From: Clostridium sp. 'deep sea' | Lineage (GTDB): Bacteria > Bacillota > UBA994 > PWPR01 | DNA length: 64,000 bases | Reading direction: 5' to 3' | Assembly: GCF_014931565.1 (NCBI RefSeq) | Contig: NZ_CP063353.1 | Span: 1,054,001-1,118,000 of the forward strand | Shown here: piece by piece, positions 1 to 64,000 of the stretch | How the letters are laid out: every line of letters starts with the position of its first letter | How positions within the stretch are numbered: position 1 is the first letter of the stretch | Notes under the pieces: model-generated | The model's database searches: none | What the model was told of the DNA's origin: nothing | What the model saw: the letters and a program-made list of their open reading frames with translations, nothing else | Position numbers and translations under genes: made by a program

Positions 1-876
1 ACCCCACATTGGTATAAATGCAAACATCATAATACGATAGGCAGCACCCATAATTATAACACTACTATTACCACCATAATGTGAAAATGATTTTAGTAAA
101 ACTGCTAATTGCAAAGCACTCATTATTTGCATTAGCATACCTGAAACCCCTACAGAGAGTATTTTTGGCATTAACTCAAACGAAATTTTAAAACTTTTTT
201 TGGTAAGATTAATAATGCTTTTTCCTGATTTAAAGTATATAAAATCACCAATCAAATAAACAAATTGACTTATTACAGTTGCTATAGCAGCTCCCTCTAT
301 ACCAAAGCCTAGTACTTTAATAAAGATTGGGTCAAGTACAATATTTAATACTGTTCCAACACAAATGATAGTCATAGCTGACTTCATTTTACCCTCACCT
401 CTTATTAACATGTTTAAGGCTGGTCCTACACTACTAAATAAAAATCCTAAGGAAATAATTCGAATATATTTTATGCCTAATTCCAATATTTCACCCTTAG
501 CACCAAGAAACTGTAATAATGGACTAGCAAAAACATACACAAAAAAAGTTAAAATTACGGATAAAACCGCAACACTAATTAGTACATTGCCAAACAATTT
601 ATCTATTGTTTTTTGATCCTTTTCACCCATAGCTCTCGATAATAAAGACATAGCGCCAGTTGCAAATAACGATAAAATAGCTTGATTTAACAATACAATA
701 TTGTATCCCATAGTTATTGCACCTACACCATCAGCTCCCACAAATTGGCCTACAAATATTGCATCAACCATATTATATAAACCAACAGCTAACATACCTA
801 TTATGCCTGGTACAGCAAGCTTTACAAATAGTTTACTCATATTCATTTCTAATAAATTTTTACGATTGCTGTTCAT
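1..876 (-). CDS. MATE family efflux transporter (partial, 3' end beyond window)
   Basis: An open frame of 292 codons starts with ATG at 876 after the ribosome site AGAGGGTGAT and runs off the left edge without a stop. The product is strongly hydrophobic with repeated membrane segments. Its N-terminal pattern (LFVKLAVPGIIGM, then DAIFVGQFVGADGVGA) is typical of the NorM/DinF MATE superfamily of cation-coupled drug or metabolite exporters. About two thirds of a usual 450-residue protein is visible. It lies 70 nt after the stop of the binding-protein gene on the same strand, so it is probably the last gene of the ABC operon. That position makes export of a metallophore or related small molecule a possibility, but the substrate is inferred only from context. 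Confidence 0.88.
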   Translation of the reverse strand, partial: MNSNRKNLLEMNMSKLFVKLAVPGIIGMLAVGLYNMVDAIFVGQFVGADGVGAITMGYNIVLLNQAILSLFATGAMSLLSRAMGEKDQKTIDKLFGNVLISVAVLSVILTFFVYVFASPLLQFLGAKGEILELGIKYIRIISLGFLFSSVGPALNMLIRGEGKMKSAMTIICVGTVLNIVLDPIFIKVLGFGIEGAAIATVISQFVYLIGDFIYFKSGKSIINLTKKSFKISFELMPKILSVGVSGMLMQIMSALQLAVLLKSFSHYGGNSSVIIMGAAYRIMMFAFIPMWG

Positions 877-946
877 TATATCACCCTCTATTTTTAGTAA
901 TCTGCAACTTTAATTATTTACCAAATATCTTTTATTAATAGCTAAG

Positions 947-2572
947 TTATTTAGTCTTTACACCTGCTAAATTAACAATAGATGGCTGACCAAAAAACTC
1001 ATAATCTAATATCTTGTTTGAATTAAAAACAACTAGTTCATTCATATGTGAAATAGGTACAAAGGTAACATTTTTGTGAATTTCATTAAGAAGATAGTTA
1101 TATTTTTCTTGAATAACATCTTCATCTGTTAAGGAATTAAGCTCTATAATACGGTCATTTCCATTTGGCAAATGGCTTAAGGCTTGAATTATTGCATTAT
1201 CTACCATTATGGATGAATTCATATTAGTTATAGTTGTATAAGGATCAAAAGGTATATCATAAGTCTCTTTATAGGCAATTGAATAAGCCCCTTCTTGCAA
1301 CTTTGCATACCAAGCCATAAAGTCTAAGCCTGTTAGTTTAATATCTATACCTATTTTTTTAAAAACTGAGGCAAAAGTTAAAACTAATTGCTCTACATTA
1401 CCCTTACCACTTGGATACAAAAACTCTGCAATAAGTTTTTTACCATTTTTTTCACGTATTCCATCACCATTTTGGTCAATCCAACCAGCCTCTGTTAATA
1501 GCTGGTTAGCTTTATCAAAATCATGTTCATAGGGTGTTATATTTACATTACAGTATGGTAGTTTTTTATTAAAAAAGCTATCTGATTTTTTTTCTAGCCC
1601 GTATAAAAGGTTATCAATAATACTTTGTTTGTTAATTGCATGATTAACTGCTAATCTTATATTTTTATCATTAAAAGGATCTTGATTTAAGTTAAAACAT
1701 AAAAATCTAGATTTGATGCTAGTATCAGAAACTTTAGTATTAAAATCTTTGTTATCTGTAAACTCCTTAAATCCATCGTAAGATATTTTACTCGATCCAA
1801 AAATTAAATCTATTTCTCCATTACGTAATGCTAAAGCCTTAGCCTCATTATCTGGAATAACTTTAACGTAAAACTTTTCTATATCAGGCTTTTGTCCATG
1901 GTAATTTGGGTTGTAAACAAAAACATAGTTACCTGTATCAAGCTTACTGTCGAACATATATGGACCAGTACCTAAGGTGGTTGCTATAATTTTGTCAGAT
2001 AACTCATCATCTTCAGTAAATGCATTAGGTGACATTATTCCAAAGGGATTAAGCTTTGTAAAATCCTGAAGTGTACCATAATATGGGGTAGTTAAATGAA
2101 CTTCTATTTTATAATTATTAGCTACCTTAATATCCTTTATAAGTGTTGGTACACTCGCAAATGATGTTACATAAATACCAGATAGTTTAGGAATCATTTC
2201 TAGGTTTTTTTTAACAACCTCAGCATTAAAATCAGCTCCATCTGAAAACTTAATACCTTGTTTTAAGTTAAATGTATAGACAAGACCATCGTCAGAAACC
2301 AACCAAGATTCTGCGAGTCCAGGTACTATTTTTCCATTTTCATAATTAACTAATGTCTCGTAAAAATTACATAAATAATAATTTATACCATAGTTGCTGT
2401 TGTTACTAGGTGTAATAACAGAACTAAACCCGTTTTCAAAATCCCAACTTTCACAAATAGTTATTTCATTTACCTCTGTTATATCTTTTGTTACAGCATT
2501 ACTTGAGCAGCCGGTTACTAATGCCATTACTAATACAGCTATATTTATAATTATTAATATTTTTTTTAACAT
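947..2572 (-). CDS. ABC transporter substrate-binding lipoprotein, NikA/OppA type (SBP_bac_5)
   Basis: This is a 541-residue extracellular solute-binding protein of the peptide/nickel class. The N terminus has lysines, a hydrophobic stretch and a lipobox LVTGC with the acylated Cys at residue 22, so the mature protein is membrane-anchored. Family patterns seen are YETLVNYENGKIVPGLAESW near residue 100 and TTLGTGPY near 200. ATG at 2572 follows AAAGGAAATGTAAA. It is the fifth gene of the operon, 23 nt after the second ATPase gene. Class V binding proteins carry peptides, nickel, haem or metal-chelate complexes. The AraC regulator and Fur-type operators nearby favour a metal or metallophore ligand, but the ligand cannot be read from sequence. 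Confidence 0.9.
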   Translation of the reverse strand: MLKKILIIINIAVLVMALVTGCSSNAVTKDITEVNEITICESWDFENGFSSVITPSNNSNYGINYYLCNFYETLVNYENGKIVPGLAESWLVSDDGLVYTFNLKQGIKFSDGADFNAEVVKKNLEMIPKLSGIYVTSFASVPTLIKDIKVANNYKIEVHLTTPYYGTLQDFTKLNPFGIMSPNAFTEDDELSDKIIATTLGTGPYMFDSKLDTGNYVFVYNPNYHGQKPDIEKFYVKVIPDNEAKALALRNGEIDLIFGSSKISYDGFKEFTDNKDFNTKVSDTSIKSRFLCFNLNQDPFNDKNIRLAVNHAINKQSIIDNLLYGLEKKSDSFFNKKLPYCNVNITPYEHDFDKANQLLTEAGWIDQNGDGIREKNGKKLIAEFLYPSGKGNVEQLVLTFASVFKKIGIDIKLTGLDFMAWYAKLQEGAYSIAYKETYDIPFDPYTTITNMNSSIMVDNAIIQALSHLPNGNDRIIELNSLTDEDVIQEKYNYLLNEIHKNVTFVPISHMNELVVFNSNKILDYEFFGQPSIVNLAGVKTK

Positions 2573-2595
2573 TTTACATTTCCTTTCATAATTTA

Positions 2596-3381
2596 TTACC
2601 GTATTTCTGGTGTTTTAGGTGGTAAAAATTGAATAAGCATTTTTGAGTATTCGTGTTTAAAATCTGCAAAAGACTTTATATTTTTTATATACTCAACAAC
2701 TTCACCGTCTTTCATCACTAAAATATTTTTAGACATATATATAGCAACATCAATATCATGGGTTATAAACAAATAGGAACATGATGTTTGTTGCCTTAAA
2801 TTTATTAATAAATCTAAAATTTTCTTTTTTATTGTGGTATCTAAACCACTTACAACCTCATCAAAAACTATTAACTGTGGTTTAATACTTATGGCCCTTG
2901 CAATACAAACTCGTTTTTGCTGTCCTCCACTAAGTTCATGGGGATATCGGTTAGCAAATTCTATAGGCAACTCAACTTGTTTTAAAAGCTGGTTTATTCT
3001 TTGTTGCTCTTGAGTTTTTGATAGTTTTAAAAAATTTTTTAAGGGCTCAGCAATTATGTCATACACTTTCATTCTTGGGTTTAAAGATCCTTGACCATCT
3101 TGCATAACTAATTGAAATTGAGACCTAAACTTACGCATGTTTTTTTTGCTCATATCTGCTATATTTTCATTGTTTAAAAGTATTTCACCTCTTGTAGGTT
3201 TTTCAATTCCAGTTATCAAACGTGCCAAAGTACTTTTTCCACTACCACTTTCACCCACTAAGGAATAACTTTGATTATCCTCAATAGTAAAAGATATATT
3301 TTTCACAGATATTACTTGTGTTTTTTTTCCTTTAATATTTTTAGTTGTATAGTGTTTAGATAGATTCTTTACAATATGCAT
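2596..3381 (-). CDS. ABC transporter ATP-binding protein, NikE/DppF type
   Basis: This is the second ATPase of the nickel/peptide importer, about 261 residues. Walker A GESGSGKST lies at 43-51, the signature LSGGQQKR at 150-157, Walker B LIVFDE at 170-175 and the switch histidine (ITHD) near 208. The start was placed at ATG 3381, not the upstream in-frame ATG at 3393, because GAGG lies six bases before it. The start region overlaps the end of the upstream nikD frame, which indicates translational coupling. The C terminus is short but ends in the usual region. Substrate depends on the permeases and binding protein. Confidence 0.9.
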   Translation of the reverse strand: MHIVKNLSKHYTTKNIKGKKTQVISVKNISFTIEDNQSYSLVGESGSGKSTLARLITGIEKPTRGEILLNNENIADMSKKNMRKFRSQFQLVMQDGQGSLNPRMKVYDIIAEPLKNFLKLSKTQEQQRINQLLKQVELPIEFANRYPHELSGGQQKRVCIARAISIKPQLIVFDEVVSGLDTTIKKKILDLLINLRQQTSCSYLFITHDIDVAIYMSKNILVMKDGEVVEYIKNIKSFADFKHEYSKMLIQFLPPKTPEIR

Positions 3382-4164
3382 TGTCCACCTCATCTACTAA
3401 AAATCTGGCTTTTAATAGTTCTTTTGTATAGTTATTTTGGGCATGATGAAATATTCTATAAACGGAGCCACTTTCAATGATTTCACCATTTTTCATTACA
3501 ATTACTTCATCAGCTATTTTAGCTACTACCCCAAAATCGTGAGTTACTATAATTAATCCAACTCCGTCATTGCGTATTTTTTTGAACTCCTCAAGAATAA
3601 TTGATTGATTCTTAACATCTAGAGCTGTTGTTGCCTCATCTGCAATAATGATACTGGGTTTTAACATTAAAGAAATGGCAATCATAACCCTCTGCAACAT
3701 ACCTCCACTTAACTGATGGGGGTAGCTATTCATTAATTCCTGCACTCTTGGTAAATTCATTTTGTTTAGACTAGCTACACCTAGGCTATACGCTTGTTTT
3801 TTATTTAAATTGCTATGCGCCTTCAGTGTTTCAATAATATGAGCACCTATTTTCATCATAGGGTCAAAAGCTGTCATAGGGTTTTGCATTATCATGGATA
3901 TGTCTTTACCAATAATTTGCTGTTGCTGCTTATGGCTGATGTTCAGTAAATTGATATTGTTAAAAAGAATACCACCCGTAACTAAAAAGGTTTTTTTATT
4001 CAGTATTTGCATTATTGCTTTACAGGTAAGAGTTTTGCCACTACCACTTTCACCAATAATAGCTAATACTTTGCCTTTTTCAACTGCAAAGCTAATGTTT
4101 TTTACTATTTTTTTTTGCTTTTTAAACTTACATTTAAGTTTTTTACAGCTAAAATATTGTTCAT
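3356..4164 (-). CDS. ABC transporter ATP-binding protein, NikD/DppD type, frameshifted at an A9 tract
   Basis: The gene must start at ATG 4164, one base after the nikC stop, but that frame hits TAG after 19 codons at a run of nine A (T9 at 4108-4116 on the plus strand). Adding one A joins it to the long downstream frame. The joined product is about 269 residues, with Walker A GESGSGKT at 38-45, signature LSGGMLQR, Walker B IIIADEATTALD and switch ITHD. Read without a shift, the only long product starts at ATG 4012 and has no Walker A, so it could not hydrolyse ATP. Everything downstream is well conserved. The cause may be sequencing error, polymerase slippage on A9 that restores the frame in some transcripts, or true inactivation. 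Confidence 0.85.
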
Positions 4165-4165
4165 G

Positions 4166-4984
4166 TTAACTCTCCTTAGGTGAAACTATATCTCTAAAGG
4201 CCTCACCAAATATATTAAAACCACCTGCTGTAAATAAGATAAATAATCCAGGATACAGTATTAATTTATGATAAGAATATAGATAAGACTTTCCCTTGCT
4301 AAGCATTGCACCCCACTCTGGCACTCCTGCTTCAAGTCCTAGACCTAAATATGAAAACCCCGAAACCATTAATATCATGCCAGCAATACCGGTACTATAA
4401 TAAACAATTAGTGATGGCAATATATTAGGAATAATATGCTTAACTATCACCTGTAAATCACTGCAACCCGATACTATAGCAGCAGTTACGTAACCCTTAT
4501 TTTTTTCTAAAATCACATAACTTCTTACCACCTTTGCATACCATACCCACATAGAAAAAACTACTGCAATTACAATATTTTTAACACCTTGACCTAAAGA
4601 ACCTACTAAAGATAAAACCACAAGCAAAGGAGGAAAAGACATAAAAATATCAGAAATTATAGAAAATACCCTATCAATAAAACCCCCATAATAAGCCGAA
4701 AAAGTAGCTAACACTAAGCTTAAACAAGCTACTATTATAATGGTTGGAATAGCTATACCTAATGAGTATCTAGCACCATAAACTAATCGTGAGAAAACAC
4801 ATCTTCCTAGTTGGTCTGTTCCCAATGGAAACTGAGACTGACTTTTTTTAAACTTAAGTTCTGGTTGTATATCTAATGGATCATTAACTGCTATTAAAGG
4901 AGCAAAAATAGCTATTATTAAAACTGTTATTATCATCAATAAGCCTAAAACAGCTTGTTTATTTTTAAGAACTTTAGTAAACAT
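4166..4984 (-). CDS. ABC transporter permease, NikC/DppC type
   Basis: This is a 272-residue inner-membrane permease of the peptide/nickel importer, with about six membrane segments. The N-terminal part matches the OppC_N region (VNDPLDIQPELKF, then PLGTDQLGRCVFSRLVYGAR near 50-70). The C-terminal half holds the loop motif followed by GVPEWGAML, typical of DppC/NikC. Its ATG shares one base with the nikB stop (TAATG), and its stop lies one base before the nikD start, so the genes are translationally coupled. It should pair with NikB to form the channel. Confidence 0.92.
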   Translation of the reverse strand: MFTKVLKNKQAVLGLLMIITVLIIAIFAPLIAVNDPLDIQPELKFKKSQSQFPLGTDQLGRCVFSRLVYGARYSLGIAIPTIIIVACLSLVLATFSAYYGGFIDRVFSIISDIFMSFPPLLVVLSLVGSLGQGVKNIVIAVVFSMWVWYAKVVRSYVILEKNKGYVTAAIVSGCSDLQVIVKHIIPNILPSLIVYYSTGIAGMILMVSGFSYLGLGLEAGVPEWGAMLSKGKSYLYSYHKLILYPGLFILFTAGGFNIFGEAFRDIVSPKES

Positions 4985-5925
4985 TAAATATCTCCCTGCT
5001 CATTAATCATTTTTGGATTAAGTGTAATATTTAGTAGATCAGCGAAAAGATTCAGTAAAGTAAATATAACAGCTATAACTAATACACATCCGTTAATTGT
5101 GGGTAAATCCCTACCCATAATGGCATTAACTAAATGAGTGCCTATACCTGGCCAAGAAAATACACTTTCAACGATTGCACTGCCTGCAATCATATAGCCA
5201 AAATACTGACAAAAAACTGTTATCATAGGTGGAAGAGAATTTTTTACTATGTGGTTCCAAATTATTTTTTGCCTTGAAACACCTCGTGCTTTGGCATATG
5301 TTACATAGTCCTTATTTATATTAGCTAAAATAGTTGCTCTAAATAGCCTAATAGAAGATGAAGCTATTGGTATGGCTAGGGTCAATGATGGAAGAATAAG
5401 ACTTTTGAAATTACCATAGTCTACAATTTTAAATAATGGTATAGTAACAGCAAAAGTCATTAAAAAAATAAACCCCAACCAATAGTTAGGAACAGATATT
5501 CCTATAATGGTAAAAGCCTTTGATATTAAGTCGAATATGCTATTTTTATGAACAGCAGCTAATATACTAACGGGTATTGTTAACACAAGTATCCAAACAA
5601 ACGCCATAAACACAATTTTTAAGGTTGCAGGAAGTTTAGCTGCTATGTCTTTGGATACTGCATTTTTAGTTATTAAAGATACCCCTAAATTGCCTTTTAA
5701 ACACTGTGAAACCCAGTTAAAGTATTGTTTATAAATTGGTAAGTTAAGTCCCATTTCTTCACGTATTTCTGCTATTTGACTTTCAGTTGGATTTAAAATA
5801 TTACGTATAGCATAGGCCTCAGCTGGATCAACCTCAGAAATATTAGAAAAGATAAATGTTAATATTGTTACTCCTATTAGCACAACTATTAAGCCAAGGA
5901 GTCGTTTCTTTATATATATTGACAC
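4984..5925 (-). CDS. ABC transporter permease, NikB/DppB type
   Basis: This is a 313-residue membrane permease and the first gene of the operon. The N terminus is a membrane segment followed by the usual extracytoplasmic loop and the EMGLNLPIYKQYFNW stretch. The C-terminal motif IAGSAIVESVFSWPGIG is diagnostic for DppB/NikB permeases. The start codon is GTG at 5925, supported by GGAGG eight bases upstream. Its promoter region carries a Fur-like site at 5995-6009, suggesting repression by iron or another metal. It is expected to act with NikC and the two ATPases. Confidence 0.92.
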   Translation of the reverse strand: MSIYIKKRLLGLIVVLIGVTILTFIFSNISEVDPAEAYAIRNILNPTESQIAEIREEMGLNLPIYKQYFNWVSQCLKGNLGVSLITKNAVSKDIAAKLPATLKIVFMAFVWILVLTIPVSILAAVHKNSIFDLISKAFTIIGISVPNYWLGFIFLMTFAVTIPLFKIVDYGNFKSLILPSLTLAIPIASSSIRLFRATILANINKDYVTYAKARGVSRQKIIWNHIVKNSLPPMITVFCQYFGYMIAGSAIVESVFSWPGIGTHLVNAIMGRDLPTINGCVLVIAVIFTLLNLFADLLNITLNPKMINEQGDI

Positions 5926-5994
5926 CTCTTAATCCTCCGTACATATACATAGTGTTAGTCACACCTAACTATTTAATACTAGCATATTTCTAAT

Positions 5995-6009
5995 TGATAT
6001 TCGTTCTCA
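5995..6009 (-). promoter_or_regulatory. Fur-like operator in front of the nikB operon
   Basis: Read on the minus strand the site is TGAGAACGAATATCA. It matches the 7-1-7 Fur core TGATAAT-N-ATTATCA at 12 of 14 positions. It overlaps a possible -35 TTGAGA with a -10 TATGCT 18 bases further on, about 50 bases before the nikB GTG. The much stronger palindrome upstream of the adjacent AraC gene supports a shared regulator. Regulation by Fur is inferred; a related family member (Zur, PerR, Mur) cannot be excluded. Confidence 0.5.
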
Positions 6010-6102
6010 AAAAGTGCAATAGGGTTCCATTTTGTGATTAAGTTATTCGGTAGCTAAGTAAAAGCTTATTTTAATAGTAATCATTAAGTAAAAATACCTA
6101 AT

Positions 6103-6146
6103 AAAAAAATAAAATACGCAAAAAGCTATGCCTTTTTACGTATTTC
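6103..6146 (-). terminator. Rho-independent terminator of the AraC regulator gene
   Basis: On the minus strand the stem AAATACGTAAAAAGGC pairs with GCTTTTTGCGTATTT and is followed by ATTTTTTT. The last codons of the gene are in the stem and its TAG stop lies at the loop, so the terminator overlaps the coding end. Confidence 0.75.
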
Positions 6147-7097
6147 TCTTGGGGGAATCTTATAGGTTTGTTTAAATGCTTTCCCAAAACTATGGTGATT
6201 ACTATAACCACAGTTTAAGGCTATTTCGGTTATACTTAAGTTACTATGCTCAAGTAATTCTTTACCTTTAGTCATTCTTTTCATTTTTAAATATGCATAA
6301 ATACTTTGATTATACATTTGTTTAAAACAGCGCTTTAAGGTATCTAAAGTGATATTAAATTTTTTACATAAATCGTTTACTGTGATTTTTTTATCTACAT
6401 TGTTTATTAAATACTGCTCTATACCCATAACCTTGTCTATAGTAGTTCTATTATAGTACTGCTCAACTGTATTTTTGTTACGTTGAATATTTTTAATTTC
6501 GTAAAAAAGTAACTCTATAGTTTTAAGCTTGATATTTTCTGGGTTATTTTTGTTACAACACTCATAAATTTCGTTAACTAATTTCATAACAATAGAGTTA
6601 CTTTTAATTACCATAAACTCCTTACCCACATTGATTTCATTAATGAAATCGATAAAAACCTGTTCTTTTATATTAAAAATAGCTGTAAATGTATTTATTA
6701 TTTGTGACATGTACCCAAAAATAGTGATGCTCTCATAATGCTTTTCAAAATGATCTACAGCATAAATATTCTCTGTTCCGTAATAATAGGATGAGGTACC
6801 ACCATTAGAAATACACACCCTACCGGCCTTGTTATAGGCAAACATTTTTCCTTTTATACAATAGTTTATTTTAAGCAAAGAATCTGAAAACCACTGATAG
6901 TCTTTTGCTTGATTAACGAGTTTGTTTTTCAAAAAAAAATTATTATAAGCAAGGTTTAAACCAGGTATTATTTTATGAATAGTAAAAATACCTCTACCAT
7001 ATTGAGGCAATATTTTATAAGTTTGATAGTGTTCATTTTCAAAAACTAGTTCTGCAATTTTATTAATGTAAAAAGAGTCTTTTATTATACTAGGCAT
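6126..7097 (-). CDS. AraC family transcriptional regulator, PchR/YbtA-like
   Basis: This is a 323-residue regulator. The C-terminal roughly 95 residues form the two-helix AraC DNA-binding domain (ITVNDLCKKFNITLDTLKRCFK, then ITEIALNCGYSNHHSFGKAFK and IPPREIRK). The N-terminal region has the GRGIFTIHKIIPGLNL and LLKINYCIKGKM pattern seen in siderophore-sensing PchR-type activators. An upstream in-frame TTG at 7157 is rejected as the start because it is the -35 box of a clear promoter. ATG 7097 has AGGAG eight bases upstream. Members of this branch are usually Fur-repressed and activate siderophore uptake once they bind the ligand. Here the gene is next to the NikBCDE-like operon, its probable target. 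Confidence 0.85.
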   Translation of the reverse strand: MPSIIKDSFYINKIAELVFENEHYQTYKILPQYGRGIFTIHKIIPGLNLAYNNFFLKNKLVNQAKDYQWFSDSLLKINYCIKGKMFAYNKAGRVCISNGGTSSYYYGTENIYAVDHFEKHYESITIFGYMSQIINTFTAIFNIKEQVFIDFINEINVGKEFMVIKSNSIVMKLVNEIYECCNKNNPENIKLKTIELLFYEIKNIQRNKNTVEQYYNRTTIDKVMGIEQYLINNVDKKITVNDLCKKFNITLDTLKRCFKQMYNQSIYAYLKMKRMTKGKELLEHSNLSITEIALNCGYSNHHSFGKAFKQTYKIPPREIRKKA

Positions 7098-7128
7098 TTT
7101 AACAACTCCTACAAGTGTAGTTAATACT

Positions 7129-7157
7129 ATTATAAGCTTCTTTATAGTATTTTTCAA
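7129..7157 (-). promoter_or_regulatory. SigA-type promoter of the AraC regulator
   Basis: On the minus strand TTGAAA (7157-7152) is followed by a 17-base spacer and TATAAT (7134-7129), a near-consensus vegetative promoter. Transcription would begin near 7122, about 25 bases before the ATG at 7097. This decides the translation start. Confidence 0.8.
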
Positions 7158-7174
7158 TAATGATTATCATTATT
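7156..7174. promoter_or_regulatory. Fur-type operator, perfect 19-bp palindrome
   Basis: AATAATGATTATCATTATT is a perfect 9-1-9 inverted repeat. It differs from the classical Fur consensus GATAATGATAATCATTATC only at the two ends and the fifth base of the core. It abuts and overlaps the -35 box of the AraC promoter, the expected position for a repressor. Confidence 0.78.
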
Positions 7175-7199
7175 ACATAATACAAACTAACATTGGTCG

Positions 7200-7343
7200 T
7201 TTTTCACAACCTCTAGTATCTCTGTTCATACAAACAACCTTTCTCAGTTAGAAGTTACTTCAGCTATTACAGTAGCTTTCATTTTAACCTTTACAATTAA
7301 CTTAAAATATTTAGATTATAAAGAAAAACAAATTTTGGAGTAA
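7200..7343 (+). pseudogene. C-terminal remnant of a small membrane protein
   Basis: A frame without any start ends at TAA 7341. It reads like the tail of a membrane protein: TNNLSQLEVTSAIT, a hydrophobic VAFILTF segment, then NLKYLDYKEKQILE. Such proteins are commonly paired with the short Xre-type regulator that follows three bases later. No N-terminal part is visible upstream because the AraC promoter occupies that DNA. I read it as a fragment left by a deletion. Confidence 0.4.
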
Positions 7344-7345
7344 AT

Positions 7346-7548
7346 ATGGAACTAAAAACAAAACTATAAGTATATCTTGCAAAACATAATTTAAAACAAA
7401 GAGACTTGGCCAGACTGGTGGGGTACATCGTGAAACCATTGGCAATTTAGAAAACACTAAGTATAACCCCTATCTTAAATTGGCTATGGACATAGCTAAG
7501 GTATTTAAGGTTACTGTAGAAGAGTTATTTGAGTTTAGCAAAAACTGA
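7346..7548 (+). pseudogene. Degenerate Xre/HTH_3 transcriptional regulator
   Basis: ATG 7346 follows TTGGAG and begins a sequence that would encode a 67-residue YozG-like helix-turn-helix protein. It has an in-frame TAA at codon 8 and loses frame in GTGGGGTACAT, where one more G would restore GVHRETIGNLE. The remaining text, KYNPYLKLAMDIAKVFKVTVEELFEF, is the standard C-terminal half of this family. With two independent lesions it is dead. Together with the membrane-protein tail before it, it is the relic of a two-gene module. Confidence 0.75.
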
Positions 7549-7574
7549 AAACTAGGGTTATTACCCTAGTTTTC
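7547..7574. terminator. Bidirectional terminator hairpin
   Basis: GAAAACTAGGGT pairs perfectly with ACCCTAGTTTTC around a TATT loop. The stem lies between the end of the HTH relic and the stop of the convergent methyltransferase gene. T-rich ends are present on both strands, though neither is a long run. Confidence 0.6.
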
Positions 7575-7575
7575 A

Positions 7576-8685
7576 TTAATTGGGTTTAATGCCTGTACTA
7601 ATTAATAAACACATTGCTCTAGCTACCTGTATATTGTTAGTTCTCAAATAGTTTATTTTTTTATCATTGTATGTTATATAGTTATCTATATCCGCCCTAG
7701 TTAGTCCTCTGCTCATAAGCATTTTTATTAACTTACTTTTTTGCTCACTATTAATCTTTTTATGCCAACCATAAGACTCAGTAAATATCTCTATAGAATT
7801 TAAATTTTCATTATTAAATAAGTTAACTTTATCATTTACTCTTGTATCTATTTTTTTTAATCCCAACTCATGCATGTAAAATGGTATTTTAAACCCTATT
7901 GAATAATCTCGATAATCATTATTTAACTCATAGTTCCATATTTTTTGCATTATATTTAAATAATCATTCTTTTCATAACTATTATTATTAATGTATAAAC
8001 CAAGCTCTTCGAGTTTTCTGTTTATTTCTATCGTTACAACTCTACCACCCTTAACTACACTATTAATCATTTTATGGAGTATTTGTTTGGCATTTGGCTG
8101 GTGTCGTAACACTGCCTGACAAATGGCTAAATCATATCTAAATTTGGATTTATAATGATTTAAATCGCTGTGAATGAACTTAGTTTTGTAGGATTTATTA
8201 CTAAAGTGTTTTTTTGCAACCTTTATTAATTGCTCACTTATATCTATACCAGTATAGGTACTTCCTTTAGGTAGTATAGGCATTAGTTTTTCGGCTAAAA
8301 AGCCATAACCACAGCCAAAATCTACTACGTTAAGAGGTGTGTTTAATTGCCATACTTTAGTTACTAAAAACTCAAAATAATCATCGTTCCACATTAAGGC
8401 TCTTGTTTGTTGCAAATATTTCAGCTTATTATTCCAGTGTATTGCCTTGTTGGTATCACGGCTAATATATTTGTTGTTGCTTAAGGGGTGTAGACCAAGC
8501 AACTGATCTACTGATACCTCAAAGTAGTTAGCAATGTGAGGTAACAGTGTAATATCAGGCATAGTCATACCGTTTTCCCACTTACTTACTGCCTGAAAAC
8601 TAACCCCTAAATGCTCTGCTAGTTGAGCTTGAGTTATGTTTTTCTGTTTACGTAGTTTGGCTATAGCTAGTTCTATATCACTCAT
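7576..8685 (-). CDS. HTH (Xre) domain fused to a class I SAM-dependent methyltransferase
   Basis: This is a 369-residue fusion. Residues 3-60 are a Cro/CI-type helix-turn-helix (ITQAQLAEHLGVSFQAVSKWE). Residues about 115-230 are a Rossmann methyltransferase with motif I VDFGCGYG at 121-128 and an acidic GIDIS after strand 2. The rest is an alpha-rich region ending near ATGIKPN. ATG 8685 was chosen over an upstream ATG at 8733 because AAAGGAG lies eight bases before it. HTH-methyltransferase fusions are widespread in Clostridia. The methyl acceptor is unknown; small-molecule or antibiotic modification coupled to self-regulation is a guess. Confidence 0.8.
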   Translation of the reverse strand: MSDIELAIAKLRKQKNITQAQLAEHLGVSFQAVSKWENGMTMPDITLLPHIANYFEVSVDQLLGLHPLSNNKYISRDTNKAIHWNNKLKYLQQTRALMWNDDYFEFLVTKVWQLNTPLNVVDFGCGYGFLAEKLMPILPKGSTYTGIDISEQLIKVAKKHFSNKSYKTKFIHSDLNHYKSKFRYDLAICQAVLRHQPNAKQILHKMINSVVKGGRVVTIEINRKLEELGLYINNNSYEKNDYLNIMQKIWNYELNNDYRDYSIGFKIPFYMHELGLKKIDTRVNDKVNLFNNENLNSIEIFTESYGWHKKINSEQKSKLIKMLMSRGLTRADIDNYITYNDKKINYLRTNNIQVARAMCLLISTGIKPN

Positions 8686-9067
8686 ATATTCTACTCCTTT
8701 ATCTGCTGTTTTTATTGTAGACATAAATAACATTTTAAGCTATAACTTCTTTTTTTAATTAACTCACCTGCTAGTTGAGTTTTATTGTTACAGGCAAAAC
8801 ACCCTTAAAAATTCACCTTGAGTTTTGTAAGAGTACCACTAATGTGAACTAAAAATCTTTGTCTAACCTTTTATTTTACACTTATTTAGTTTAGGTATCT
8901 TTATTATATTACTTATATAACTGCCCTAAAATTTATTAATTTTTATGTAGAATAGATCTTACATAGCTATATACATTATAACAACAAATAGCAATGGTTT
9001 TAATTCTTTCTATTGCATTAGAAAAGTATATGTTAGAATAGATTAAATCAATTTAGAGAGGTAGAAC
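8686..9067. other. Intergenic region between divergent genes
   Basis: This stretch of 382 bp is very AT-rich. It must hold both divergent promoters. A weak -10 TAGAAT lies about 30 bases before the peptidase gene. A short stem (AACTCA with TGAGTT, near 8760-8780) is visible. I see no gene in it. Confidence 0.5.
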
Positions 9068-10336
9068 ATGAAAAGAATATTAATAATTATAGCATTAGTA
9101 GTAACCCTTGTAGCCGGAGGTTTACTTTATTTACAGTCATCATCTAACACTTATATTGGCTTAACTAAAGATGACAAAGCTATAGAGTTTGAGTATTTAT
9201 GGAATGAGTTAAACGAAAGTTACCCTTTTATGAGCTTTGCAGAAAGATCTGGAATAAATATTAAAGAGGTTTATGAGTTTAACAAAACTGAAGTTATCAA
9301 AAGTAAATCAGATATAGATTACCTTAAAAATCTTACAAATGCTATTAGAGACTTTGGCGGTACTGGTCATTTAGCTATTATTGCTCCAATATATCACGAA
9401 AAAATATATAAACCTGCCTACCAAATAGCAAAAAATGATCCTGAGCTAAGTAAGATTATGAAGCCTTGGATTAATACCTTTTATGACAATGATGTTGTTA
9501 AAAGCTATAGCATGTTTGACATAAACTCAAAAAGATTTAGAACCACAAAAAATTTAAAGAAAAAATACACTAGTAATGAAAACAAACCTAAAAGTAACAA
9601 TAATCAAGAACGTGAAAACCTTACAATAGGCTATACTAATGAGACTAAAACTGCCTATTTAAAAATTAATAGTTTTTTATCTGTTAATGAGAAACTAGAC
9701 CGTGAAAAACTAGAATTATTTTATAAAGATATAGTTGACTATGATAATTTAATAATAGATATTAGAGATAATTCTGGGGGTAGTGATTTATACTGGGAAC
9801 GGTTAATAGTAGCTCCAAACATAAGTAAGCAATTATCCTTTAATAGATATGCCTTAGTTAAAATGAATGATACTATAAAGCCATTTATAGAAACCAGATT
9901 TACCACAGATAAAATTAAGCCAATTAGTGAACTACCTAATATGTCAGAGTTAAATAAAGATGATGTTAAAGAAATGACTCACTTCATTAAAACAACCTCA
10001 ACAGTTGAGGCAAGGCCTAATAAAAATACATTTAAAGGTAAAATATGGGTTTTAACTAGCTCCAAAAACTATTCTGCCTCAGAGAACTTTGTTATGTTTT
10101 GTAAAAATACAGGATTTGCAACTTTAGTGGGTGAAGTAACCAATGGTGATGGAGGGTTAATGGACCCTGTTCTTATTAAAATGCCAAAATCACATGTTTT
10201 AGTTACCTATAGTGCTTTATACGGCTTAAATAGTGATGGCTCATGTAATGAAGAGTTTGGAACATCTCCCGATTACTTAATTAAACAAGGAGAAGACGCC
10301 CTTACTGTTTGCGAACAACTAATAAAAAAAAGTTAA
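9068..10336 (+). CDS. S41 family peptidase (C-terminal processing peptidase-like), exported
   Basis: This is a 422-residue protein with an N-terminal signal or anchor (positive KR, then a hydrophobic core to about residue 23). The C-terminal half has the S41 fold marks. IIDIRDNSGGS lies near 235. SSKNYSASENFVMF lies near 340, where the serine of YSAS is the likely nucleophile. VGEVTNGDGG follows near 360. There is no PDZ domain, so it resembles the short tail-specific or lipocalin-like S41 peptidases, not CtpA. ATG 9068 follows AGAGGTAG. It appears monocistronic. The natural substrate is unknown. Confidence 0.8.
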   Translation: MKRILIIIALVVTLVAGGLLYLQSSSNTYIGLTKDDKAIEFEYLWNELNESYPFMSFAERSGINIKEVYEFNKTEVIKSKSDIDYLKNLTNAIRDFGGTGHLAIIAPIYHEKIYKPAYQIAKNDPELSKIMKPWINTFYDNDVVKSYSMFDINSKRFRTTKNLKKKYTSNENKPKSNNNQERENLTIGYTNETKTAYLKINSFLSVNEKLDREKLELFYKDIVDYDNLIIDIRDNSGGSDLYWERLIVAPNISKQLSFNRYALVKMNDTIKPFIETRFTTDKIKPISELPNMSELNKDDVKEMTHFIKTTSTVEARPNKNTFKGKIWVLTSSKNYSASENFVMFCKNTGFATLVGEVTNGDGGLMDPVLIKMPKSHVLVTYSALYGLNSDGSCNEEFGTSPDYLIKQGEDALTVCEQLIKKS

Positions 10337-10729
10337 TTGGTTTAGGATAACCGCTGAATAAGTATATTACTATTTACATTATAGAGTCGGCTACATAAAT
10401 AGCAAATAATTATGGAGACTTAACCCTATATATAATGTAGTTCTCATACGTGAAACATAACATTTGTAAAATGATACACAAATAGTGCTTTCACTTTATA
10501 TCATGATAACAACATTATCTTTACTAAAAATAATTATTAGAAATATTGCAATAAGTGTGTTTCATATTTATACTTAAAACTACAGACAGAGTATAATTGT
10601 ATTTTGTAGGTATTTTAATAATAAATTCTATTAAAATAACAGTAATTAAATAACTGTTGATTACAAACATATACATTTTGTTGTTATAAAAATACTGCTT
10701 CACCAATAGCCAAAAATAGGAGATTGAGA
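10337..10729. other. Intergenic region, no gene recognised
   Basis: This stretch of 393 bp is extremely AT-rich. An 83-codon open frame on the minus strand (10524-10775) overlaps the next gene's start and has no convincing ribosome site, so it is not called. The region probably holds the promoter of the acetyltransferase gene. Confidence 0.5.
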
Positions 10730-11224
10730 ATGAGATACACAACCCGATTAGCAACACGTGAAGATATACATGCAATTAAAACTATTTATAATCAAGGCAT
10801 TGATGACCGAATAGCTACGCTTGAAACACACCATAGAACTACAGAAGAAATGAAAAAATGGTTTCGTAATAAAAAGGAACAGCACAAGGTTATTGTTGTA
10901 ACTGCAGAAAATAATACCGTAGTTGGATGGGCATCATTAAATATTTTTAATCCTAGAAAATGTTATGATGGTGTAGCAGACTTATCTGTATATGTTGAAC
11001 GCACCATGAGAGGTAAAGGTTTAGGTAAAATTTTATTAAATAGAATAATTGACATAGCTCGTGCTTATGATTTTCATAAAATTGTATTAAGTACCTTTGA
11101 ATTTAATGAGCTTGCACAGGGATTATACCAAGCTATTGGTTTTAGAAAAGTAGGAACTTATGAAAAACAAGGTAAATTAGATGGCAAGTGGGTTGATGTT
11201 ACTATCATGGAAAAGTTAATTTAG
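10730..11224 (+). CDS. GNAT N-acetyltransferase, ArsN1/phosphinothricin acetyltransferase-like
   Basis: This is a 164-residue acetyltransferase. It matches the ArsN1 (arsinothricin) and Pat family along its length: IYNQGIDDRIATLET near 20-35, VVGWASLN near 65, the acetyl-CoA loop RGKGLGKILL near 102, and the ending KLDGKWVDVTIMEKLI. ATG 10730 is used, with AGGAG six bases upstream; a TTG two codons earlier would touch the ribosome site. These enzymes acetylate glutamate-analogue antibiotics such as arsinothricin or phosphinothricin. No other arsenic genes are in the window, so the substrate remains a family-level inference. Confidence 0.8.
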   Translation: MRYTTRLATREDIHAIKTIYNQGIDDRIATLETHHRTTEEMKKWFRNKKEQHKVIVVTAENNTVVGWASLNIFNPRKCYDGVADLSVYVERTMRGKGLGKILLNRIIDIARAYDFHKIVLSTFEFNELAQGLYQAIGFRKVGTYEKQGKLDGKWVDVTIMEKLI

Positions 11225-11229
11225 CATAT

Positions 11230-11253
11230 AGCTCGTTTGTAACGAGCTTTTTT
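11230..11253 (+). terminator. Rho-independent terminator of the acetyltransferase gene
   Basis: AGCTCGTT pairs with AACGAGCT around TGT and is followed by five T, six bases after the stop codon. Confidence 0.85.
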
Positions 11254-11417
11254 ATACCAAAAAATGAGTCGATGAATTACGATATAATGTACTCATTATA
11301 AATTAACCCTCACCTTACTACTGAACTAATCTTGATTCTTTTTTTTATTTTCTATATAATAATTATGGTCTGTACTGCAAACTTGTTTGCTTACAAAACT
11401 AAATTGTGGAGATTATC

Positions 11418-11738
11418 ATGGATAAAAATTATCAGTTTTTTAGCAAATTAAATGTTAATATTAATAAAATTATAAATGAGCCTGCTCGGTTAAAAATTAT
11501 GACTATTCTTTATGTAGTTGAAAATGCTGAGTTTAATTATTTATTGCAGGAAACTGGTTTAACTAAAGGAAATATGTCATCACATATTGCTAAGCTAGAG
11601 CTAGCTAATTATGTAAGAGTAAATAAGGATTATGTAAATAAAATTCCTCGTACTATTATTGGTATTACCCCTAGTGGTAGATATGAGTATGAAATTTACC
11701 GCAAATGTATGTTAAAATTGCTCAAAATAGTTACATAA
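11418..11738 (+). CDS. Winged-helix transcriptional regulator (HTH_34/MarR-like)
   Basis: This is a 106-residue DNA-binding protein. It fits the small winged-helix family that begins with NEPARLKIMTILYVV, continues with the recognition helix LTKGNMSSHIAKLE near 50-65, and ends with a wing containing ITPSGRYEYE. ATG 11418 is preceded by GGAG six bases upstream; an upstream GTG at 11406 overlaps that site and is rejected. The gene has its own terminator and no partner on the same strand. Effector and targets are unknown. Confidence 0.78.
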   Translation: MDKNYQFFSKLNVNINKIINEPARLKIMTILYVVENAEFNYLLQETGLTKGNMSSHIAKLELANYVRVNKDYVNKIPRTIIGITPSGRYEYEIYRKCMLKLLKIVT

Positions 11739-11747
11739 TTAAAATAC

Positions 11748-11781
11748 AAAAAACACTCATTGAGTTTATGAGCGTTTTTTT
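11748..11781. terminator. Bidirectional terminator
   Basis: An A-rich arm ending in CACTCAT pairs with ATGAGCG followed by seven T (one A-C mismatch). It lies between convergent genes ending at 11738 and 11784, so it can serve both. Confidence 0.75.
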
Positions 11782-11783
11782 AG

Positions 11784-12287
11784 TTAACTTTCTATACTAA
11801 TATAGGTTCTTATATCATTTTGTTTTACTATTTTGCCGTTGTTGTTTAACCCTATTTTAATAGAATGTTTGTTATGGTTTTGTACAGTAATTAGTACTTT
11901 CTCTATATTCATGTTTTTAGCTTCTTTAAGCAAATGTTTAAGTAAAACGGTTCCATAACCTTTATTACGCTCGCTTTTTCTTATGGCATAACCAATATGC
12001 CCGCCCTCTTCTTCGAGTTTAGGGGTTAAAAAATGACGTAACTTACCCATGCCAACAGGTATATCATTTATATAAAGCCAGTATATAGTTGATGGTACTT
12101 TCCAACCCTTTTTTAACTCTGTTAATAATGCTTCTTGTTCTTTTTTTATTAACCAGTTCTTATATACATCATAAGAAACACCATTAATGGTGTTCATAAA
12201 ACCATTTTCGTTTTTTGCTATGTCTTGAAGCATGTTGTATATCTTAATGCCATCATTAGCACTAAGCTTTTTTAAAGAAAACTCCAT
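11784..12287 (-). CDS. GNAT family N-acetyltransferase
   Basis: This is a 167-residue acetyltransferase. The central fold is visible as GGHIGYAIRKSERNKGYGT near 95-113, where the RxxGYG loop binds acetyl-CoA, followed by KEAKNMNIEKVLITVQNHN near 125-145. ATG 12287 has AAGGAGG nine bases upstream. It is a single gene between the terminator at 11748-11781 and an unrelated gene upstream. The substrate cannot be predicted; it belongs to the general Acetyltransf_3/YhhY-like group. Confidence 0.8.
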   Translation of the reverse strand: MEFSLKKLSANDGIKIYNMLQDIAKNENGFMNTINGVSYDVYKNWLIKKEQEALLTELKKGWKVPSTIYWLYINDIPVGMGKLRHFLTPKLEEEGGHIGYAIRKSERNKGYGTVLLKHLLKEAKNMNIEKVLITVQNHNKHSIKIGLNNNGKIVKQNDIRTYISIES

Positions 12288-12381
12288 TAAGTCTCGCCTC
12301 CTTATCTTCCTGCTTTAATACTACTTTTATAAACAAACAATGTAAAGAAATTAAGAGACAGTTATTTTAGACCAGTATTGC

Positions 12382-13512
12382 CTATTTAAACTCAGTCACA
12401 AAAAATCCCTGCATAACTGGTATTTCATTTTCATCATATTTTGTGTAAAGTGATATATATTTATTATCACATACTTCTCCCATGACAAAGTTTCCCTCAT
12501 TTAAATCTTTATCGCCAACTCTTTTTATCTCATAGTTTTTTAAATTTACTGCTAATAAACCTAAATCTTTATCGTCATTAACAATTAAGTGATTATTCAC
12601 TAGATCCATTGAAAATAGAAAAGGTTTAATTGATAATTTATTTAGCTTTTTCTTCTTTATATCATACACATGAATATTACAATCATGAAATTTATCATGC
12701 CAGGCTATATAATGGTCATTAGCACAGATATTTTGAATATTTTTTATTTCTTTAGGCATATAAATGGTCATTGTTTGGTCATTTCTAAGGTTGTATTTTA
12801 ATACTTTAAATTTTTCTTTTTCTTTAAATAAATAAACTATGTTACCGTCTCTTATATTAGGATTCATGTATGGTGAACTTACTGATACATTTTTTATTGT
12901 TTTAATTGAATCAGTACTAAGGCTGTATATTTTATAATTCCAAACCTCTTTGTCATTAACAGCTTTTCCTTCATACCATGTTAAATAGTTATCATAAGCA
13001 TCTAGTGAAAACGAAGGTGCAATATTTATATGAGAAGGTGAATATAATGATGTTAAACAGTTTTTAGCTATATCCAACTTTACAAATTCTCTTTTATCAT
13101 TATGATAAAGAACTTGACAAACTAAATTATCTCTTGTTGAAACCAATTCATTTATATAAAAAGGTCTATCTTTATTAATACTTAATATTTTTTCTGTTTT
13201 ATTATTTGCAAACGTATATCTTACTAAAGAAGAAGATTCTAAATCATTACTCATTGCTATAGCTTTATGGGTGAAATAATATAAATGTTCTCCATTTAAA
13301 ATAAAGTCTCCTAAGTCTTCTTCTATAGGTACTGTTATTAATGAGTATTTATTATATGATTTTTTGGAAAAATTACAATTCTGAACACATATCTTTTTAA
13401 CTATATGGCTTTCATAAAATACCATGTCATCATCTTTTATTCGATAATTCTTTAATCCTAAAACAGAAAATATTACTAGAATTAATGAAATAATAAATAA
13501 TGATCTTTTCAC
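12382..13512 (-). CDS. Exported protein of unknown function, probable beta-propeller
   Basis: This protein of about 376 residues is not recognised by name. The N terminus is KRS plus a hydrophobic stretch to residue 20 and no lipobox, so it is secreted or anchored by an uncleaved segment. The body repeats a pattern of short beta strands with aromatic and charged ends (DNYLTWYEGK, DGNIVYLFKE, DHYIAWHDKF, NNHLIVNDD) roughly every 45-50 residues, as in WD40-like or DUF5050 propellers. GTG 13512 is used, with GGGAGGG six bases upstream, not the TTG at 13527 that overlaps that site. Two cysteines (CVQNC) occur near residue 43. Confidence 0.6.
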   Translation of the reverse strand: MKRSLFIISLILVIFSVLGLKNYRIKDDDMVFYESHIVKKICVQNCNFSKKSYNKYSLITVPIEEDLGDFILNGEHLYYFTHKAIAMSNDLESSSLVRYTFANNKTEKILSINKDRPFYINELVSTRDNLVCQVLYHNDKREFVKLDIAKNCLTSLYSPSHINIAPSFSLDAYDNYLTWYEGKAVNDKEVWNYKIYSLSTDSIKTIKNVSVSSPYMNPNIRDGNIVYLFKEKEKFKVLKYNLRNDQTMTIYMPKEIKNIQNICANDHYIAWHDKFHDCNIHVYDIKKKKLNKLSIKPFLFSMDLVNNHLIVNDDKDLGLLAVNLKNYEIKRVGDKDLNEGNFVMGEVCDNKYISLYTKYDENEIPVMQGFFVTEFK

Positions 13513-13830
13513 ATATATCCCTCCCAAAAAAATACTAGATAAATACTAAATTTATCTCCTCTATCTTTTGCACTATACCATTTATATACTTTTTTGTATA
13601 TACCAACTTATTTAGAACACCGTTATACGTCATAAAAGCTACCAAGAAAGAATATTCATAAAAGAAGCCCATTAATACTCTTAGTACTAATGTTCGTGAG
13701 GCTTCTTTAATTTTTGAAATTTTTATAATTTACTTCTAGACGTCATTTATTTTCTTTTTTTAGTCATTTTTCACTCTATAACTTACGTATAGATATAGCA
13801 TGACCGTCTTGGGAAAGGATTGAAGATTAC
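13513..13830. other. Divergent intergenic region with a long stem-loop
   Basis: Between divergent genes lies an imperfect hairpin at about 13662-13711. AAAGAAGCC pairs with GGCTTCTTT, and an inner pair CATTA..TAC with GTA..TAATG lies within it. A T-rich tail follows on the plus strand and a shorter one on the minus strand. A terminator-like stem here does not end either flanking gene, so a small transcript is possible. TATAGATATAG near 13793 may be the -10 of ylbJ. Confidence 0.4.
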
Positions 13831-15048
13831 ATGAAACGATCTAAGTTTAATACTTATCTCCTAGCTCTTGCAGGTATTACACTAACAATTTCAATGATTT
13901 TGTTCCCTGAATCTGCCTTTGAGGCAGCCCAAGACGGGCTTGCTATTTGGTGGAATGTTGTTTTTCCTGCTTTGCTGCCTTTTTTTATTGGTTCAGAGCT
14001 ATTAATGGGTTTGGGAGTAGTAAACTTTATGGGAAGCTTATTAGAGCCTTTAATGCGTCCTCTCTTTAATGTACCTGGTGAAGGCTCTTTTGTATTAGCA
14101 ATGGGTTTAGCCTCTGGTTACCCTATTGGTGCTATTTTAACAGCAAAATTAAGGCGTAAAAACATTATTAATAAAACAGAGGCAGAGAGATTGATAAGTA
14201 TGGCAAATACAGCTGACCCCTTATTCATGTTTGGGGCTGTTGCAGTGGGTTTTTTTCATGATGTAAAGCTGGGTGCTTTAATTGCTTTGACTCATTATTG
14301 CTCGGCTTTAGCTGTTGGTTTTACTATGCGTTTTTATAAACCCAAGGCCCCAAAAACACAACGTAAAGCAAATACTAATAAGTTCTTTTTAACAAGAGCC
14401 GTGCAGTCATTAACTAAAGCCAGAGCTAAAGATGGCAGACCAATTGGTGAGTTACTAGGAGATGCTGTAAAGGGTTCTGTTAACTCTCTGCTTATGATTG
14501 GTGGCTTTATGATATTTTTTTCTGTAATTATTAAAATTGCCACTGTTTCAGGCATGTTAAATCCGATAAAACACGTGTTAAGCACTATGCTAGCCACCTT
14601 TGGAATATCTACTAATTTATCTCAAGCAACTGCAAGTGGTATTTTTGAAATATCTTTGGGAACTAAGCTATGTAGTACGGCAATTGCTCCAATCACTCAA
14701 CAGTTAATTATTACTGGTGTTATTGTTGCCTGGAGTGGTTTTAGCGTTCATGCTCAGGTGGCGGCAATTATTCATGATACAGATATTAATATAAAACCCT
14801 ATATAATAGCAAGAATATGGCAGGCATTTTTAGCTGGTATATTTACTTGGTTTTTGTTACTACGAAACCCCATTATGGAAACAGGTGCAGGGTTCTTTAA
14901 ACTACCAGCAAACTTTAGCGTGGGTAACACCTTAATATTTGGGGTTAAGGTTTGGTCTATAATGTGTTTTGCTTTGTTGGTAATTGGGTTTATTACTCAG
15001 CTATTTAGAATACCTATTAGCTATATTCTCAAAAAAAAGCTAGATTAA
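13831..15048 (+). CDS. ylbJ: Sporulation integral membrane protein YlbJ/SpoVV-like
   Basis: This is a 405-residue membrane protein with about eight membrane segments and two nucleoside-recognition (Gate) regions. Family marks are GLAIWWNVVFPALLPFFIGSE near 36-56, ASGYPIGAILTAKLRR near 92-108 and ANTADPLFMFGAVAVGFF near 122-140. In B. subtilis YlbJ (SpoVV) is a mother-cell protein needed to move dipicolinic acid toward the forespore. In many Firmicutes ylbJ lies near coaD and rsmD, as it does here (2.4 kb away, opposite strand). AAAGGA lies 11 bases before ATG 13831. Length is normal for the family. Confidence 0.9.
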   Translation: MKRSKFNTYLLALAGITLTISMILFPESAFEAAQDGLAIWWNVVFPALLPFFIGSELLMGLGVVNFMGSLLEPLMRPLFNVPGEGSFVLAMGLASGYPIGAILTAKLRRKNIINKTEAERLISMANTADPLFMFGAVAVGFFHDVKLGALIALTHYCSALAVGFTMRFYKPKAPKTQRKANTNKFFLTRAVQSLTKARAKDGRPIGELLGDAVKGSVNSLLMIGGFMIFFSVIIKIATVSGMLNPIKHVLSTMLATFGISTNLSQATASGIFEISLGTKLCSTAIAPITQQLIITGVIVAWSGFSVHAQVAAIIHDTDINIKPYIIARIWQAFLAGIFTWFLLLRNPIMETGAGFFKLPANFSVGNTLIFGVKVWSIMCFALLVIGFITQLFRIPISYILKKKLD

Positions 15049-15060
15049 GAATAAAATATT

Positions 15061-15089
15061 AGGTTTTCTCTTATGAGGAAACCTTTTTT
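15061..15089 (+). terminator. Terminator of ylbJ
   Basis: AGGTTTTCTC pairs with GAGGAAACCT (one G-U pair) around TTAT and is followed by TTTTT, 12 bases after the stop. Confidence 0.8.
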
Positions 15090-15212
15090 GATTACGCTTT
15101 TCAATATTCGGCTTTTTATTTATAGCATAATTTACAAATATTAATAAAATAGATAATTTAAAGACTTTATTTATGGTATATTTAAATCTAAAGTTTATTT
15201 GGGGAGAAAACA

Positions 15213-15827
15213 ATGAAAATAGATAAAAATCAAAAAGTATTTTACTGTGATTTATATTACCACAGCATAGAAACTATCTATAAAATACTAGAATCTTATG
15301 GAAATGTTTCTATATCAGTTAACGAAGCGCCCCTAAAATCTCTACAGGATTTTAAATCAAGTAACATAGACTACATAAGAAAATTTAAAATTTCATCATT
15401 ACAAATAAATATTGACTTAGAGTTATTAAAAGGCAGGCTTATTTTAACTTGCAATGAGAATAGTGAAGATGCAAGACAAGCATATACAAAAATTGAAACA
15501 ATTTTAAAACATAATAATAAAAGATTTAGAACCCTCTTTACTGTTTTAAACTCAGTTATTTGTATCGCTATTATCTTAAAGTTCTTTATTTTAGGAATAC
15601 CAGATCAGTTATCTATTTTTCTTTTTTTAGCTATTTATAATTGCTTAGTTTTAACAAGTGCATTTTTAATTAACCGTAGTGTTTCATTAAAAATTAGTAG
15701 CAATATTTATAATATTTATCGAAAACATAGAGCAAGTTTTATAGAGCGTAATCAAGATACAATTATTATATATTTTGGCCTGTTACTTTTCGCTTTAATG
15801 GTAATGTATATTTCTGACCATTCCTAG
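15213..15827 (+). CDS. Membrane protein of unknown function
   Basis: This is a 204-residue protein I do not recognise. The first about 105 residues are soluble and mixed alpha/beta (FYCDLYYHSIETIYKILESYG at the start). Two closely spaced membrane segments follow at about 106-150, then a basic region and a last segment at 185-202. ATG 15213 follows GGGGAG. It ends 71 bases before the AlkC-type glycosylase start on the same strand and could share its transcript. No conserved catalytic motif is visible. Confidence 0.6.
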   Translation: MKIDKNQKVFYCDLYYHSIETIYKILESYGNVSISVNEAPLKSLQDFKSSNIDYIRKFKISSLQINIDLELLKGRLILTCNENSEDARQAYTKIETILKHNNKRFRTLFTVLNSVICIAIILKFFILGIPDQLSIFLFLAIYNCLVLTSAFLINRSVSLKISSNIYNIYRKHRASFIERNQDTIIIYFGLLLFALMVMYISDHS

Positions 15828-15898
15828 TACAAACACTTGTTTTGTTTTACTTTGTAATATATACTAAATACAAAGCAATTTATGATGAGGTACTTCTT

Positions 15899-17031
15899 AT
15901 GGCAGAGAAACAGGTTTTACTTAAAGACAATTATTTTAATGAAAGAACTGTAGGTTTAGTTATAGATAGCATTACTAGTGTGTACCCAAGCTTTCAAGGA
16001 AAACAGTTTTTAGTGGAATGTTTACAAGGGTTTAGTAGTAGAGAATTGAAGGATCGTATGATTTATATGCGTGAGGCCTTAGAGCGATATTTACCCAGTG
16101 ATTATAATGAAGCCCTTACTATCTTATTAAACTCTTTAAACCATATTACTGAAGCAACTAACTTTACTTATTCAGCTTATACTAATTATGTTAGAGTTAA
16201 TGGCTGCACTAAGCAACACTTAAAAAAATCACTACATGCTTTGGGTGAATTCACTCCGTATTTTTCGAGTGAGTTTGCCATACGTAGATTTATAAATGAG
16301 TTTCCTGATACAGCATTTAATAGCATGAAACAATGGTCTTTAAGTGATAGTTATCACCAACGTAGATTAGCTAGCGAAGGTTTAAGACCTAAATTACCTT
16401 GGGCAATGGCCATTAATTTTGATTATAAAAAGGGTGCTACAGTGCTAGATAACTTATTTTATGACAACAAACGTTATGTAACCCGCTCGGTAGCCAATCA
16501 TTTAAATGATATAAGTAAACTAGACCCAGATTTTGTGTTACAGACTTTAAAAAGGTGGCAAAACTCTGGTAAACAAAATGATAAAGAAATGCAGTATATT
16601 ATTAATCATTCTTTAAGAACGTGTGTTAAAAAAGGTCATTTAAATACACTTAAGTTTTTGGGTTATTCACCTAACGCTCATATAGAGGTCAGCCCTATAA
16701 AAATTAATAATACTAACTTAAAACTAGGAGATTATTTAGAGTTTAAGTTTGATATTAAGGCTAATAATAACGAAAACTTAATTATTGATTATAAAATCAC
16801 CTACCCTACACCAACTACCAAAAGCTCTCAAAAGGTTTTTAAAATTAAAATGCAAATCTTAAACACAATGAAACACTTAAAATTAGTAAAAGGCATTTGT
16901 TTAAAAAAATGACTACTAAAAGGCTATATGCAGGGGTTTATAAAATAGAAATACAGATAAATGGTAAAGGTTATTGTAATGGTGAGTTTTGTATTAATGG
17001 TATGACTGATGAAAAAGGTCAACTGATTTAA
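15899..17031 (+). CDS. DNA alkylation repair protein, AlkC-type 3-methyladenine glycosylase, C-terminal frameshift
   Basis: This is a HEAT-repeat DNA glycosylase of the AlkC/AlkD superfamily that removes cationic alkylated bases. Diagnostic stretches are YLPSDYNEALTILLNSL near 68-84, SSEFAIRRFI near 125, RRLASEGLRPKLPWAM near 158-173, RYVTRSVANHLNDISK near 200, and a C-terminal Ig-like domain. The first frame ends at TGA 16910 straight after an A7 tract (16903-16909). One more A continues into MTTKRLYAGVYKIEIQINGK and stops at 17031, which is exactly the family's C terminus. As given, the protein loses about 41 residues of the Ig-like domain. ATG 15899 follows GAGG eight bases upstream. Confidence 0.85.
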
Positions 17032-17181
17032 TGATATAGGTTATGAAATTTAGTTTTATAACAAGTATGTGTTGTTAATTATAAATATTAAATGGCACAA
17101 AAACACAGTCACTACATTTATTTTTAAAACTTATACAGGCTTTTTATTGTTAACTATTTTGCAATTTTACTCAATTATTAC

Positions 17182-17225
17182 ACTATCTTAGTGACATATG
17201 CTATACATCACTAAGATAGTTTTTA
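17182..17225. terminator. Strong stem-loop downstream of alkC
   Basis: ACTATCTTAGTGA pairs perfectly over 13 bases with TCACTAAGATAGT and is followed by TTTTATTA. It ends the alkC transcript and could also act on the minus strand after the small relic that follows. Confidence 0.8.
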
Positions 17226-17231
17226 TTATAA

Positions 17232-17439
17232 TTATAATTCAACTTTATTTTTAACTATATAAGTGTTAACAGTAACATTAACTATTGTATTTATGAAAAA
17301 CAATAACAAAGTGAAATCTTTATTCTCATAGATAGTCCATATTATACCACCAACTATGGTAAGAAAATAAAATTTTATCAATAAGCTTAAATACTTCTGA
17401 ACCTCTATCAGTATCTTGAGTATTTAGATATCTTTTCAC
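17232..17439 (-). pseudogene. Frameshifted small membrane protein remnant
   Basis: On the minus strand GTG 17439 opens KRYLNTQDTDRGSEVFKLIDKILF, which reads like the start of a small protein. Past a T-rich run the sense continues in another frame as LTIVGGIIWTIYENKDFTLL with a membrane segment, ending at TAA 17232. The total of 208 bases is not a multiple of three. No ribosome site is visible. An inverted repeat (17303-17317 with 17440-17454, 14 of 15 bases) overlaps it. I call it a probable decayed gene with modest confidence. Confidence 0.35.
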
Positions 17440-17482
17440 ATTTCGCTTTGTTATACATTTTTAATTTCTAACAAAACTTTTA

Positions 17483-17965
17483 TTAGGCATTTTGGAACTT
17501 CTCTTTTAGTTTATTTTTAACATATGGAATAACTAATTCGGATATGTCTCCACCAAGCATAAATACCTCTTTAACCATACTTGAACTTAAATAGGCATAC
17601 TTACTATGAGTCATTAAAAACATGGTTTCTATGTCCGGATTTAGCTGTCGATTCATTAAAGCCATTTGAAACTCATACTCAAAATCTGCCATGGCACGTA
17701 AACCTTTTATTATGGTATTAGCACCTTTACTCTCAACATAATCTGTTAATAAACCATCAAAATAATCTACTTCTACATTAGGTAAATCTTTCGTAGCATG
17801 TTCAATTATTTCAGCACGCTCTTCCTCACTAAATAGAGGGTTTTTTGATGGGTTTCTTACAACCGATACAATAAGTTTATCGAATTGTTTAGAAGCTCTT
17901 ATTATTACATCTAAATGTCCATTAGTTAATGGGTCGAAGCTTCCAGGATACACTGCGATTCTCAT
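17483..17965 (-). CDS. coaD: Pantetheine-phosphate adenylyltransferase CoaD
   Basis: This 160-residue enzyme transfers AMP from ATP to 4'-phosphopantetheine in the fourth step of CoA synthesis in the cytoplasm. The nucleotidyltransferase motif [14 protein letters not shown] is at 6-19, RNPSKNPLF at 37-45, and the second motif SSSMVKEV near 128. Length is normal. The ATG overlaps the rsmD stop by four bases, so the two are coupled, an order conserved in Firmicutes. Confidence 0.97.
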
Positions 17966-18507
17966 TTTTGTTCTCCTTCATTGCAAAAAAAAGATAAATA
18001 TGTTTGACCATATTTTTTTTGTCTATATGGTTCCCAGTTATTAAAGGTAGTGTGTTTATCGTGTTCTACAACCACTATACCTTCGTTTGCCAATAAATTA
18101 TAACTCCGAATTAGCTCCAGTGCAATACCTGCATAATTTGTAGCATAGGGTGGATCTAAAAAGATAAAATCATATTGCTCTGTACTATTTTTAAGTACCT
18201 TTTTGAAGTCACTTTTAATTATTTTTATCTTTCCATTATTAAGTTTAGTATGTTCTAAATTTCGTTTTATAATTTTAATACATTCTTGACTCATGTCTAC
18301 AAAAGTTACACTCGCTGCTCCTCGGCTTAAGGACTCTAAACCAATATTACCAACACCTGCAAATAAATCTAGAACTTTAAAGCCAGTTAAATCATTATGT
18401 AAGATATTAAACATAGATTCTTTAACTCTATCCGAAGTTGGTCTTGTTCCTTTACTTTTTACCATAGCTAAGCCATGCCCTTTGGCTTTGCCACCAATTA
18501 TTCTCAT
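17962..18507 (-). CDS. rsmD: 16S rRNA (guanine(966)-N2)-methyltransferase RsmD
   Basis: This 181-residue enzyme methylates G966 of 16S rRNA. It begins with the family hallmark [10 protein letters not shown], followed by [15 protein letters not shown], the SAM motif [20 protein letters not shown] near 42-61 and the catalytic [10 protein letters not shown] near 115. The start at 18507 was chosen for alignment to the family; a GTG three codons upstream (18516) is also possible and neither has a strong ribosome site. It is coupled to coaD. Confidence 0.94.
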
Positions 18508-18575
18508 GCTGTTCACTCACTTACTTATTTAGTAAAAAACTATTGCCATGATAGTATTAGTTTTTTATTTAAAAT

Positions 18576-18992
18576 TTATTGTACCATAACATTCAGTAAA
18601 TGCACATTGTTTAAACTTGTAATCATACTCTGCACTACAATCAGTACCGCAAATGTAAATAAAGCTATATATAAACACGTGTCTTTAAAAATTATTGCTT
18701 TTTTATCTTTATTAGAGTTTTTATATACTTTAATATTAATTAAAATTATTAATATTGAAAACACAATTATAATTATAGTAGCTAAAAGTTGTTTTTCTAT
18801 TAAACTTAAATCATGAAAATTGTATGTGCTAACCACTAGCAGAGAAGCTCCTATTAAATTTTCTTTATTCTCTTGATAATGTTCAAGTTTTTTTGAGCCT
18901 ACAAGGGGAAAAGCTCCATGCTCACCATAGTCAATAAAGTTCATAAAAATTTTTCTAAAAAACCAACCTATACACATAAATATCATTACCAT
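18576..18992 (-). CDS. Small membrane protein of unknown function
   Basis: This is a 138-residue protein I do not recognise. It has a hydrophobic start, a soluble stretch (DYGEHGAFPLVGSKKLEHYQENKENLIG) and membrane segments at about 65-88 and 102-124. The ribosome site is weak (AAGG, spacing eight). A long hairpin and a candidate 24-codon frame lie upstream between this gene and the SASP gene. The product could be a sporulation- or stress-related membrane protein, but nothing in the sequence proves it. Confidence 0.5.
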   Translation of the reverse strand: MVMIFMCIGWFFRKIFMNFIDYGEHGAFPLVGSKKLEHYQENKENLIGASLLVVSTYNFHDLSLIEKQLLATIIIIVFSILIILINIKVYKNSNKDKKAIIFKDTCLYIALFTFAVLIVVQSMITSLNNVHLLNVMVQ

Positions 18993-19205
18993 GTTATTAC
19001 CTTATCTTTCATAATTACAATATATGAGAATACTATCACAATCAGCTAATTACATCAATATGTTTTGTTAGCTGGTTATTATTTTACTTTGAATGTAACT
19101 ATCTGTACCTGTTATAGGGTATAAAACAGTTTGCTTTTGTACATATTAGTATTACGTTAATAATTTTCCCCATTACTCTTCCTCCGGTTTCTCCTCTCCC
19201 AATTT

Positions 19206-19282
19206 AACTGGCGAATGGTTAATACATAGCGCCAGTTCTTTTTTTTAAATAAAAATTATTTTATTTAAAAAAAAGGACTGGC
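19206..19282. repeat. Nested inverted repeats forming two mutually exclusive hairpins
   Basis: AACTGGCG (19206-19213) can pair with CGCCAGTT (19230-19237), giving a terminator-like stem followed by TTCTTTTTTTT on the plus strand. The same CGCCAGTT region is also the foot of a 23-24 bp near-perfect stem (19231-19254 with 19259-19282), whose arms run GCCAGT..T8AAATAAA. Forming one stem excludes the other. No gene on either strand is obviously served by it. Confidence 0.65.
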
Positions 19283-19345
19283 TATAGATTAAAAGTATCA
19301 ATCTACAATTTATTGTTGGAATTTTAATTCATCTTTAAATATTAT

Positions 19346-19369
19346 AAGGACGAGCTTTCGCTCGTCCTT
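19346..19369 (-). terminator. Terminator of the SASP gene
   Basis: AAGGACGAGC pairs perfectly with GCTCGTCCTT around a GNRA-type tetraloop (GAAA on the minus strand), 26 bases after the stop. The T tail is weak. Confidence 0.7.
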
Positions 19370-19394
19370 GTACTGATCATGTATTATTTAATTC

Positions 19395-19622
19395 TTAGTA
19401 AGTGCTTCCACCTTTTGTTCCAGACAATTGTTGTTCAGCGATTTCAATCATTCTACGAACCATTTCTCCGCCTACAGAACCACAATCGCGAGATGATAAA
19501 TTACCCCAATAACCGTTTTGGATACCACCTTGAATACCTAATTCATTAGCGATCTCATACTTGAATTGTTCCATTGCTTTGTATGCGCCAGGTACTACAT
19601 GACTATTACTTCCTTTTGCCAT
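19395..19622 (-). CDS. Alpha/beta-type small acid-soluble spore protein
   Basis: This 75-residue protein coats and protects DNA in the dormant spore. It shows the family pattern: the GPR protease site FKYEIANELGI near 22-32, GNLSSRDCGSVGGEMVRRMIEIAE near 44-67, and a short polar tail. ATG 19622 is used because AAGGAGG lies eight bases upstream; the frame extends three codons more to a GTG that overlaps this site. The gene stands alone with its own terminator, as usual for ssp genes transcribed by forespore SigG. Confidence 0.95.
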   Translation of the reverse strand: MAKGSNSHVVPGAYKAMEQFKYEIANELGIQGGIQNGYWGNLSSRDCGSVGGEMVRRMIEIAEQQLSGTKGGSTY

Positions 19623-19773
19623 ACTAAGCACCTCCTTTTGTTTGGTGTCATTATTATTAGACGATTTTGGGGTGCTTATGCTGGTAATTAAACCAAGTAT
19701 AAAAGACAGTTACCTATATTATTAGCAGTATTCCACAGTTTATATATTTATGTTAATTAGGTTAATTTTTCAA

Positions 19774-21399
19774 TTATTCAACTGATAAAAAATAGTAGTA
19801 CAATGGCTGACCACCAAAATGCACTTCTACTTCTATATCTGGGTATTTAGAACTAATATCATCTGTTAATGTTTCTATTTCTTCTGAGGCTATATCTTCC
19901 CCCGTAAAAATAGATATTACTTCTGAATCATCAGTAACCATAGCTGTTAACATTTGAAATAGCACTGATCTTGGACTATTGTTTACAGCTATTATGTTAC
20001 CATTTGTAATACCAATAATATCACCTTTTGTTATTTCGCCACACTCTGCTTCAAATTCTCTGGTGGCATAAGTAACTTCACCACTGTCTACATACTGCAT
20101 ATTATCAATCATATTTTCAGTTGTTAATTCAACATCAGTAGTATCTTGATCATAGGCCATTAGTGAAGCAAATCCTTGTGGTATAGATTTACTTGGTACA
20201 ACAAAAACATTACAATCTACTATATCTTTTGTTTGCATTGCTGTTAAAATTATATTGGAATTATTTGGTAAAACAATTACATTATGTGCATTAAGTGACT
20301 CTATTGCTTTAACTAAATCTTCTGTACTAGGGTTCATTGTTTGACCACCATGTATAATGTGATCAACGCCCATACTTGTAAAGATCTCAGATAAACCTTC
20401 ACCAACACTAACAGCAATTACAGCAACATTCTTTTTAGGATGTTTTACTGCTTCAATTTCTTCTTCTTTAACTAAAATATGAGTGTGTTGCTCTGTCATA
20501 TTTTCAATTTTAATTTTTGTTAAAGCACCGTAACGCAAAGCAATCTCTAGTATTGTACCAGGATGCATAGTATGTATATGAATTTTAACTATATCATCAC
20601 TACCAACTACAACTAAAGAGTCACCATATTTTTCAAATCTAGCAATTAATGCAGGTACGTTATTCTCATTAGTTTTAATAAAAAACTCTGTGCAATAACC
20701 AAAACTGCTCTCTTCATCGCTTTCCCAGCTAATTTGAACAGGTTGAGCTGGCTTATCTAGTACATCAGAAATATCTATGGTAGTTCCTGTTAAGGCTTGG
20801 TACCAGCCTTCTAAAATAACTAGCAATCCTTTACCTCCAGCATCTACTACACCTGCTTTTTTAAGTACTGGTAGTAAATCTGGTGTTCTTTTTAAGGATT
20901 CTGTAGCAGCATTAATTACTGCTTCTAGTACGGCTATAACATTCTTGTTTTCTGCTGCTGAAATATCTGCTTGTTTAGCAGCGTCTTTTATAACAGTAAG
21001 TATAGTACCTTCTACCGGACGCATAACAGCTTTATAAGCAGTTTTAACACCATTATTAAGTGCTGCTGCTAAAGCATCTGCATCCATTTCATGATTATTT
21101 GCTAGTGACTCGCCAATACCACGTAATATTTGAGATAAAATTACGCCTGAGTTTCCTCTAGCACCCATTAAAGATCCTTTTGAAACCTTCATGGCAACAT
21201 CACCCAGCTTCTTATCTTCATGGCTCATATAACCTACAGCTGACTGTAAGGTTAAGTACATGTTTGTTCCAGTATCTCCATCTGGTACAGGAAATACATT
21301 CAAGCTATTAACAATTTCGATGTTATCTTTTAAGTTTTGGCATGCTGTAACCCACATATTAATAAATTGGGTACAGTCCACTCTTTTTAAGTCAATCAT
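19774..21399 (-). CDS. fakA: Fatty acid kinase subunit FakA-like (DAK2 domain, YloV)
   Basis: This 541-residue protein of the DegV/FakA system phosphorylates fatty acids presented by FakB (DegV) proteins. The N-terminal DAK2 kinase domain has NSLNVFPVPDGDTGTNMYLT near 33-52 and GSLMGARGNSGVILSQILRG near 72-91. A middle domain and a C-terminal DegV-like domain follow. ATG 21399 has GGGGAG eight bases upstream; a GTG at 21408 is rejected. It directly follows the Asp23 gene, the same pair (yloU-yloV) as in B. subtilis next to rpmB. Confidence 0.93.
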   Translation of the reverse strand: MIDLKRVDCTQFINMWVTACQNLKDNIEIVNSLNVFPVPDGDTGTNMYLTLQSAVGYMSHEDKKLGDVAMKVSKGSLMGARGNSGVILSQILRGIGESLANNHEMDADALAAALNNGVKTAYKAVMRPVEGTILTVIKDAAKQADISAAENKNVIAVLEAVINAATESLKRTPDLLPVLKKAGVVDAGGKGLLVILEGWYQALTGTTIDISDVLDKPAQPVQISWESDEESSFGYCTEFFIKTNENNVPALIARFEKYGDSLVVVGSDDIVKIHIHTMHPGTILEIALRYGALTKIKIENMTEQHTHILVKEEEIEAVKHPKKNVAVIAVSVGEGLSEIFTSMGVDHIIHGGQTMNPSTEDLVKAIESLNAHNVIVLPNNSNIILTAMQTKDIVDCNVFVVPSKSIPQGFASLMAYDQDTTDVELTTENMIDNMQYVDSGEVTYATREFEAECGEITKGDIIGITNGNIIAVNNSPRSVLFQMLTAMVTDDSEVISIFTGEDIASEEIETLTDDISSKYPDIEVEVHFGGQPLYYYFLSVE

Positions 21400-21414
21400 A
21401 GTTTCCACTCCCCG

Positions 21415-21774
21415 CTACTTATCACGAACACCTTCAACGTTGATATTGACACTATTAACTTCAATTCCAACTATGCTTTCGATGATGTATTTAACTTTAC
21501 TCATTATGTTATGAGCAACTTCAGATACTCTAATACCATACGCAACAATTACGTATAAGTCAATATCTACTGCATCACCTTGTGAGTGTACTTCTACTCC
21601 TCTAGAGATGTTATCACTTCCTAACAGCTCTACTATGCTGTCTTTTAGTTTACTGCGTGAACACATGCCTACAATACCATAGCTTTCAACCGCAGCATTG
21701 CCACTAAGTTGTGCTATTACTTCGTCACTAACTACAATATTTCCCAAATCATTTTGTACAATTATTTTTGACAC
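21415..21774 (-). CDS. Asp23/Gls24 family envelope stress protein (YloU)
   Basis: This 119-residue cytoplasmic protein of the Asp23 family has VVSDEVIAQLSGNAAVESYGIVGM near 14-38 and IDLYVIVAYGIRVSEVAHNI near 70-89. Family members often bind the membrane through partner proteins and respond to cell-wall stress. The start is GTG 21774 with AGGGGG seven bases upstream. It is divergent from rpmB and precedes fakA by 15 bases. A TATAAT in the short divergent region can serve as its -10. Confidence 0.92.
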   Translation of the reverse strand: MSKIIVQNDLGNIVVSDEVIAQLSGNAAVESYGIVGMCSRSKLKDSIVELLGSDNISRGVEVHSQGDAVDIDLYVIVAYGIRVSEVAHNIMSKVKYIIESIVGIEVNSVNINVEGVRDK

Positions 21775-21826
21775 ATTATTACCCCCTAAATATAGGTACG
21801 TATGTACTATATTATACTATTTAACG

Positions 21827-21855
21827 TTGCAAAACAATAGCTTTTAATGTATAAT
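21827..21855 (+). promoter_or_regulatory. SigA-type promoter of rpmB
   Basis: TTGCAA (21827-21832), a 17-base spacer and TATAAT (21850-21855) are seen about 55 bases before the rpmB start. Confidence 0.75.
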
Positions 21856-21910
21856 GGTGTGCGTTCATTATAAAGATTAACTTTGACTCAAAAAAGGAGG
21901 TACATTTTAC

Positions 21911-22102
21911 ATGTCCAGACGTTGTGATATATGTGGTAAAGGTCCTACTACTGGTAATAATGTGAGCCATTCTAATCGACACACCAGAAGAGTTTGGAAT
22001 GCTAACATTCAAAACATTCGTGTTGTTGAAAATGGTAGCAGAGTTCGCAAGAATGTTTGCACAAAGTGTATTAAATCTGGTAAGGTTACACGTGCTATAT
22101 AA
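21911..22102 (+). CDS. rpmB: 50S ribosomal protein L28
   Basis: This 63-residue protein of the large ribosomal subunit begins MSRRCDICGKGPTTGNNVSHS and keeps all four zinc-binding cysteines (CDIC at 5-8, CTKC near 52-55), so it is the zinc-containing C+ form. A strong AAGGAGG precedes the ATG. It is flanked by its own promoter and terminator and diverges from asp23-fakA, as in many Firmicutes. Confidence 0.98.
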   Translation: MSRRCDICGKGPTTGNNVSHSNRHTRRVWNANIQNIRVVENGSRVRKNVCTKCIKSGKVTRAI

Positions 22103-22121
22103 TTAAATATAGTCTTTAAAC

Positions 22122-22143
22122 AAGAGCGTTTAGCGCTCTTTTT
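22122..22143 (+). terminator. Terminator of rpmB
   Basis: AAGAGCG pairs with CGCTCTT around TTTAG and is followed by TTT, 19 bases after the stop. Confidence 0.82.
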
Positions 22144-22229
22144 AATTTTAAATTTTTAAAATCAAAGCAGCCTAAAAACAGAACTTATTCGTTAGCAAAA
22201 AATTGCTACATAATTTTCCTAAATAATTT

Positions 22230-22259
22230 ACACAAGACAATCTCCTACTTCATATAATA
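22230..22259 (+). promoter_or_regulatory. Possible mother-cell sigma promoter upstream of spoVM
   Basis: AC, 17 bases, then CATATAATA fits the SigK pattern (AC, 16-17, CATANNNTA) and partly the related SigE -10. It also contains TATAAT, so vegetative recognition is possible. It precedes the ribosome site at 22276 by 17 bases. In B. subtilis spoVM is SigE-dependent. The match is by eye only. Confidence 0.4.
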
Positions 22260-22287
22260 CAGCAGTACATATTTAGGAGGTGTAATT

Positions 22288-22464
22288 ACGTTCAAATTTT
22301 TTGATTTTAAATGGAATTACCGCTATAGGCCTCCTACATTTTTAGGTATTGTCATGGTTGTAGTTGGCGGTTGTTTAATATTCTTTAACGTGCCAGCGTG
22401 GGCCTGGTTTTTTCTCATCGGCATAATTTTGATATTCTGTGGACTTGTGTTAATTAGATATTAA
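22288..22464 (+). CDS. Small two-segment membrane protein upstream of spoVM, apparent ACG start
   Basis: A 58-codon frame follows a perfect AGGAGG (ending 22280), but at the proper spacing of seven bases the codon is ACG, not ATG. The product would be an aromatic, basic N terminus (FKFFDFKWNYRYRPPTF) followed by two membrane segments (LGIVMVVVGGCLIFF, then WAWFFLIGIILIFCGLVLI) and a final RY. Its stop abuts the ribosome site of spoVM, so the two are one transcript. The start may be a true non-standard codon, a T-to-C error, or a point mutation that silences the gene. Function unknown; a sporulation link is inferred from position. Confidence 0.55.
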   Translation, partial: TFKFFDFKWNYRYRPPTFLGIVMVVVGGCLIFFNVPAWAWFFLIGIILIFCGLVLIRY

Positions 22465-22476
22465 AGGAGTATGATT

Positions 22477-22551
22477 ATGCGTATTGTAGCCATAAAATTA
22501 CCTTCAATACTTAGTAAAATTGTTAGAATCTTTTATAAGCCTAATAAGTAG
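22477..22551 (+). CDS. spoVM: Stage V sporulation protein SpoVM
   Basis: This is a 24-codon gene. It reads MRIVAIKLPSILSKIVRIFY plus KPNK. The B. subtilis SpoVM has the same plan: a short amphipathic helix with IKLP at 6-9, a kink-forming Pro9, IVR near 15-17 and a basic tail. SpoVM senses the convex forespore surface and anchors the coat ATPase SpoIVA. AAAGGAG lies seven bases before ATG 22477; a second ATG at 22471 is too close to it. Position between rpmB and rpe is the same as in B. subtilis. Together these make the call solid despite the size. Confidence 0.88.
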   Translation: MRIVAIKLPSILSKIVRIFYKPNK

Positions 22552-22609
22552 TTTAGCATTAAGAGTTTAACAACCAGCTAACGTATTACCAACATTTACA
22601 TACTGACTA

Positions 22610-22642
22610 AATAATAGAGGCCGTGGTCTCTATTATTTTTTT
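22610..22642 (+). terminator. Terminator of the spoVM transcript
   Basis: AATAATAGAG pairs with CTCTATTATT and is followed by TTTTT, 58 bases after spoVM. Confidence 0.82.
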
Positions 22643-22789
22643 ATATTATTATTATACCATGTAAACTAATATGATAAACCTATAAAGAAATTTTGTTTAT
22701 AATAATCTAAAATATTCCGTTATCTATCTAAATAACTACTAAAATTATCTTCATTGTGTAATAAGGAAACCTAATTACTGTTTAGATAA

Positions 22790-22822
22790 AAATAAGAACG
22801 CCATTATTGCGTTCTTATTTTT
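22790..22822 (-). terminator. Terminator of the rpe operon
   Basis: AATAAGAACGC pairs with GCGTTCTTATT; T-runs flank both sides, and on the minus strand it lies 26 bases after rpe. The 22643-22789 stretch between the two terminators holds nothing I recognise. Confidence 0.8.
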
Positions 22823-22847
22823 AATTATGTTTGAACTTAGGCTAAAT

Positions 22848-23528
22848 CTATATGCTAATTGTACTTCTTGTGTTATTGCATTTATCCTTTAACTCAATTA
22901 TGGCTTGGGCAGGATTTTTAGCTTTAAAAACTGCTGAACCAGCTACAAAATAGTCCACACCAGCTTTTGCAACTTTTGCTATGTTATTTTGATTTATTCC
23001 TCCGTCAACAGCAATTATGGGCTTATTAGAGGCATTATTAATATCTATCATTTTTTTTATAGCTTTAATTTTATTAATTGAGCTTTCAATAAATGTTTGC
23101 CCTCCAAACCCAGGATTAACACTCATTACTAAAACCATATCTAAATCATCTAGCAAGTAGTTTAAACAGCTAGGGTCAGTATGAGGATTTAGTGCTACTC
23201 CTGCCTTACAACCTAACTTTTTTATTTGGCTTACTGTTCTGTGTAAATGATTACAAACCTCTGCATGTACTGTTATTAAATCTACCCCTGCGTTTGCAAA
23301 TTCTTGAAGATAGATATCGGGGTTTTGAATCATTAAGTGGGCATCTAATGGTAACTTTGTAATTTTCTTTACAGCCTTTACCACTGGTAATCCATAGCTT
23401 ATATTTGGCACAAAACAGCCATCCATTATATCAAGATGCAACCAATCAGCGTGTTCTTCTATTTTAGTTAGGTCGCTCTTTAAATCTGCAAAGTTTGCAG
23501 CCAATAAAGATGGTGATATTAAAGTCAT
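22848..23528 (-). CDS. rpe: Ribulose-phosphate 3-epimerase
   Basis: This 226-residue TIM-barrel enzyme interconverts ribulose-5-phosphate and xylulose-5-phosphate in the pentose phosphate pathway. Motifs in order are ISPSLLAANFADL at 4-16, the metal site HLDIMDGCFVPNISYG at 32-47, HLMIQNP near 65, MSVNPGFGGQ near 140 and VDGGI near 173. Length is normal. The ATG overlaps the rsgA stop by four bases. Confidence 0.97.
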   Translation of the reverse strand: MTLISPSLLAANFADLKSDLTKIEEHADWLHLDIMDGCFVPNISYGLPVVKAVKKITKLPLDAHLMIQNPDIYLQEFANAGVDLITVHAEVCNHLHRTVSQIKKLGCKAGVALNPHTDPSCLNYLLDDLDMVLVMSVNPGFGGQTFIESSINKIKAIKKMIDINNASNKPIIAVDGGINQNNIAKVAKAGVDYFVAGSAVFKAKNPAQAIIELKDKCNNTRSTISI

Positions 23529-24397
23529 GAGTACTTCCCCTTTTCATTTTCTTTAAGCTCAGCAAGTATTGTAAGGTAATTATTGTAGCGTTGTGGATGT
23601 ATTATCTCATCTTGTAAGGCTTGTTTCACAGCACAGCCAGGTTCTTTTTCATGCAAACAACCTTTATACTTGCATTGTCCTAAAAAATCTATCATTTCTG
23701 GAAAATGAGCTGCTAATCTATTACTAGCTATATCACTCATATCAAATCTATTAAACCCTGGGGTATCTGCTAATAAACCCCCCCCGGGTAGAGTTAATAG
23801 ACTTACTGTTCTTGTTGTATGCCTGCCAAAACCCTTTTTGCTATTTATTTCTTGAGTGATTAAATTTAGGTTAGGACAAAAGTAATTTATAATTGATGAT
23901 TTACCAACACCCGATTGACCTGCTAATACACTTATATGACCTTTACACACTTCTTCTAGCTCATTTAAGCCTTCACTATTATGCACTGATACTGCAAAAG
24001 TTGGGTATTTAGTGTTTTTGTAATATCTTAAATACTCTTTTGCATCATCAGCTAAATCTGTTTTGTTTACAACAACTATACACTTTAACTCATGGTTTTC
24101 TGCTGCTGTAAGTATTTTATCTATAAGCAGAAAGTTAGGTTTTGGATTTGGGGCAACCACTACTATTATTTGATCCGTATTAGCAATGGTTGGCCTAATT
24201 AACAAATTAGTGCGTGGTAATATTCGTTCAATAACCCCCGAACCATCTGACTCAATTGTTATTTCGACCAAGTCACCTGTTACTGGTGAACTTCCTTTTA
24301 AACGCAGTCTCCCCCTTGGCTTACACACTATAGTGTTATTATCTATTAATACAGTATAGGTTCCTGCAATTGAGTTTATTATTCTACCATTGGTCAT
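23525..24397 (-). CDS. rsgA: Ribosome small subunit-dependent GTPase RsgA (CpgA)
   Basis: This circularly permuted GTPase of about 290 residues aids 30S maturation. It has an N-terminal OB fold (GRIINSIAGTYTVLID), then G4 NKTD, G1 GQSGVGKSSIIN, G3 DTPG, and a C-terminal zinc site (CKYKGCLHEKEPGC) with Cys-Cys-His-Cys. ATG 24397 fits the usual start and has AAAGG ten bases upstream; ATG 24415 six codons earlier lacks a site. It lies between prkC and rpe, the conserved Firmicute order. Confidence 0.95.
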   Translation of the reverse strand: MTNGRIINSIAGTYTVLIDNNTIVCKPRGRLRLKGSSPVTGDLVEITIESDGSGVIERILPRTNLLIRPTIANTDQIIVVVAPNPKPNFLLIDKILTAAENHELKCIVVVNKTDLADDAKEYLRYYKNTKYPTFAVSVHNSEGLNELEEVCKGHISVLAGQSGVGKSSIINYFCPNLNLITQEINSKKGFGRHTTRTVSLLTLPGGGLLADTPGFNRFDMSDIASNRLAAHFPEMIDFLGQCKYKGCLHEKEPGCAVKQALQDEIIHPQRYNNYLTILAELKENEKGKYS

Positions 24398-24417
24398 TAA
24401 ACACTTACCTTTCATTA

Positions 24418-26067
24418 TTATGGTGTACTAACTGGTTTTCTACCATTACTTATTGTGAAATTAATAACTGTACCAAATTCTAATTCTGTGCCTTCTGGGT
24501 AATCTTGTGACAACACAATTCCTGCTGGTTTATCAGAGTTTTCTTCAGATATTTCACCTATTGTAAACTGGTTATTAATAATGGCTTCCATAGCAGATTG
24601 ATTTGTCATTCCTACTAACTTTGGCATAGGTCCTTTGGTAGCCTTTACACCTTTACTTACAACTAAATCAATTTTAGTACCTAAAATTAATTCTGTACCT
24701 GCTTTTACTCCCTGCTTAATTACGATACCCACTTCTACAGTGTCACTATAATCTTCATACACATCGCCAACCTCATAACCAGCATTAGATAAGGCTACAT
24801 CGGCGTCATTTTTTGTCATTCCTTCAACACTAGGTACTTCATCAAACTGGGGGCCATCACTTATAATCAGCTCAATAACTCTACCTTTTTTAACCTTGGT
24901 GCCACTCACTGGGCTTTGAATAATCACATGATTTGCTGCTATTTCTGGATCTTTACGGGTTGCTGAAATGTCAATTTCTAAGCCTTGCTCTAAAATCTTT
25001 GCTTTAGCTATCTGTAAGTGATCTCCCACAACATTTGGTACCGCAACCTCTGGCACTTCTAAAAAGTCCTTTATCCAAACATAGCCAAAATAAGTACCAG
25101 CAACTAAGGCAAGTAATATAACACTTATAACAATTGCTTTGGTATTACTTTTTTTACCACTCTTTTTCTTAGGCGTTTTTTTAACCTGTTTAGCTTTTTT
25201 CTTGCTAACAGTTGGTTGTTTCTTCTTTACCATTTCTATCTTTACCGGTAACCCTTCCTTAAATTTAATTAAAGCTTCTTTTAGCTCTGAAATATCTTCG
25301 AATCTATAGTCGGGATCTTTTTGCATTGTTTTATTAACAATATCTGATAAAACTTTAGGTACATTGTGATCTACATTAACTAATTCAACAGGGTCATCAT
25401 TTATATGTTTCATAGCCCATGCAATTGGGGTATCTCCGTTAAAAGGTAGTTTGCCACTTAACATTTCATACATTACTATACCTAAGCTATACATATCTGA
25501 TTTTACACCTGCTACCTCACCACTAGCTTGCTCAGGTGAAAAATAACGTACTGAGCCAAATATATCTTTGCTATGAGTAAGGGTATCTGAGCTCACTGCC
25601 CTTGCAATGCCAAAATCTGCAACTTTTATATTACGATCCTGAGTTATTATGATATTCTGTGGTTTAATATCTCGATGAATAACTCCGTTCATATGAGCAT
25701 GGTTTAAGGCATCACATATTTGCATCGCAATAGAAACTGTTTCACTTATACCTAAAGATCCTCGCTCTTTTATATACTCTTTAAGGGTTTGACCCTCTAC
25801 AAGCTCCATAACCATATAATGGATGTTGTCTTGTTCTCCAACATCATATACCCCAACTATATTATAATGAGATAAGCTGCCTGCGGCTCGGGCTTCTCTT
25901 CTAAATTTTCTAATAGAGTCTTCATCTTGTAAATCTGCTTGGTTTAATACCTTTACAGCTACATCTCTTTCTAATAGTTGATCTTTAGCTTTATAAACTG
26001 TTGCCATACCACCACAGCCGATTTTTTCCTCTATCAGATATCTATTATTTAATAATTTACCAATCAT
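24418..26067 (-). CDS. prkC: Serine/threonine protein kinase PrkC with PASTA repeats
   Basis: This is a 549-residue membrane kinase. The cytoplasmic Hanks-type kinase spans about 8-270, with GCGGMATVYKA, catalytic HRDIKPQN, DFGIARAVS and SPEQASG. A lysine-rich linker follows, then one membrane segment at about 308-330 and three extracellular PASTA repeats (start words VPNVVGD, VPSVEGMT, MPKLVGMT). PASTA repeats bind muropeptides, and PrkC controls cell-wall and spore-germination responses. ATG 26067 has AAGGAG eight bases upstream; the GTG three codons earlier is rejected. It is coupled to the phosphatase gene stp. Confidence 0.96.
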   Translation of the reverse strand: MIGKLLNNRYLIEEKIGCGGMATVYKAKDQLLERDVAVKVLNQADLQDEDSIRKFRREARAAGSLSHYNIVGVYDVGEQDNIHYMVMELVEGQTLKEYIKERGSLGISETVSIAMQICDALNHAHMNGVIHRDIKPQNIIITQDRNIKVADFGIARAVSSDTLTHSKDIFGSVRYFSPEQASGEVAGVKSDMYSLGIVMYEMLSGKLPFNGDTPIAWAMKHINDDPVELVNVDHNVPKVLSDIVNKTMQKDPDYRFEDISELKEALIKFKEGLPVKIEMVKKKQPTVSKKKAKQVKKTPKKKSGKKSNTKAIVISVILLALVAGTYFGYVWIKDFLEVPEVAVPNVVGDHLQIAKAKILEQGLEIDISATRKDPEIAANHVIIQSPVSGTKVKKGRVIELIISDGPQFDEVPSVEGMTKNDADVALSNAGYEVGDVYEDYSDTVEVGIVIKQGVKAGTELILGTKIDLVVSKGVKATKGPMPKLVGMTNQSAMEAIINNQFTIGEISEENSDKPAGIVLSQDYPEGTELEFGTVINFTISNGRKPVSTP

Positions 26068-26072
26068 AGTTT

Positions 26073-26816
26073 TCACTCCTTAGCCCAATGTGCAGTAATA
26101 ATACTGAAATTATCATGTGCTCCTCGTGCTACAGCCAGATTTCTTAGTGTAGTGAGCACTTCATTTTGGCACTCTTTTTTATTAAAGATATCTAAAAGTT
26201 CTATTTCACTCACTAAATCACTTAAGCCATCTGTACATAGAAGTATACTATCTAGCTCTTCAAAATGTTCTTTATAAATATCTACTTCAACTGTTTCATC
26301 AAGCCCAATAGCCTGCAAAATTATATTTCTCCGAGGGTGTTTCCGTGCTTCTTCTCTGCTAATTTGTCCGTTTTTAACCATTTCTCCTACTAACGAATGG
26401 TCACTGGTAATACATTTTAACTGATTTTTACTTACAAGATACGCCCTGCTATCACCTACATGTCCAACTAAAAGCTGTTTGCCATCAATTAAAGTAACAG
26501 TAAGAGTTGTACCCATACCACCATAGTTTTTATTTGCTAGAGACTGTTTATAAACAGAGGAATTTATATCTACAATTGCCTCTGTCAATATTTGTTCTAG
26601 GGGCATATTAGAATTACTATTGGTTAGCTTTTTCTCTAGCATTGAAACTGCTAAACTACTAGCTACATCGCCAGCTTGATGTCCACCCACTCCATCGGCA
26701 ACGGCTAAACATAGTATTGATCTATCTTGATAGGCAAAACTAAATGTTTTAATACTGTCTTCATTATTTTCTCTAACCAAGCCAGTATCCGTTAATTTAT
26801 GTATTTGTAACGCCAT
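26073..26816 (-). CDS. stp: Protein serine/threonine phosphatase Stp (PrpC, PP2C family)
   Basis: This 247-residue cytoplasmic PP2C phosphatase reverses PrkC phosphorylation. Metal-binding motifs are REN-NED at 15-19, VADGVGGHQAGDVAS near 38-52, VGHVGDSRAYL near 117-127, CTDGLSD near 193 and DNFSIIT near 234. It immediately precedes prkC, the usual kinase-phosphatase pair, and follows rlmN by seven bases. Confidence 0.96.
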   Translation of the reverse strand: MALQIHKLTDTGLVRENNEDSIKTFSFAYQDRSILCLAVADGVGGHQAGDVASSLAVSMLEKKLTNSNSNMPLEQILTEAIVDINSSVYKQSLANKNYGGMGTTLTVTLIDGKQLLVGHVGDSRAYLVSKNQLKCITSDHSLVGEMVKNGQISREEARKHPRRNIILQAIGLDETVEVDIYKEHFEELDSILLCTDGLSDLVSEIELLDIFNKKECQNEVLTTLRNLAVARGAHDNFSIITAHWAKE

Positions 26817-26823
26817 AACATAA

Positions 26824-27861
26824 TCACCTCACTCTCTGCTCACGTCTTCTCAACTGACCACAAGCTGCATCAATATCACTACCCAAACGCCTTCTAGTAG
26901 TAACCGTTAAATTTGCTTTTTTAAGCACATTAGCAAAATCGTTAACATGTTTAGCAGTTGGTGCTTGCCAGTTTAAGAAGTCAACAGTATTATATGGAAT
27001 TAAATTTATATGCATATGCTCGTTTTTTAGTAGTCCTACTAATTTATTAGCACATGTAATAGAATCATTTATACCTTTAATTAGGGTGTACTCACAACTA
27101 ACCCTTCGATCTGTTTGCTCAAAATAGTATCTACAAGCAGAAATTATTTCTTTTATACTATATTTATGAGCTGTTGGTATTATTTTTTTTCTTATTTCAT
27201 CATTTGGGGCATGTAGTGATAAAGCTAAAGTAACCGGTAGCTTTTGATCTGCTAATTCTCGTATTTTAGAAACAATACCACAAGTAGATATGGTTACATG
27301 TCTTAAACCAATACCCGGACCCCATTGTTGGTCTTTACAGATGTTTAAAAATTTTAATACCTCTTTGTAGTTATGAAGAGGCTCCCCCATACCCATCAGC
27401 ACAATTCTGCCAACACGTTCCATAACTATTTGCTCAGCTAATAAGAGCTGAGCTAAGATTTCGGTACTAGTACAATTACGCACCAATCCCCCTTTGGTTG
27501 AAGCACAAAAGGCACAACCCATTGCACACCCAATTTGAGTTGATAAACAAACGCTGTATCCGTAGCTATATTTTAACAACACTACTTCAATAAACTCATT
27601 GTCTACTGTTTGGGCTGTAAATTTTATAGTGTTATTATCACTTGAACGCTGAACTGTTTTAATTTTAAGAGGATATTCCACATAATCCCTTGAGAGTTGC
27701 TCTCTAAGCTTTTGAGGTAAATTTAACATTTTAGAAAAATCACTGCAATATTTTTTTACCAACCACTCTCTTATTTGTTTAGCCCTAAACTGGGGTTGCT
27801 CTAAATTTATAAGTATTTTTTTTAGCTGATCTTGACTATAATCAAGCATGTTTTTACTCAA
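26824..27861 (-). CDS. rlmN: 23S rRNA (adenine(2503)-C2)-methyltransferase RlmN
   Basis: This radical-SAM enzyme of about 345 residues methylates A2503 of 23S rRNA and A37 of some tRNAs. The iron-sulfur motif CAMGCAFC sits near 112-119, with GMGEPLHNY near 160 and the C-terminal CGQLRRRE, which contains the catalytic methyl-carrying Cys. The start was set at TTG 27861, with AAGGG eight bases upstream; the GTG at 27870 overlaps that site and an ATG four codons later is also possible. It sits between rsmB and stp as in B. subtilis. Confidence 0.94.
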   Translation of the reverse strand: MSKNMLDYSQDQLKKILINLEQPQFRAKQIREWLVKKYCSDFSKMLNLPQKLREQLSRDYVEYPLKIKTVQRSSDNNTIKFTAQTVDNEFIEVVLLKYSYGYSVCLSTQIGCAMGCAFCASTKGGLVRNCTSTEILAQLLLAEQIVMERVGRIVLMGMGEPLHNYKEVLKFLNICKDQQWGPGIGLRHVTISTCGIVSKIRELADQKLPVTLALSLHAPNDEIRKKIIPTAHKYSIKEIISACRYYFEQTDRRVSCEYTLIKGINDSITCANKLVGLLKNEHMHINLIPYNTVDFLNWQAPTAKHVNDFANVLKKANLTVTTRRRLGSDIDAACGQLRRREQRVR

Positions 27862-27882
27862 AGTTTTCACCCTTAATTACTA

Positions 27883-29178
27883 CTATTTTTTCTGTAAAAC
27901 TGCTACGTAGAAACCTTCAGTTGAATATTTATGTGGCAATAAGTGTTTTTCACTTATTAAATTAAGTTTAGCACATTTTCTGGTTATATGCGACGTTTCT
28001 TCTTTCTCAATTGAACACGTACTATATACAATTATACCATTTGGCTTTATTAATGAGACTGCTGTGAATAACAATTGTTCCTGTAACCTAGCAGCAGTGT
28101 AAATATCTCTTTTTTCCCTATACCAACGTATCTCTGGTTTTGTTCTTAAAGTACCAAGCCCCGTACAAGGAGCATCTAATAAAATTCTGTCAAAGGTTCC
28201 AATATCTCTGTATTTAAGTTTTGTAGCATCACTTAAATGGGTTGTTACATTTGTTACTCCTAGACGGTCACAGGTTTCCTTTAGTAGCTTTAAGCGGTGT
28301 TTAAATATGTCTACAGCAACCACTTCACCAGTGTTATTCATTAAATTACTAATAAGAGCTGTTTTGCCACCGGGCGCACTACACATATCTAGTACTCTTA
28401 TATTATCTTCAAGTTGCATTTGAGTAACAGCATGTACTGCACCCTCATCTTGAATAGTTATTAATCCATTTTTAAATAGTTCAGAACTAGATATATCTTT
28501 ACCGCCTGTAACCTTTAAGGCTAAGTTTGGTTCTATTTCACCTTTACTTACCTCAATATTTTTATCTTTATAATTGTTAATTACGTCATCTATGTTTGTT
28601 TTTGTAGGATTAATACGAATAGACATAGGAGAAACATTATTATTAGCGGCTAACATTTTTTCAGTAGTAATTAAGCCCCAGTCGTTTATCCATTTTTTTA
28701 CTATCCAAATAGGGTGAGAGTATTTAACTGATAAATATTTCTCTACATCTTTGCTTCTTTCTGGTAGGTTAACCGTTTCGTAGGTTAGTTTACTGAGCTT
28801 ACGTACTATAGCATTTACAAAACTTGCAAGCCTCGGTAAACCTCTTCTCCGGGTCTGCTCAACAGCCTCATTACAGGCTGCACGAGCTGGAACTTTGTCC
28901 ATAAATATTATTTGATACGCTGCAATTCTTAATATACTACGAACTACAGGCTTAACTTTTTGACTATCGTTTTTGAGATAATTGTTTATTTGATAATCTA
29001 GCAGGCTTTTATTTTGAATTACTCCGTAAATTAATCTATAGCCAAAGCCTTTGTCTATGGCTTTTAGGCTATTAAACTTCTGGTCATTTTTTAGGGTTAA
29101 ATTCACAAAGATGTGCCGTTGCTCATGTTGCAACAGCACATCTAGTACTATATCTCTAACGTTAATTTTTTTTATCAT
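27883..29178 (-). CDS. rsmB: 16S rRNA (cytosine(967)-C5)-methyltransferase RsmB (Sun)
   Basis: This 431-residue enzyme has an N-terminal NusB-like RNA-binding domain (about 1-140), then the Nop2/Sun methyltransferase domain. Seen are DMCSAPGGKTALISNLM near 264-280, the catalytic DAPCTGLGTLRTKPEIRW near 335-352 and STCSIEKEE near 385. Length is normal. It overlaps the protease gene by four bases and leads to rlmN. Confidence 0.95.
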   Translation of the reverse strand: MIKKINVRDIVLDVLLQHEQRHIFVNLTLKNDQKFNSLKAIDKGFGYRLIYGVIQNKSLLDYQINNYLKNDSQKVKPVVRSILRIAAYQIIFMDKVPARAACNEAVEQTRRRGLPRLASFVNAIVRKLSKLTYETVNLPERSKDVEKYLSVKYSHPIWIVKKWINDWGLITTEKMLAANNNVSPMSIRINPTKTNIDDVINNYKDKNIEVSKGEIEPNLALKVTGGKDISSSELFKNGLITIQDEGAVHAVTQMQLEDNIRVLDMCSAPGGKTALISNLMNNTGEVVAVDIFKHRLKLLKETCDRLGVTNVTTHLSDATKLKYRDIGTFDRILLDAPCTGLGTLRTKPEIRWYREKRDIYTAARLQEQLLFTAVSLIKPNGIIVYSTCSIEKEETSHITRKCAKLNLISEKHLLPHKYSTEGFYVAVLQKK

Positions 29179-29858
29179 CTTCTACGATTTGAGGACATTG
29201 CTAACAATCTTAAGAGTTGGGCGATTGCCATAATTGCAGATGCTACATAAGTTAACGCAGCTGCTCTTAATACTTTTTTCACGCCATACATCTCTTCTGA
29301 GTGTAAATATCCTTCTCCTTCTAGTATTGCTATGGCTCTGCTGCTAGCATTAAACTCCACAGGTAAAGTTACTAAGTGAAATACTACAACAGCACTAAAT
29401 AATATTATACCTAAATTAAGTAAAAATCCAGTCCTAAAAAAAAATCCAGCAATAAATAGGGGCATTGCAGCAGTTGAACTTATTTGAACTACAGGCAAAA
29501 TGCCATTTCTTAGCTTTATTGGGGCATATCCCTTATGGTGTTGTAACACGTGACCAACCTCATGGGCTGCTATACCATAAGAAGCAATTGAGCTACCACT
29601 ATAGACTTGGGGAGATAGTCTTACAACATCGGCCCTAGGGTCATAGTGATCGGAAAGTCTTCCTTTACTCATTTCAACTTTTACGTTTGTAATACCAGCA
29701 TTCCACATTATTTTTTGAGCAACCTCTGCTCCAGTCATACCTGACATTGATCTAATTTTAGAATAGTTTTCATATGCTGACCTTATACGGGCTTGAGCGA
29801 ACATTGCCAATATCATTGCAGGCAGTATATATACAAAATATGAACTATAAAAAGGCAT
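29175..29858 (-). CDS. Zinc metallopeptidase, YugP family
   Basis: This is a 227-residue membrane protease of the neutral zinc metallopeptidase family. An N-terminal membrane segment is followed by YDPRADVVRLSPQVY near 72-86 and the zinc motif AAHEVGHVLQH near 96-106. Two or three membrane segments follow at about 120-170 and 200-220. In Clostridia this gene commonly lies between fmt and rsmB. Its substrates are unknown. Confidence 0.9.
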   Translation of the reverse strand: MPFYSSYFVYILPAMILAMFAQARIRSAYENYSKIRSMSGMTGAEVAQKIMWNAGITNVKVEMSKGRLSDHYDPRADVVRLSPQVYSGSSIASYGIAAHEVGHVLQHHKGYAPIKLRNGILPVVQISSTAAMPLFIAGFFFRTGFLLNLGIILFSAVVVFHLVTLPVEFNASSRAIAILEGEGYLHSEEMYGVKKVLRAAALTYVASAIMAIAQLLRLLAMSSNRRR

Positions 29859-29861
29859 ATT

Positions 29862-30800
29862 TTATTCCTCACTTTCTCCGAAATAATCTGCTACTACACA
29901 TCTATAACCTCTACAAAACTCGCTCCCAGTCATTAGTTTTTTGCCTGCGGGCTTTAATTTGGTTAATACAATTGCCCCATTTAAACATTTTACAACGGGA
30001 CCGTTTGAGGCTATATCTACTATTTGCCCATTTTTTTGGGTGTTTAACTTATTTGAGTTTATTTTTTGGCACTGCCATACCTGAACCTGCTTTCCTTTAT
30101 AATAGGTATAAGCTATTGGCCAAGGATTTAAACCCCTTACCTGATTAAAAATAGTATTTACATCATCATTAAAATTAATTATGCGATCTTCTTTAACAAT
30201 AAGCTTAGCATAGGTTGATTCTTGGTGGTTTTGAGTAACAGGTTGAAGGGTTTGAATGCTTTTTAATACTTCAGCTAACATTTTAGCACCCTTTTGAGCC
30301 AAAATATCGTGAAGTATGCCCACATTCATGTCCTCAGTTATTTTAACCTCAGCCTGGCTATATACAGGTCCACTATCAAGCTTTCGTTCTACCTTCATTA
30401 TAGATATTCCTGTTTTACTATCACCACTTAATAAGGAGCGATGTATAGGAGCGCCCCCTCTCCATTTTGGTAGCAGTGAAGCATGTACATTTATTACCCC
30501 ATATTCTGTGATGTTAAGCACCCTTTTCTTTAGTATTTGCCCATATGCCACCACTATCATAATATCGGCATTTAGGTTTTTTAAATACTCAACAAAATTT
30601 ATATCATTAATATTTTGAGGTTGATTAATAGTTAATCCTAACTCTAATGCACATGTTTTTACTGGAGTAGCTATTATTTTTCTACCCCTGCCTTGGGCTT
30701 TATCTGGCTGCGTTATTACAGCAACAACCTCATGATCTTGGGCTATTTCTTGTAAACAAGGGACAGCAAAATCTGGGGTACCCATAAATATAATTTTCAT
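29862..30800 (-). CDS. fmt: Methionyl-tRNA formyltransferase
   Basis: This 312-residue enzyme formylates initiator Met-tRNA using 10-formyl-THF. MGTPDFAVPCL at 6-16, the catalytic stretch VINVHASLLPKWRGGAPIHR near 102-121 (Asn and His), and a C-terminal tRNA-binding OB domain are seen. It shares one base with def upstream, the standard def-fmt pair; their products add and later remove the formyl group. Confidence 0.97.
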   Translation of the reverse strand: MKIIFMGTPDFAVPCLQEIAQDHEVVAVITQPDKAQGRGRKIIATPVKTCALELGLTINQPQNINDINFVEYLKNLNADIMIVVAYGQILKKRVLNITEYGVINVHASLLPKWRGGAPIHRSLLSGDSKTGISIMKVERKLDSGPVYSQAEVKITEDMNVGILHDILAQKGAKMLAEVLKSIQTLQPVTQNHQESTYAKLIVKEDRIINFNDDVNTIFNQVRGLNPWPIAYTYYKGKQVQVWQCQKINSNKLNTQKNGQIVDIASNGPVVKCLNGAIVLTKLKPAGKKLMTGSEFCRGYRCVVADYFGESEE

Positions 30801-31294
30801 TACATTTCCTCAAATTCCATTGGTTCAACTGATGGAACAGGGTCATTATTGTAAATTTCTTTGGCTTTGTCTATAAATAGTATGCCGTCTAAGTGATCTG
30901 TTTCATGCTGAAGAGCTACTGCTATTAATCCATCACCCTTAACAGTTATTTCATTACCATTTTCATCATTGGCTTTAACAACTACTCTCTCTGCTCTTTT
31001 AACTTTACCTATAAACTCAGGAACGCTTAAACAGCCCTCTAAATCATACTTTTCGCCCTCTGCTTCAACAATAACTGGATTAACAAGTCTCAAGACACCC
31101 TCTTCAGCCAAAACTGTAATTATTCTTTTACTAATACCAACCTGAGGCGCTGCTAAACCAGCTCCATCAGACAACAACATTGTTTCTTCCATATCATCAA
31201 GTAACTTTTTTAACCATTTTCCGTAATTGGTAACTGGTTTTGCTATTTGTCTTAAAATTGGATCTTTTCTTGTTCTTATTTCACGGTAAGCCAT
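30800..31294 (-). CDS. def: Peptide deformylase
   Basis: This 164-residue metalloenzyme removes the N-formyl group from new proteins. The three motifs are GAGLAAPQVGI at 44-54, EGCLSVPEF near 87-95 (metal Cys) and QHETDHLDGILF near 127-138 (HExxH). It lies 11 bases after the end of the priA frame and overlaps fmt. Confidence 0.97.
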   Translation of the reverse strand: MAYREIRTRKDPILRQIAKPVTNYGKWLKKLLDDMEETMLLSDGAGLAAPQVGISKRIITVLAEEGVLRLVNPVIVEAEGEKYDLEGCLSVPEFIGKVKRAERVVVKANDENGNEITVKGDGLIAVALQHETDHLDGILFIDKAKEIYNNDPVPSVEPMEFEEM

Positions 31295-31305
31295 AATAAC
31301 ACTCC

Positions 31306-33551
31306 TTATAATATATTCTCTGGATTTATATCTATAATAACTCTTAAAGGTTTTTCTATTTTAGAGCTTCTTTTACGTAGCTCTGCCACTGCATTTTTAA
31401 TGCTTTCATGCAGCTTCACTTTAGAGTCATATTTAATTATTAAATGCCATCTATATTTATTGTTTATTTTGTTTAATGGTGCAGGGGTTGGATTTAATAC
31501 TGTATAACTACTATTTTCAGTAGCAAGCTGTTTATAAATAAATACTAAACCTCGCCTAGCTATACGCTGCTCTTCGTGCACACAAATTATTCTTATAAGC
31601 TGTTTAAACGGTGGATACATAAACTTGGATCTAAATTTAATTTCTTGCTCATAAAATCCCTTATAGTTATGTTTACAAGCCTCTGTTATACTAAAATGCT
31701 TTGGTGAAAAAGTTTGAATAATAACTTTACCTTCAATTTCACCTCTACCAGAACGTCCTGCAACTTGGGTTAGCAGTTGAAATGTTCGTTCATCTGCACG
31801 ATAGTCTGGTAAATTAAGGGCTATATCAGCATCTATTACTCCAACAAGGGTAATTTCTTTTATATCTAAACCCTTAGCTATCATTTGAGTACCGACCAAA
31901 ACCGCCGATTTAGACTTTTTAAATTTCTCTAATAAATAAAAATGGGAGTTCTTTTGTCTTGTTGTATCTGAATCCATTCTTATTATATCAGTTTCTGGCA
32001 GTATTTTTTCTAAAAGTTTTTCTACTTTTTGAGTTCCTGTTCCAACTAATTTCATACTACTTTGTTTACACTTGCTACATACCCTACTTGCGGGTATTTG
32101 GGTATCACAGTAATGGCATTTTAGTTTATTATCATATGAATGATAAGTAAGTGTGATATCACAGTTTTCACAGATAGGTATATCACCGCATTCACTACAC
32201 CGTAAAAAGCTGGAATATCCCCTTCTGTTAAGTAATATTAAGGCTTTTTCACCCTTATCAATGGTAGCTAATAGCTGTTTTTGCAGAACCCTACTTAATA
32301 TTGATCTATTACCCTGCTTAATTTCAGTTCGCATATCAACTATATTAACCTGAGGTAGTTTATTTTTCGTGATTCTCTCCGGCATTTCTAAGAGTTCATA
32401 AATTTCCTTTTGTGCTTTGTAATAGCTCGTTATCGCAGGTGTTGCACTACCATATATAACTGCAGCACTATGCTTTTTAGCTCTCCAAAGAGCTATTTGC
32501 CTAGCATCATACCTTAAATTATCCTGCTGTTTATAAGTTGATTCGTGTTCTTCATCAATTATTATAACACCTAACTTTGCTAATGGAGCAAATACTGCAC
32601 TCCTAGCACCAACAACTACAGTCGCTTTGCCTGTAGCGATTCTACGCCACTCATCATAACGCTCTCCTTTAGATAATGAGCTATGTAAAACAGCTATATC
32701 ACTTCCAAATCTAATGGTAAGGCGTTCGATAGTTTGAGGAGTAAGGGTTATTTCTGGTACTAATAATATAGCTTGTTTGCCTAGGTTTAAACAATGCTGT
32801 ATCGATCTTAAATAAACCTCTGTTTTACCACTACCAGTCACTCCATGTAATAGATATGGTTTAAATTCATTTTGGGTTATGCTTCGAAATATTTTTAATA
32901 CCGCATTTTTCTGAGCTCGATTTAGCTTTAGAGTATTATACTCCATGTTAATATGTTCTTTAATTAAAGGACTCCTATACACCTCAATCTCACTTTTAAC
33001 TAATATTTTTTTATCTATTAAAGCGTTTATTGAGGCATTTGATTTAATGGCTAGTTTATTTTTTAATGCTATTAAATGATACTCCTGTTTTGTTGCTTTT
33101 TTCAGCTCATTTATAATCTGAAGCTGCTTTTTTGACCTGGCTAGCACCTCATGCAAATGGTCTTGATAATTAGGAGTTAAACGCACAACCTTTATTCTAC
33201 GAATACTTACTTGTTTACCTAAACCCCTTAGCCCCCAGGCACAATACACTCAAGAGCCATTGCCAATGGAACCATATAATAATTAGCCATTTTCTTAGCT
33301 AAATCAACTAGATCCTCATTAATTAATACTGTTCCTTCATGTAAAACTGCTTTAATATTGCGCAGTTTATTTTTTTGAATTAGGCTTGTACTTTTTAATC
33401 CTACAATAAAACCTGTTATCATTCTACCTCCAAAAGGCACTAATACCTCCATACCTATTTGGATATTGTTTAGATTATTAGGGATTTTATAATCAAATAT
33501 ACGGTCTACGTCGCTATGTATAACATCTACGACAATCTCAGCAATGTTCAC
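31306..33551 (-). CDS. priA: Primosomal protein N' (PriA helicase), frameshifted near the N terminus
   Basis: This replication-restart helicase is split into two frames. The N-terminal frame (33551-33228) ends ALECIVPGG then TAA. The long frame (33249-31306) continues LRGLGKQVSIRR and holds everything else: Walker A GVTGSGKTEVY, DEEH box, the eight-Cys zinc region from CSECGDIPICENC to CSKC, and helicase motifs V and VI. The break is in a run of five G (plus-strand C5 at 33232-33236). A sixth G restores a single protein of about 745 residues, normal for PriA. Start GTG 33551 has GGGAGGG upstream. Sequencing error or a real inactivating deletion are both possible. Confidence 0.88.
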
Positions 33552-33655
33552 ATTCAATTACCCTCCCTTAATAGCTAAACGGAATACAAACTTAAGGCGA
33601 CCAAACGTAGAGACGTTTGCTCGCCATTATATGCTGTTTATGCTAGTTAAAAAAT

Positions 33656-33985
33656 CTACTCTGGTTGCTCTGTTTTTTCTGTTTGAGGTAAATCAGATTG
33701 ATATAACATAGCGATTTCTTCATTAATTTTATCGTTAAGAATATCTTCTATTTGCTCTTCGTTATTCTTGTAGTAGCTTTCTACTAAATCTTCATCAATT
33801 TCTTTTAAAGCCACAGAAACCTCTTTTAATTTATTTATAGCGTTTTTTGACCCAAATTTTTCATCATTCTTTTTATCGTTTTCTTTAAGTCTTATTTGTC
33901 TTCCTCTTTGAGAAGCCAAAATTACTAACGCGTATTTATTCTCTACTTTTTCCAATAAATTGTCTATTGATGGTTTAATGAGCAA
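33656..33985 (-). CDS. rpoZ: RNA polymerase omega subunit
   Basis: This protein of about 109 residues begins MLIKPSIDNLLEKVENKYALVILASQRGRQ, the omega hallmark that stabilises beta'. The tail from residue 50 is longer and more acidic than usual. The start is TTG 33985: AAGGGAG lies nine bases upstream and the alignment begins here; an ATG seven codons earlier lies inside gmk before that site. The start overlaps the end of gmk by 11 bases, the conserved gmk-rpoZ pair. Confidence 0.93.
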   Translation of the reverse strand: MLIKPSIDNLLEKVENKYALVILASQRGRQIRLKENDKKNDEKFGSKNAINKLKEVSVALKEIDEDLVESYYKNNEEQIEDILNDKINEEIAMLYQSDLPQTEKTEQPE

Positions 33986-34574
33986 TAGAACACACTCCCT
34001 TATCATCTTTGTTTTGCAATTTAACTGCCCTTAATATAGATTCTACATCTTGTATAGCAGATTCTAAAACTGTATTTATTATAACATAATCAAAGCTTTT
34101 GACCATAGTTAGTTCCCATTCTGCTGTTATTAATCGTCTTTTTATTTGCTCTTCACTCTCTGTTCCTCGTTCTCTTAGTCTTTTTTCGAGTTCTTGCATG
34201 CTAGGAGGTAACAAAAAGACTAACACAGCACGTTCAAAATTCTCTTTTATTTGCAGGGCACCTTGAACATCTATTTCGAGTAAAACATCATATCCCTTAT
34301 TTAAAGCCTCTTCAATTGGCTTTTTAGGAGTACCATAATAATTATCATGTACCATAGCCCACTCTAATAGTTCCTCATTCTCAATAAGCTGATTAAATTT
34401 TTCTGCGGTTGTAAAGTAATACTGCTCTCCCTCTACTTCTCCAACTCGTGATTTTCTTGATGTTATTGAAATAGATTCTTTGAGGTTCTCAAAGTTATTT
34501 AGGAGTGTAGTTTTAATTGTTCCTTTACCTACTCCCGATGGTCCACAAAGAACCAATAATATCCCCTCAGACAT
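33975..34574 (-). CDS. gmk: Guanylate kinase
   Basis: This 199-residue enzyme phosphorylates GMP to GDP. It has P-loop GPSGVGKGT near 9-17, SITSRKSRVGEVEGEQYYF near 34-52, and DVLLEIDVQGALQI near 91-104. ATG 34574 has GGAGG five bases upstream; the ATG four codons earlier overlaps that site. It lies between the yicC-like gene and rpoZ. The small gene remA, often found between yicC and gmk, is absent. Confidence 0.97.
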   Translation of the reverse strand: MSEGILLVLCGPSGVGKGTIKTTLLNNFENLKESISITSRKSRVGEVEGEQYYFTTAEKFNQLIENEELLEWAMVHDNYYGTPKKPIEEALNKGYDVLLEIDVQGALQIKENFERAVLVFLLPPSMQELEKRLRERGTESEEQIKRRLITAEWELTMVKSFDYVIINTVLESAIQDVESILRAVKLQNKDDKGVCSIAH

Positions 34575-34596
34575 TTTGACCTCCATAATTCTATGT

Positions 34597-35478
34597 TTAT
34601 TCTATATTCTGCACTTGTTCTCTTATTTTTTCAATAATAGACTTCATTTCAACAACCGAGCTACTAATCTCTAAATCTGATGATTTCGCTCCAGTAGTGT
34701 TAACTTCTCTATTCATTTCTTGTACTAAAAAATCCAGTTTACGACCAACGGGTCCACCCTTTTCAATTATGCTTTTAAACTGATTAACATGACTTTTTAA
34801 CCTAACGACTTCTTCATCTATGCTAGATCTATCTGCAAAATATACAACTTCATTACATAGTCTATCTTGATTTATTTCAACATTTTTATCTAACAATTGT
34901 TTTATACGATCCTGCAGTTTATCTTTGTATTCTTTAACAACCTCTGGAGATCTTTTAGCAACAAGTTGACGATAACTCTCCAGCTCATTTAATTGATTTA
35001 TCATTGTTTTTGATAAAGCTTTTGCCTCAACTATACGCATACTTTTAAACTTAGAAGAGGCCTCATTTACGGCTTTAAGCAAAATCTTAGTTACCTCTTC
35101 CATATCTTGCTCTGGCTCTTTCATAATGACAACATCTGGCCTGCTGGCAATAAACTCAATTGAAGGACTATCTTTCATTTTAAATTCTTTTACTAAAGCA
35201 GTTAACTGTTCATAATAAACTTTTGCTAGGTTTTTATCTACAATTATTTCTTTGTCTTCATCTACATTTTTATCATAATGAATATATACATCTACCCGAC
35301 CTCTAGAAATATCCTTAGAAATCTCTTTACGGATAACTTCCTCCAACTGAAAATACTCACGCGGAAGCCTTATCTTTATATCTAAATAACGATGATTTAC
35401 ACCCTTTAATTCAATTGTATAATTCCTATTTCCTATTTCAACCGTACTATTACCGTAACCGGTCATACTCTGTAACAT
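34597..35478 (-). CDS. YicC/YloC family endoribonuclease
   Basis: This 293-residue protein has the YicC N-terminal domain, starting MLQSMTGYGNSTVEIGN and IELKGVNHRYLDIKIRLP. The C-terminal DUF1732 ends with KLDFLVQEMNREVNTTGAKSSD near 245-267 and the last EKIREQVQNIE. Family members are stress-linked RNases. It heads the gmk-rpoZ-priA-def-fmt run and is preceded by the GC-rich palindromic island. Confidence 0.94.
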   Translation of the reverse strand: MLQSMTGYGNSTVEIGNRNYTIELKGVNHRYLDIKIRLPREYFQLEEVIRKEISKDISRGRVDVYIHYDKNVDEDKEIIVDKNLAKVYYEQLTALVKEFKMKDSPSIEFIASRPDVVIMKEPEQDMEEVTKILLKAVNEASSKFKSMRIVEAKALSKTMINQLNELESYRQLVAKRSPEVVKEYKDKLQDRIKQLLDKNVEINQDRLCNEVVYFADRSSIDEEVVRLKSHVNQFKSIIEKGGPVGRKLDFLVQEMNREVNTTGAKSSDLEISSSVVEMKSIIEKIREQVQNIE

Positions 35479-35597
35479 ATCATAACTCCCTAATAATTAT
35501 ATTTGTCCAGTATTATAACACTTATTTTAAGTTATTTACTAGCCATTATGACACAATTGCAATAAAACTTAAAGACATTAGTCATTATTGACCAAAT

Positions 35598-35920
35598 GTT
35601 TGCTTTACAAACGGGGGTGGGCTCACCCTTTGGATATCGCGGGGTGGGTATTTGAGAATTCAAATACGGGGTGGAATAGCCTTTGGCTATTGGGATGGGT
35701 TTCGCTTCGCTCACGGAAAATAATGCTCGCTTAGAAGCAGCGCATTATCACGTTAGCGAGCGTAACGTAGACATCAGATACCGCAGGTATCCCACTCCGC
35801 AAAATGAAATGAAACCCACCCCGTATTTCACAAGGTGAAATACCCACCCCACGATGCCAAAGGCGAGTCCACCCCGCGACGCGAATAGCGAGCCCACTAC
35901 GTTTGCGCAGCAAACCCACC
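35598..35920. repeat. GC-rich palindromic repeat island (possible miniature mobile element)
   Basis: This 320-bp block is far richer in G and C than its surroundings. It consists of short, differing hairpins separated by a constant GGGGTGGG-like spacer in the left half and CCCACCCC in the right half. Hairpin examples are GTTTG..CAAAC (35598-35612), AATAGCCTTTGGCTATT (35674-35690), GATACCGCAGGTATC (35777-35791), a GTATTTCAC/GTGAAATAC pair (35823-35843) and GTTTGCGCAGCAAAC (35901-35915). The two ends match as inverted repeats (GTTTGCT, CAAACG, GTGGGCTC), and the next 50 bases also pair imperfectly. Open frames inside it are products of the repeats, not genes. Confidence 0.8.
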
Positions 35921-35931
35921 TGCTATATAAT
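35903..35931 (+). promoter_or_regulatory. Promoter of rqcH, with -35 inside the palindromic island
   Basis: TTGCGC (35903-35908), 17 bases, TATAAT (35926-35931) lie 31 bases before the rqcH ATG. The -35 is part of the terminal hairpin of the island. Confidence 0.65.
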
Positions 35932-35961
35932 GTTAGTTATACACAGACGGGAGATGAGAAA

Positions 35962-37656
35962 ATGGCTATGGATGGTTTAACCTTACGCGCTATTGTTGAT
36001 GAGCTTCAAACAGCTTTAGTTGGTGGTAAAGTTCAAAAGTCACAGCAACCAAAAAAAGATGAGATAATTTTAAACATCTATAATAACAAAAATAATTATA
36101 AATTACTTATAAATAGCAATGCTGAAAATTATAGAATTAATTTAACAAAACATAGTTATGAAAATCCTAAGCAGGCACCACTTTTTTGCATGTTGCTTCG
36201 CAAACATATAGATAGTGGAAAAATTACTAAAATTGAACAGCCCGGTTTAGAGCGAGTTGTTAAGATATTTATTAGTAGTAGAGATGAGCTTGGCAATCCT
36301 GTTGAAAAGGTTTTAATTTGCGAACTAATGGGTAAACATAGTAATTTAATTTTAGCCAATGCCGAAACCCATAAAATTATTGATGCTGTAAAAAGGGTAC
36401 CTTTTGGTGTGAGTAGAGTTCGTCAAATATTACCTGGATTTAGTTACACTAAACCTCCAACAACTAAAAAGTCTATTCTCAATGATATGGTAGAACTTAG
36501 CAGTAGTAATTTTGCTAGTTCACTTGTAGATAGCTTTACAGGAATAAGCCCCCTAATCGCTAGGGAATTAGCACATAGATATAATGATTACTATGAAGCT
36601 ATTGCTTTTATTAAGGATATTATTGCTGAAAAGAATTATGAGCCTAGTATTACTAAAAGCAAGCTAGGTAAAATGTGGTGTGGTGTTTTACCTTATACTC
36701 ATTTAGCAAGTGATTTTGAGAGCTATAGTAATATGAATAATGCCATGGATGAGTTTTATTATATTAAAACTACAACCAAACAATTTAATAGCTATAAACA
36801 AGATCTACTTAAAGTATGTAATAAAAGTCTCAGCAAAAACAAACGTACTTTAGAGAAGCAACTCAAGGATCTTAAAGGGGCTGAAAAGGCAGAAAAATAT
36901 AAACACACTGCTGACCTAATTAAAGCTAATCTATATCAAATTAAAGGGGGTCTAGAAAGGGTTGAGGTTATCGATTATTTTGATCCTGAACTTAAACCAA
37001 TAATTATTAAGTTAGATCCCCATAAATCTCCCAATAAAAATCTAACTAGTTTATATAAAAAATATGAAAAGGCAATAAGAACAAAAGAAAACTTAACTAG
37101 TAGAGTAACTAAAAACAGGTTAGAAATAGATTATTTAGAGAGCATTATTACTCTTATCAATACCTCTTTAGTTTTGACTGATTTAGAGCAGATTAAGCTA
37201 GAACTTATTGAAGAGGGTTATATAGAGCCACCCAAGCAAAAAAAGGGTAAAAAACCTAAAAAACAAGAGGTTAAAGTAAGTCAACCACGCCAATATCTTA
37301 GTGCTGATGGATTTATAATTGAGGTAGGTAGAAACAATCGTCAAAACGACCACCTATCTTTAAAAAAAGCTCATAAAGAAGATATTTGGTTCCACACCAA
37401 AGATATCCCAGGTTCACATGTAGTGATAAGAAGCAAAGGCGCTGAGGTAAGCGAAAACACTTTGTTACTAGCCGCCAACTTGGCTGCATTTTTTAGTAAA
37501 GCAAAATCCTCTGCCAATGTACCTGTAGACTATACTACTGTAAAAAGGGTGTTCAAACAACGTGGTGCGCATCCTGGCCAGGTATTATATACACATCAGC
37601 GAACATTGTATGTAACCCCAAATGAAAAACTAATACCAGAAGAAGTTGTAAAGTAA
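35962..37656 (+). CDS. rqcH: Ribosome quality control protein RqcH (NFACT family, YloA/FbpA)
   Basis: This 564-residue protein is the bacterial Rqc2/NEMF homologue that binds split 50S subunits and adds alanine tails to stalled chains. It has the NFACT-N domain from MAMDGLTLRAIVDEL, with LLRKHIDSGKITKIEQPGLERVV near 77-98. A helix-hairpin and long coiled coil (about 270-440), a basic linker and the C-terminal NFACT-R domain EDIWFHTKDIPGSHVVIRSKG near 473-493 follow. ATG 35962 has GGGAGATGAG upstream; a longer in-frame extension starts inside the repeat island and is rejected. It is divergent from yicC. Confidence 0.94.
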   Translation: MAMDGLTLRAIVDELQTALVGGKVQKSQQPKKDEIILNIYNNKNNYKLLINSNAENYRINLTKHSYENPKQAPLFCMLLRKHIDSGKITKIEQPGLERVVKIFISSRDELGNPVEKVLICELMGKHSNLILANAETHKIIDAVKRVPFGVSRVRQILPGFSYTKPPTTKKSILNDMVELSSSNFASSLVDSFTGISPLIARELAHRYNDYYEAIAFIKDIIAEKNYEPSITKSKLGKMWCGVLPYTHLASDFESYSNMNNAMDEFYYIKTTTKQFNSYKQDLLKVCNKSLSKNKRTLEKQLKDLKGAEKAEKYKHTADLIKANLYQIKGGLERVEVIDYFDPELKPIIIKLDPHKSPNKNLTSLYKKYEKAIRTKENLTSRVTKNRLEIDYLESIITLINTSLVLTDLEQIKLELIEEGYIEPPKQKKGKKPKKQEVKVSQPRQYLSADGFIIEVGRNNRQNDHLSLKKAHKEDIWFHTKDIPGSHVVIRSKGAEVSENTLLLAANLAAFFSKAKSSANVPVDYTTVKRVFKQRGAHPGQVLYTHQRTLYVTPNEKLIPEEVVK

Positions 37657-37680
37657 TCTTTGTTAGTGAGCTTATATCTA

Positions 37681-37710
37681 AAAACATTCACCTTAAGGTG
37701 AATGTTTTTA
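37681..37710 (+). terminator. Terminator of rqcH
   Basis: AAAACATTCACC pairs perfectly with GGTGAATGTTTT around TTAA and continues into T residues, 25 bases after the stop. Confidence 0.88.
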
Positions 37711-37843
37711 GTTTATGATAAATAATTTCCTTAATAATGTGTAAAAATTATTATTTTTTTGTAAATCTTAACCTACAATGAAATCATTATTGTGTATAAT
37801 AGATTATATGGCTTTCTGAACTTTTTAATTCAAGGAGATAAAA

Positions 37844-38497
37844 ATGCAAAAGATTTTATTAAACAATAATAGTAAAATAGTAAATTATAACTCAACTAGT
37901 ACTAAAAAAAATACTAGCTCTTTTAAGACAGAAATTCATGATATTCAAAGTCAACAGCTCTTAGCCAGTCTCGAAAAACAGTTTGGAAAAATTAATATTC
38001 AATCAATTGCTAACAATAAAAAGGCGGTTGAAAATTATATTGCTAATAACTCAAATTGTAATGTTACAATAGCTAAAAATGTACTTGAAGATATGGTTAA
38101 TAATGACAAACTAAAAAAATATATTACTGATTGTATAAAACTACATCAGGATTCTATACCTGCAGGCAAACGTTTTTTAGCAGCACATGGCCGTAGGTTA
38201 ATAGCTACCGGAACTATTGTACACGAAGATGGAACTGTGACTCACTGGTGTATAGGTGATTACACTCCCGAAGAAAAGGAGCGTCTAGAAAAACAAATTG
38301 AAAAAGAGCAAAAAGAAAAAGATGAACGTGCCAAACTATTAAATCAACCATTAGCTTTACATAATAGTCTACATGATTTTTCCAATCTTAATAAAACTAT
38401 AAGTGAAAATACTTATAGAAAAATTAATGAACTTGTGAAATATAATATTGTTACTGGTGCAGTAAATATAGAGCAACTTTATAAGAACCTCCATTAA
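37844..38497 (+). CDS. Protein of unknown function, DUF6033-like
   Basis: This is a 217-residue soluble protein with no signal. The N terminus is low-complexity and rich in Asn, Ser and Lys. The middle has VTIAKNVLEDMVNNDKLKKYI near 78-98 and HGRRLIATGTIVHEDGTVTHW near 114-134. A highly charged coiled-coil segment (EEKERLEKQIEKEQKEKDE) follows near 147-165. The plan recalls clostridial proteins of the DUF6033 type, though this is from memory and weak. ATG 37844 follows AAGGAG; a TATAAT lies about 45 bases upstream. It is monocistronic. Confidence 0.6.
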   Translation: MQKILLNNNSKIVNYNSTSTKKNTSSFKTEIHDIQSQQLLASLEKQFGKINIQSIANNKKAVENYIANNSNCNVTIAKNVLEDMVNNDKLKKYITDCIKLHQDSIPAGKRFLAAHGRRLIATGTIVHEDGTVTHWCIGDYTPEEKERLEKQIEKEQKEKDERAKLLNQPLALHNSLHDFSNLNKTISENTYRKINELVKYNIVTGAVNIEQLYKNLH

Positions 38498-38561
38498 TAT
38501 TTACCAACTTGTAAGAAAACTATCTGTTAATGTAGGTTTCACTTAAATTAATATAGATAAT

Positions 38562-38614
38562 AAGCTCCCTTAGGTAGACAGCTATAGTAGCACTTATCTA
38601 CCTATTGGGAGCTT
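38562..38614. terminator. Bidirectional terminator between convergent genes
   Basis: AAGCTCCC pairs with GGGAGCTT, and inside them AGGTAGA pairs with TCTACCT. It lies between the 217-residue protein gene and uraA, which end toward each other. Confidence 0.7.
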
Positions 38615-38661
38615 TATAAAGCTAAATAAATCTATATTAAATCTGTTTTGTTATAATTAAT

Positions 38662-39897
38662 TTAGTCAGCCACGTAATCTAAACCACTTTTTGTTTTCTT
38701 ATCTTTATCTTCTTTTGGTAATACTAGGTTTAATAATATTCCTACTAAAGCTGCTAATCCCATACCATCTAAACTCAAAACTTTTATCTCACTTAAACCA
38801 ATAACTAATACTACTGATACAATGATTAGGTTTCTGGTTTTCATTAGGTCAACTTGTTTTTCTATTAAGGTTCTTAATCCTACGCTAGCAATCATACCAA
38901 ATACCATAATCATTATGCCACCCATAACAGGTTTAGGAATTGTTCTAATAAATTCACCAAACTTAGGCAACAAACTTAATATTAATACTATTATAGCAGC
39001 TGCTTCTACTACAATTGGGTTATATATTTTAGTTAGAGCTAAAACCCCAACATTTTCACCATAAGTAGTGTTTGGGGGACCCCCTATAAGTCCAGCAAAA
39101 GCTGTTGCTATTCCGTCTCCCCAAAGAGTTCTGTGAATACCTGGATCTTCAATAAAATCATGATCTACTGTTCTACTTATGGCCATCATATCACCCAAGT
39201 GCTCTATCATTGTTACTAACGCTACGGGAGCAACAATTAGAATTGCATTTATATTAAAAGTTGGGGAAACAAACTCGGGCAATGCAGGTGCCCATGATGC
39301 CGCTGCTAAATCCTTAAAATCAAATAGTTGAGGCGCAACACCTGTTCTATACATAATATAAGCAAATATATAACCAGCTACTATACCAATTAATACGGGC
39401 AAAACTTTAACTATACCTTTAGCATACATACTGACAATAATAACTACTGCTAAGGTGAAGAAAGCTGTTAAATAATGAACCTCAGAAAATATTTTAGCAG
39501 TTCCTGCTAATTTTAAGCCAATTACCATTATCATTGGTCCAATCACTACTGGCGGAACAAGCTTATGAATGACCTCTGTACCCACAACTTTTATGATGTA
39601 ACCAACAATTATATAAATTATACCTGCTGCTATACAGCCTCCTAAGGCAGCTGATATACCATACTCTGATTTAGCAGCCATAATAGGAGCAATAAAAGCA
39701 AACGATGAACCTAAATAAGCAGGCACTTTCCCACCTGTTATTAGGTGAAATAGCAATGTTCCTATTGCAGAGGTAAATAACGCAACAGAAGGGTTTAATC
39801 CAGTTGTTAAAGGAACAAAAACTGTTGCCCCAAACATAGCAAAAACATGCTGTAACCCTAAAGGCAGTAAACGACCAATACTAACTTTCTCTCTCAT
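38662..39897 (-). CDS. uraA: Uracil permease (NCS2 family)
   Basis: This 411-residue uracil:proton symporter has about 14 membrane segments. The start region LLPLGLQHVFAMFGATVFVPLTTGLNPS is diagnostic of UraA/PyrP, and GLIGGPPNTTYGENVGVLALTK near 278-299 holds the substrate-binding stretch. ATG 39897 has AGGAG seven bases upstream. It lies 19 bases after pyrR and should be controlled with it by the upstream attenuator. Confidence 0.95.
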   Translation of the reverse strand: MREKVSIGRLLPLGLQHVFAMFGATVFVPLTTGLNPSVALFTSAIGTLLFHLITGGKVPAYLGSSFAFIAPIMAAKSEYGISAALGGCIAAGIIYIIVGYIIKVVGTEVIHKLVPPVVIGPMIMVIGLKLAGTAKIFSEVHYLTAFFTLAVVIIVSMYAKGIVKVLPVLIGIVAGYIFAYIMYRTGVAPQLFDFKDLAAASWAPALPEFVSPTFNINAILIVAPVALVTMIEHLGDMMAISRTVDHDFIEDPGIHRTLWGDGIATAFAGLIGGPPNTTYGENVGVLALTKIYNPIVVEAAAIIVLILSLLPKFGEFIRTIPKPVMGGIMIMVFGMIASVGLRTLIEKQVDLMKTRNLIIVSVVLVIGLSEIKVLSLDGMGLAALVGILLNLVLPKEDKDKKTKSGLDYVAD

Positions 39898-39916
39898 GGT
39901 TTTTCTCCTATACAAA

Positions 39917-40471
<555 letters not shown>

Positions 40472-40501
40472 TTAACTATAGACTCAATACATATAAACAA
40501 A

Positions 40502-40580
40502 TAGACTGCCCCTAAAAAGGGCAGTCTAAGAACTTTCGTTTATCTTACTGCGCTACCCTTTCTGCCTCACAGGACAAAAT
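40502..40580 (-). promoter_or_regulatory. PyrR-binding attenuator of pyrR-uraA
   Basis: On the minus strand the leader has the PyrR-binding loop core GTCCTGTGAGGCAGAAAGGG (40574-40555), then a terminator: TAGACTGCCC pairs with GGGCAGTCTA, followed by TTTGTTTAT. The binding loop matches the known anti-antiterminator pattern (GUCC, GAGGC, AAGGG). The site lies between the rluD-like gene and pyrR. Confidence 0.85.
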
Positions 40581-40593
40581 TAAAGGATGGTCA

Positions 40594-41556
40594 TCAAGAT
40601 TTTATCAGACTTTCAACATCTATGTCAATACTATCTTCTGCACTTAGTTGATTTAATAAGTCAACTCGATTTTGAGGTGGCAAACAACTAACTTCTATTT
40701 CTTTTTGACTTCTGGGATGAATAAATTTTAACTTGGCTGCATGAAGCCACTGTCCATCAGTAAAAAAACTTTTATCTTTTAATAATCCGTAAAGCTCATC
40801 ACCTACAATATGATGTCCAATATAATTCATATGAACTCTTATTTGGTGAGTTCTTCCTGTTTCTAGTTTTAGCTTTACTAAAGAGTACTTACTAAACTCT
40901 TTTATTACTTTAAATCTAGTTATAGCCTCTTTACCCTTATCTCTCAAAACAGCCATTTTTATGCGATTGTTTGGTTTACGACCAATATATGTTTTAATGA
41001 TACCTCTTCTTTGTGTAATATGCCCATGTACCAATGCCCAATAGGTTCTTGATACTAACCTATGTTTTAGTTGGGCACTTAAAGAGGCGTGGGCAAAATC
41101 ATTTTTAGCAACTATAATTAAGCCTGTAGTATCCTTATCTAATCTATGAACAATTCCTGGTCGCATAACCCCGTTAATTCCTGATAAATCGTTGCAGTGA
41201 AACAACAGGCCATTTACTAATGTTCCTGCATAATGACCTGGGGCAGGATGTACAACCATGTTACTAGGTTTATTAATAACAATTACATCCTTATCTTCAT
41301 ATACCACTTTGAGATTTAAATCCTCTGCGTCTATAGTCATTTCAACTGCCTCTGGTATTTTTATTAGTACCAACTGACTCTCTTTTAACTTTAAGCTTGC
41401 CTTATTTACTAATTTTTCATTTACTAAAATACACTGCTCGTTGATAAGCTGTTGTACTCGCGAACGACTCAACTCACTATTACTAGCTATAAAAGTATCA
41501 AGCCTTGTTTTATTTTGGTCTGCTGTTACTACCAGTTTTATTGTATTCTGCGACAT
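40594..41556 (-). CDS. RluA/RluD family 23S rRNA pseudouridine synthase (YlyB)
   Basis: This 320-residue enzyme has an N-terminal S4 RNA-binding domain (RLDTFIASNSELSRSRVQQLINE near 17-39). The catalytic domain follows, with the aspartate motif GIVHRLDKDTTGLIIVAK near 131-148 and TGRTHQIRVHM near 226-236. It follows lspA without a gap, the standard lspA-ylyB-pyrR order. Likely target is 23S rRNA by analogy to RluD. Confidence 0.94.
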   Translation of the reverse strand: MSQNTIKLVVTADQNKTRLDTFIASNSELSRSRVQQLINEQCILVNEKLVNKASLKLKESQLVLIKIPEAVEMTIDAEDLNLKVVYEDKDVIVINKPSNMVVHPAPGHYAGTLVNGLLFHCNDLSGINGVMRPGIVHRLDKDTTGLIIVAKNDFAHASLSAQLKHRLVSRTYWALVHGHITQRRGIIKTYIGRKPNNRIKMAVLRDKGKEAITRFKVIKEFSKYSLVKLKLETGRTHQIRVHMNYIGHHIVGDELYGLLKDKSFFTDGQWLHAAKLKFIHPRSQKEIEVSCLPPQNRVDLLNQLSAEDSIDIDVESLIKS

Positions 41557-41997
41557 TTATTTTCCACCTTCTGGTATTATCCATAGCTGCCAAGCCAATA
41601 ATAACGTACCACATACTACAGCTATATCAGCAACATTAAAGATTGGGAAAAAGTGAAAATCAATAAAGTCTATAACATAACCAAAACGTAAACGGTCATA
41701 AAAATTGCCCAGTGCTCCACCTAATACTGTACCAATAATTATGGTTGTTATAAGGGTTTTGGGCAGTACGGTGTAGTACATATATAGTATTATTGCTATT
41801 AAAATTATTGTTGTTAAGATAAAAAATATTCTTTTACCCTGTAAAATGCTAAAGGCAGCACCCTCATTATGTACATAGGTAAAAGATATTAAATTTCCAA
41901 GTACAGATCTTGATTCACGTAGACTAAAGTTTGTTACAATTAAAAACTTAGTTAACCTGTCTAAGCCCCATACTATTATTGCTATTATATAAACCAT
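41557..41997 (-). CDS. lspA: Signal peptidase II (prolipoprotein signal peptidase)
   Basis: This 146-residue membrane protease cleaves lipoprotein signals before the lipid-modified Cys, as needed for the binding protein at 947-2572. It has four membrane segments, the motif YVHNEGAAFSIL near 42-53, and the catalytic aspartates in GNFYDRLRFGYVIDFIDF near 96-113 and NVADIAVVCG near 121. Length is slightly short but complete. Confidence 0.96.
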   Translation of the reverse strand: MVYIIAIIVWGLDRLTKFLIVTNFSLRESRSVLGNLISFTYVHNEGAAFSILQGKRIFFILTTIILIAIILYMYYTVLPKTLITTIIIGTVLGGALGNFYDRLRFGYVIDFIDFHFFPIFNVADIAVVCGTLLLAWQLWIIPEGGK

Positions 41998-42011
41998 GGT
42001 GTCTCCTAATA

Positions 42012-42275
42012 CTATTTTATAAAATAGTTTTGTAATAAGTTAATAATCAACAAAACAATTAATGGTGCAAAATCTAAATACATAGAACCCACCTGTACTG
42101 GACCAATCATACGCTGAAACGGCTTTAGTGGTGGATCAGTTAGTTTTTTAATAGTCATTATAAAATTGTTTTGCCTTACGTTTGCAACATTAATTGTGGC
42201 AAACGAAAATAAAATTCGAATCAAAAGTAATACTGAGTATAAATCTAGTATTAAGCTTAAAATATTTTTTAACAT
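42012..42275 (-). CDS. YggT family membrane protein (YlmG)
   Basis: This 87-residue protein has two membrane segments and the family motif TDPPLKPFQRMIGPVQ near 44-59. Members act in membrane or division-linked processes; exact role is not settled. ATG 42275 has GGAGAGG upstream, whereas a longer frame would run into yggS. It follows yggS immediately. The gene sepF, which normally lies between the two, is missing. Confidence 0.92.
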   Translation of the reverse strand: MLKNILSLILDLYSVLLLIRILFSFATINVANVRQNNFIMTIKKLTDPPLKPFQRMIGPVQVGSMYLDFAPLIVLLIINLLQNYFIK

Positions 42276-42276
42276 T

Positions 42277-42966
42277 TTACCTCTCCTTATAAATTCTGTC
42301 TCCAAAAATTTTTGTACCAACTCTTACATACGTTGCACCCTCCATAATAGCCTGCTCATAATCACCACTCATACCCATAGATAAGTCTTTAAGAGATATG
42401 GATTTAGGTACTTTATTAAAAAGCGAATCTCTAAGCTCTCTTAATGCTCTAAAAACCTCCCTTACTTCACTTGGGTTATTAGTTTGAGGAGCTATTGTCA
42501 TTAAACCAAGTACTTTTATGTTGCTATAATCACTGATTATATCACAAAAATCTAGCACTTCTGTGGGATTTAGTCCATGTTTGCTTAACTCACCACTTAC
42601 ATTTACTTGTATTAATGATTTTACTATTATATTTTTTTGTTTAGCACGTTTATCTACTTCTTTTGCTAAGGATAACCGATCTAAACTATGCAACAAACTA
42701 ATTTTATCGACAATATATTTTACTTTATTTGTTTGCAAACTACCAATCATATGCCAATTTACGTTAGGTAACTCGGGCACTTTTTGCTGTAGCTCTTGTA
42801 CTTTATTTTCACCAAAATCTAAAATACCACAATCTATAGCTCTTTGAATATCAGCAATGGCCCTGGTTTTAGATACAGCAATTAAGGTTATATCATTAGG
42901 GTTTCTACCACTAGCTCTCGCAGCTTTCTCTATTTTTTCCCTAACTTGCAAAACATTTGTACGCAC
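42277..42966 (-). CDS. YggS family PLP homeostasis protein (YlmE)
   Basis: This 229-residue PLP-binding TIM-barrel protein controls vitamin B6 and amino acid pools. The PLP lysine lies in LIAVSKTR near 29-36, with LGLMTIAP near 149 and MGMSGDYEQAIMEGATYVRVGTKIFG near 197-222 closing the phosphate site. It lies four bases after the HlyD-like gene and one before yggT. Confidence 0.95.
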   Translation of the reverse strand: MRTNVLQVREKIEKAARASGRNPNDITLIAVSKTRAIADIQRAIDCGILDFGENKVQELQQKVPELPNVNWHMIGSLQTNKVKYIVDKISLLHSLDRLSLAKEVDKRAKQKNIIVKSLIQVNVSGELSKHGLNPTEVLDFCDIISDYSNIKVLGLMTIAPQTNNPSEVREVFRALRELRDSLFNKVPKSISLKDLSMGMSGDYEQAIMEGATYVRVGTKIFGDRIYKER

Positions 42967-42970
42967 CTAA

Positions 42971-44212
42971 TTACCTCCTTACATAAGATGTATCTTTTAG
43001 GATTTTTATACCATCTTTTAGGCTCTTAATTAGTATTTTATCTGTAAGTTCCTTAAGTATTTCAACCTCTACCTTTTCATATACTTTACCATTTTTTTGA
43101 TATACATAGGTCTTATCATCTATTTTTTCGAGTGCATTTTTGGGTATTTCCATACCCTCCACTTGCTCTGTTGCTAATAAAACTTGGTTATATCTAGTTG
43201 TAATAGTAGGCTTTTCATTTACTTGAAAATAAAAATAAACATACTTTTTCTCAGCCACAGAGTTAAGAAATACTACTTGAGTATTTTCTTCATTTACTTT
43301 AACTGTAAAGTTATTAGCATTTAGAAAATTCTCACATTCTTTTTGGGGCACTCTAGCAATTATGAACCACTTATCATTGGCTATAACTTTAGCTATTTTT
43401 TGTTCTTTAACTACAGTGTCACCATCCTTTGCTGTACTAAAACTTTGTTTTTGTAAAAACCATTCATGATCGCTTAAAGGAAAACTATCGGTAGCGAACT
43501 TTTCTTCAAGATTATCTAGTGTATAACTAACAATACCAGAACTCTTGGCAATTAATTCATCTTTTAGGTGGTCGTAATCGGTTTGAGCAATGTTAAGCTC
43601 TTCTTTTAGCTCTAAATATTTTTGCTTTTCACTATCAGTTTGATTTTTATCTTTGTAAAAGCTATTCATAACCTTTTGAATCTCGTCCATAATTTTAGTC
43701 GTACCAGCAGTACTTTTATAGCTACGGTAATATCTATAGCTTTTTATTAAGCTTCTCACAGTGTTATGCATTGTCTCTACATCTGTAACTTCAGTTGTTG
43801 TTGTATATTTTGAAGAGTCATAGTCTTTAAGCTTATTATTAAGATCATCTATTTTTTGCTTAAGCTCTGCTTCTTTTTCTTCGTTAACTACATTAGCAAT
43901 TGCTTGTCCACTTGTTACGTTTTGTGATTCTTCAGCAACTAAATGGAGAATACCATCATTAGTACTAGTTATTATATGGCTGTTATAAACAAAAGCACAG
44001 TCTACGGTTAACTCACTACCCCAAGTTATTTTATTTAGGGTTATTAAAGAATTACTAAATAAAGATTTAACTGCAGAAAATATTAATACTATAGCCAAGA
44101 TTAATACAACAATAAATGCTATTAATTTTATTTTTATTTTCTTTTTCTTTTTTTTTCTTCTTGAAACTGGTCTACGGGGTCTATATGAAACTGTTTTAGT
44201 GGATCTCCTCAT
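42971..44212 (-). CDS. HlyD/RND adaptor-like membrane protein
   Basis: This protein of about 413 residues has a very basic cytoplasmic start (RRPVSRRKKKKKKIKIK), one membrane segment at about 33-55 and a large outside domain. Barrel-sandwich halves, a coiled coil (about 115-215) and beta-barrel strands ending in VYEKVEVEILKELTDKI give the plan of a periplasmic-adaptor protein. No ABC or RND partner is nearby. In other Clostridia a similar gene lies next to yggS-sepF in the division region. ATG 44212 has GAGG seven bases upstream. A role in envelope or division assembly is inferred only from location. Confidence 0.8.
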   Translation of the reverse strand: MRRSTKTVSYRPRRPVSRRKKKKKKIKIKLIAFIVVLILAIVLIFSAVKSLFSNSLITLNKITWGSELTVDCAFVYNSHIITSTNDGILHLVAEESQNVTSGQAIANVVNEEKEAELKQKIDDLNNKLKDYDSSKYTTTTEVTDVETMHNTVRSLIKSYRYYRSYKSTAGTTKIMDEIQKVMNSFYKDKNQTDSEKQKYLELKEELNIAQTDYDHLKDELIAKSSGIVSYTLDNLEEKFATDSFPLSDHEWFLQKQSFSTAKDGDTVVKEQKIAKVIANDKWFIIARVPQKECENFLNANNFTVKVNEENTQVVFLNSVAEKKYVYFYFQVNEKPTITTRYNQVLLATEQVEGMEIPKNALEKIDDKTYVYQKNGKVYEKVEVEILKELTDKILIKSLKDGIKILKDTSYVRR

Positions 44213-44291
44213 ATTATTTCCTCTTTTTTTAGTAATATAATAATGCATAATTTAAAATCCCACCAAAAATATAAAAGGTAGGATAATTATT

Positions 44292-44762
44292 TTATTCGTT
44301 GTTATCTTTTTTTTTCCTCAGTAATTGGTCTAACTCTTCTTTAAAACGTTCCAAATCTGCAAATTTACGATATACACTAGCAAATCTAACATAAGCAATT
44401 TCATCTACAGTTCGAAGCTCGTCCATTACAGCCTCACCAACAAGATCCGAAGGAATTTCTTCAGACATTATATTACGTAAATTTTGCTCTATTTTTGTAG
44501 CTATTTCTTCTATTTTTGAAACAGAAATTGGGCGTTTTTCACAGGCTTTAATTAATCCATGAACAATTTTGTTTCTGTTAAAGGCCTCTCTACGTCCATC
44601 ACTTTTTATTATCATGATTGGAAGTTCATAAATTCTCTCATATGTAGTAAACCTTTTTGTACAGTCTAAACACTCTCTTCTTCTACGTACAGATTGTTTA
44701 TCTTCTGTTGTTCTGCTATCTATTACTTTTGTTTCTTCACACAAACAAAATGGACAACGCAT
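44292..44762 (-). CDS. nrdR: Transcriptional repressor NrdR
   Basis: This 156-residue repressor of ribonucleotide reductase genes has an N-terminal zinc ribbon MRCPFC with a second Cys pair ECLDC near 31-35. An ATP-cone domain from about residue 46 (IMIIKSDGRREAFNRNKIVHGLIKACEKRPIS) follows. It binds ATP/dATP and NrdR boxes. Length is normal for the family. Confidence 0.96.
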   Translation of the reverse strand: MRCPFCLCEETKVIDSRTTEDKQSVRRRRECLDCTKRFTTYERIYELPIMIIKSDGRREAFNRNKIVHGLIKACEKRPISVSKIEEIATKIEQNLRNIMSEEIPSDLVGEAVMDELRTVDEIAYVRFASVYRKFADLERFKEELDQLLRKKKDNNE

Positions 44763-44832
44763 AAAACTTCCTCATTTCATACTCTTTATTAAATATTATA
44801 AAGTTTTTAATGGGTATTGTCCATGGTTTGTA

Positions 44833-45099
44833 TTAGTGTTGCTCTCTATTAATAAGTACTGCGTCTTTTCCGATCTTAATAATGCTATTCCAAGGCACTA
44901 CCCTTTCGTCATCTTTAGCAAAAAATGACATAAAAGAATTGTCAGTACCCACTACTAAACCAGTTATAAAACCAGTACTAAAATCAACATCTAAATCTAT
45001 AACATTACCTAAGCGTTCACCACTTTGTATATCAATAACAACTTGTGATCTTAAAGAAGATAATTTCAATGTTAAACACATCCCATTCATTAAGCTCAT
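44833..45099 (-). CDS. YlmC/YmxH family PRC-barrel protein
   Basis: This 88-residue PRC-barrel protein has GERLGNVIDLDVDFSTGFITGLVV near 27-50 and VVPWNSIIKIGKDAVLI near 67-83. Such genes often accompany sigE-sigG blocks in spore formers. No strong ribosome site is visible for any of the three possible ATG starts (45099, 45090, 45081). It precedes nrdR. Confidence 0.85.
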   Translation of the reverse strand: MSLMNGMCLTLKLSSLRSQVVIDIQSGERLGNVIDLDVDFSTGFITGLVVGTDNSFMSFFAKDDERVVPWNSIIKIGKDAVLINREQH

Positions 45100-45240
45100 T
45101 ATTAATTCTTAATAATTAATATTCGGATAGTGAAGAGGCTATGACAATACTGCTATAGTTGTTTACATGCAATTATTAAACACTAGTTAGGAGTAGTAGA
45201 GAGTTGCTAACTCATTTAATATAAATTAAAGATTCATGAG

Positions 45241-46104
45241 TTAATTCTTAATACTTTTAATTATTTTAGTATTTATAACTATGGCAGCTAAACTCATAAC
45301 TACAAAAACCATTACATATGGAATAAACTCTTCTAAGCTAATTAATATTCCATATGAGTGTTGAAATATTGATTGGGAAATAACAATTAACCCCACTATT
45401 GCATTTAAGGTTAATAACGTTGTTGCAAATAAATAACCAACTGGTTTCTTTTTGTAAACTAAAAATGCCGTATAAAATGCACATGGAGCTATGATTCCAA
45501 TGTCTAATATAAACGTTGGTTCAGTGGTATTTATGCCTATTACACCTGGTGGATTACCAGTTTTTAAGGATCCAATTATTTCAATTAACCATACAAATAC
45601 AGATAAACCAGCCAACATTAAAAATATTATTACACTTTTATGGGGTATATTTAATATAATACTATCTTGCATTCTTTTTAGGTCAATATTATTTATCTCA
45701 ATTATAAATGTAAATAAACTTGCAGAAAAAAGCAGTAAATAAACAATAAACAATCTATTGTATGCTACAGCAAAGGAGATTGATGCCGAATAATAAAGGA
45801 TACATGATAATAAACCCAAATGAAGAAGTTTTATTTTAAGTGAATTCTTCTTGGATAGTAAAACTGTAAGAGTAAACAGAGGTAATACAATAAGTAACAT
45901 TATAGCATCTGTTCCTTTATCTATTGCAGCTTTAAAATAACTCTCATTAGCATAAATACCATTGCCAAAAATTTTAACAGTATCTCCATTAACATTTTCT
46001 ACGTAAAATGATTTGCCTTCATCGGTGTAAAATAAACCAAAGGAAGTTGTTATTATGGTAAGTAGTATAATTAAAATTGATAAAATAATAATGCTTTTCT
46101 TCAT
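45241..46104 (-). CDS. Polytopic membrane protein of unknown function
   Basis: This is a 287-residue protein not recognised by name. An N-terminal membrane segment is followed by an outside loop (YTDEGKSFYVENVNGDTVKIFG) and then about seven further segments ending in a short basic tail. No catalytic or channel motif is visible. TGAGG lies nine bases before the ATG. It interrupts the usual ylmC-spoIIR neighbourhood and may be an insertion. Confidence 0.65.
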   Translation of the reverse strand: MKKSIIILSILIILLTIITTSFGLFYTDEGKSFYVENVNGDTVKIFGNGIYANESYFKAAIDKGTDAIMLLIVLPLFTLTVLLSKKNSLKIKLLHLGLLSCILYYSASISFAVAYNRLFIVYLLLFSASLFTFIIEINNIDLKRMQDSIILNIPHKSVIIFLMLAGLSVFVWLIEIIGSLKTGNPPGVIGINTTEPTFILDIGIIAPCAFYTAFLVYKKKPVGYLFATTLLTLNAIVGLIVISQSIFQHSYGILISLEEFIPYVMVFVVMSLAAIVINTKIIKSIKN

Positions 46105-46265
46105 ATTTAATTACCTCATAGTTATCTTTTAGTATTAGTGCTTAATTTTAGACTGCTTACTTAAAATTTAGGCACTATTGTCTTTAAAACTAGTATAAGG
46201 TATTTTACTGTTACAATAAAGACTTACTTATTTAAATATTAATGTCTTAGTTAGTCTTTTATAAT

Positions 46266-46297
46266 AAAAATGAGAGCTATAATTAGCCCTCATTTTG
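46266..46297 (-). terminator. Terminator after spoIIR
   Basis: AAAATGAGGGCT pairs with AGCTCTCATTTTT across a six-base loop on the minus strand, two bases after the spoIIR stop. Confidence 0.75.
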
Positions 46298-46299
46298 CT

Positions 46300-46905
46300 T
46301 TATGGCAATTGGTAAAACATTAAAGCATTTTTACATACTTCATATGCATTTAAGTCTTGTTGTTTTAACCACTCTAAGATTTTTAGTTTAAAAACTATTT
46401 TTTTACTATCATTTATTTTTAATACTGTATTTTCGTTTAAACACTGGGTGGGATAAGCTACACACCACCAATTTTGTCCCTTTGCGTCTCCTATTCGGAC
46501 ATTAAGCGAATTATATAGTCCACTAGGTAAAATAAACCCTTTTTCCAAATACATTTTAGCAGGAAGATTGGTTTTACCAAATTGAATTGATACATTTTGA
46601 CTTAATCCTAATGCCTTTAAGGTATCGTTAGCAACTTCTTTAATTTGGTTAAGTTTTGTTGAAATAAATGTTGCTGCCTCGGTTGGTGATAGTAAATTTA
46701 TTTTTTGCTCTTTAAGCCAGTTTAACACTTCATCTCTAACTAAGAGTTTGGTTGTTTTCGCTTCATTACTTAAATCACTAGATATGATATGTAACCTTAT
46801 AATATCATTATATTTACTATTGTTTGTTATACGTTCAAAAGATAATGTTATAACTATAGCAATTACAACAATATATGCTAAATACTTAAAATACTTCTTT
46901 TTCAT
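46300..46905 (-). CDS. spoIIR: Stage II sporulation protein R
   Basis: This 201-residue secreted protein is made in the forespore and triggers SpoIIGA to process pro-SigE in the mother cell. An N-terminal export segment at 7-23 is followed by DIIRLHIISSDLSNEAKTTKLLVRDEVL near 34-61. The C-terminal signature GLYNSLNVRIGDAKGQNWWCVAYPTQCL lies near 128-155. The ATG lies 7 bases after the sigG stop and its GAGGAG site overlaps the gap, so sigG and spoIIR look like one operon. Confidence 0.94.
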   Translation of the reverse strand: MKKKYFKYLAYIVVIAIVITLSFERITNNSKYNDIIRLHIISSDLSNEAKTTKLLVRDEVLNWLKEQKINLLSPTEAATFISTKLNQIKEVANDTLKALGLSQNVSIQFGKTNLPAKMYLEKGFILPSGLYNSLNVRIGDAKGQNWWCVAYPTQCLNENTVLKINDSKKIVFKLKILEWLKQQDLNAYEVCKNALMFYQLP

Positions 46906-46912
46906 AATCTCC

Positions 46913-47692
46913 TCACACGCTTATAAATTTTTTCATTCTATTTAAGGCATTTTTTTCAAGCCGTGACACCTGAGCCTGACTAATACCTATCTCTTTGGCA
47001 ACCTCCATTTGGGTTTTTCCAGAGAAAAAGCGCATTTTTAGAATCTTTTTTTCTCTATCGTTTAGTTTTTGTAATGCTTCTCTAATTGCTATTCCTTCTA
47101 TCCATGTTACATCTTTGGATTTTTCGTCTCCTATTTGATCCATTATAAAGATAGGATCTCCCCCATCCTGATAAATGGGATCAAATAATGATACAGGCTC
47201 TTGAATAGCATCTAGTGCTAGGTTTATTTGCTCAGCTGGGACTTCTAATACCTCGGAGATTTCATCTATAGTTGGTTCTCGTCGATTTTTGGTTACAAGC
47301 TTGTCTCTAATTTGCAAAGCCTTATAGGCTATATCTCTTAAAGATCTACTAACTCTAATAACGTTGTTGTCGCGAAGATATCTCCGAATTTCACCAATAA
47401 TCATTGGTACAGCATAAGTAGAAAACCTTACGTTTTGTGATAAGTCAAAATTGTCAATTGCTTTGATTAACCCGATACATCCAACTTGAAACAAGTCATC
47501 TGGGTTTTCTCCTCTATTGCCAAATCTCTGTATAACGCTTAATACGAGTCTCAAGTTGCATGTTACTAGTCTCTCGCGGTTTTCTTCTTTACCATTTTGG
47601 AGGTCTACGAATAATTTTTTCATTTCTTTATTGCGTAGAACAGGCAGTTCTGATGTGTTTACACTAGTAATTTCAACTTTATTAAGTTGCAT
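46913..47692 (-). CDS. sigG: RNA polymerase sigma factor SigG (late forespore)
   Basis: This sigma-70 factor of about 259 residues starts with the SigG-specific NKVEITSVNTSELPVLRNKEM. It has region 2 DLFQVGCIGLIKAIDNFD, region 3 and region 4.2 MEVAKEIGISQAQVSRLEKNAL. ATG 47692 has AGAGG seven bases upstream; an ATG eight codons earlier is rejected. A possible SigF-type promoter (GTATA, 15 bases, GCCAATACT at 47725-47754) lies upstream. It directs late forespore genes such as the SASP gene in this window. Confidence 0.95.
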   Translation of the reverse strand: MQLNKVEITSVNTSELPVLRNKEMKKLFVDLQNGKEENRERLVTCNLRLVLSVIQRFGNRGENPDDLFQVGCIGLIKAIDNFDLSQNVRFSTYAVPMIIGEIRRYLRDNNVIRVSRSLRDIAYKALQIRDKLVTKNRREPTIDEISEVLEVPAEQINLALDAIQEPVSLFDPIYQDGGDPIFIMDQIGDEKSKDVTWIEGIAIREALQKLNDREKKILKMRFFSGKTQMEVAKEIGISQAQVSRLEKNALNRMKKFISV

Positions 47693-47754
47693 TGGCAATC
47701 CTCTCTCTCTCAACAATTGTTATAAGTATTGGCGTAAATATTTAGAGATATACC

Positions 47755-47783
47755 AAAAAAAAAGCAACCTTTTCGGTTGCTTT
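47755..47783 (-). terminator. Rho-independent terminator upstream of sigG
   Basis: On the minus strand AAAGCAACC pairs with GGTTGCTTT and runs into nine T. It separates the sigE and sigG units. Confidence 0.82.
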
Positions 47784-48010
47784 CTAAATATGTGATGTTT
47801 ATTTTTGCAAATTTTCAATTTACAATTTTTATACTTATTAATTTATATTGGTACTACAATGCTTTTAGTAACTATTTAGCGAGACTCTAAATTATAAAAA
47901 CAAGAAGAATAAATTCAATACCAATATATTACATTTGGTATCTTTAATAGCCAATATTATATTTACAGTTAATTAACTGACATTATTTATTAGCCTCCCC
48001 TAAAGGGAAT

Positions 48011-48032
48011 AAAAAAGCAACCTTATGGCTAC
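48011..48032 (-). terminator. Probable terminator directly after sigE
   Basis: GTAGCC pairs with GGTTGC (two G-U pairs) around ATAA and is followed by TTTTTT, 19 bases after the sigE stop. Confidence 0.5.
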
Positions 48033-48050
48033 CTTAATACTTAGTTATTA

Positions 48051-48785
48051 CTAACTTATCTTTTCCATTTCTTGTTTTAAGCGTTTTATAATACGCTTTT
48101 CTAATCGTGATACATAAGACTGAGATATGCCAAGCTGGTCTGCTACTTCTTTTTGGGTGGCACAATTAATACGATTTATACCATATCGCAATTCAATTAT
48201 TACCCTCTCTCGTTGTTTAAGTGAGGTTAATGCTTGTTCTAAAAGCCTTAAATCAACTTCATTCTCAAGATTTTTATAAACTAAATCTCCCTCAGTGCCA
48301 ACTAGTACATCGGAAAGCAGTAATTCATTACCATCCCAATCAACATTAAGGGGCTCATCTAGTGATATTTCAAAACGACGTTTATTATTACGTCGTAATA
48401 ACATTAGTATTTCATTTTCTATACAACGTGAAGCATAGGTAGCTAATTTAATCCGTTTTTTTACATCAAATGTATTAACAGCTTTTATTAGTCCTATAGA
48501 ACCAATGGAAACCAAATCATCAATAGGGATACCTGTATTATCAAATTTACGAGCTATATATACTACCAGCCTTAGGTTTCGCTCAATTAAAGTTCTTTTT
48601 ACAGATTTATCTCCCTGCTCTAACCGATCTAGTAGTTCTTTTTCTTCTTCTAAAGTAAGTGGAGGAGGAAGTGTTTCTGCGCCACTAATATAGCCAATAA
48701 ACCTAGGAAAATATTTAGCTAAATAAGTTGTAAGCTGGTATTTAATGTTTTTAATTTGTTTTTGTAACCATTTTAATAGATTCAT
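48051..48785 (-). CDS. sigE: RNA polymerase sigma factor SigE (early mother cell)
   Basis: This 244-residue pro-SigE has an N-terminal pro-sequence with a membrane-associating helix, then [21 protein letters not shown], typical of SigE/SigK. Region 2 ([18 protein letters not shown]) and region 4.2 ([27 protein letters not shown]) follow. SpoIIGA, encoded directly upstream, should remove the pro-sequence. It starts four bases after the spoIIGA stop. Confidence 0.96.
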
Positions 48786-48789
48786 TTAG

Positions 48790-49698
48790 TTATCCCTCTC
48801 TTGATTCAGTAATAATTGATTTATAAATAACAGGATGCATTAAGCCCTGAATATCTGGATTATTAAAGAATTTATTAGGTGCTAGTGCGATTAACGCCTT
48901 ACTTCCTAGGTAGGTATTTTTTTTATATTTATAGCTTATTTGCTCTGGCTTAAATGCTGGCAATATACTTACATCACTACCTACTACTTGAAATGGTATG
49001 ATTTTACCACATTTTTTCCATATCTTCTCTTCTTCAAAACTTAAGCTTTCTCCATTTTGAATTTTATTAGCAATATCATAAATTATGTTACCACCTTGTG
49101 CTAACACAGAATTTCTATTTACCACAATTACAGGTGTTTTACTAAACATACCGCTCAGTTGATTTCCTGTATCCAAAACTGTATTTAGTACTATATTTTG
49201 GCAGTTTAATCTAATCTCAACTGCTATTAAAGTATTGCTGTACCATTCTTTAAATGTTATATAGTTCTTATAAACCCACTTTAATAATAATAAAAAAGGC
49301 CATAAAAAAAATAGAGTCCATTGAGATCTATTGGTAACAACAAAATAATCATTAACAATAAAGCGTTGAGTAACATTAGGGCTAATAAAGCTTATTAAAC
49401 CCGCAACAACTGCTGTGACTATAAAAAATCCAATTACAGATTGAAAATAAAGTGGTAGGTTTTTTGTTGGAACTGCTATTTTAAGCATAATTAGAACTAC
49501 TATAATTTTTGATAGTATATTGCTAGCTAAATTAACATTTGTAATCACAACAATAATGGCATATACTGCACCTATGAAACTAGCTAATAATATTCTCCAA
49601 AAAACTCGCTTAACCCCTGTTATATGTAATGCAAAATAAATGGCAACAATATTAAAGACAATATTTTGTATTAAAAAAATATCAACATAAAGCCACAA
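48790..49698 (-). CDS. spoIIGA: Sigma-E processing peptidase SpoIIGA
   Basis: This aspartic protease of about 302 residues has five N-terminal membrane segments and a C-terminal retropepsin-like domain. The catalytic stretch VLDTGNQLSGMFSKTPVIVV is near 185-204, with LIALAPNKF near 270. TTG 49698 is preferred: GGGAG lies five bases upstream, while the GTG at 49710 overlaps that site. It is paired with sigE as in all spore formers. It lies near ftsZ, but an unrelated hydrolase gene intervenes. Confidence 0.93.
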   Translation of the reverse strand: MWLYVDIFLIQNIVFNIVAIYFALHITGVKRVFWRILLASFIGAVYAIIVVITNVNLASNILSKIIVVLIMLKIAVPTKNLPLYFQSVIGFFIVTAVVAGLISFISPNVTQRFIVNDYFVVTNRSQWTLFFLWPFLLLLKWVYKNYITFKEWYSNTLIAVEIRLNCQNIVLNTVLDTGNQLSGMFSKTPVIVVNRNSVLAQGGNIIYDIANKIQNGESLSFEEEKIWKKCGKIIPFQVVGSDVSILPAFKPEQISYKYKKNTYLGSKALIALAPNKFFNNPDIQGLMHPVIYKSIITESREG

Positions 49699-49816
49699 CG
49701 AGTCTCCCACCTTTTTATTTAAGTATATAATGTTTGTTATGCAATATTTGTCTTAACATGGCTATGATATGAGTTTTTTTATTGTAAATTATATAAGGTG
49801 CTAACAGAATAGCAAA

Positions 49817-50761
49817 TTAGCATTTTAGATTATTTAATAATTTAATTAAGATATTAGCAAATTTACGAGGTTCATCATAATCTGGAAAATGAGCTGATTC
49901 ATTGAAGTATATGAGTTGCTTTTGTGGTGCCTTAAGTTGTTGATAAAATTCTTTAGTTATACATCCAGGAGTAGCATAATCGTATTTCCCAACACAAAAT
50001 ATTACAGGAACATCTAGGCTCTTTATTTCTTTTGTAAAATTAATATTTTGGGTTATTAAATCCTTAAAAATTTGTTTTCCGACTAACTCAGCTGATTTTA
50101 TAATGTTTTGAAACAACTCCGGTGGTGTATTTTGAGATATGGTTTCAAGTATACAATGTTTACGCTCAATGAAACCAAATTTATGAAGCCATTTTCGTTG
50201 TACACTTATATCATTAATCATATTTTTATATGGTGGTTCACCTATTGATGTTAACTCCGCTATGGCCTCTTTATTGTTTTGTTTTAAGGCCTCACTAAGC
50301 GATTTTTGATATGTTACTGCTTCGTTTTTCATTATATTAACAACTTGACTAGTACTAATATAAGCATATATTTTTTGAGGATAAAGCTTAGCTAATTTAA
50401 GCCCTAATACACTACCAAATGATTGAGCAACTAAAAATATTTTTTGCTTATTAAACTTGCTTAAAACGTAATTAATAACTTCATTTGCATCTTGTAATAA
50501 TTGCTGAATGGTAAAGTTTTCTTCTTTAATGTTTTTACTATATGAGTTTCCACAGCCTCTTTGATCCCAGTTAACTACTATAAAGTGCTTTTGCAATTGC
50601 TTTTGAAAAATATCTGCTACAGGGCTTGCTGGAATTGCTGGTCCACCATGTAGGTAAAAAAGTATCTCGTTATCATAACAACCTTTAGCCTGTATATACT
50701 GATTAACTCCACCAATTTTAATATAGTTTTCAAAACCAATAATCTTTTTATCTTGATTCAC
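49817..50761 (-). CDS. Alpha/beta hydrolase, proline iminopeptidase-like
   Basis: This 314-residue hydrolase has the oxyanion stretch LHGGPAIPASP near 37-47, NWDQRGCGNS near 64-73, nucleophile elbow VAQSFGSVLGL near 107-117 (Ser), an Asp in FCVGKYDYATPG near 254-265 and His in ESAHFPDYDEP near 285-295. It resembles Pip-type peptidases and related small esterases. GTG 50761 has GGGGG six bases upstream. It lies alone between ftsZ and spoIIGA, outside the usual order, so it may be an insertion. The ftsZ terminator lies on its far side. Confidence 0.82.
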   Translation of the reverse strand: MNQDKKIIGFENYIKIGGVNQYIQAKGCYDNEILFYLHGGPAIPASPVADIFQKQLQKHFIVVNWDQRGCGNSYSKNIKEENFTIQQLLQDANEVINYVLSKFNKQKIFLVAQSFGSVLGLKLAKLYPQKIYAYISTSQVVNIMKNEAVTYQKSLSEALKQNNKEAIAELTSIGEPPYKNMINDISVQRKWLHKFGFIERKHCILETISQNTPPELFQNIIKSAELVGKQIFKDLITQNINFTKEIKSLDVPVIFCVGKYDYATPGCITKEFYQQLKAPQKQLIYFNESAHFPDYDEPRKFANILIKLLNNLKC

Positions 50762-50856
50762 TGTAATCCCCCATTTTTTTAAGTGTTTTAACTATAAATA
50801 AATTATATCATTAAAACAAATAATATTGGTAAAAATTGCTATAAATTAATAGAACT

Positions 50857-50884
50857 AAAAAACCCTACTCAATTGAGTAGGGTT
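50857..50884 (-). terminator. Terminator of the dcw/ftsZ transcript
   Basis: The perfect palindrome AACCCTACTC..GAGTAGGGTT is followed by six T on the minus strand, directly after the ftsZ stop. Confidence 0.88.
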
Positions 50885-50887
50885 ATG

Positions 50888-52093
50888 TTAATTTTGGTTA
50901 TCCATGTTATCGTTTCGTTTAGAATTGTTTTCATATGGGTTTCTACGCATATTGCTCAATTCTCTACGGTTATACGTAGGTATGTTTATATCCCCACTAT
51001 GATTACTTTTTTTGGTGTATGATGCTGCAACCTCACGATCTTTTTCCTCTGCTTGAGGATATGGTTTTACAGACCAAGGGCTTTTATTACTTCTACTACT
51101 GCTACTACTATTATTGCTAGATCCTTTTTTAGCAGAACTTGAAAAATCAAATCCAGTTGCAATAGCAGTTATGCGAACCTCATCACCAAGATTATCGTCA
51201 ATTGTTGCCCCAAAAATTACATTTGCATTTGGGTCAACTGAAGTATAAATAATTTCCATGGCGTCATTTATTTCAAACAATGTAAGATCTGCACTACCAG
51301 TAATACTAACAAGCACATCTGTAGCTCCATCTATGGAGATTTCTAAAATTGGACTAGAAATAGCTCTCTTGGCAGCGTCACTAGCTCTGCCATCTCCACT
51401 ACACTGACCAATACCCATCATAGCAGTGCCTTTACCTTGCATAATTGTCTTTACATCTGCAAAGTCAAGGTTTATTAATCCTGGCACAGCAATTAAATCA
51501 GAAATACCTTGCACACCTTTATGTAATACATCATCGGCATTTTTAAATGCCTCTAAAAATGATGCACCAGGTCCAACAAAGTCGAGTAGTCTATTATTAG
51601 GAATAGTGATGATAGTGTCTACAGCATCCTTTAACTTTTCAATACCACTCTCTGCTAGTTTCATTCTCTGTCTGCCTTCAAAAGTAAAAGGTTTGGTTAC
51701 TACTGCTACAGTTAAAGCTCCAATTTCTTTTGCTGCTGCTGCAATTACTGGGGCTGCACCTGTACCAGTGCCTCCACCCATTCCTGCTGTTATAAACACC
51801 ATATCGGCGCCTGCAAGCTCTTTTTTTATAGAATCAATGCTTTCCTTTGCAGCTTCCTCACCAACCTCTGGTCTGGCGCCTGCACCTAAACCTCTTGTAA
51901 GCTTTTCACCTATCTGCAGCTTAAGAGGAGCTTTGTTTGCCAACAGTGCCTGTGAATCAGTGTTTACTGCAATAAATTCTACATTCCTAACACCAGATTC
52001 TATCATACGATTAACGGCATTACCGCCACCGCCACCAACACCAATTACTTTTATACAAGCTACTCCACTTGTACTGAAATCCATTTCTAACAA
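50888..52093 (-). CDS. ftsZ: Cell division protein FtsZ
   Basis: This 401-residue tubulin homologue forms the Z ring. [18 protein letters not shown] is near 14-31, the GTP signature [13 protein letters not shown] near 105-117, and the T7 loop [11 protein letters not shown] near 207. A Gly/Ser/Asn-rich linker (from about 318) ends in the partner-binding peptide [12 protein letters not shown]. This is followed by a further tail of about 24 Arg/Asn-rich residues, so the binding peptide is not at the very end as is usual. TTG 52093 has GGAGG about seven bases upstream and fits the MLE start of other FtsZ. Confidence 0.97.
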
Positions 52094-52112
52094 TATTACG
52101 CCTCCTCAACTG

Positions 52113-53336
52113 CTATTCCGCTTCAAAAAATTCTTTAAGCCAGCTTATAAAGCCTGTTCTTTTACGTGAGCTCGACCTATCTCTATCATCGTACTCAATA
52201 TAGCCATAGCTGTATTGATGAACGTAGTTAATAATACCTTTTGCAATAATATAAGTTAAGTCATCTCTACCACTGTTTGCTGCCCGAACCTTAGTGTATA
52301 AACACTCAGCTGCAAAATCTGTAAACCCTGGCATTTTTGTTACTCCACCTAAAACTTTAATACCTGCTGGAGGTGGCTCTTTGAATCCCATTCTTATTAT
52401 CTCATCGATTACCATGTCAAATATTTCTGCTAATCGATAACTAATTACATCTCTAACTAACTTAGAACTTAGTGTTTCTTGTCCGTCAAAACCTAGCGAA
52501 CCTGTTTCAAGTTCTAAATCAATATCTTGATCTTCCTCACTCATTAAGTCGCCAAATCTTATTTTTAAGGCCTCGGCTTGGCGCTGAGGGATTTTAAGTA
52601 CATTAGCTAAATCCTGAGTAATTAAGTTTCCACCAATCGGAATACTCACAGTATCGAGTAAAACTCCTTTATTGAAATAGCTTAACTCAGTAGTTCCACC
52701 ACCAATATCTAAAAGGATAACTCCAACCTCTTTTTCATCTTCTCTTAACACTTGATAAGAGCATGCAAGCGGATTTAAGACAAATTGAAATAGTTCATAG
52801 CCAGCCTCTTCAATACAGCGTGTAATATTTTGCTCAACACTGCGGTTTAATGAAATAAGCAAGGCATCTACTTCAAGTCTAACACCAGCCATACCAACTG
52901 GTCGCTGTACACCTGTTTTGTTATCGATTTTAAATTGACAAGGAATAATATCAATTATTTTATTCTCGGGTGGTATAGCCACTACCTTTGCGGCATGTAA
53001 AACTCGTTCAACATCTTCTTCTTGAACAATTCTTTCGTTACCACTTACGGCAACAGCTCCGCTATTATAAATAAGGGTTACGTGCTGAACTGGCAAACCA
53101 GCATAAAAACCTTCAACTTCTACGCCTGCCATTCTTTCAGCATACTCAGTAGCTTCTCTAATAGAGTGAGCAACATCATCTATATCAATAATATCGCTTT
53201 TATCAATTCCTGAGCTAGCTACTTGGGAATACCCAATTATATTTACCCTCTCATTTTCTGAGTCAAACTCTCCAATTACAACCTTGACCTCAGATGTTCC
53301 TATATCTAGGCCGGCAATAATTTCTCTTCTGCTCAT
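52113..53336 (-). CDS. ftsA: Cell division protein FtsA
   Basis: This 407-residue actin-like protein tethers FtsZ to the membrane. ATPase motifs are IIAGLDIGTSEVKVVIG at 6-22, VILLDIGGGTTELSYF near 200-215 and KVLGGVTKMPGF near 330-341. The C-terminal amphipathic helix FISWLKEFFEAE binds the membrane. ATG 53336 has GGAGGG six bases upstream. With sepF absent from its usual place, FtsA is the only Z-ring anchor visible here. Confidence 0.96.
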   Translation of the reverse strand: MSRREIIAGLDIGTSEVKVVIGEFDSENERVNIIGYSQVASSGIDKSDIIDIDDVAHSIREATEYAERMAGVEVEGFYAGLPVQHVTLIYNSGAVAVSGNERIVQEEDVERVLHAAKVVAIPPENKIIDIIPCQFKIDNKTGVQRPVGMAGVRLEVDALLISLNRSVEQNITRCIEEAGYELFQFVLNPLACSYQVLREDEKEVGVILLDIGGGTTELSYFNKGVLLDTVSIPIGGNLITQDLANVLKIPQRQAEALKIRFGDLMSEEDQDIDLELETGSLGFDGQETLSSKLVRDVISYRLAEIFDMVIDEIIRMGFKEPPPAGIKVLGGVTKMPGFTDFAAECLYTKVRAANSGRDDLTYIIAKGIINYVHQYSYGYIEYDDRDRSSSRKRTGFISWLKEFFEAE

Positions 53337-53441
53337 CCAAGTCCCTCCTGATAGCAATACCTCTTCTGGTAATACTGTCTATAAATTTCAACTAAAATAT
53401 TATATTTTCCTTCTTGAAAATAATCTAAATCAATATTTTAG

Positions 53442-54164
53442 TTACAATTTTCTGAAAACTGCATAAATTCCACTCAAATCTAAATAACCTTTGTCCTCTT
53501 TTGAAATATTCTTTAAGATTTCTGGTAACATTTTAAGTCTAACATAATCAAAGTCTTTTATGTCACCTAAGCTAATTTTAAGTCCATCGTCTGTAAATAG
53601 CTCTACTAAATCACGGTACCAATAAATCTCTGATAAAATACTCAATACATTGTTTGGTAAGTTAGTATATATCTTGTCAACAAGTTCCCACTGCTCTTTA
53701 CTCATTACTTGTTGATTAACTTCAATTTCGTCTACAACATACCCATTCAAGATTGGTAGGTTTACTGTTGAATAATCGTTCTTTATTTCAATAACATAAC
53801 CATCTTTACTAATCATTAAAAACTGGTTTTTATAGGGTATTGCAAGACTTGGTACTCTCTCTGTTACTGATATATTAACTTCATTTGGCCATGCTTTTTC
53901 TACTTTAACATCTTTTATCCACGAATTTGCTAATAAGTTTTTTACAGCTTTAGATGTTGATAAAGTAACTAGAGGTTTCCCTAACTCAATTTGAGAAATT
54001 TGTAAAATTTCGTTTTTTGTCAAATATGCTTGTCCACTTATGTTTACGTGTTTCACCTTAAAAAAAAGCGGTGTAAAAATTATTTGAAATACAAATACAA
54101 CTAGTAATACTGATATTACCATCCATAGTTTAATTTTTGATTTTTCCCTATAAGAGACTTTCAT
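53442..54164 (-). CDS. ftsQ: Cell division protein FtsQ/DivIB
   Basis: This 240-residue bitopic division protein has a short basic cytoplasmic start, a membrane segment at about 12-33, then the POTRA domain (FFKVKHVNISGQAYLTKNEILQISQI near 34-59). WIKDVKVEKAWPNEVNISVTERVPS near 80-104 opens the beta domain. ATG 54164 has GGGGAA seven bases upstream. It lies between murA and ftsA. Confidence 0.93.
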   Translation of the reverse strand: MKVSYREKSKIKLWMVISVLLVVFVFQIIFTPLFFKVKHVNISGQAYLTKNEILQISQIELGKPLVTLSTSKAVKNLLANSWIKDVKVEKAWPNEVNISVTERVPSLAIPYKNQFLMISKDGYVIEIKNDYSTVNLPILNGYVVDEIEVNQQVMSKEQWELVDKIYTNLPNNVLSILSEIYWYRDLVELFTDDGLKISLGDIKDFDYVRLKMLPEILKNISKEDKGYLDLSGIYAVFRKL

Positions 54165-54176
54165 CTTTAGTTCCCC

Positions 54177-55427
54177 TTATTTTCTTTCGATATGCGCACC
54201 TAAAGAACTAAGTTGTTTTTCAATCGAACTGTACCCTCTGTCAATATGATGTATATCATCCACTATTGTTGTGCCATCTGCGACCAGCCCTGCTAATATT
54301 AGGGCTGCCCCTGCTCTTAAGTCTGTTGCTTTTACTAGAGTACTACTTAAAAGGGTTTTACCACTTATAACGGCAGTTCTTCTATTTACTTTAATGTTTG
54401 CGCCCATTTTGTTTAACTCATTAACATGGTTATATCTTCCATCGAAGATTCCTTCTATCACAATACCAGTACCATACGCCTGAGTCATTGCTACCATCAT
54501 TGGTGATTGCAAGTCAGTTGGAAACCCTGGGTACGGTGAAGTACGTATCTGGCTTGCCTGTTTTAATCGCTTAGGAGCTTTAACGGAAATGAAATCATTT
54601 CCATATTTTATGTTCAGCCCCATCTGTTTACCTTTAAACAACAACGGTATTAAATGTGATGGGTTTGTGTCAATCAAGTCAATCTCACCTGCTGTAATAG
54701 CAGCTGCCAACATAAAAGTTCCTGTAGCTATACGGTCAGATACAACATTATGTTCAACCTGATGTAGGGATTTAACACCCTCTATTATTAGTGTATCAGT
54801 ACCAGCACCTTTTACCTGTGCGCCAGCAGCGTTTAGGAATTTTTGCAGATCAACTATCTCGGGCTCTTTAGCGGCATTATGTATTACTGTCTCTCCCTGA
54901 GCCTTTACAGCTGCCAGCATTATATTCTCCGTTGCTCCTACGCTCGGAAAATCAAGAAATATTTCTGTTCCAACTAGCCTAGCTGCACGGGCTTCTATAT
55001 ACCCGTGTTTTTCTTCAATTTCAGCACCTAAAGCCCTTAGCCCCATTAAATGCAAATCAATAGGACGAGATCCTATGTTGCAGCCTCCTGGATACGATAC
55101 TTTTGCAGCACCACAACAGCCAAGCAATGCACCCATTAAGAAAATTGATGATCTCATTTCACTCATCAAGTTATCTGGTACAGCATGGCTATGCAAACTA
55201 CTAGTATCTAATATATAACTTTTATTATCCGCAATTATTTCTACTCCAAGAGATCGAAGTATATTACACATAGTATGTACATCGGATAACTCAGGTACCT
55301 TGTGTAATATTACAGGTCCATTAACTAACAAACTAGCCCCTAAAATAGGCAGTATTGCATTTTTTGCGCCGTCTATATGCAGTGCCCCCCTTATCGGGTA
55401 ACCCCCGGCAACAAAGAAACGCTCCAT
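54177..55427 (-). CDS. murA: UDP-N-acetylglucosamine 1-carboxyvinyltransferase MurA
   Basis: This 416-residue enzyme carries out the first committed step of peptidoglycan synthesis. It has HIDGAKNAILPIL near 16-28 (Lys-Asn), the catalytic loop SYPGGCNIGSRPIDLH near 112-127 with the Cys that fosfomycin attacks, and TDLQSPMMVAMTQA near 305-318. ATG 55427 is supported by GGGGGTG upstream. It lies where murG or murB is often found. Confidence 0.95.
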   Translation of the reverse strand: MERFFVAGGYPIRGALHIDGAKNAILPILGASLLVNGPVILHKVPELSDVHTMCNILRSLGVEIIADNKSYILDTSSLHSHAVPDNLMSEMRSSIFLMGALLGCCGAAKVSYPGGCNIGSRPIDLHLMGLRALGAEIEEKHGYIEARAARLVGTEIFLDFPSVGATENIMLAAVKAQGETVIHNAAKEPEIVDLQKFLNAAGAQVKGAGTDTLIIEGVKSLHQVEHNVVSDRIATGTFMLAAAITAGEIDLIDTNPSHLIPLLFKGKQMGLNIKYGNDFISVKAPKRLKQASQIRTSPYPGFPTDLQSPMMVAMTQAYGTGIVIEGIFDGRYNHVNELNKMGANIKVNRRTAVISGKTLLSSTLVKATDLRAGAALILAGLVADGTTIVDDIHHIDRGYSSIEKQLSSLGAHIERK

Positions 55428-55488
55428 GGCTACACCCCCGCTTATCATGTGCTCTATATTTTATGCACTAGTAATTAGAGGTGTGAAT

Positions 55489-56589
55489 CTACACACGAAT
55501 ATATCTTGAAATGTTGAGTAAAATTCCTAACGATGCCATGGTAATAAACAATGAGGCTCCACCACTACTTATTAAAGGCAAGGTCATTCCAGTAACAGGT
55601 ATTAAGGCAGTTACTACCATAATATTAAGTGTTGCTTGAATTACAATCATTAGAGTAATGCCAGATGCTAATAACATGCCAAAGGTATCTGGAGCTCGCA
55701 TTGCTATTCTAAACCCTCTTATTGCTAAAATAATAAATGCAATAACAACCAGCGACGTTGCTAAAAAACCCAGCTCTTCGCCAATAATACTAAAAATAAA
55801 ATCGGTGTGTCTCTCTGGTAAAAATAGTAGTTTTTGACGACTATTTCCTAATCCTAACCCAATTAAACCACCTGGCCCCAAGGCATATAAGGCCTGTATT
55901 ATTTGATAACCCGCTCCAGATGGGTCCTCCCAAGGGTTTAAAAACGTAATGAATCGTCTCATTCTATAAGGAGCTGCAATAATTGCTACACCAATTCCCA
56001 TAACCCCAGCTATAAATAACCCAAATAAATGAGACCACTTTAATCCAGCAATAAACAACATACCAACACCTGTAAAACCAATTACAGCCGCTGTTCCTAA
56101 ATCTGGCTCAATTAAAATTAACCCGCAGATTAAGCCAATAATAACTAAAGCTGGCAATACACCCTTTTTAAAATCTACTATTTTTTTACCCTTACGTTCA
56201 AGTAGCCAAGCTAAAAGTATTACTAAACAAATCTTGGCTAATTCACTGGGCTGCATGCGAGTAACTCCAAGGTTAATCCAACGTCTAGATCCCTTTACAT
56301 CAATTCCTATACCTGGTATTAGTACCAGAATTAAAGTAGCAAAACAAACTGTTGCAATAAGCGGAACTAACTCTTTATATTTCCAGTACTTAATACGCAT
56401 AGTAATATTCATTGCCACAAAGCCTAAAATAGCCCAAACCAATTGCCTTTTAAAGAAATGAAATTGATCTCCATAGGTTATGTCTGCAAAAAATGAGCTC
56501 GAGCTATACACCATTATTACGCCAAAAATAACTAACACCATGGTTATTATAATTATTGTTTTATCTGGAGTCTGTTTTGATTGTTTCAT
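55489..56589 (-). CDS. ftsW: Peptidoglycan polymerase FtsW (SEDS family)
   Basis: This 366-residue SEDS glycosyltransferase has ten membrane segments. IDVKGSRRWINLGVTRMQPSELAK near 94-117 and IGEELGFLATSLVVIAF near 262-278 are family marks, and LPLISSGGASLF near 340 closes the protein. It works with the PBP encoded five genes upstream. ATG 56589 has AAGGAG seven bases upstream. murD, usually between mraY and ftsW, is missing. Confidence 0.95.
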   Translation of the reverse strand: MKQSKQTPDKTIIIITMVLVIFGVIMVYSSSSFFADITYGDQFHFFKRQLVWAILGFVAMNITMRIKYWKYKELVPLIATVCFATLILVLIPGIGIDVKGSRRWINLGVTRMQPSELAKICLVILLAWLLERKGKKIVDFKKGVLPALVIIGLICGLILIEPDLGTAAVIGFTGVGMLFIAGLKWSHLFGLFIAGVMGIGVAIIAAPYRMRRFITFLNPWEDPSGAGYQIIQALYALGPGGLIGLGLGNSRQKLLFLPERHTDFIFSIIGEELGFLATSLVVIAFIILAIRGFRIAMRAPDTFGMLLASGITLMIVIQATLNIMVVTALIPVTGMTLPLISSGGASLFITMASLGILLNISRYIRV

Positions 56590-56611
56590 TTTCAGTCTCC
56601 TTTACGTTAGC

Positions 56612-57589
56612 TTAAATCGTATTAATATATCCTAATAGTCCCAATAATCCAAATAAAGCACTAGCCAGCCAAAAAGACCAAACCACTTTCAGCTCTTCCC
56701 ACTTTAATAAGCTAAAGTGATGATGGATAGGTGCCATTTTAAATATTCGTTTACCTTTTGTAATCTTAAAATAAGATATTTGCATTACAACAGACAACAT
56801 TTCAATTACATAAACTGCACCTACTACAACTAGTAATAATTCTGTTTTTGTTAATATTGCTAATGCAGTTAATGCACCACCTAAAGCCAGTGAACCTGTA
56901 TCACCCATAAATACTCTTGCGGGGTGGTAATTATAACGTAAGTAGCCTAATAAACTACCAATAATAATAGCCGCTATAATTGCCAAACCAGTATTTCCAG
57001 CAATGATACTAATAAACACATAACTCCAACATGAGGCTATCATACAACCAGATAATAATCCATCCATGCCATCTGTAAAGTTAACAGCATTAGAAAATCC
57101 TACTACAAATAATAGTAAAAATGGTATATAAGCATAACCAATTGATAGTTTCCAATGGGTAAATGGTATAGCTAAACTAGTATCAATTTGTTGGCCATAA
57201 AATATTAGTAAATATACTAAAAAGATAGCACATTGACCAACTAGCTTTTGCTTTATATTAAGGCCGTCTGAATGTTTCTTGACCACCTTTAAATAATCAT
57301 CCATAAAACCTATAAAACCATAGCCTAAAAAGAACACTAAAAAGGCTAAAACTGACCTCCAGTCAATTAAACCTTTATACCATAAAATTAAACTCATTAC
57401 AGTCACGGGTATCACAAAGATTATGCCTCCCATTAAAGGAGTGCCCACCTTTACTTGGTGTTCTTTTGATAACTCTTCTTGGATTGTTGCTCCAGCTTTT
57501 AATCGCTTTAATGCCTTAATAATAAATGGACCAGTTATTAAAGCTATTAATAATGCTGCTCCTCCATATAACAAAAACTCTCTTATCAT
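56612..57589 (-). CDS. mraY: Phospho-N-acetylmuramoyl-pentapeptide transferase MraY
   Basis: This 325-residue membrane enzyme makes lipid I. It has ten membrane segments and the motifs GFMDDYLKVVKKHSDGLNIKQK near 93-114 (Asp-Asp), NAVNFTDGMDGL near 166-177 and MAPIHHHFSL near 285-294. It sits three bases after the murF stop. Confidence 0.97.
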   Translation of the reverse strand: MIREFLLYGGAALLIALITGPFIIKALKRLKAGATIQEELSKEHQVKVGTPLMGGIIFVIPVTVMSLILWYKGLIDWRSVLAFLVFFLGYGFIGFMDDYLKVVKKHSDGLNIKQKLVGQCAIFLVYLLIFYGQQIDTSLAIPFTHWKLSIGYAYIPFLLLFVVGFSNAVNFTDGMDGLLSGCMIASCWSYVFISIIAGNTGLAIIAAIIIGSLLGYLRYNYHPARVFMGDTGSLALGGALTALAILTKTELLLVVVGAVYVIEMLSVVMQISYFKITKGKRIFKMAPIHHHFSLLKWEELKVVWSFWLASALFGLLGLLGYINTI

Positions 57590-57591
57590 TA

Positions 57592-58962
57592 TTATAGTCC
57601 TTTACAAAAATCACTTACTATGTGTTCCATTTGCAGTCCACGAGATCCTTTTATTAAGACCACATCGCCTGCTTGTGTTATGTTTTTTAATTGTTTTACA
57701 GCTTGTTGGTTGTTATCAGTATAATATATTTTAATATCAGTATATTTTTGTGCCCCTTGTCCAATATATGCACCTAAAGCACCATTGCATATTAAAATAT
57801 CAACTTTATACTGAAAAAGCTGTTCTCCTACAAATAAATGGGATTGAATAGCTTGATCTCCCAGCTCTCTCATATCACCTAAAACAGCTATTCTTTTACC
57901 TGTTGTTGGGTGTAGTTTTAATAACTCTAAACCAGCTCTTATAGATTGTGGGTTTGAGTTATAACTATCATCAATAACTGTTACTCCTGCACATACTTTA
58001 GTTAGCTGTCTTCCACTAATAGTTTTATAACTGCTCACACCAGCTATTATTTCATCCCAACTCATTCCTAAATGTAAAGCAATGGCAATTGCTGCTAGTG
58101 AGTTATATACATGGTGTTTACCAGGGATAGGAAGTTTTATAGTTACTTCACTACTACCAGAATGTATATTATAGCTGTACCTACCTAAACTGTCTATTTG
58201 TAAATTTACGGCTCTTATATCGCATTTTTCTGATAAACCATAAAACACCATTTTACCAGTGTGATTTTCACTCAACCATCTACACCATTTATCATCACCA
58301 TTAAGAACTGCTAAGCCATTTTTGTTGATTCCTTCAAGAATTTCTCCTTTAGCTAAGGCTAGGTTCTCTTGGCTTCCCAATAGCTCTAAATGAACTGTTC
58401 CAATGTTAGTGATTACAGCAATATCTGGCTTAGCAATGTTTACCAATTCAGTAATTTGCCCTCTGCCTCTCATTCCCATTTCTAAAACAGCAATTTCATC
58501 TTGCTCTTGTAGGGAGTAAAGAGCCATAGGTAATCCTTGTTCGCTATTTAAATTACCTTTAGTTTTAAAGGTATTGAATCTCTGAGATAAAATCGCGTAA
58601 ATCATCTCTTTGGTACTTGTTTTTCCTGTACTACCCGTAACGGCAACTACCTGTGGCTTAACCTCGTTTAAGGCTGCTGTACCAAGCTGTTGCAATGCTA
58701 ATAATGGATTATCTACTATTATTGTAGTTCCTAAATTGCTGATTTCCATTTTTGGTTTAGAAAAAGCTACAGAGGCTCCATTTTCAAAAGCGTTATTAAG
58801 AAACCTATGTCCATCAAAGTTTTCTCCACAAAGAGGAACAAATAAATCACCTGTTTGTGATTTTCGAGAATCGAGAATAACTCTCTCTACTATGGCATCT
58901 TCATTGCCTTGTACTTCTCCATTAACAATATGTGCTATTCTTTTAGCGCTCCACTTTCGCAC
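57592..58962 (-). CDS. murF: UDP-MurNAc-tripeptide--D-alanyl-D-alanine ligase MurF
   Basis: This 456-residue ATP-dependent ligase has FVPLCGENFDGHRF near 37-50, P-loop VAVTGSTGKTSTKEM near 105-119, NLNSEQGLP near 137 and VIDDSYNSNPQS near 321-332. GTG 58962 has AGAGGTGA upstream and overlaps the murE end by 28 bases. It lies in the conserved murE-murF-mraY order. Confidence 0.96.
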   Translation of the reverse strand: MRKWSAKRIAHIVNGEVQGNEDAIVERVILDSRKSQTGDLFVPLCGENFDGHRFLNNAFENGASVAFSKPKMEISNLGTTIIVDNPLLALQQLGTAALNEVKPQVVAVTGSTGKTSTKEMIYAILSQRFNTFKTKGNLNSEQGLPMALYSLQEQDEIAVLEMGMRGRGQITELVNIAKPDIAVITNIGTVHLELLGSQENLALAKGEILEGINKNGLAVLNGDDKWCRWLSENHTGKMVFYGLSEKCDIRAVNLQIDSLGRYSYNIHSGSSEVTIKLPIPGKHHVYNSLAAIAIALHLGMSWDEIIAGVSSYKTISGRQLTKVCAGVTVIDDSYNSNPQSIRAGLELLKLHPTTGKRIAVLGDMRELGDQAIQSHLFVGEQLFQYKVDILICNGALGAYIGQGAQKYTDIKIYYTDNNQQAVKQLKNITQAGDVVLIKGSRGLQMEHIVSDFCKGL

Positions 58963-60419
58963 TTTTCATTCACCTCTCTAAGCTTTTGTTCTGCCACAAG
59001 CTTATCATCAAAAGGTAAAACTTTATCGCCAATAATTTGATAAGTTTCATGTCCTTTGCCTGCTATTAAAATTATATCACCTTTTTGGGCTTTATTAATT
59101 GCATATTCAATGGCTTTATCTCTGTTAACTTCTACCATAAATTCTGTATTATGCTTCCTTATACCTAAACAAATATCTTCTATTATTTGCTTAGGGTCTT
59201 CAGTTCTAGGGTTATCTGATGTAACAATTATGTTATCTGCATATTCTGCAGCCATCTCACCCATAATTGGTCGTTTTGTTTTGTCTCTATCTCCTCCACA
59301 ACCAAAAACTATTATCAATTTATTTTTACACATAGACCTAGAAGTTTTCAGCACATTAGCTAAACCATCAGGCGAATGTGCAAAGTCAATAATTACTGTT
59401 ATACCTTTACTCTCTATAGACTCAAATCGTCCAGGTATAGCAGAAAAGGTTTCAATTGCCTGTATTATTTGTTGTGGATCCATAGCAAAATGATTAGCTA
59501 TGGCAAATGATAATAGGATGTTGTAGATATTAAATTTACCCACTAATTTTGTTTTAACTGGGTACTCTTTACCCTTACAATGCAAAATAAATTCAGTTCC
59601 TTTACCACCTAGTTTCACGTCAGTAATAAATATCCCTTTACTTATAAATCTATTACAACTATAGTAAACAGCAGGTGATTTAGCCCTAGATGCCATATAT
59701 TCGCCCTCTTTATCGTCTGCATTTACAATAACAGCCTCTAAAGCCTTTTCAAACAACCGTGCTTTCACATCACGATACGCTTGCATTGTTTCATGGTAAT
59801 CTAAATGGTCTTGAGTTAAGTTAGTAAAACCAGCTATGTTAAACTCAACATTATCTACTCGGTGTAAATCTAGTGCATGTGAAGATACTTCCATTACCAC
59901 AAACTCACAATTATTATTAACCATGTCATAAAAATAACGCTGTAACTCAAGGGGTTGTGGAGTAGTTAATTTTGCTTGTTTTACTGTTTCACCGTCATCT
60001 ACCTCTACTGTACCTACTAAGCCACATTTTTTTCCTAAATAATTAAATATATGTCTTACTATAAAGGTAGTAGAAGATTTACCATTTGTACCAGTCACTC
60101 CAATTACCTTTAACTTTTTGCTTGGATAATCATAATAAGCTGCTGCTAAATTGGAGATAGCTGTTTTGGTACATGGCACTACTATTTGAGCTACGTTTGT
60201 ATTTATGAACTTTTCAGTTACTATAACAACCGCTCCATTATTTATTGCATTTGTGGCAAAATTATGCCCATCAACTTTTTGACCTTTTATACAAACAAAA
60301 ATATCGCCTTTTTCTATCTTGCGTGAGTCTACTTCAATTTTATTTATTAAGATACTTGGCTTGATATTATGCAATTCGTACTTATTTAAAGCCCCTAATA
60401 ATATCTCTAGACTCTTCAT
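58935..60419 (-). CDS. murE: UDP-MurNAc-L-Ala-D-Glu--meso-2,6-diaminopimelate ligase MurE
   Basis: This 494-residue ligase adds the third stem residue. It has P-loop VTGTNGKSSTTF near 109-120, TTPQPLELQRYF near 152, and HDHLDYH-like LTQDHLDYHETM near 197-208. The DNPR motif TSDNPRTEDP near 404-413 is characteristic of meso-DAP-adding enzymes, so the cell wall is probably DAP type. The ATG follows AAAGGG. Confidence 0.96.
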   Translation of the reverse strand: MKSLEILLGALNKYELHNIKPSILINKIEVDSRKIEKGDIFVCIKGQKVDGHNFATNAINNGAVVIVTEKFINTNVAQIVVPCTKTAISNLAAAYYDYPSKKLKVIGVTGTNGKSSTTFIVRHIFNYLGKKCGLVGTVEVDDGETVKQAKLTTPQPLELQRYFYDMVNNNCEFVVMEVSSHALDLHRVDNVEFNIAGFTNLTQDHLDYHETMQAYRDVKARLFEKALEAVIVNADDKEGEYMASRAKSPAVYYSCNRFISKGIFITDVKLGGKGTEFILHCKGKEYPVKTKLVGKFNIYNILLSFAIANHFAMDPQQIIQAIETFSAIPGRFESIESKGITVIIDFAHSPDGLANVLKTSRSMCKNKLIIVFGCGGDRDKTKRPIMGEMAAEYADNIIVTSDNPRTEDPKQIIEDICLGIRKHNTEFMVEVNRDKAIEYAINKAQKGDIILIAGKGHETYQIIGDKVLPFDDKLVAEQKLREVNEKCESGALKE

Positions 60420-60436
60420 AATATTTATCCCTTTCT

Positions 60437-62527
60437 TTACTTTTTAAACTTAACCGTAACTATACTCAACTTCCTAACTACTTCGCCTGGTTTTGGGTCT
60501 TGGGAGACCGCTACTCCTGAGCCATCTATCTCTATTCTTAAGCCTGCTTCTCCAAGTTTCATACTAGCTTGTTTAAGGCTTAATCCCTTTACATCGGGTA
60601 CAGTAACATCAAAACTCTCCGAATTACCAGACTGGCTAGTTGTTTTTATAACAACCTTTTGACCAATCTCTAGCTTAACCCCTGGGGCTGGTGTTTGAGA
60701 CACTACAACGCCATTGGCAATGCCATCTCGCTCAGTAATGAAACCCTTTGCCCATAGCTGTGCAGCTGCTTTTTCGGCTGTTAGCCCTAATAAATCGGGC
60801 ACAGCTACATAGTTATCAAAGCTTGGTTTTTCGGTTGTTAACTGGGTTGGCACATCCATATACCTTAAAATATCCCTCATCATTTCACCAAATAAAGGAG
60901 CAGCAATTCTACCGCCTTGGTGACTTGAACCCTTAGGGTTTCTTATGGCAACAAAAAGTGCTATTTGAGGATCATCTGCAGGAGCCATGCCAATGAAAGA
61001 TGCAACAAAATTATCGCTATAATATCCTCCACCAGGCTTAGCTACCTGAGCTGTACCTGTTTTACCACCAATTCTATAACCCTCTATAAAAGCAAGTTTT
61101 CCAGTACCTTTTACTACCACTGATTCAAGTAATCTACAGACTTCCTCTGCTGTATTTGTACTAACTACCTGTGTTTTATTTTCATCTTTAAACTCATATA
61201 TTACATTATTGTCTTTATCTATAACTTTATTTACAACATGAGGAGTGGTCATTAAGCCTTTATTGGCAATTGCTGATATAGCCCTAATCTGCTGTAAAGG
61301 AGTAACAGCTGGCCCCTGACCAAAGGCTGTTGTTGCCAGTTCAACTGGTCCCATTTTTTCAAGCTCAAACATAATACCAGAACCCTCACCCGGTAGATCT
61401 ACTTTCGTTTTTTGGGTAAAACCAAAATCAGTTATATACTTGTGTAACCGCTCTGCCCCTAGCCTTTGCCCCAACAGCACAAAGCCTGGATTGCAAGAGT
61501 TTTGAATAATCTCTTCATAATTTTGAGATCCATGACCTCCACTTTTCCAGCAGTGTAGTGTAACACCTGACACCTTTATATATCCGGGGTCATAAAAGCG
61601 ATCATTTTTACTTACAATGCCCTCTTCTAAAGCTGCAGCCATAGTTATAATTTTAAACGTAGAACCCGGCTCAAAAACATCTGAAACAACAGGGTTACGC
61701 CATAGTTTTTCATCATATTCACCATAACTATTAGGGTCAAAATCTGGTTTTCCTGCCATTGCTAAAATACCACCTGTTTTTACATCCATAGCTATAGCCA
61801 TAACTCCATCGGCATTATGCGTAGCATAGGTCTTTTCTAACGCCAGCTCCATTATGCTTTGTATTGCTATATCAATAGTAAGCTCTATGGTGTTTCCATC
61901 TTCCGGACGAATATATTCAACACCATTGGTCTTTTGACCTTCATCATCCGTACCAAATCGCATGGCACCCTTATTACCTTGTAGTAATTCGTCGTACTTT
62001 AGTTCTAAACCTGACCAACCTTTATCTATACCAGAAAAGCCTAGCACATGTGAGGCCAAGCTTACGTTAGGGTAAAAGCGTTTACTCTCTTTAACTATGA
62101 TTATACCCTGTAGGTTCTGCTCTCTTACTTTAGCAGAGACCTCAGGGTCCACTAATCTTTTTAAATATATTTGAGACTTATTAACAGATAACTTTGAATA
62201 AAGTGTCTCTTCATCTATGCTTAAAATAGGGGCTAATACCTTAGCTGCTGCTTGTGCATTAACTATTTGTTTAGGAATAGCGGCAATAGTATCTGCGTTT
62301 TTATTCATTGCCAGTGTTCGCTGTTTTGCATCTATAATGTTGCCTCTACGAGGGCTTACAGGAACACTTAAGACCCATTGACTTGATGCCCTCTCCTCTA
62401 ACCAACTACTTTTATATATTTGCCAATAGGCAAGTCTACTTATCATAACTATTGTTAAAAGTAAAAATACTACCATTAAAAATAAAATTCTTTTTCGATG
62501 TTTACTACTGGTCATACCGCTAGACAT
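60437..62527 (-). CDS. spoVD: Class B penicillin-binding protein with PASTA domains, SpoVD/FtsI type
   Basis: This 696-residue transpeptidase has an N-terminal membrane anchor at about 13-33 and a dimerization domain. The catalytic domain has SxxK in EPGSTFKII near 289-297, SxN in NSCNPGF near 344 and KTG in GGKTGTAQV near 486. Two C-terminal PASTA repeats begin VPDLLG near 575 and VPDVKG near 640. PASTA-bearing class B PBPs in this dcw position are called SpoVD or PbpB; with only one copy here it may serve vegetative division as well. The ATG has GGAGG six bases upstream. Confidence 0.93.
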   Translation of the reverse strand: MSSGMTSSKHRKRILFLMVVFLLLTIVMISRLAYWQIYKSSWLEERASSQWVLSVPVSPRRGNIIDAKQRTLAMNKNADTIAAIPKQIVNAQAAAKVLAPILSIDEETLYSKLSVNKSQIYLKRLVDPEVSAKVREQNLQGIIIVKESKRFYPNVSLASHVLGFSGIDKGWSGLELKYDELLQGNKGAMRFGTDDEGQKTNGVEYIRPEDGNTIELTIDIAIQSIMELALEKTYATHNADGVMAIAMDVKTGGILAMAGKPDFDPNSYGEYDEKLWRNPVVSDVFEPGSTFKIITMAAALEEGIVSKNDRFYDPGYIKVSGVTLHCWKSGGHGSQNYEEIIQNSCNPGFVLLGQRLGAERLHKYITDFGFTQKTKVDLPGEGSGIMFELEKMGPVELATTAFGQGPAVTPLQQIRAISAIANKGLMTTPHVVNKVIDKDNNVIYEFKDENKTQVVSTNTAEEVCRLLESVVVKGTGKLAFIEGYRIGGKTGTAQVAKPGGGYYSDNFVASFIGMAPADDPQIALFVAIRNPKGSSHQGGRIAAPLFGEMMRDILRYMDVPTQLTTEKPSFDNYVAVPDLLGLTAEKAAAQLWAKGFITERDGIANGVVVSQTPAPGVKLEIGQKVVIKTTSQSGNSESFDVTVPDVKGLSLKQASMKLGEAGLRIEIDGSGVAVSQDPKPGEVVRKLSIVTVKFKK

Positions 62528-62542
62528 AACAATCCTCCATCT

Positions 62543-62896
62543 TTATTGATAATGAACCGCTATAAATTGATCCTCCTCGGGAACTATTAAGCCATATGAC
62601 TTTGCCATAGGTATAATACGATCTGGACTCTTTAACTCGGAAACCTTAAGTTGTATAGAACTATTATCTTCTTTAACAAGGCTTAGCTGTTTCTCAAGTC
62701 GGAATATACGGTTTTGAGTTAAGTATATTTGGGTTGTTTGTATTAAAAAAATAAATAATATAATAGCTATAATACCCGAAATAAATAGTGTTTTACTTTT
62801 GACTGATACCTTACTCTGTTCTTTAACTGCTAATCCTGGTGCACTAGTTGCGTATCTTTTCATTGCTGGATTCTTAACTACTACCAATTTATTCAC
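62543..62896 (-). CDS. ftsL: Cell division protein FtsL
   Basis: This 117-residue bitopic protein has a basic cytoplasmic start, a membrane segment at about 36-58 and a short leucine-zipper-like coiled coil (NRIFRLEKQLSLVKEDNSSIQLKVSEL near 67-93). This is followed by the FtsL/DivIC-type DRIIPMAKSYGLIVPEEDQ. It joins FtsQ in the divisome. The start is uncertain: GTG 62896 almost touches AGGAG, and a TTG three codons later has better spacing. Confidence 0.88.
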   Translation of the reverse strand: MNKLVVVKNPAMKRYATSAPGLAVKEQSKVSVKSKTLFISGIIAIILFIFLIQTTQIYLTQNRIFRLEKQLSLVKEDNSSIQLKVSELKSPDRIIPMAKSYGLIVPEEDQFIAVHYQ

Positions 62897-62917
62897 CTCT
62901 CCTTAATCGTAGAACTC

Positions 62918-63838
62918 TTATAATTTTCTTGCATATCTTAATCGAGCACTTCTTGCTCTTAAATTTGCATTTACTTCGTTATTTTTGGGAATTAGTGGTT
63001 TTTTAACCTCAATAGTTGCTGTATTACCACAAGTACATATAGGTAATCCAGGAGGACAAGTGCATTTACCACTAAAGTTCTTAAATATATTTTTAACAAT
63101 TCTATCTTCCAAAGAATGAAATGTTATCACACAAATTACGCCATTCTTCTTTAATAAGTTAATAGCCTGAGGTAAAACCTGTTCAAGCACTTCTAACTCA
63201 TGATTTACTAATATTCTTAAAGCCTGAAAACTACGTCTTGCGGGATGCCCAGCTTGTCTTTCTTTAGGTGAAAAAGCTCTTTTAATTAATTCAGCTAATT
63301 GATAGGTTGTTTCGATAGGCTGTTGTTCGCGTGTTATACATATTAGTTTGGCTATTTTGGCTGCTTTTTTTTCTTCGCCATACTTATATAAACAGTCTCT
63401 AATATCTTTTTCGGGGTATGAATTTACAACATCATAAGCTGTGAGTTTTTGACGTTGATCCATGCGCATATCTAACACACCACTGTGCAGGTAGCTAAAA
63501 CCTCTTTCAGCTTGGTCTAATTGGGGTGAAGAAACCCCTAAATCAAATAATATTCCATCAATTTTTGATACACCTATTAATAAAAGTTCTTGCTCTAAAT
63601 TAGCAAAATTACTGTGAACTACCGTAACTCTAGGGTCTTCATGCCATAATTCTTCTGCTATATCTATGGCCGCTTGATCCTGATCGAAACAAATTAATCT
63701 ACCATCTGTAGATAATTTCTCTAATATTAGCTTACTATGTCCGCCTCGACCTAGTGTTGCATCAACATAAATGCCATCTGCCTTTATATTAAGTTTTTCA
63801 ATTGACTCATACAGCAATACACTGATATGTTCTGACAT
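62918..63838 (-). CDS. rsmH: 16S rRNA (cytosine(1402)-N4)-methyltransferase RsmH (MraW)
   Basis: This 306-residue methyltransferase has HISVLLYESIEKL at 4-16, the SAM motif DATLGRGGHSKLIL near 26-39, LFDLGVSSPQLDQAERGFSY near 97-116 and the C-terminal SLEDRIVKNIFK near 243. ATG 63838 has GGTGG upstream. It follows mraZ by 11 bases. Confidence 0.97.
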   Translation of the reverse strand: MSEHISVLLYESIEKLNIKADGIYVDATLGRGGHSKLILEKLSTDGRLICFDQDQAAIDIAEELWHEDPRVTVVHSNFANLEQELLLIGVSKIDGILFDLGVSSPQLDQAERGFSYLHSGVLDMRMDQRQKLTAYDVVNSYPEKDIRDCLYKYGEEKKAAKIAKLICITREQQPIETTYQLAELIKRAFSPKERQAGHPARRSFQALRILVNHELEVLEQVLPQAINLLKKNGVICVITFHSLEDRIVKNIFKNFSGKCTCPPGLPICTCGNTATIEVKKPLIPKNNEVNANLRARSARLRYARKL

Positions 63839-63849
63839 AAACTCACCAC

Positions 63850-64000
63850 CTAAAATACTATGTCACCCAGTTTTTCTGCACTGTTCACAAAATCAGCTTC
63901 TGCTTGTTCGCTATAACCCTGCCAGATTTCAGATGACCAAATTTCAACTCTATTTGATACTCCAATAAAACTAACGTTTTTCTCAAGTATGGCGTATGAT
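63850..64000 (-). CDS. mraZ: Transcriptional regulator MraZ (partial, 5' end beyond window)
   Basis: Only the last about 49 codons are inside the window. They read LRKNVSFIGVSNRVEIWSSE and end with ..AEKLGDIVF and TAG. The IGVSNRVEIW stretch is the second MraZ/AbrB-like domain and its position before rsmH is invariant. MraZ represses the dcw operon by binding repeats upstream of itself, which lie outside the window. Confidence 0.93.
   Translation of the reverse strand, partial: SYAILEKNVSFIGVSNRVEIWSSEIWQGYSEQAEADFVNSAEKLGDIVF

Follow-up and report, generated by a model that had tools for sequence, protein, structure and literature searches.

REP/BIME palindromes, the closest described counterparts of the element reported here, carry a GTAG or a CGTC tag and form two super-families, in which head-to-tail (HT) dimers are absent or rare (PMC3733652). 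REPINs are marked by two invariant 16-mers (PMC3116915). The hairpin array described here occupies positions 35598-35915 of the window (the whole 64-kb stretch of DNA that was analyzed), in the intergenic region between the divergent genes yicC and rqcH/NFACT. It and its dispersed relatives share with REP/BIME the short intergenic hairpins, the unpaired tag at one end, the many copies, the occurrence as dimers and clusters, mostly where the flanking genes converge or point the same way, and the complementary stem variants. With REPINs, they share inverted REP-like units, a variable paired middle, tandem clusters and insertion into existing units (PMC3116915). They differ from REP/BIME in the tag, which is GGNNTGG instead of GTAG or CGTC at the hairpin foot, in the long head-to-tail arms, and in that no cognate RAYT flanked by arrays was found in either of the two species compared; they differ from REPINs in that only the 7-nt tag is constant and in the many hairpins per arm. 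The family resembles REPs in the way it works, yet fails three of their features (tag, stem conservation, cognate RAYT), and despite these it is best filed with the REP kind. We consider it probable that the island belongs to a genus-specific, dispersed, non-autonomous REP/BIME-like family with GGNNTGG as its tag. This would place a third tag type, in a genus-restricted lineage, beside the two described REP super-families. An ordered array of two hairpin classes is not described for REPs in PMC3733652.

The island stands out by both composition and folding. Its GC content is about 50%, against 29-35% in the surrounding DNA, and both strands fold far better than shuffled sequences (z = -10.7 and -8.9). 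A preliminary description of this DNA had already noted a GC content well above the surroundings, had proposed folding each strand, and had reported hairpins with a G-rich spacer, which are indeed present on both arms. All four occurrences of GGGGTGGG in the 64-kb window (0.34 expected by chance) lie within the island. That description took GGGGTGGG to be the constant spacer, but the constant unit has 7 nt, with the consensus GGNNTGG; the eighth G already belongs to the stem that follows, where it forms the first base (G-C or A-T). Five tagged hairpins run rightward (35598-35714), followed by a core of two hairpins (about 35718-35770) and by six hairpins that run leftward (35777-35915; Table 1). 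Cores related to the one in the window are present in many copies in the genome, and hairpins identical to right hairpin 3, ACTCGCCTTTGGCATCGT, are found at 427.5 kb and 435.6 kb. A search of the window against Rfam gave no match above the curated score. Elsewhere in the window, priA (31306-33557) appears as two overlapping open frames on the - strand, 33228-33557 and 31306-33249, a pattern that points to a frameshift or to an error in sequencing.

Table 1. Parts of the hairpin array and its neighbouring genes, in window coordinates
Feature	Position	Strand	Remark
yicC	34597-35478	-	left neighbour of array
whole hairpin array	35598-35915	.	folding of both strands; absent from sister species locus
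left hairpin 1, GTTTGCTTTACAAAC	35598-35612	+	
tag GGGGGTGG, 8 nt	35613-35620	+	
left hairpin 2, class B-like, GCTCACCCTTTGGATATCGC	35621-35640	+	
tag GGGGTGG	35641-35647	+	
left hairpin 3, class A, GTATTTGAGAATTCAAATAC	35648-35667	+	
tag GGGGTGG	35668-35674	+	
left hairpin 4, class A, AATAGCCTTTGGCTATT	35675-35691	+	
tag GGGATGG	35692-35698	+	
left hairpin 5, class B-like, GTTTCGCTTCGCTCAC	35699-35714	+	
core, two hairpins: ATAATGCTCGC..GCGCATTAT and CACGTTAGCGAGCGTAACGTA	35718-35770	.	dispersed matches span core
right hairpin 6, class A, GATACCTGCGGTATC on - strand	35777-35791	-	
tag GGAGTGG	35792-35798	-	
right hairpin 5, weak, GTTTCATTTCATTTTGC	35799-35815	-	
tag GGGGTGG	35816-35822	-	
right hairpin 4, class A, GTATTTCACCTTGTGAAATAC	35823-35843	-	
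tag GGGGTGG	35844-35850	-	
right hairpin 3, class B, ACTCGCCTTTGGCATCGT	35851-35868	-	
tag GGGGTGG	35869-35875	-	
right hairpin 2, class B-like, GCTCGCTATTCGCGTCGC	35876-35893	-	
tag GTAGTGG	35894-35900	-	
right hairpin 1, GTTTGCTGCGCAAAC	35901-35915	-	
rqcH/NFACT	ATG near 35963	+	right neighbour of array

Parsing of individual stretches of the genome yielded 60 arms with 133 hairpins. An arm consists of hairpins of 13-28 nt, arranged head to tail and spaced by the 7-nt tag, which reads GGGGTGG in 39 cases, GGAGTGG in 9, GGTTTGG in 8 and GGTGTGG in 5. In the whole genome, a single contig of 3.83 Mb, pairs of the form GGGGTGG-N-GGGGTGG occur 38 times, against once in the reversed control. In nearly all of the 38, a hairpin lies between the two tags. 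For GGGGTGGG, the counts are 92 and 23. Class A hairpins are perfect palindromes, and class B hairpins consist of two outer pairs, TC opposite TC, and an inner stem, the mismatch being a tandem G.A (GA/GA) on the complementary strand. Neighbouring hairpins come in the order BA 33 times, AB 17 times and AA 23 times, and BB never. Class A hairpins in the 60 arms are of 79 distinct kinds and class B hairpins of 28, whereas REP/BIME has a few stem families. The unit is a short hairpin with an unpaired GGNNTGG tag, repeated head to tail within an arm, with two classes that tend to alternate and with two arms of opposed direction on either side of a short core. CRISPR arrays have identical repeats of 20-50 nt and non-palindromic unique spacers, unlike the 7-nt constant part and palindromic variable part seen here, and the initial remark that the island resembles neither a terminator nor a CRISPR holds. 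Mitochondrial GC clusters and double-hairpin elements are likewise GC-rich mobile hairpins in AT-rich DNA, but they belong to organelle DNA and are not known to have unlike hairpins joined by a constant 7-nt tag.

The island had also been read as a large inverted repeat, with 35621-35683 pairing imperfectly with 35800-35870. Arm swapping among 18 elements speaks against such a pairing unit, as the mean left-right pairing energy is -37.4 for native and -39.7 for swapped arms (permutation p = 0.81). Swapped arms pair equally well, and long-range arm pairing is ruled out as a conserved structure by this test. The tags, being generic, let every left arm pair with every right one. The inverted symmetry is the opposed orientation of tagged hairpins, not one long conserved stem. 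The motif GTTTGC..CAAAC, reported as shared by the ends, is one hairpin type, present on both of them.

BLAST alignments between dispersed arrays extend over 100-240 bp at 70-90% identity, and the aligned copies keep the fold while the stem sequence changes. Two-sided Watson-Crick changes (272) far outnumber one-sided changes (56) in the stems of these copies. The direction of this effect is clear, but its magnitude is uncertain, since the comparisons do not represent independent events and each stem was first recognized through pairing in one of the compared copies. When both strands were counted together, the numbers were 366 two-sided and 131 one-sided changes. The TC/TC mismatch of class B is retained in 44 of 60 cases, and there are hairpins at a Hamming distance of 2 with identical loops that differ in an exactly compensatory manner, for example ATATTTCACCTTGTGAAATAT and GTATTTCACCTTGTGAAATAC. 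Imperfect pairs appear as G.T in 20 cases on the C-rich strand and in 5 on the G-rich strand, which, together with the tandem G.A mismatch, hints weakly at folding of the C-rich strand. One-step compensatory change through template switching has been described (PMC8794818). We propose that both stem arms change in one step by such hairpin-templated copying, which would remove one-sided intermediates. The two-sided excess makes the family a natural system to test one-step templated copying against slow compensation via mismatched intermediates, and an illustration of DNA that retains its fold while its sequence is lost.

The genome contains about 34 array clusters, one of which is the island. 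BLAST searches with the window element gave 44 matches, 43 of them elsewhere in the genome. Nearly all lie within 0.33-1.70 Mb (36% of the genome), the exceptions being at 2.26 and 2.96 Mb; GC skew indicates that replication starts near 2.4 Mb and terminates near 0.53 Mb. The comparison between species covers the two genomes of the genus, that of the sister species being a draft. The sister species has the identical tag joined to other hairpins (AATTGCTACGCAATT, GTTTACTTCGTAAAC, GCTTGCCTTTGGCAAGC; 37 vs 6, or 33 vs 1 in a separate count). At four syntenic loci, including yicC-rqcH (155 bp in the sister species, 484 bp here), it has short intergenic regions without an array, although these empty sites could reflect losses instead of gains. 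Adjoining its tagged hairpins are degenerate tandem units of the CAATTGC type, and another repeat of about 110 nt (CAGAATTGAG..AATTATGGGAG) lies near them. Of 398 genomes from the phylum, the two that belong to this genus were alone in having a strong excess over the control. The 3 matches returned by a scan of the genome collection do not have array-like surroundings, and the search of viral contigs for the array returned none. In a distantly related genome within the phylum, GGGGTGG links arrays of GGTGCGAAGCACC hairpins (67 vs 2 in the control); these hairpins are of another kind, and we regard them as unrelated or convergent, and not as members of the family.

Copy number, similar units in relatives, intergenic position, empty sites and compensatory stem changes had all been put forward as checks, and many copies, a relative that shares the plan, arrays in intergenic DNA, loci without an array and abundant two-sided changes are what we find. 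They make the original leading guess, a miniature mobile or REP-like array, the best reading. Palindromes might also form and multiply with no dedicated mobility, if replication slippage, template switching and unequal recombination are enough to produce them, the tag being a by-product. The two-sided stem changes without intermediates fit this idea, as do the tandem copies of whole arrays at 641, 643-644 and 1568 kb. However, copies are dispersed at unlinked loci, sites are empty in the sister species, the tag is conserved between species while the hairpins are replaced, and the class B mismatch is ordered along the arms. We consider an origin of this sort unlikely.

In 19 of 34 clusters, an array edge comes directly after a terminator T-tract, which could reflect safe intergenic space instead of targeting. 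A module of about 55 nt, itself a hairpin, was detected in nine copies, all nine in the loops of array hairpins. Under the REP-like reading, we suggest that arrays disperse and lengthen in the form of folded single-stranded DNA, that the entry sites would themselves be structured (terminators, other hairpins), and that the copying machinery may recognize tag and fold but ignore the stem sequence. A mobile DNA system for which nothing but the fold and the 7-nt tag matters, and which enters terminators and its own hairpin loops, seems unlikely to us. In such a system, stems would be free to vary if both arms change together, so that the heritable identity would be the shape, and insertion into terminators and own loops would lead to nested, alternating arrays.

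The flanking open frames of 36 clusters are convergent in 12 cases, in the same direction in 21 and divergent in 3, with the window among the divergent ones. That 33 of the 36 clusters lie between same-direction or convergent genes, and that arrays come after terminators, would suit a structured RNA or 3'-end processing element, the transcribed hairpins of which protect or process mRNA ends. The start after terminators, however, puts the arrays outside most transcripts, the window array itself sits between divergent genes, and of two arms with opposite sense, only one could serve as the working RNA strand. The structured-RNA option of the preliminary description is further weakened by the lack of an Rfam match in the window and by the absence of arrays at orthologous loci of the sister species, where they were gained or lost, and we regard it as very unlikely. 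Any host function of the arrays is probably incidental.

Unlike a MITE of a DDE transposon, the arrays have no fixed terminal inverted repeats; no fixed ends were seen, and the outermost hairpin varies from array to array. No target-site duplication is evident, the flanks being too diverged from the sister species for a firm comparison, and neither excision nor new insertion of an array was observed. At 2699-2700.3 kb, two array halves that share a direct repeat of about 114 bp (91% identity) are separated by 2 kb and surround small open frames, as if cargo had been carried or received.

Y1 transposase genes number nine in the genome and four in the sister draft, as far as found. Genes of the longer, RAYT-like type have no array nearby in either species, and their flanks mostly carry GGGGTCAGGC-type and other repeats, on which grounds we rejected them as cognate enzymes. 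There are several diverged RAYT-like genes per genome, some of them flanked by a separate repeat family (GGGGTCAGGC / GCCTGACCCC). A single IS200-like gene (150 aa, E 2.8e-38) adjoins a GGNNTGG array at 1499.2-1499.3 kb, with a T-tract upstream (CCTTTTTTT|GGTTTATGC) as at array edges. IS200/IS605-type enzymes recognize hairpins and use single-stranded targets, which suits the idea that arrays are IS200/IS605-type derivatives, moved by a single-domain Y1 transposase that cuts beside hairpins and inserts 3' of a short T-rich target. We nevertheless judge this improbable. The gene is the only one of its kind in the genome, none of the four Y1 genes detected in the sister draft is of this short type although that species has arrays, and the array end that adjoins the gene could be an older neighbour.

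Group IIC introns insert beside terminator stem-loops. Their DNA target is structured (PMC10190682). The arrays likewise often sit beside terminators, but they have neither a ribozyme core nor an Rfam match. Three reverse transcriptase (RT) genes are present at 1.88-2.44 Mb, away from the main array cluster, and a group II intron derivative was rejected, as there is no intron signature and the RT genes are located elsewhere. Two of the RT genes, at 1882785-1883405 and 2438976-2439596, have equal scores and contain one in-frame TGA each.
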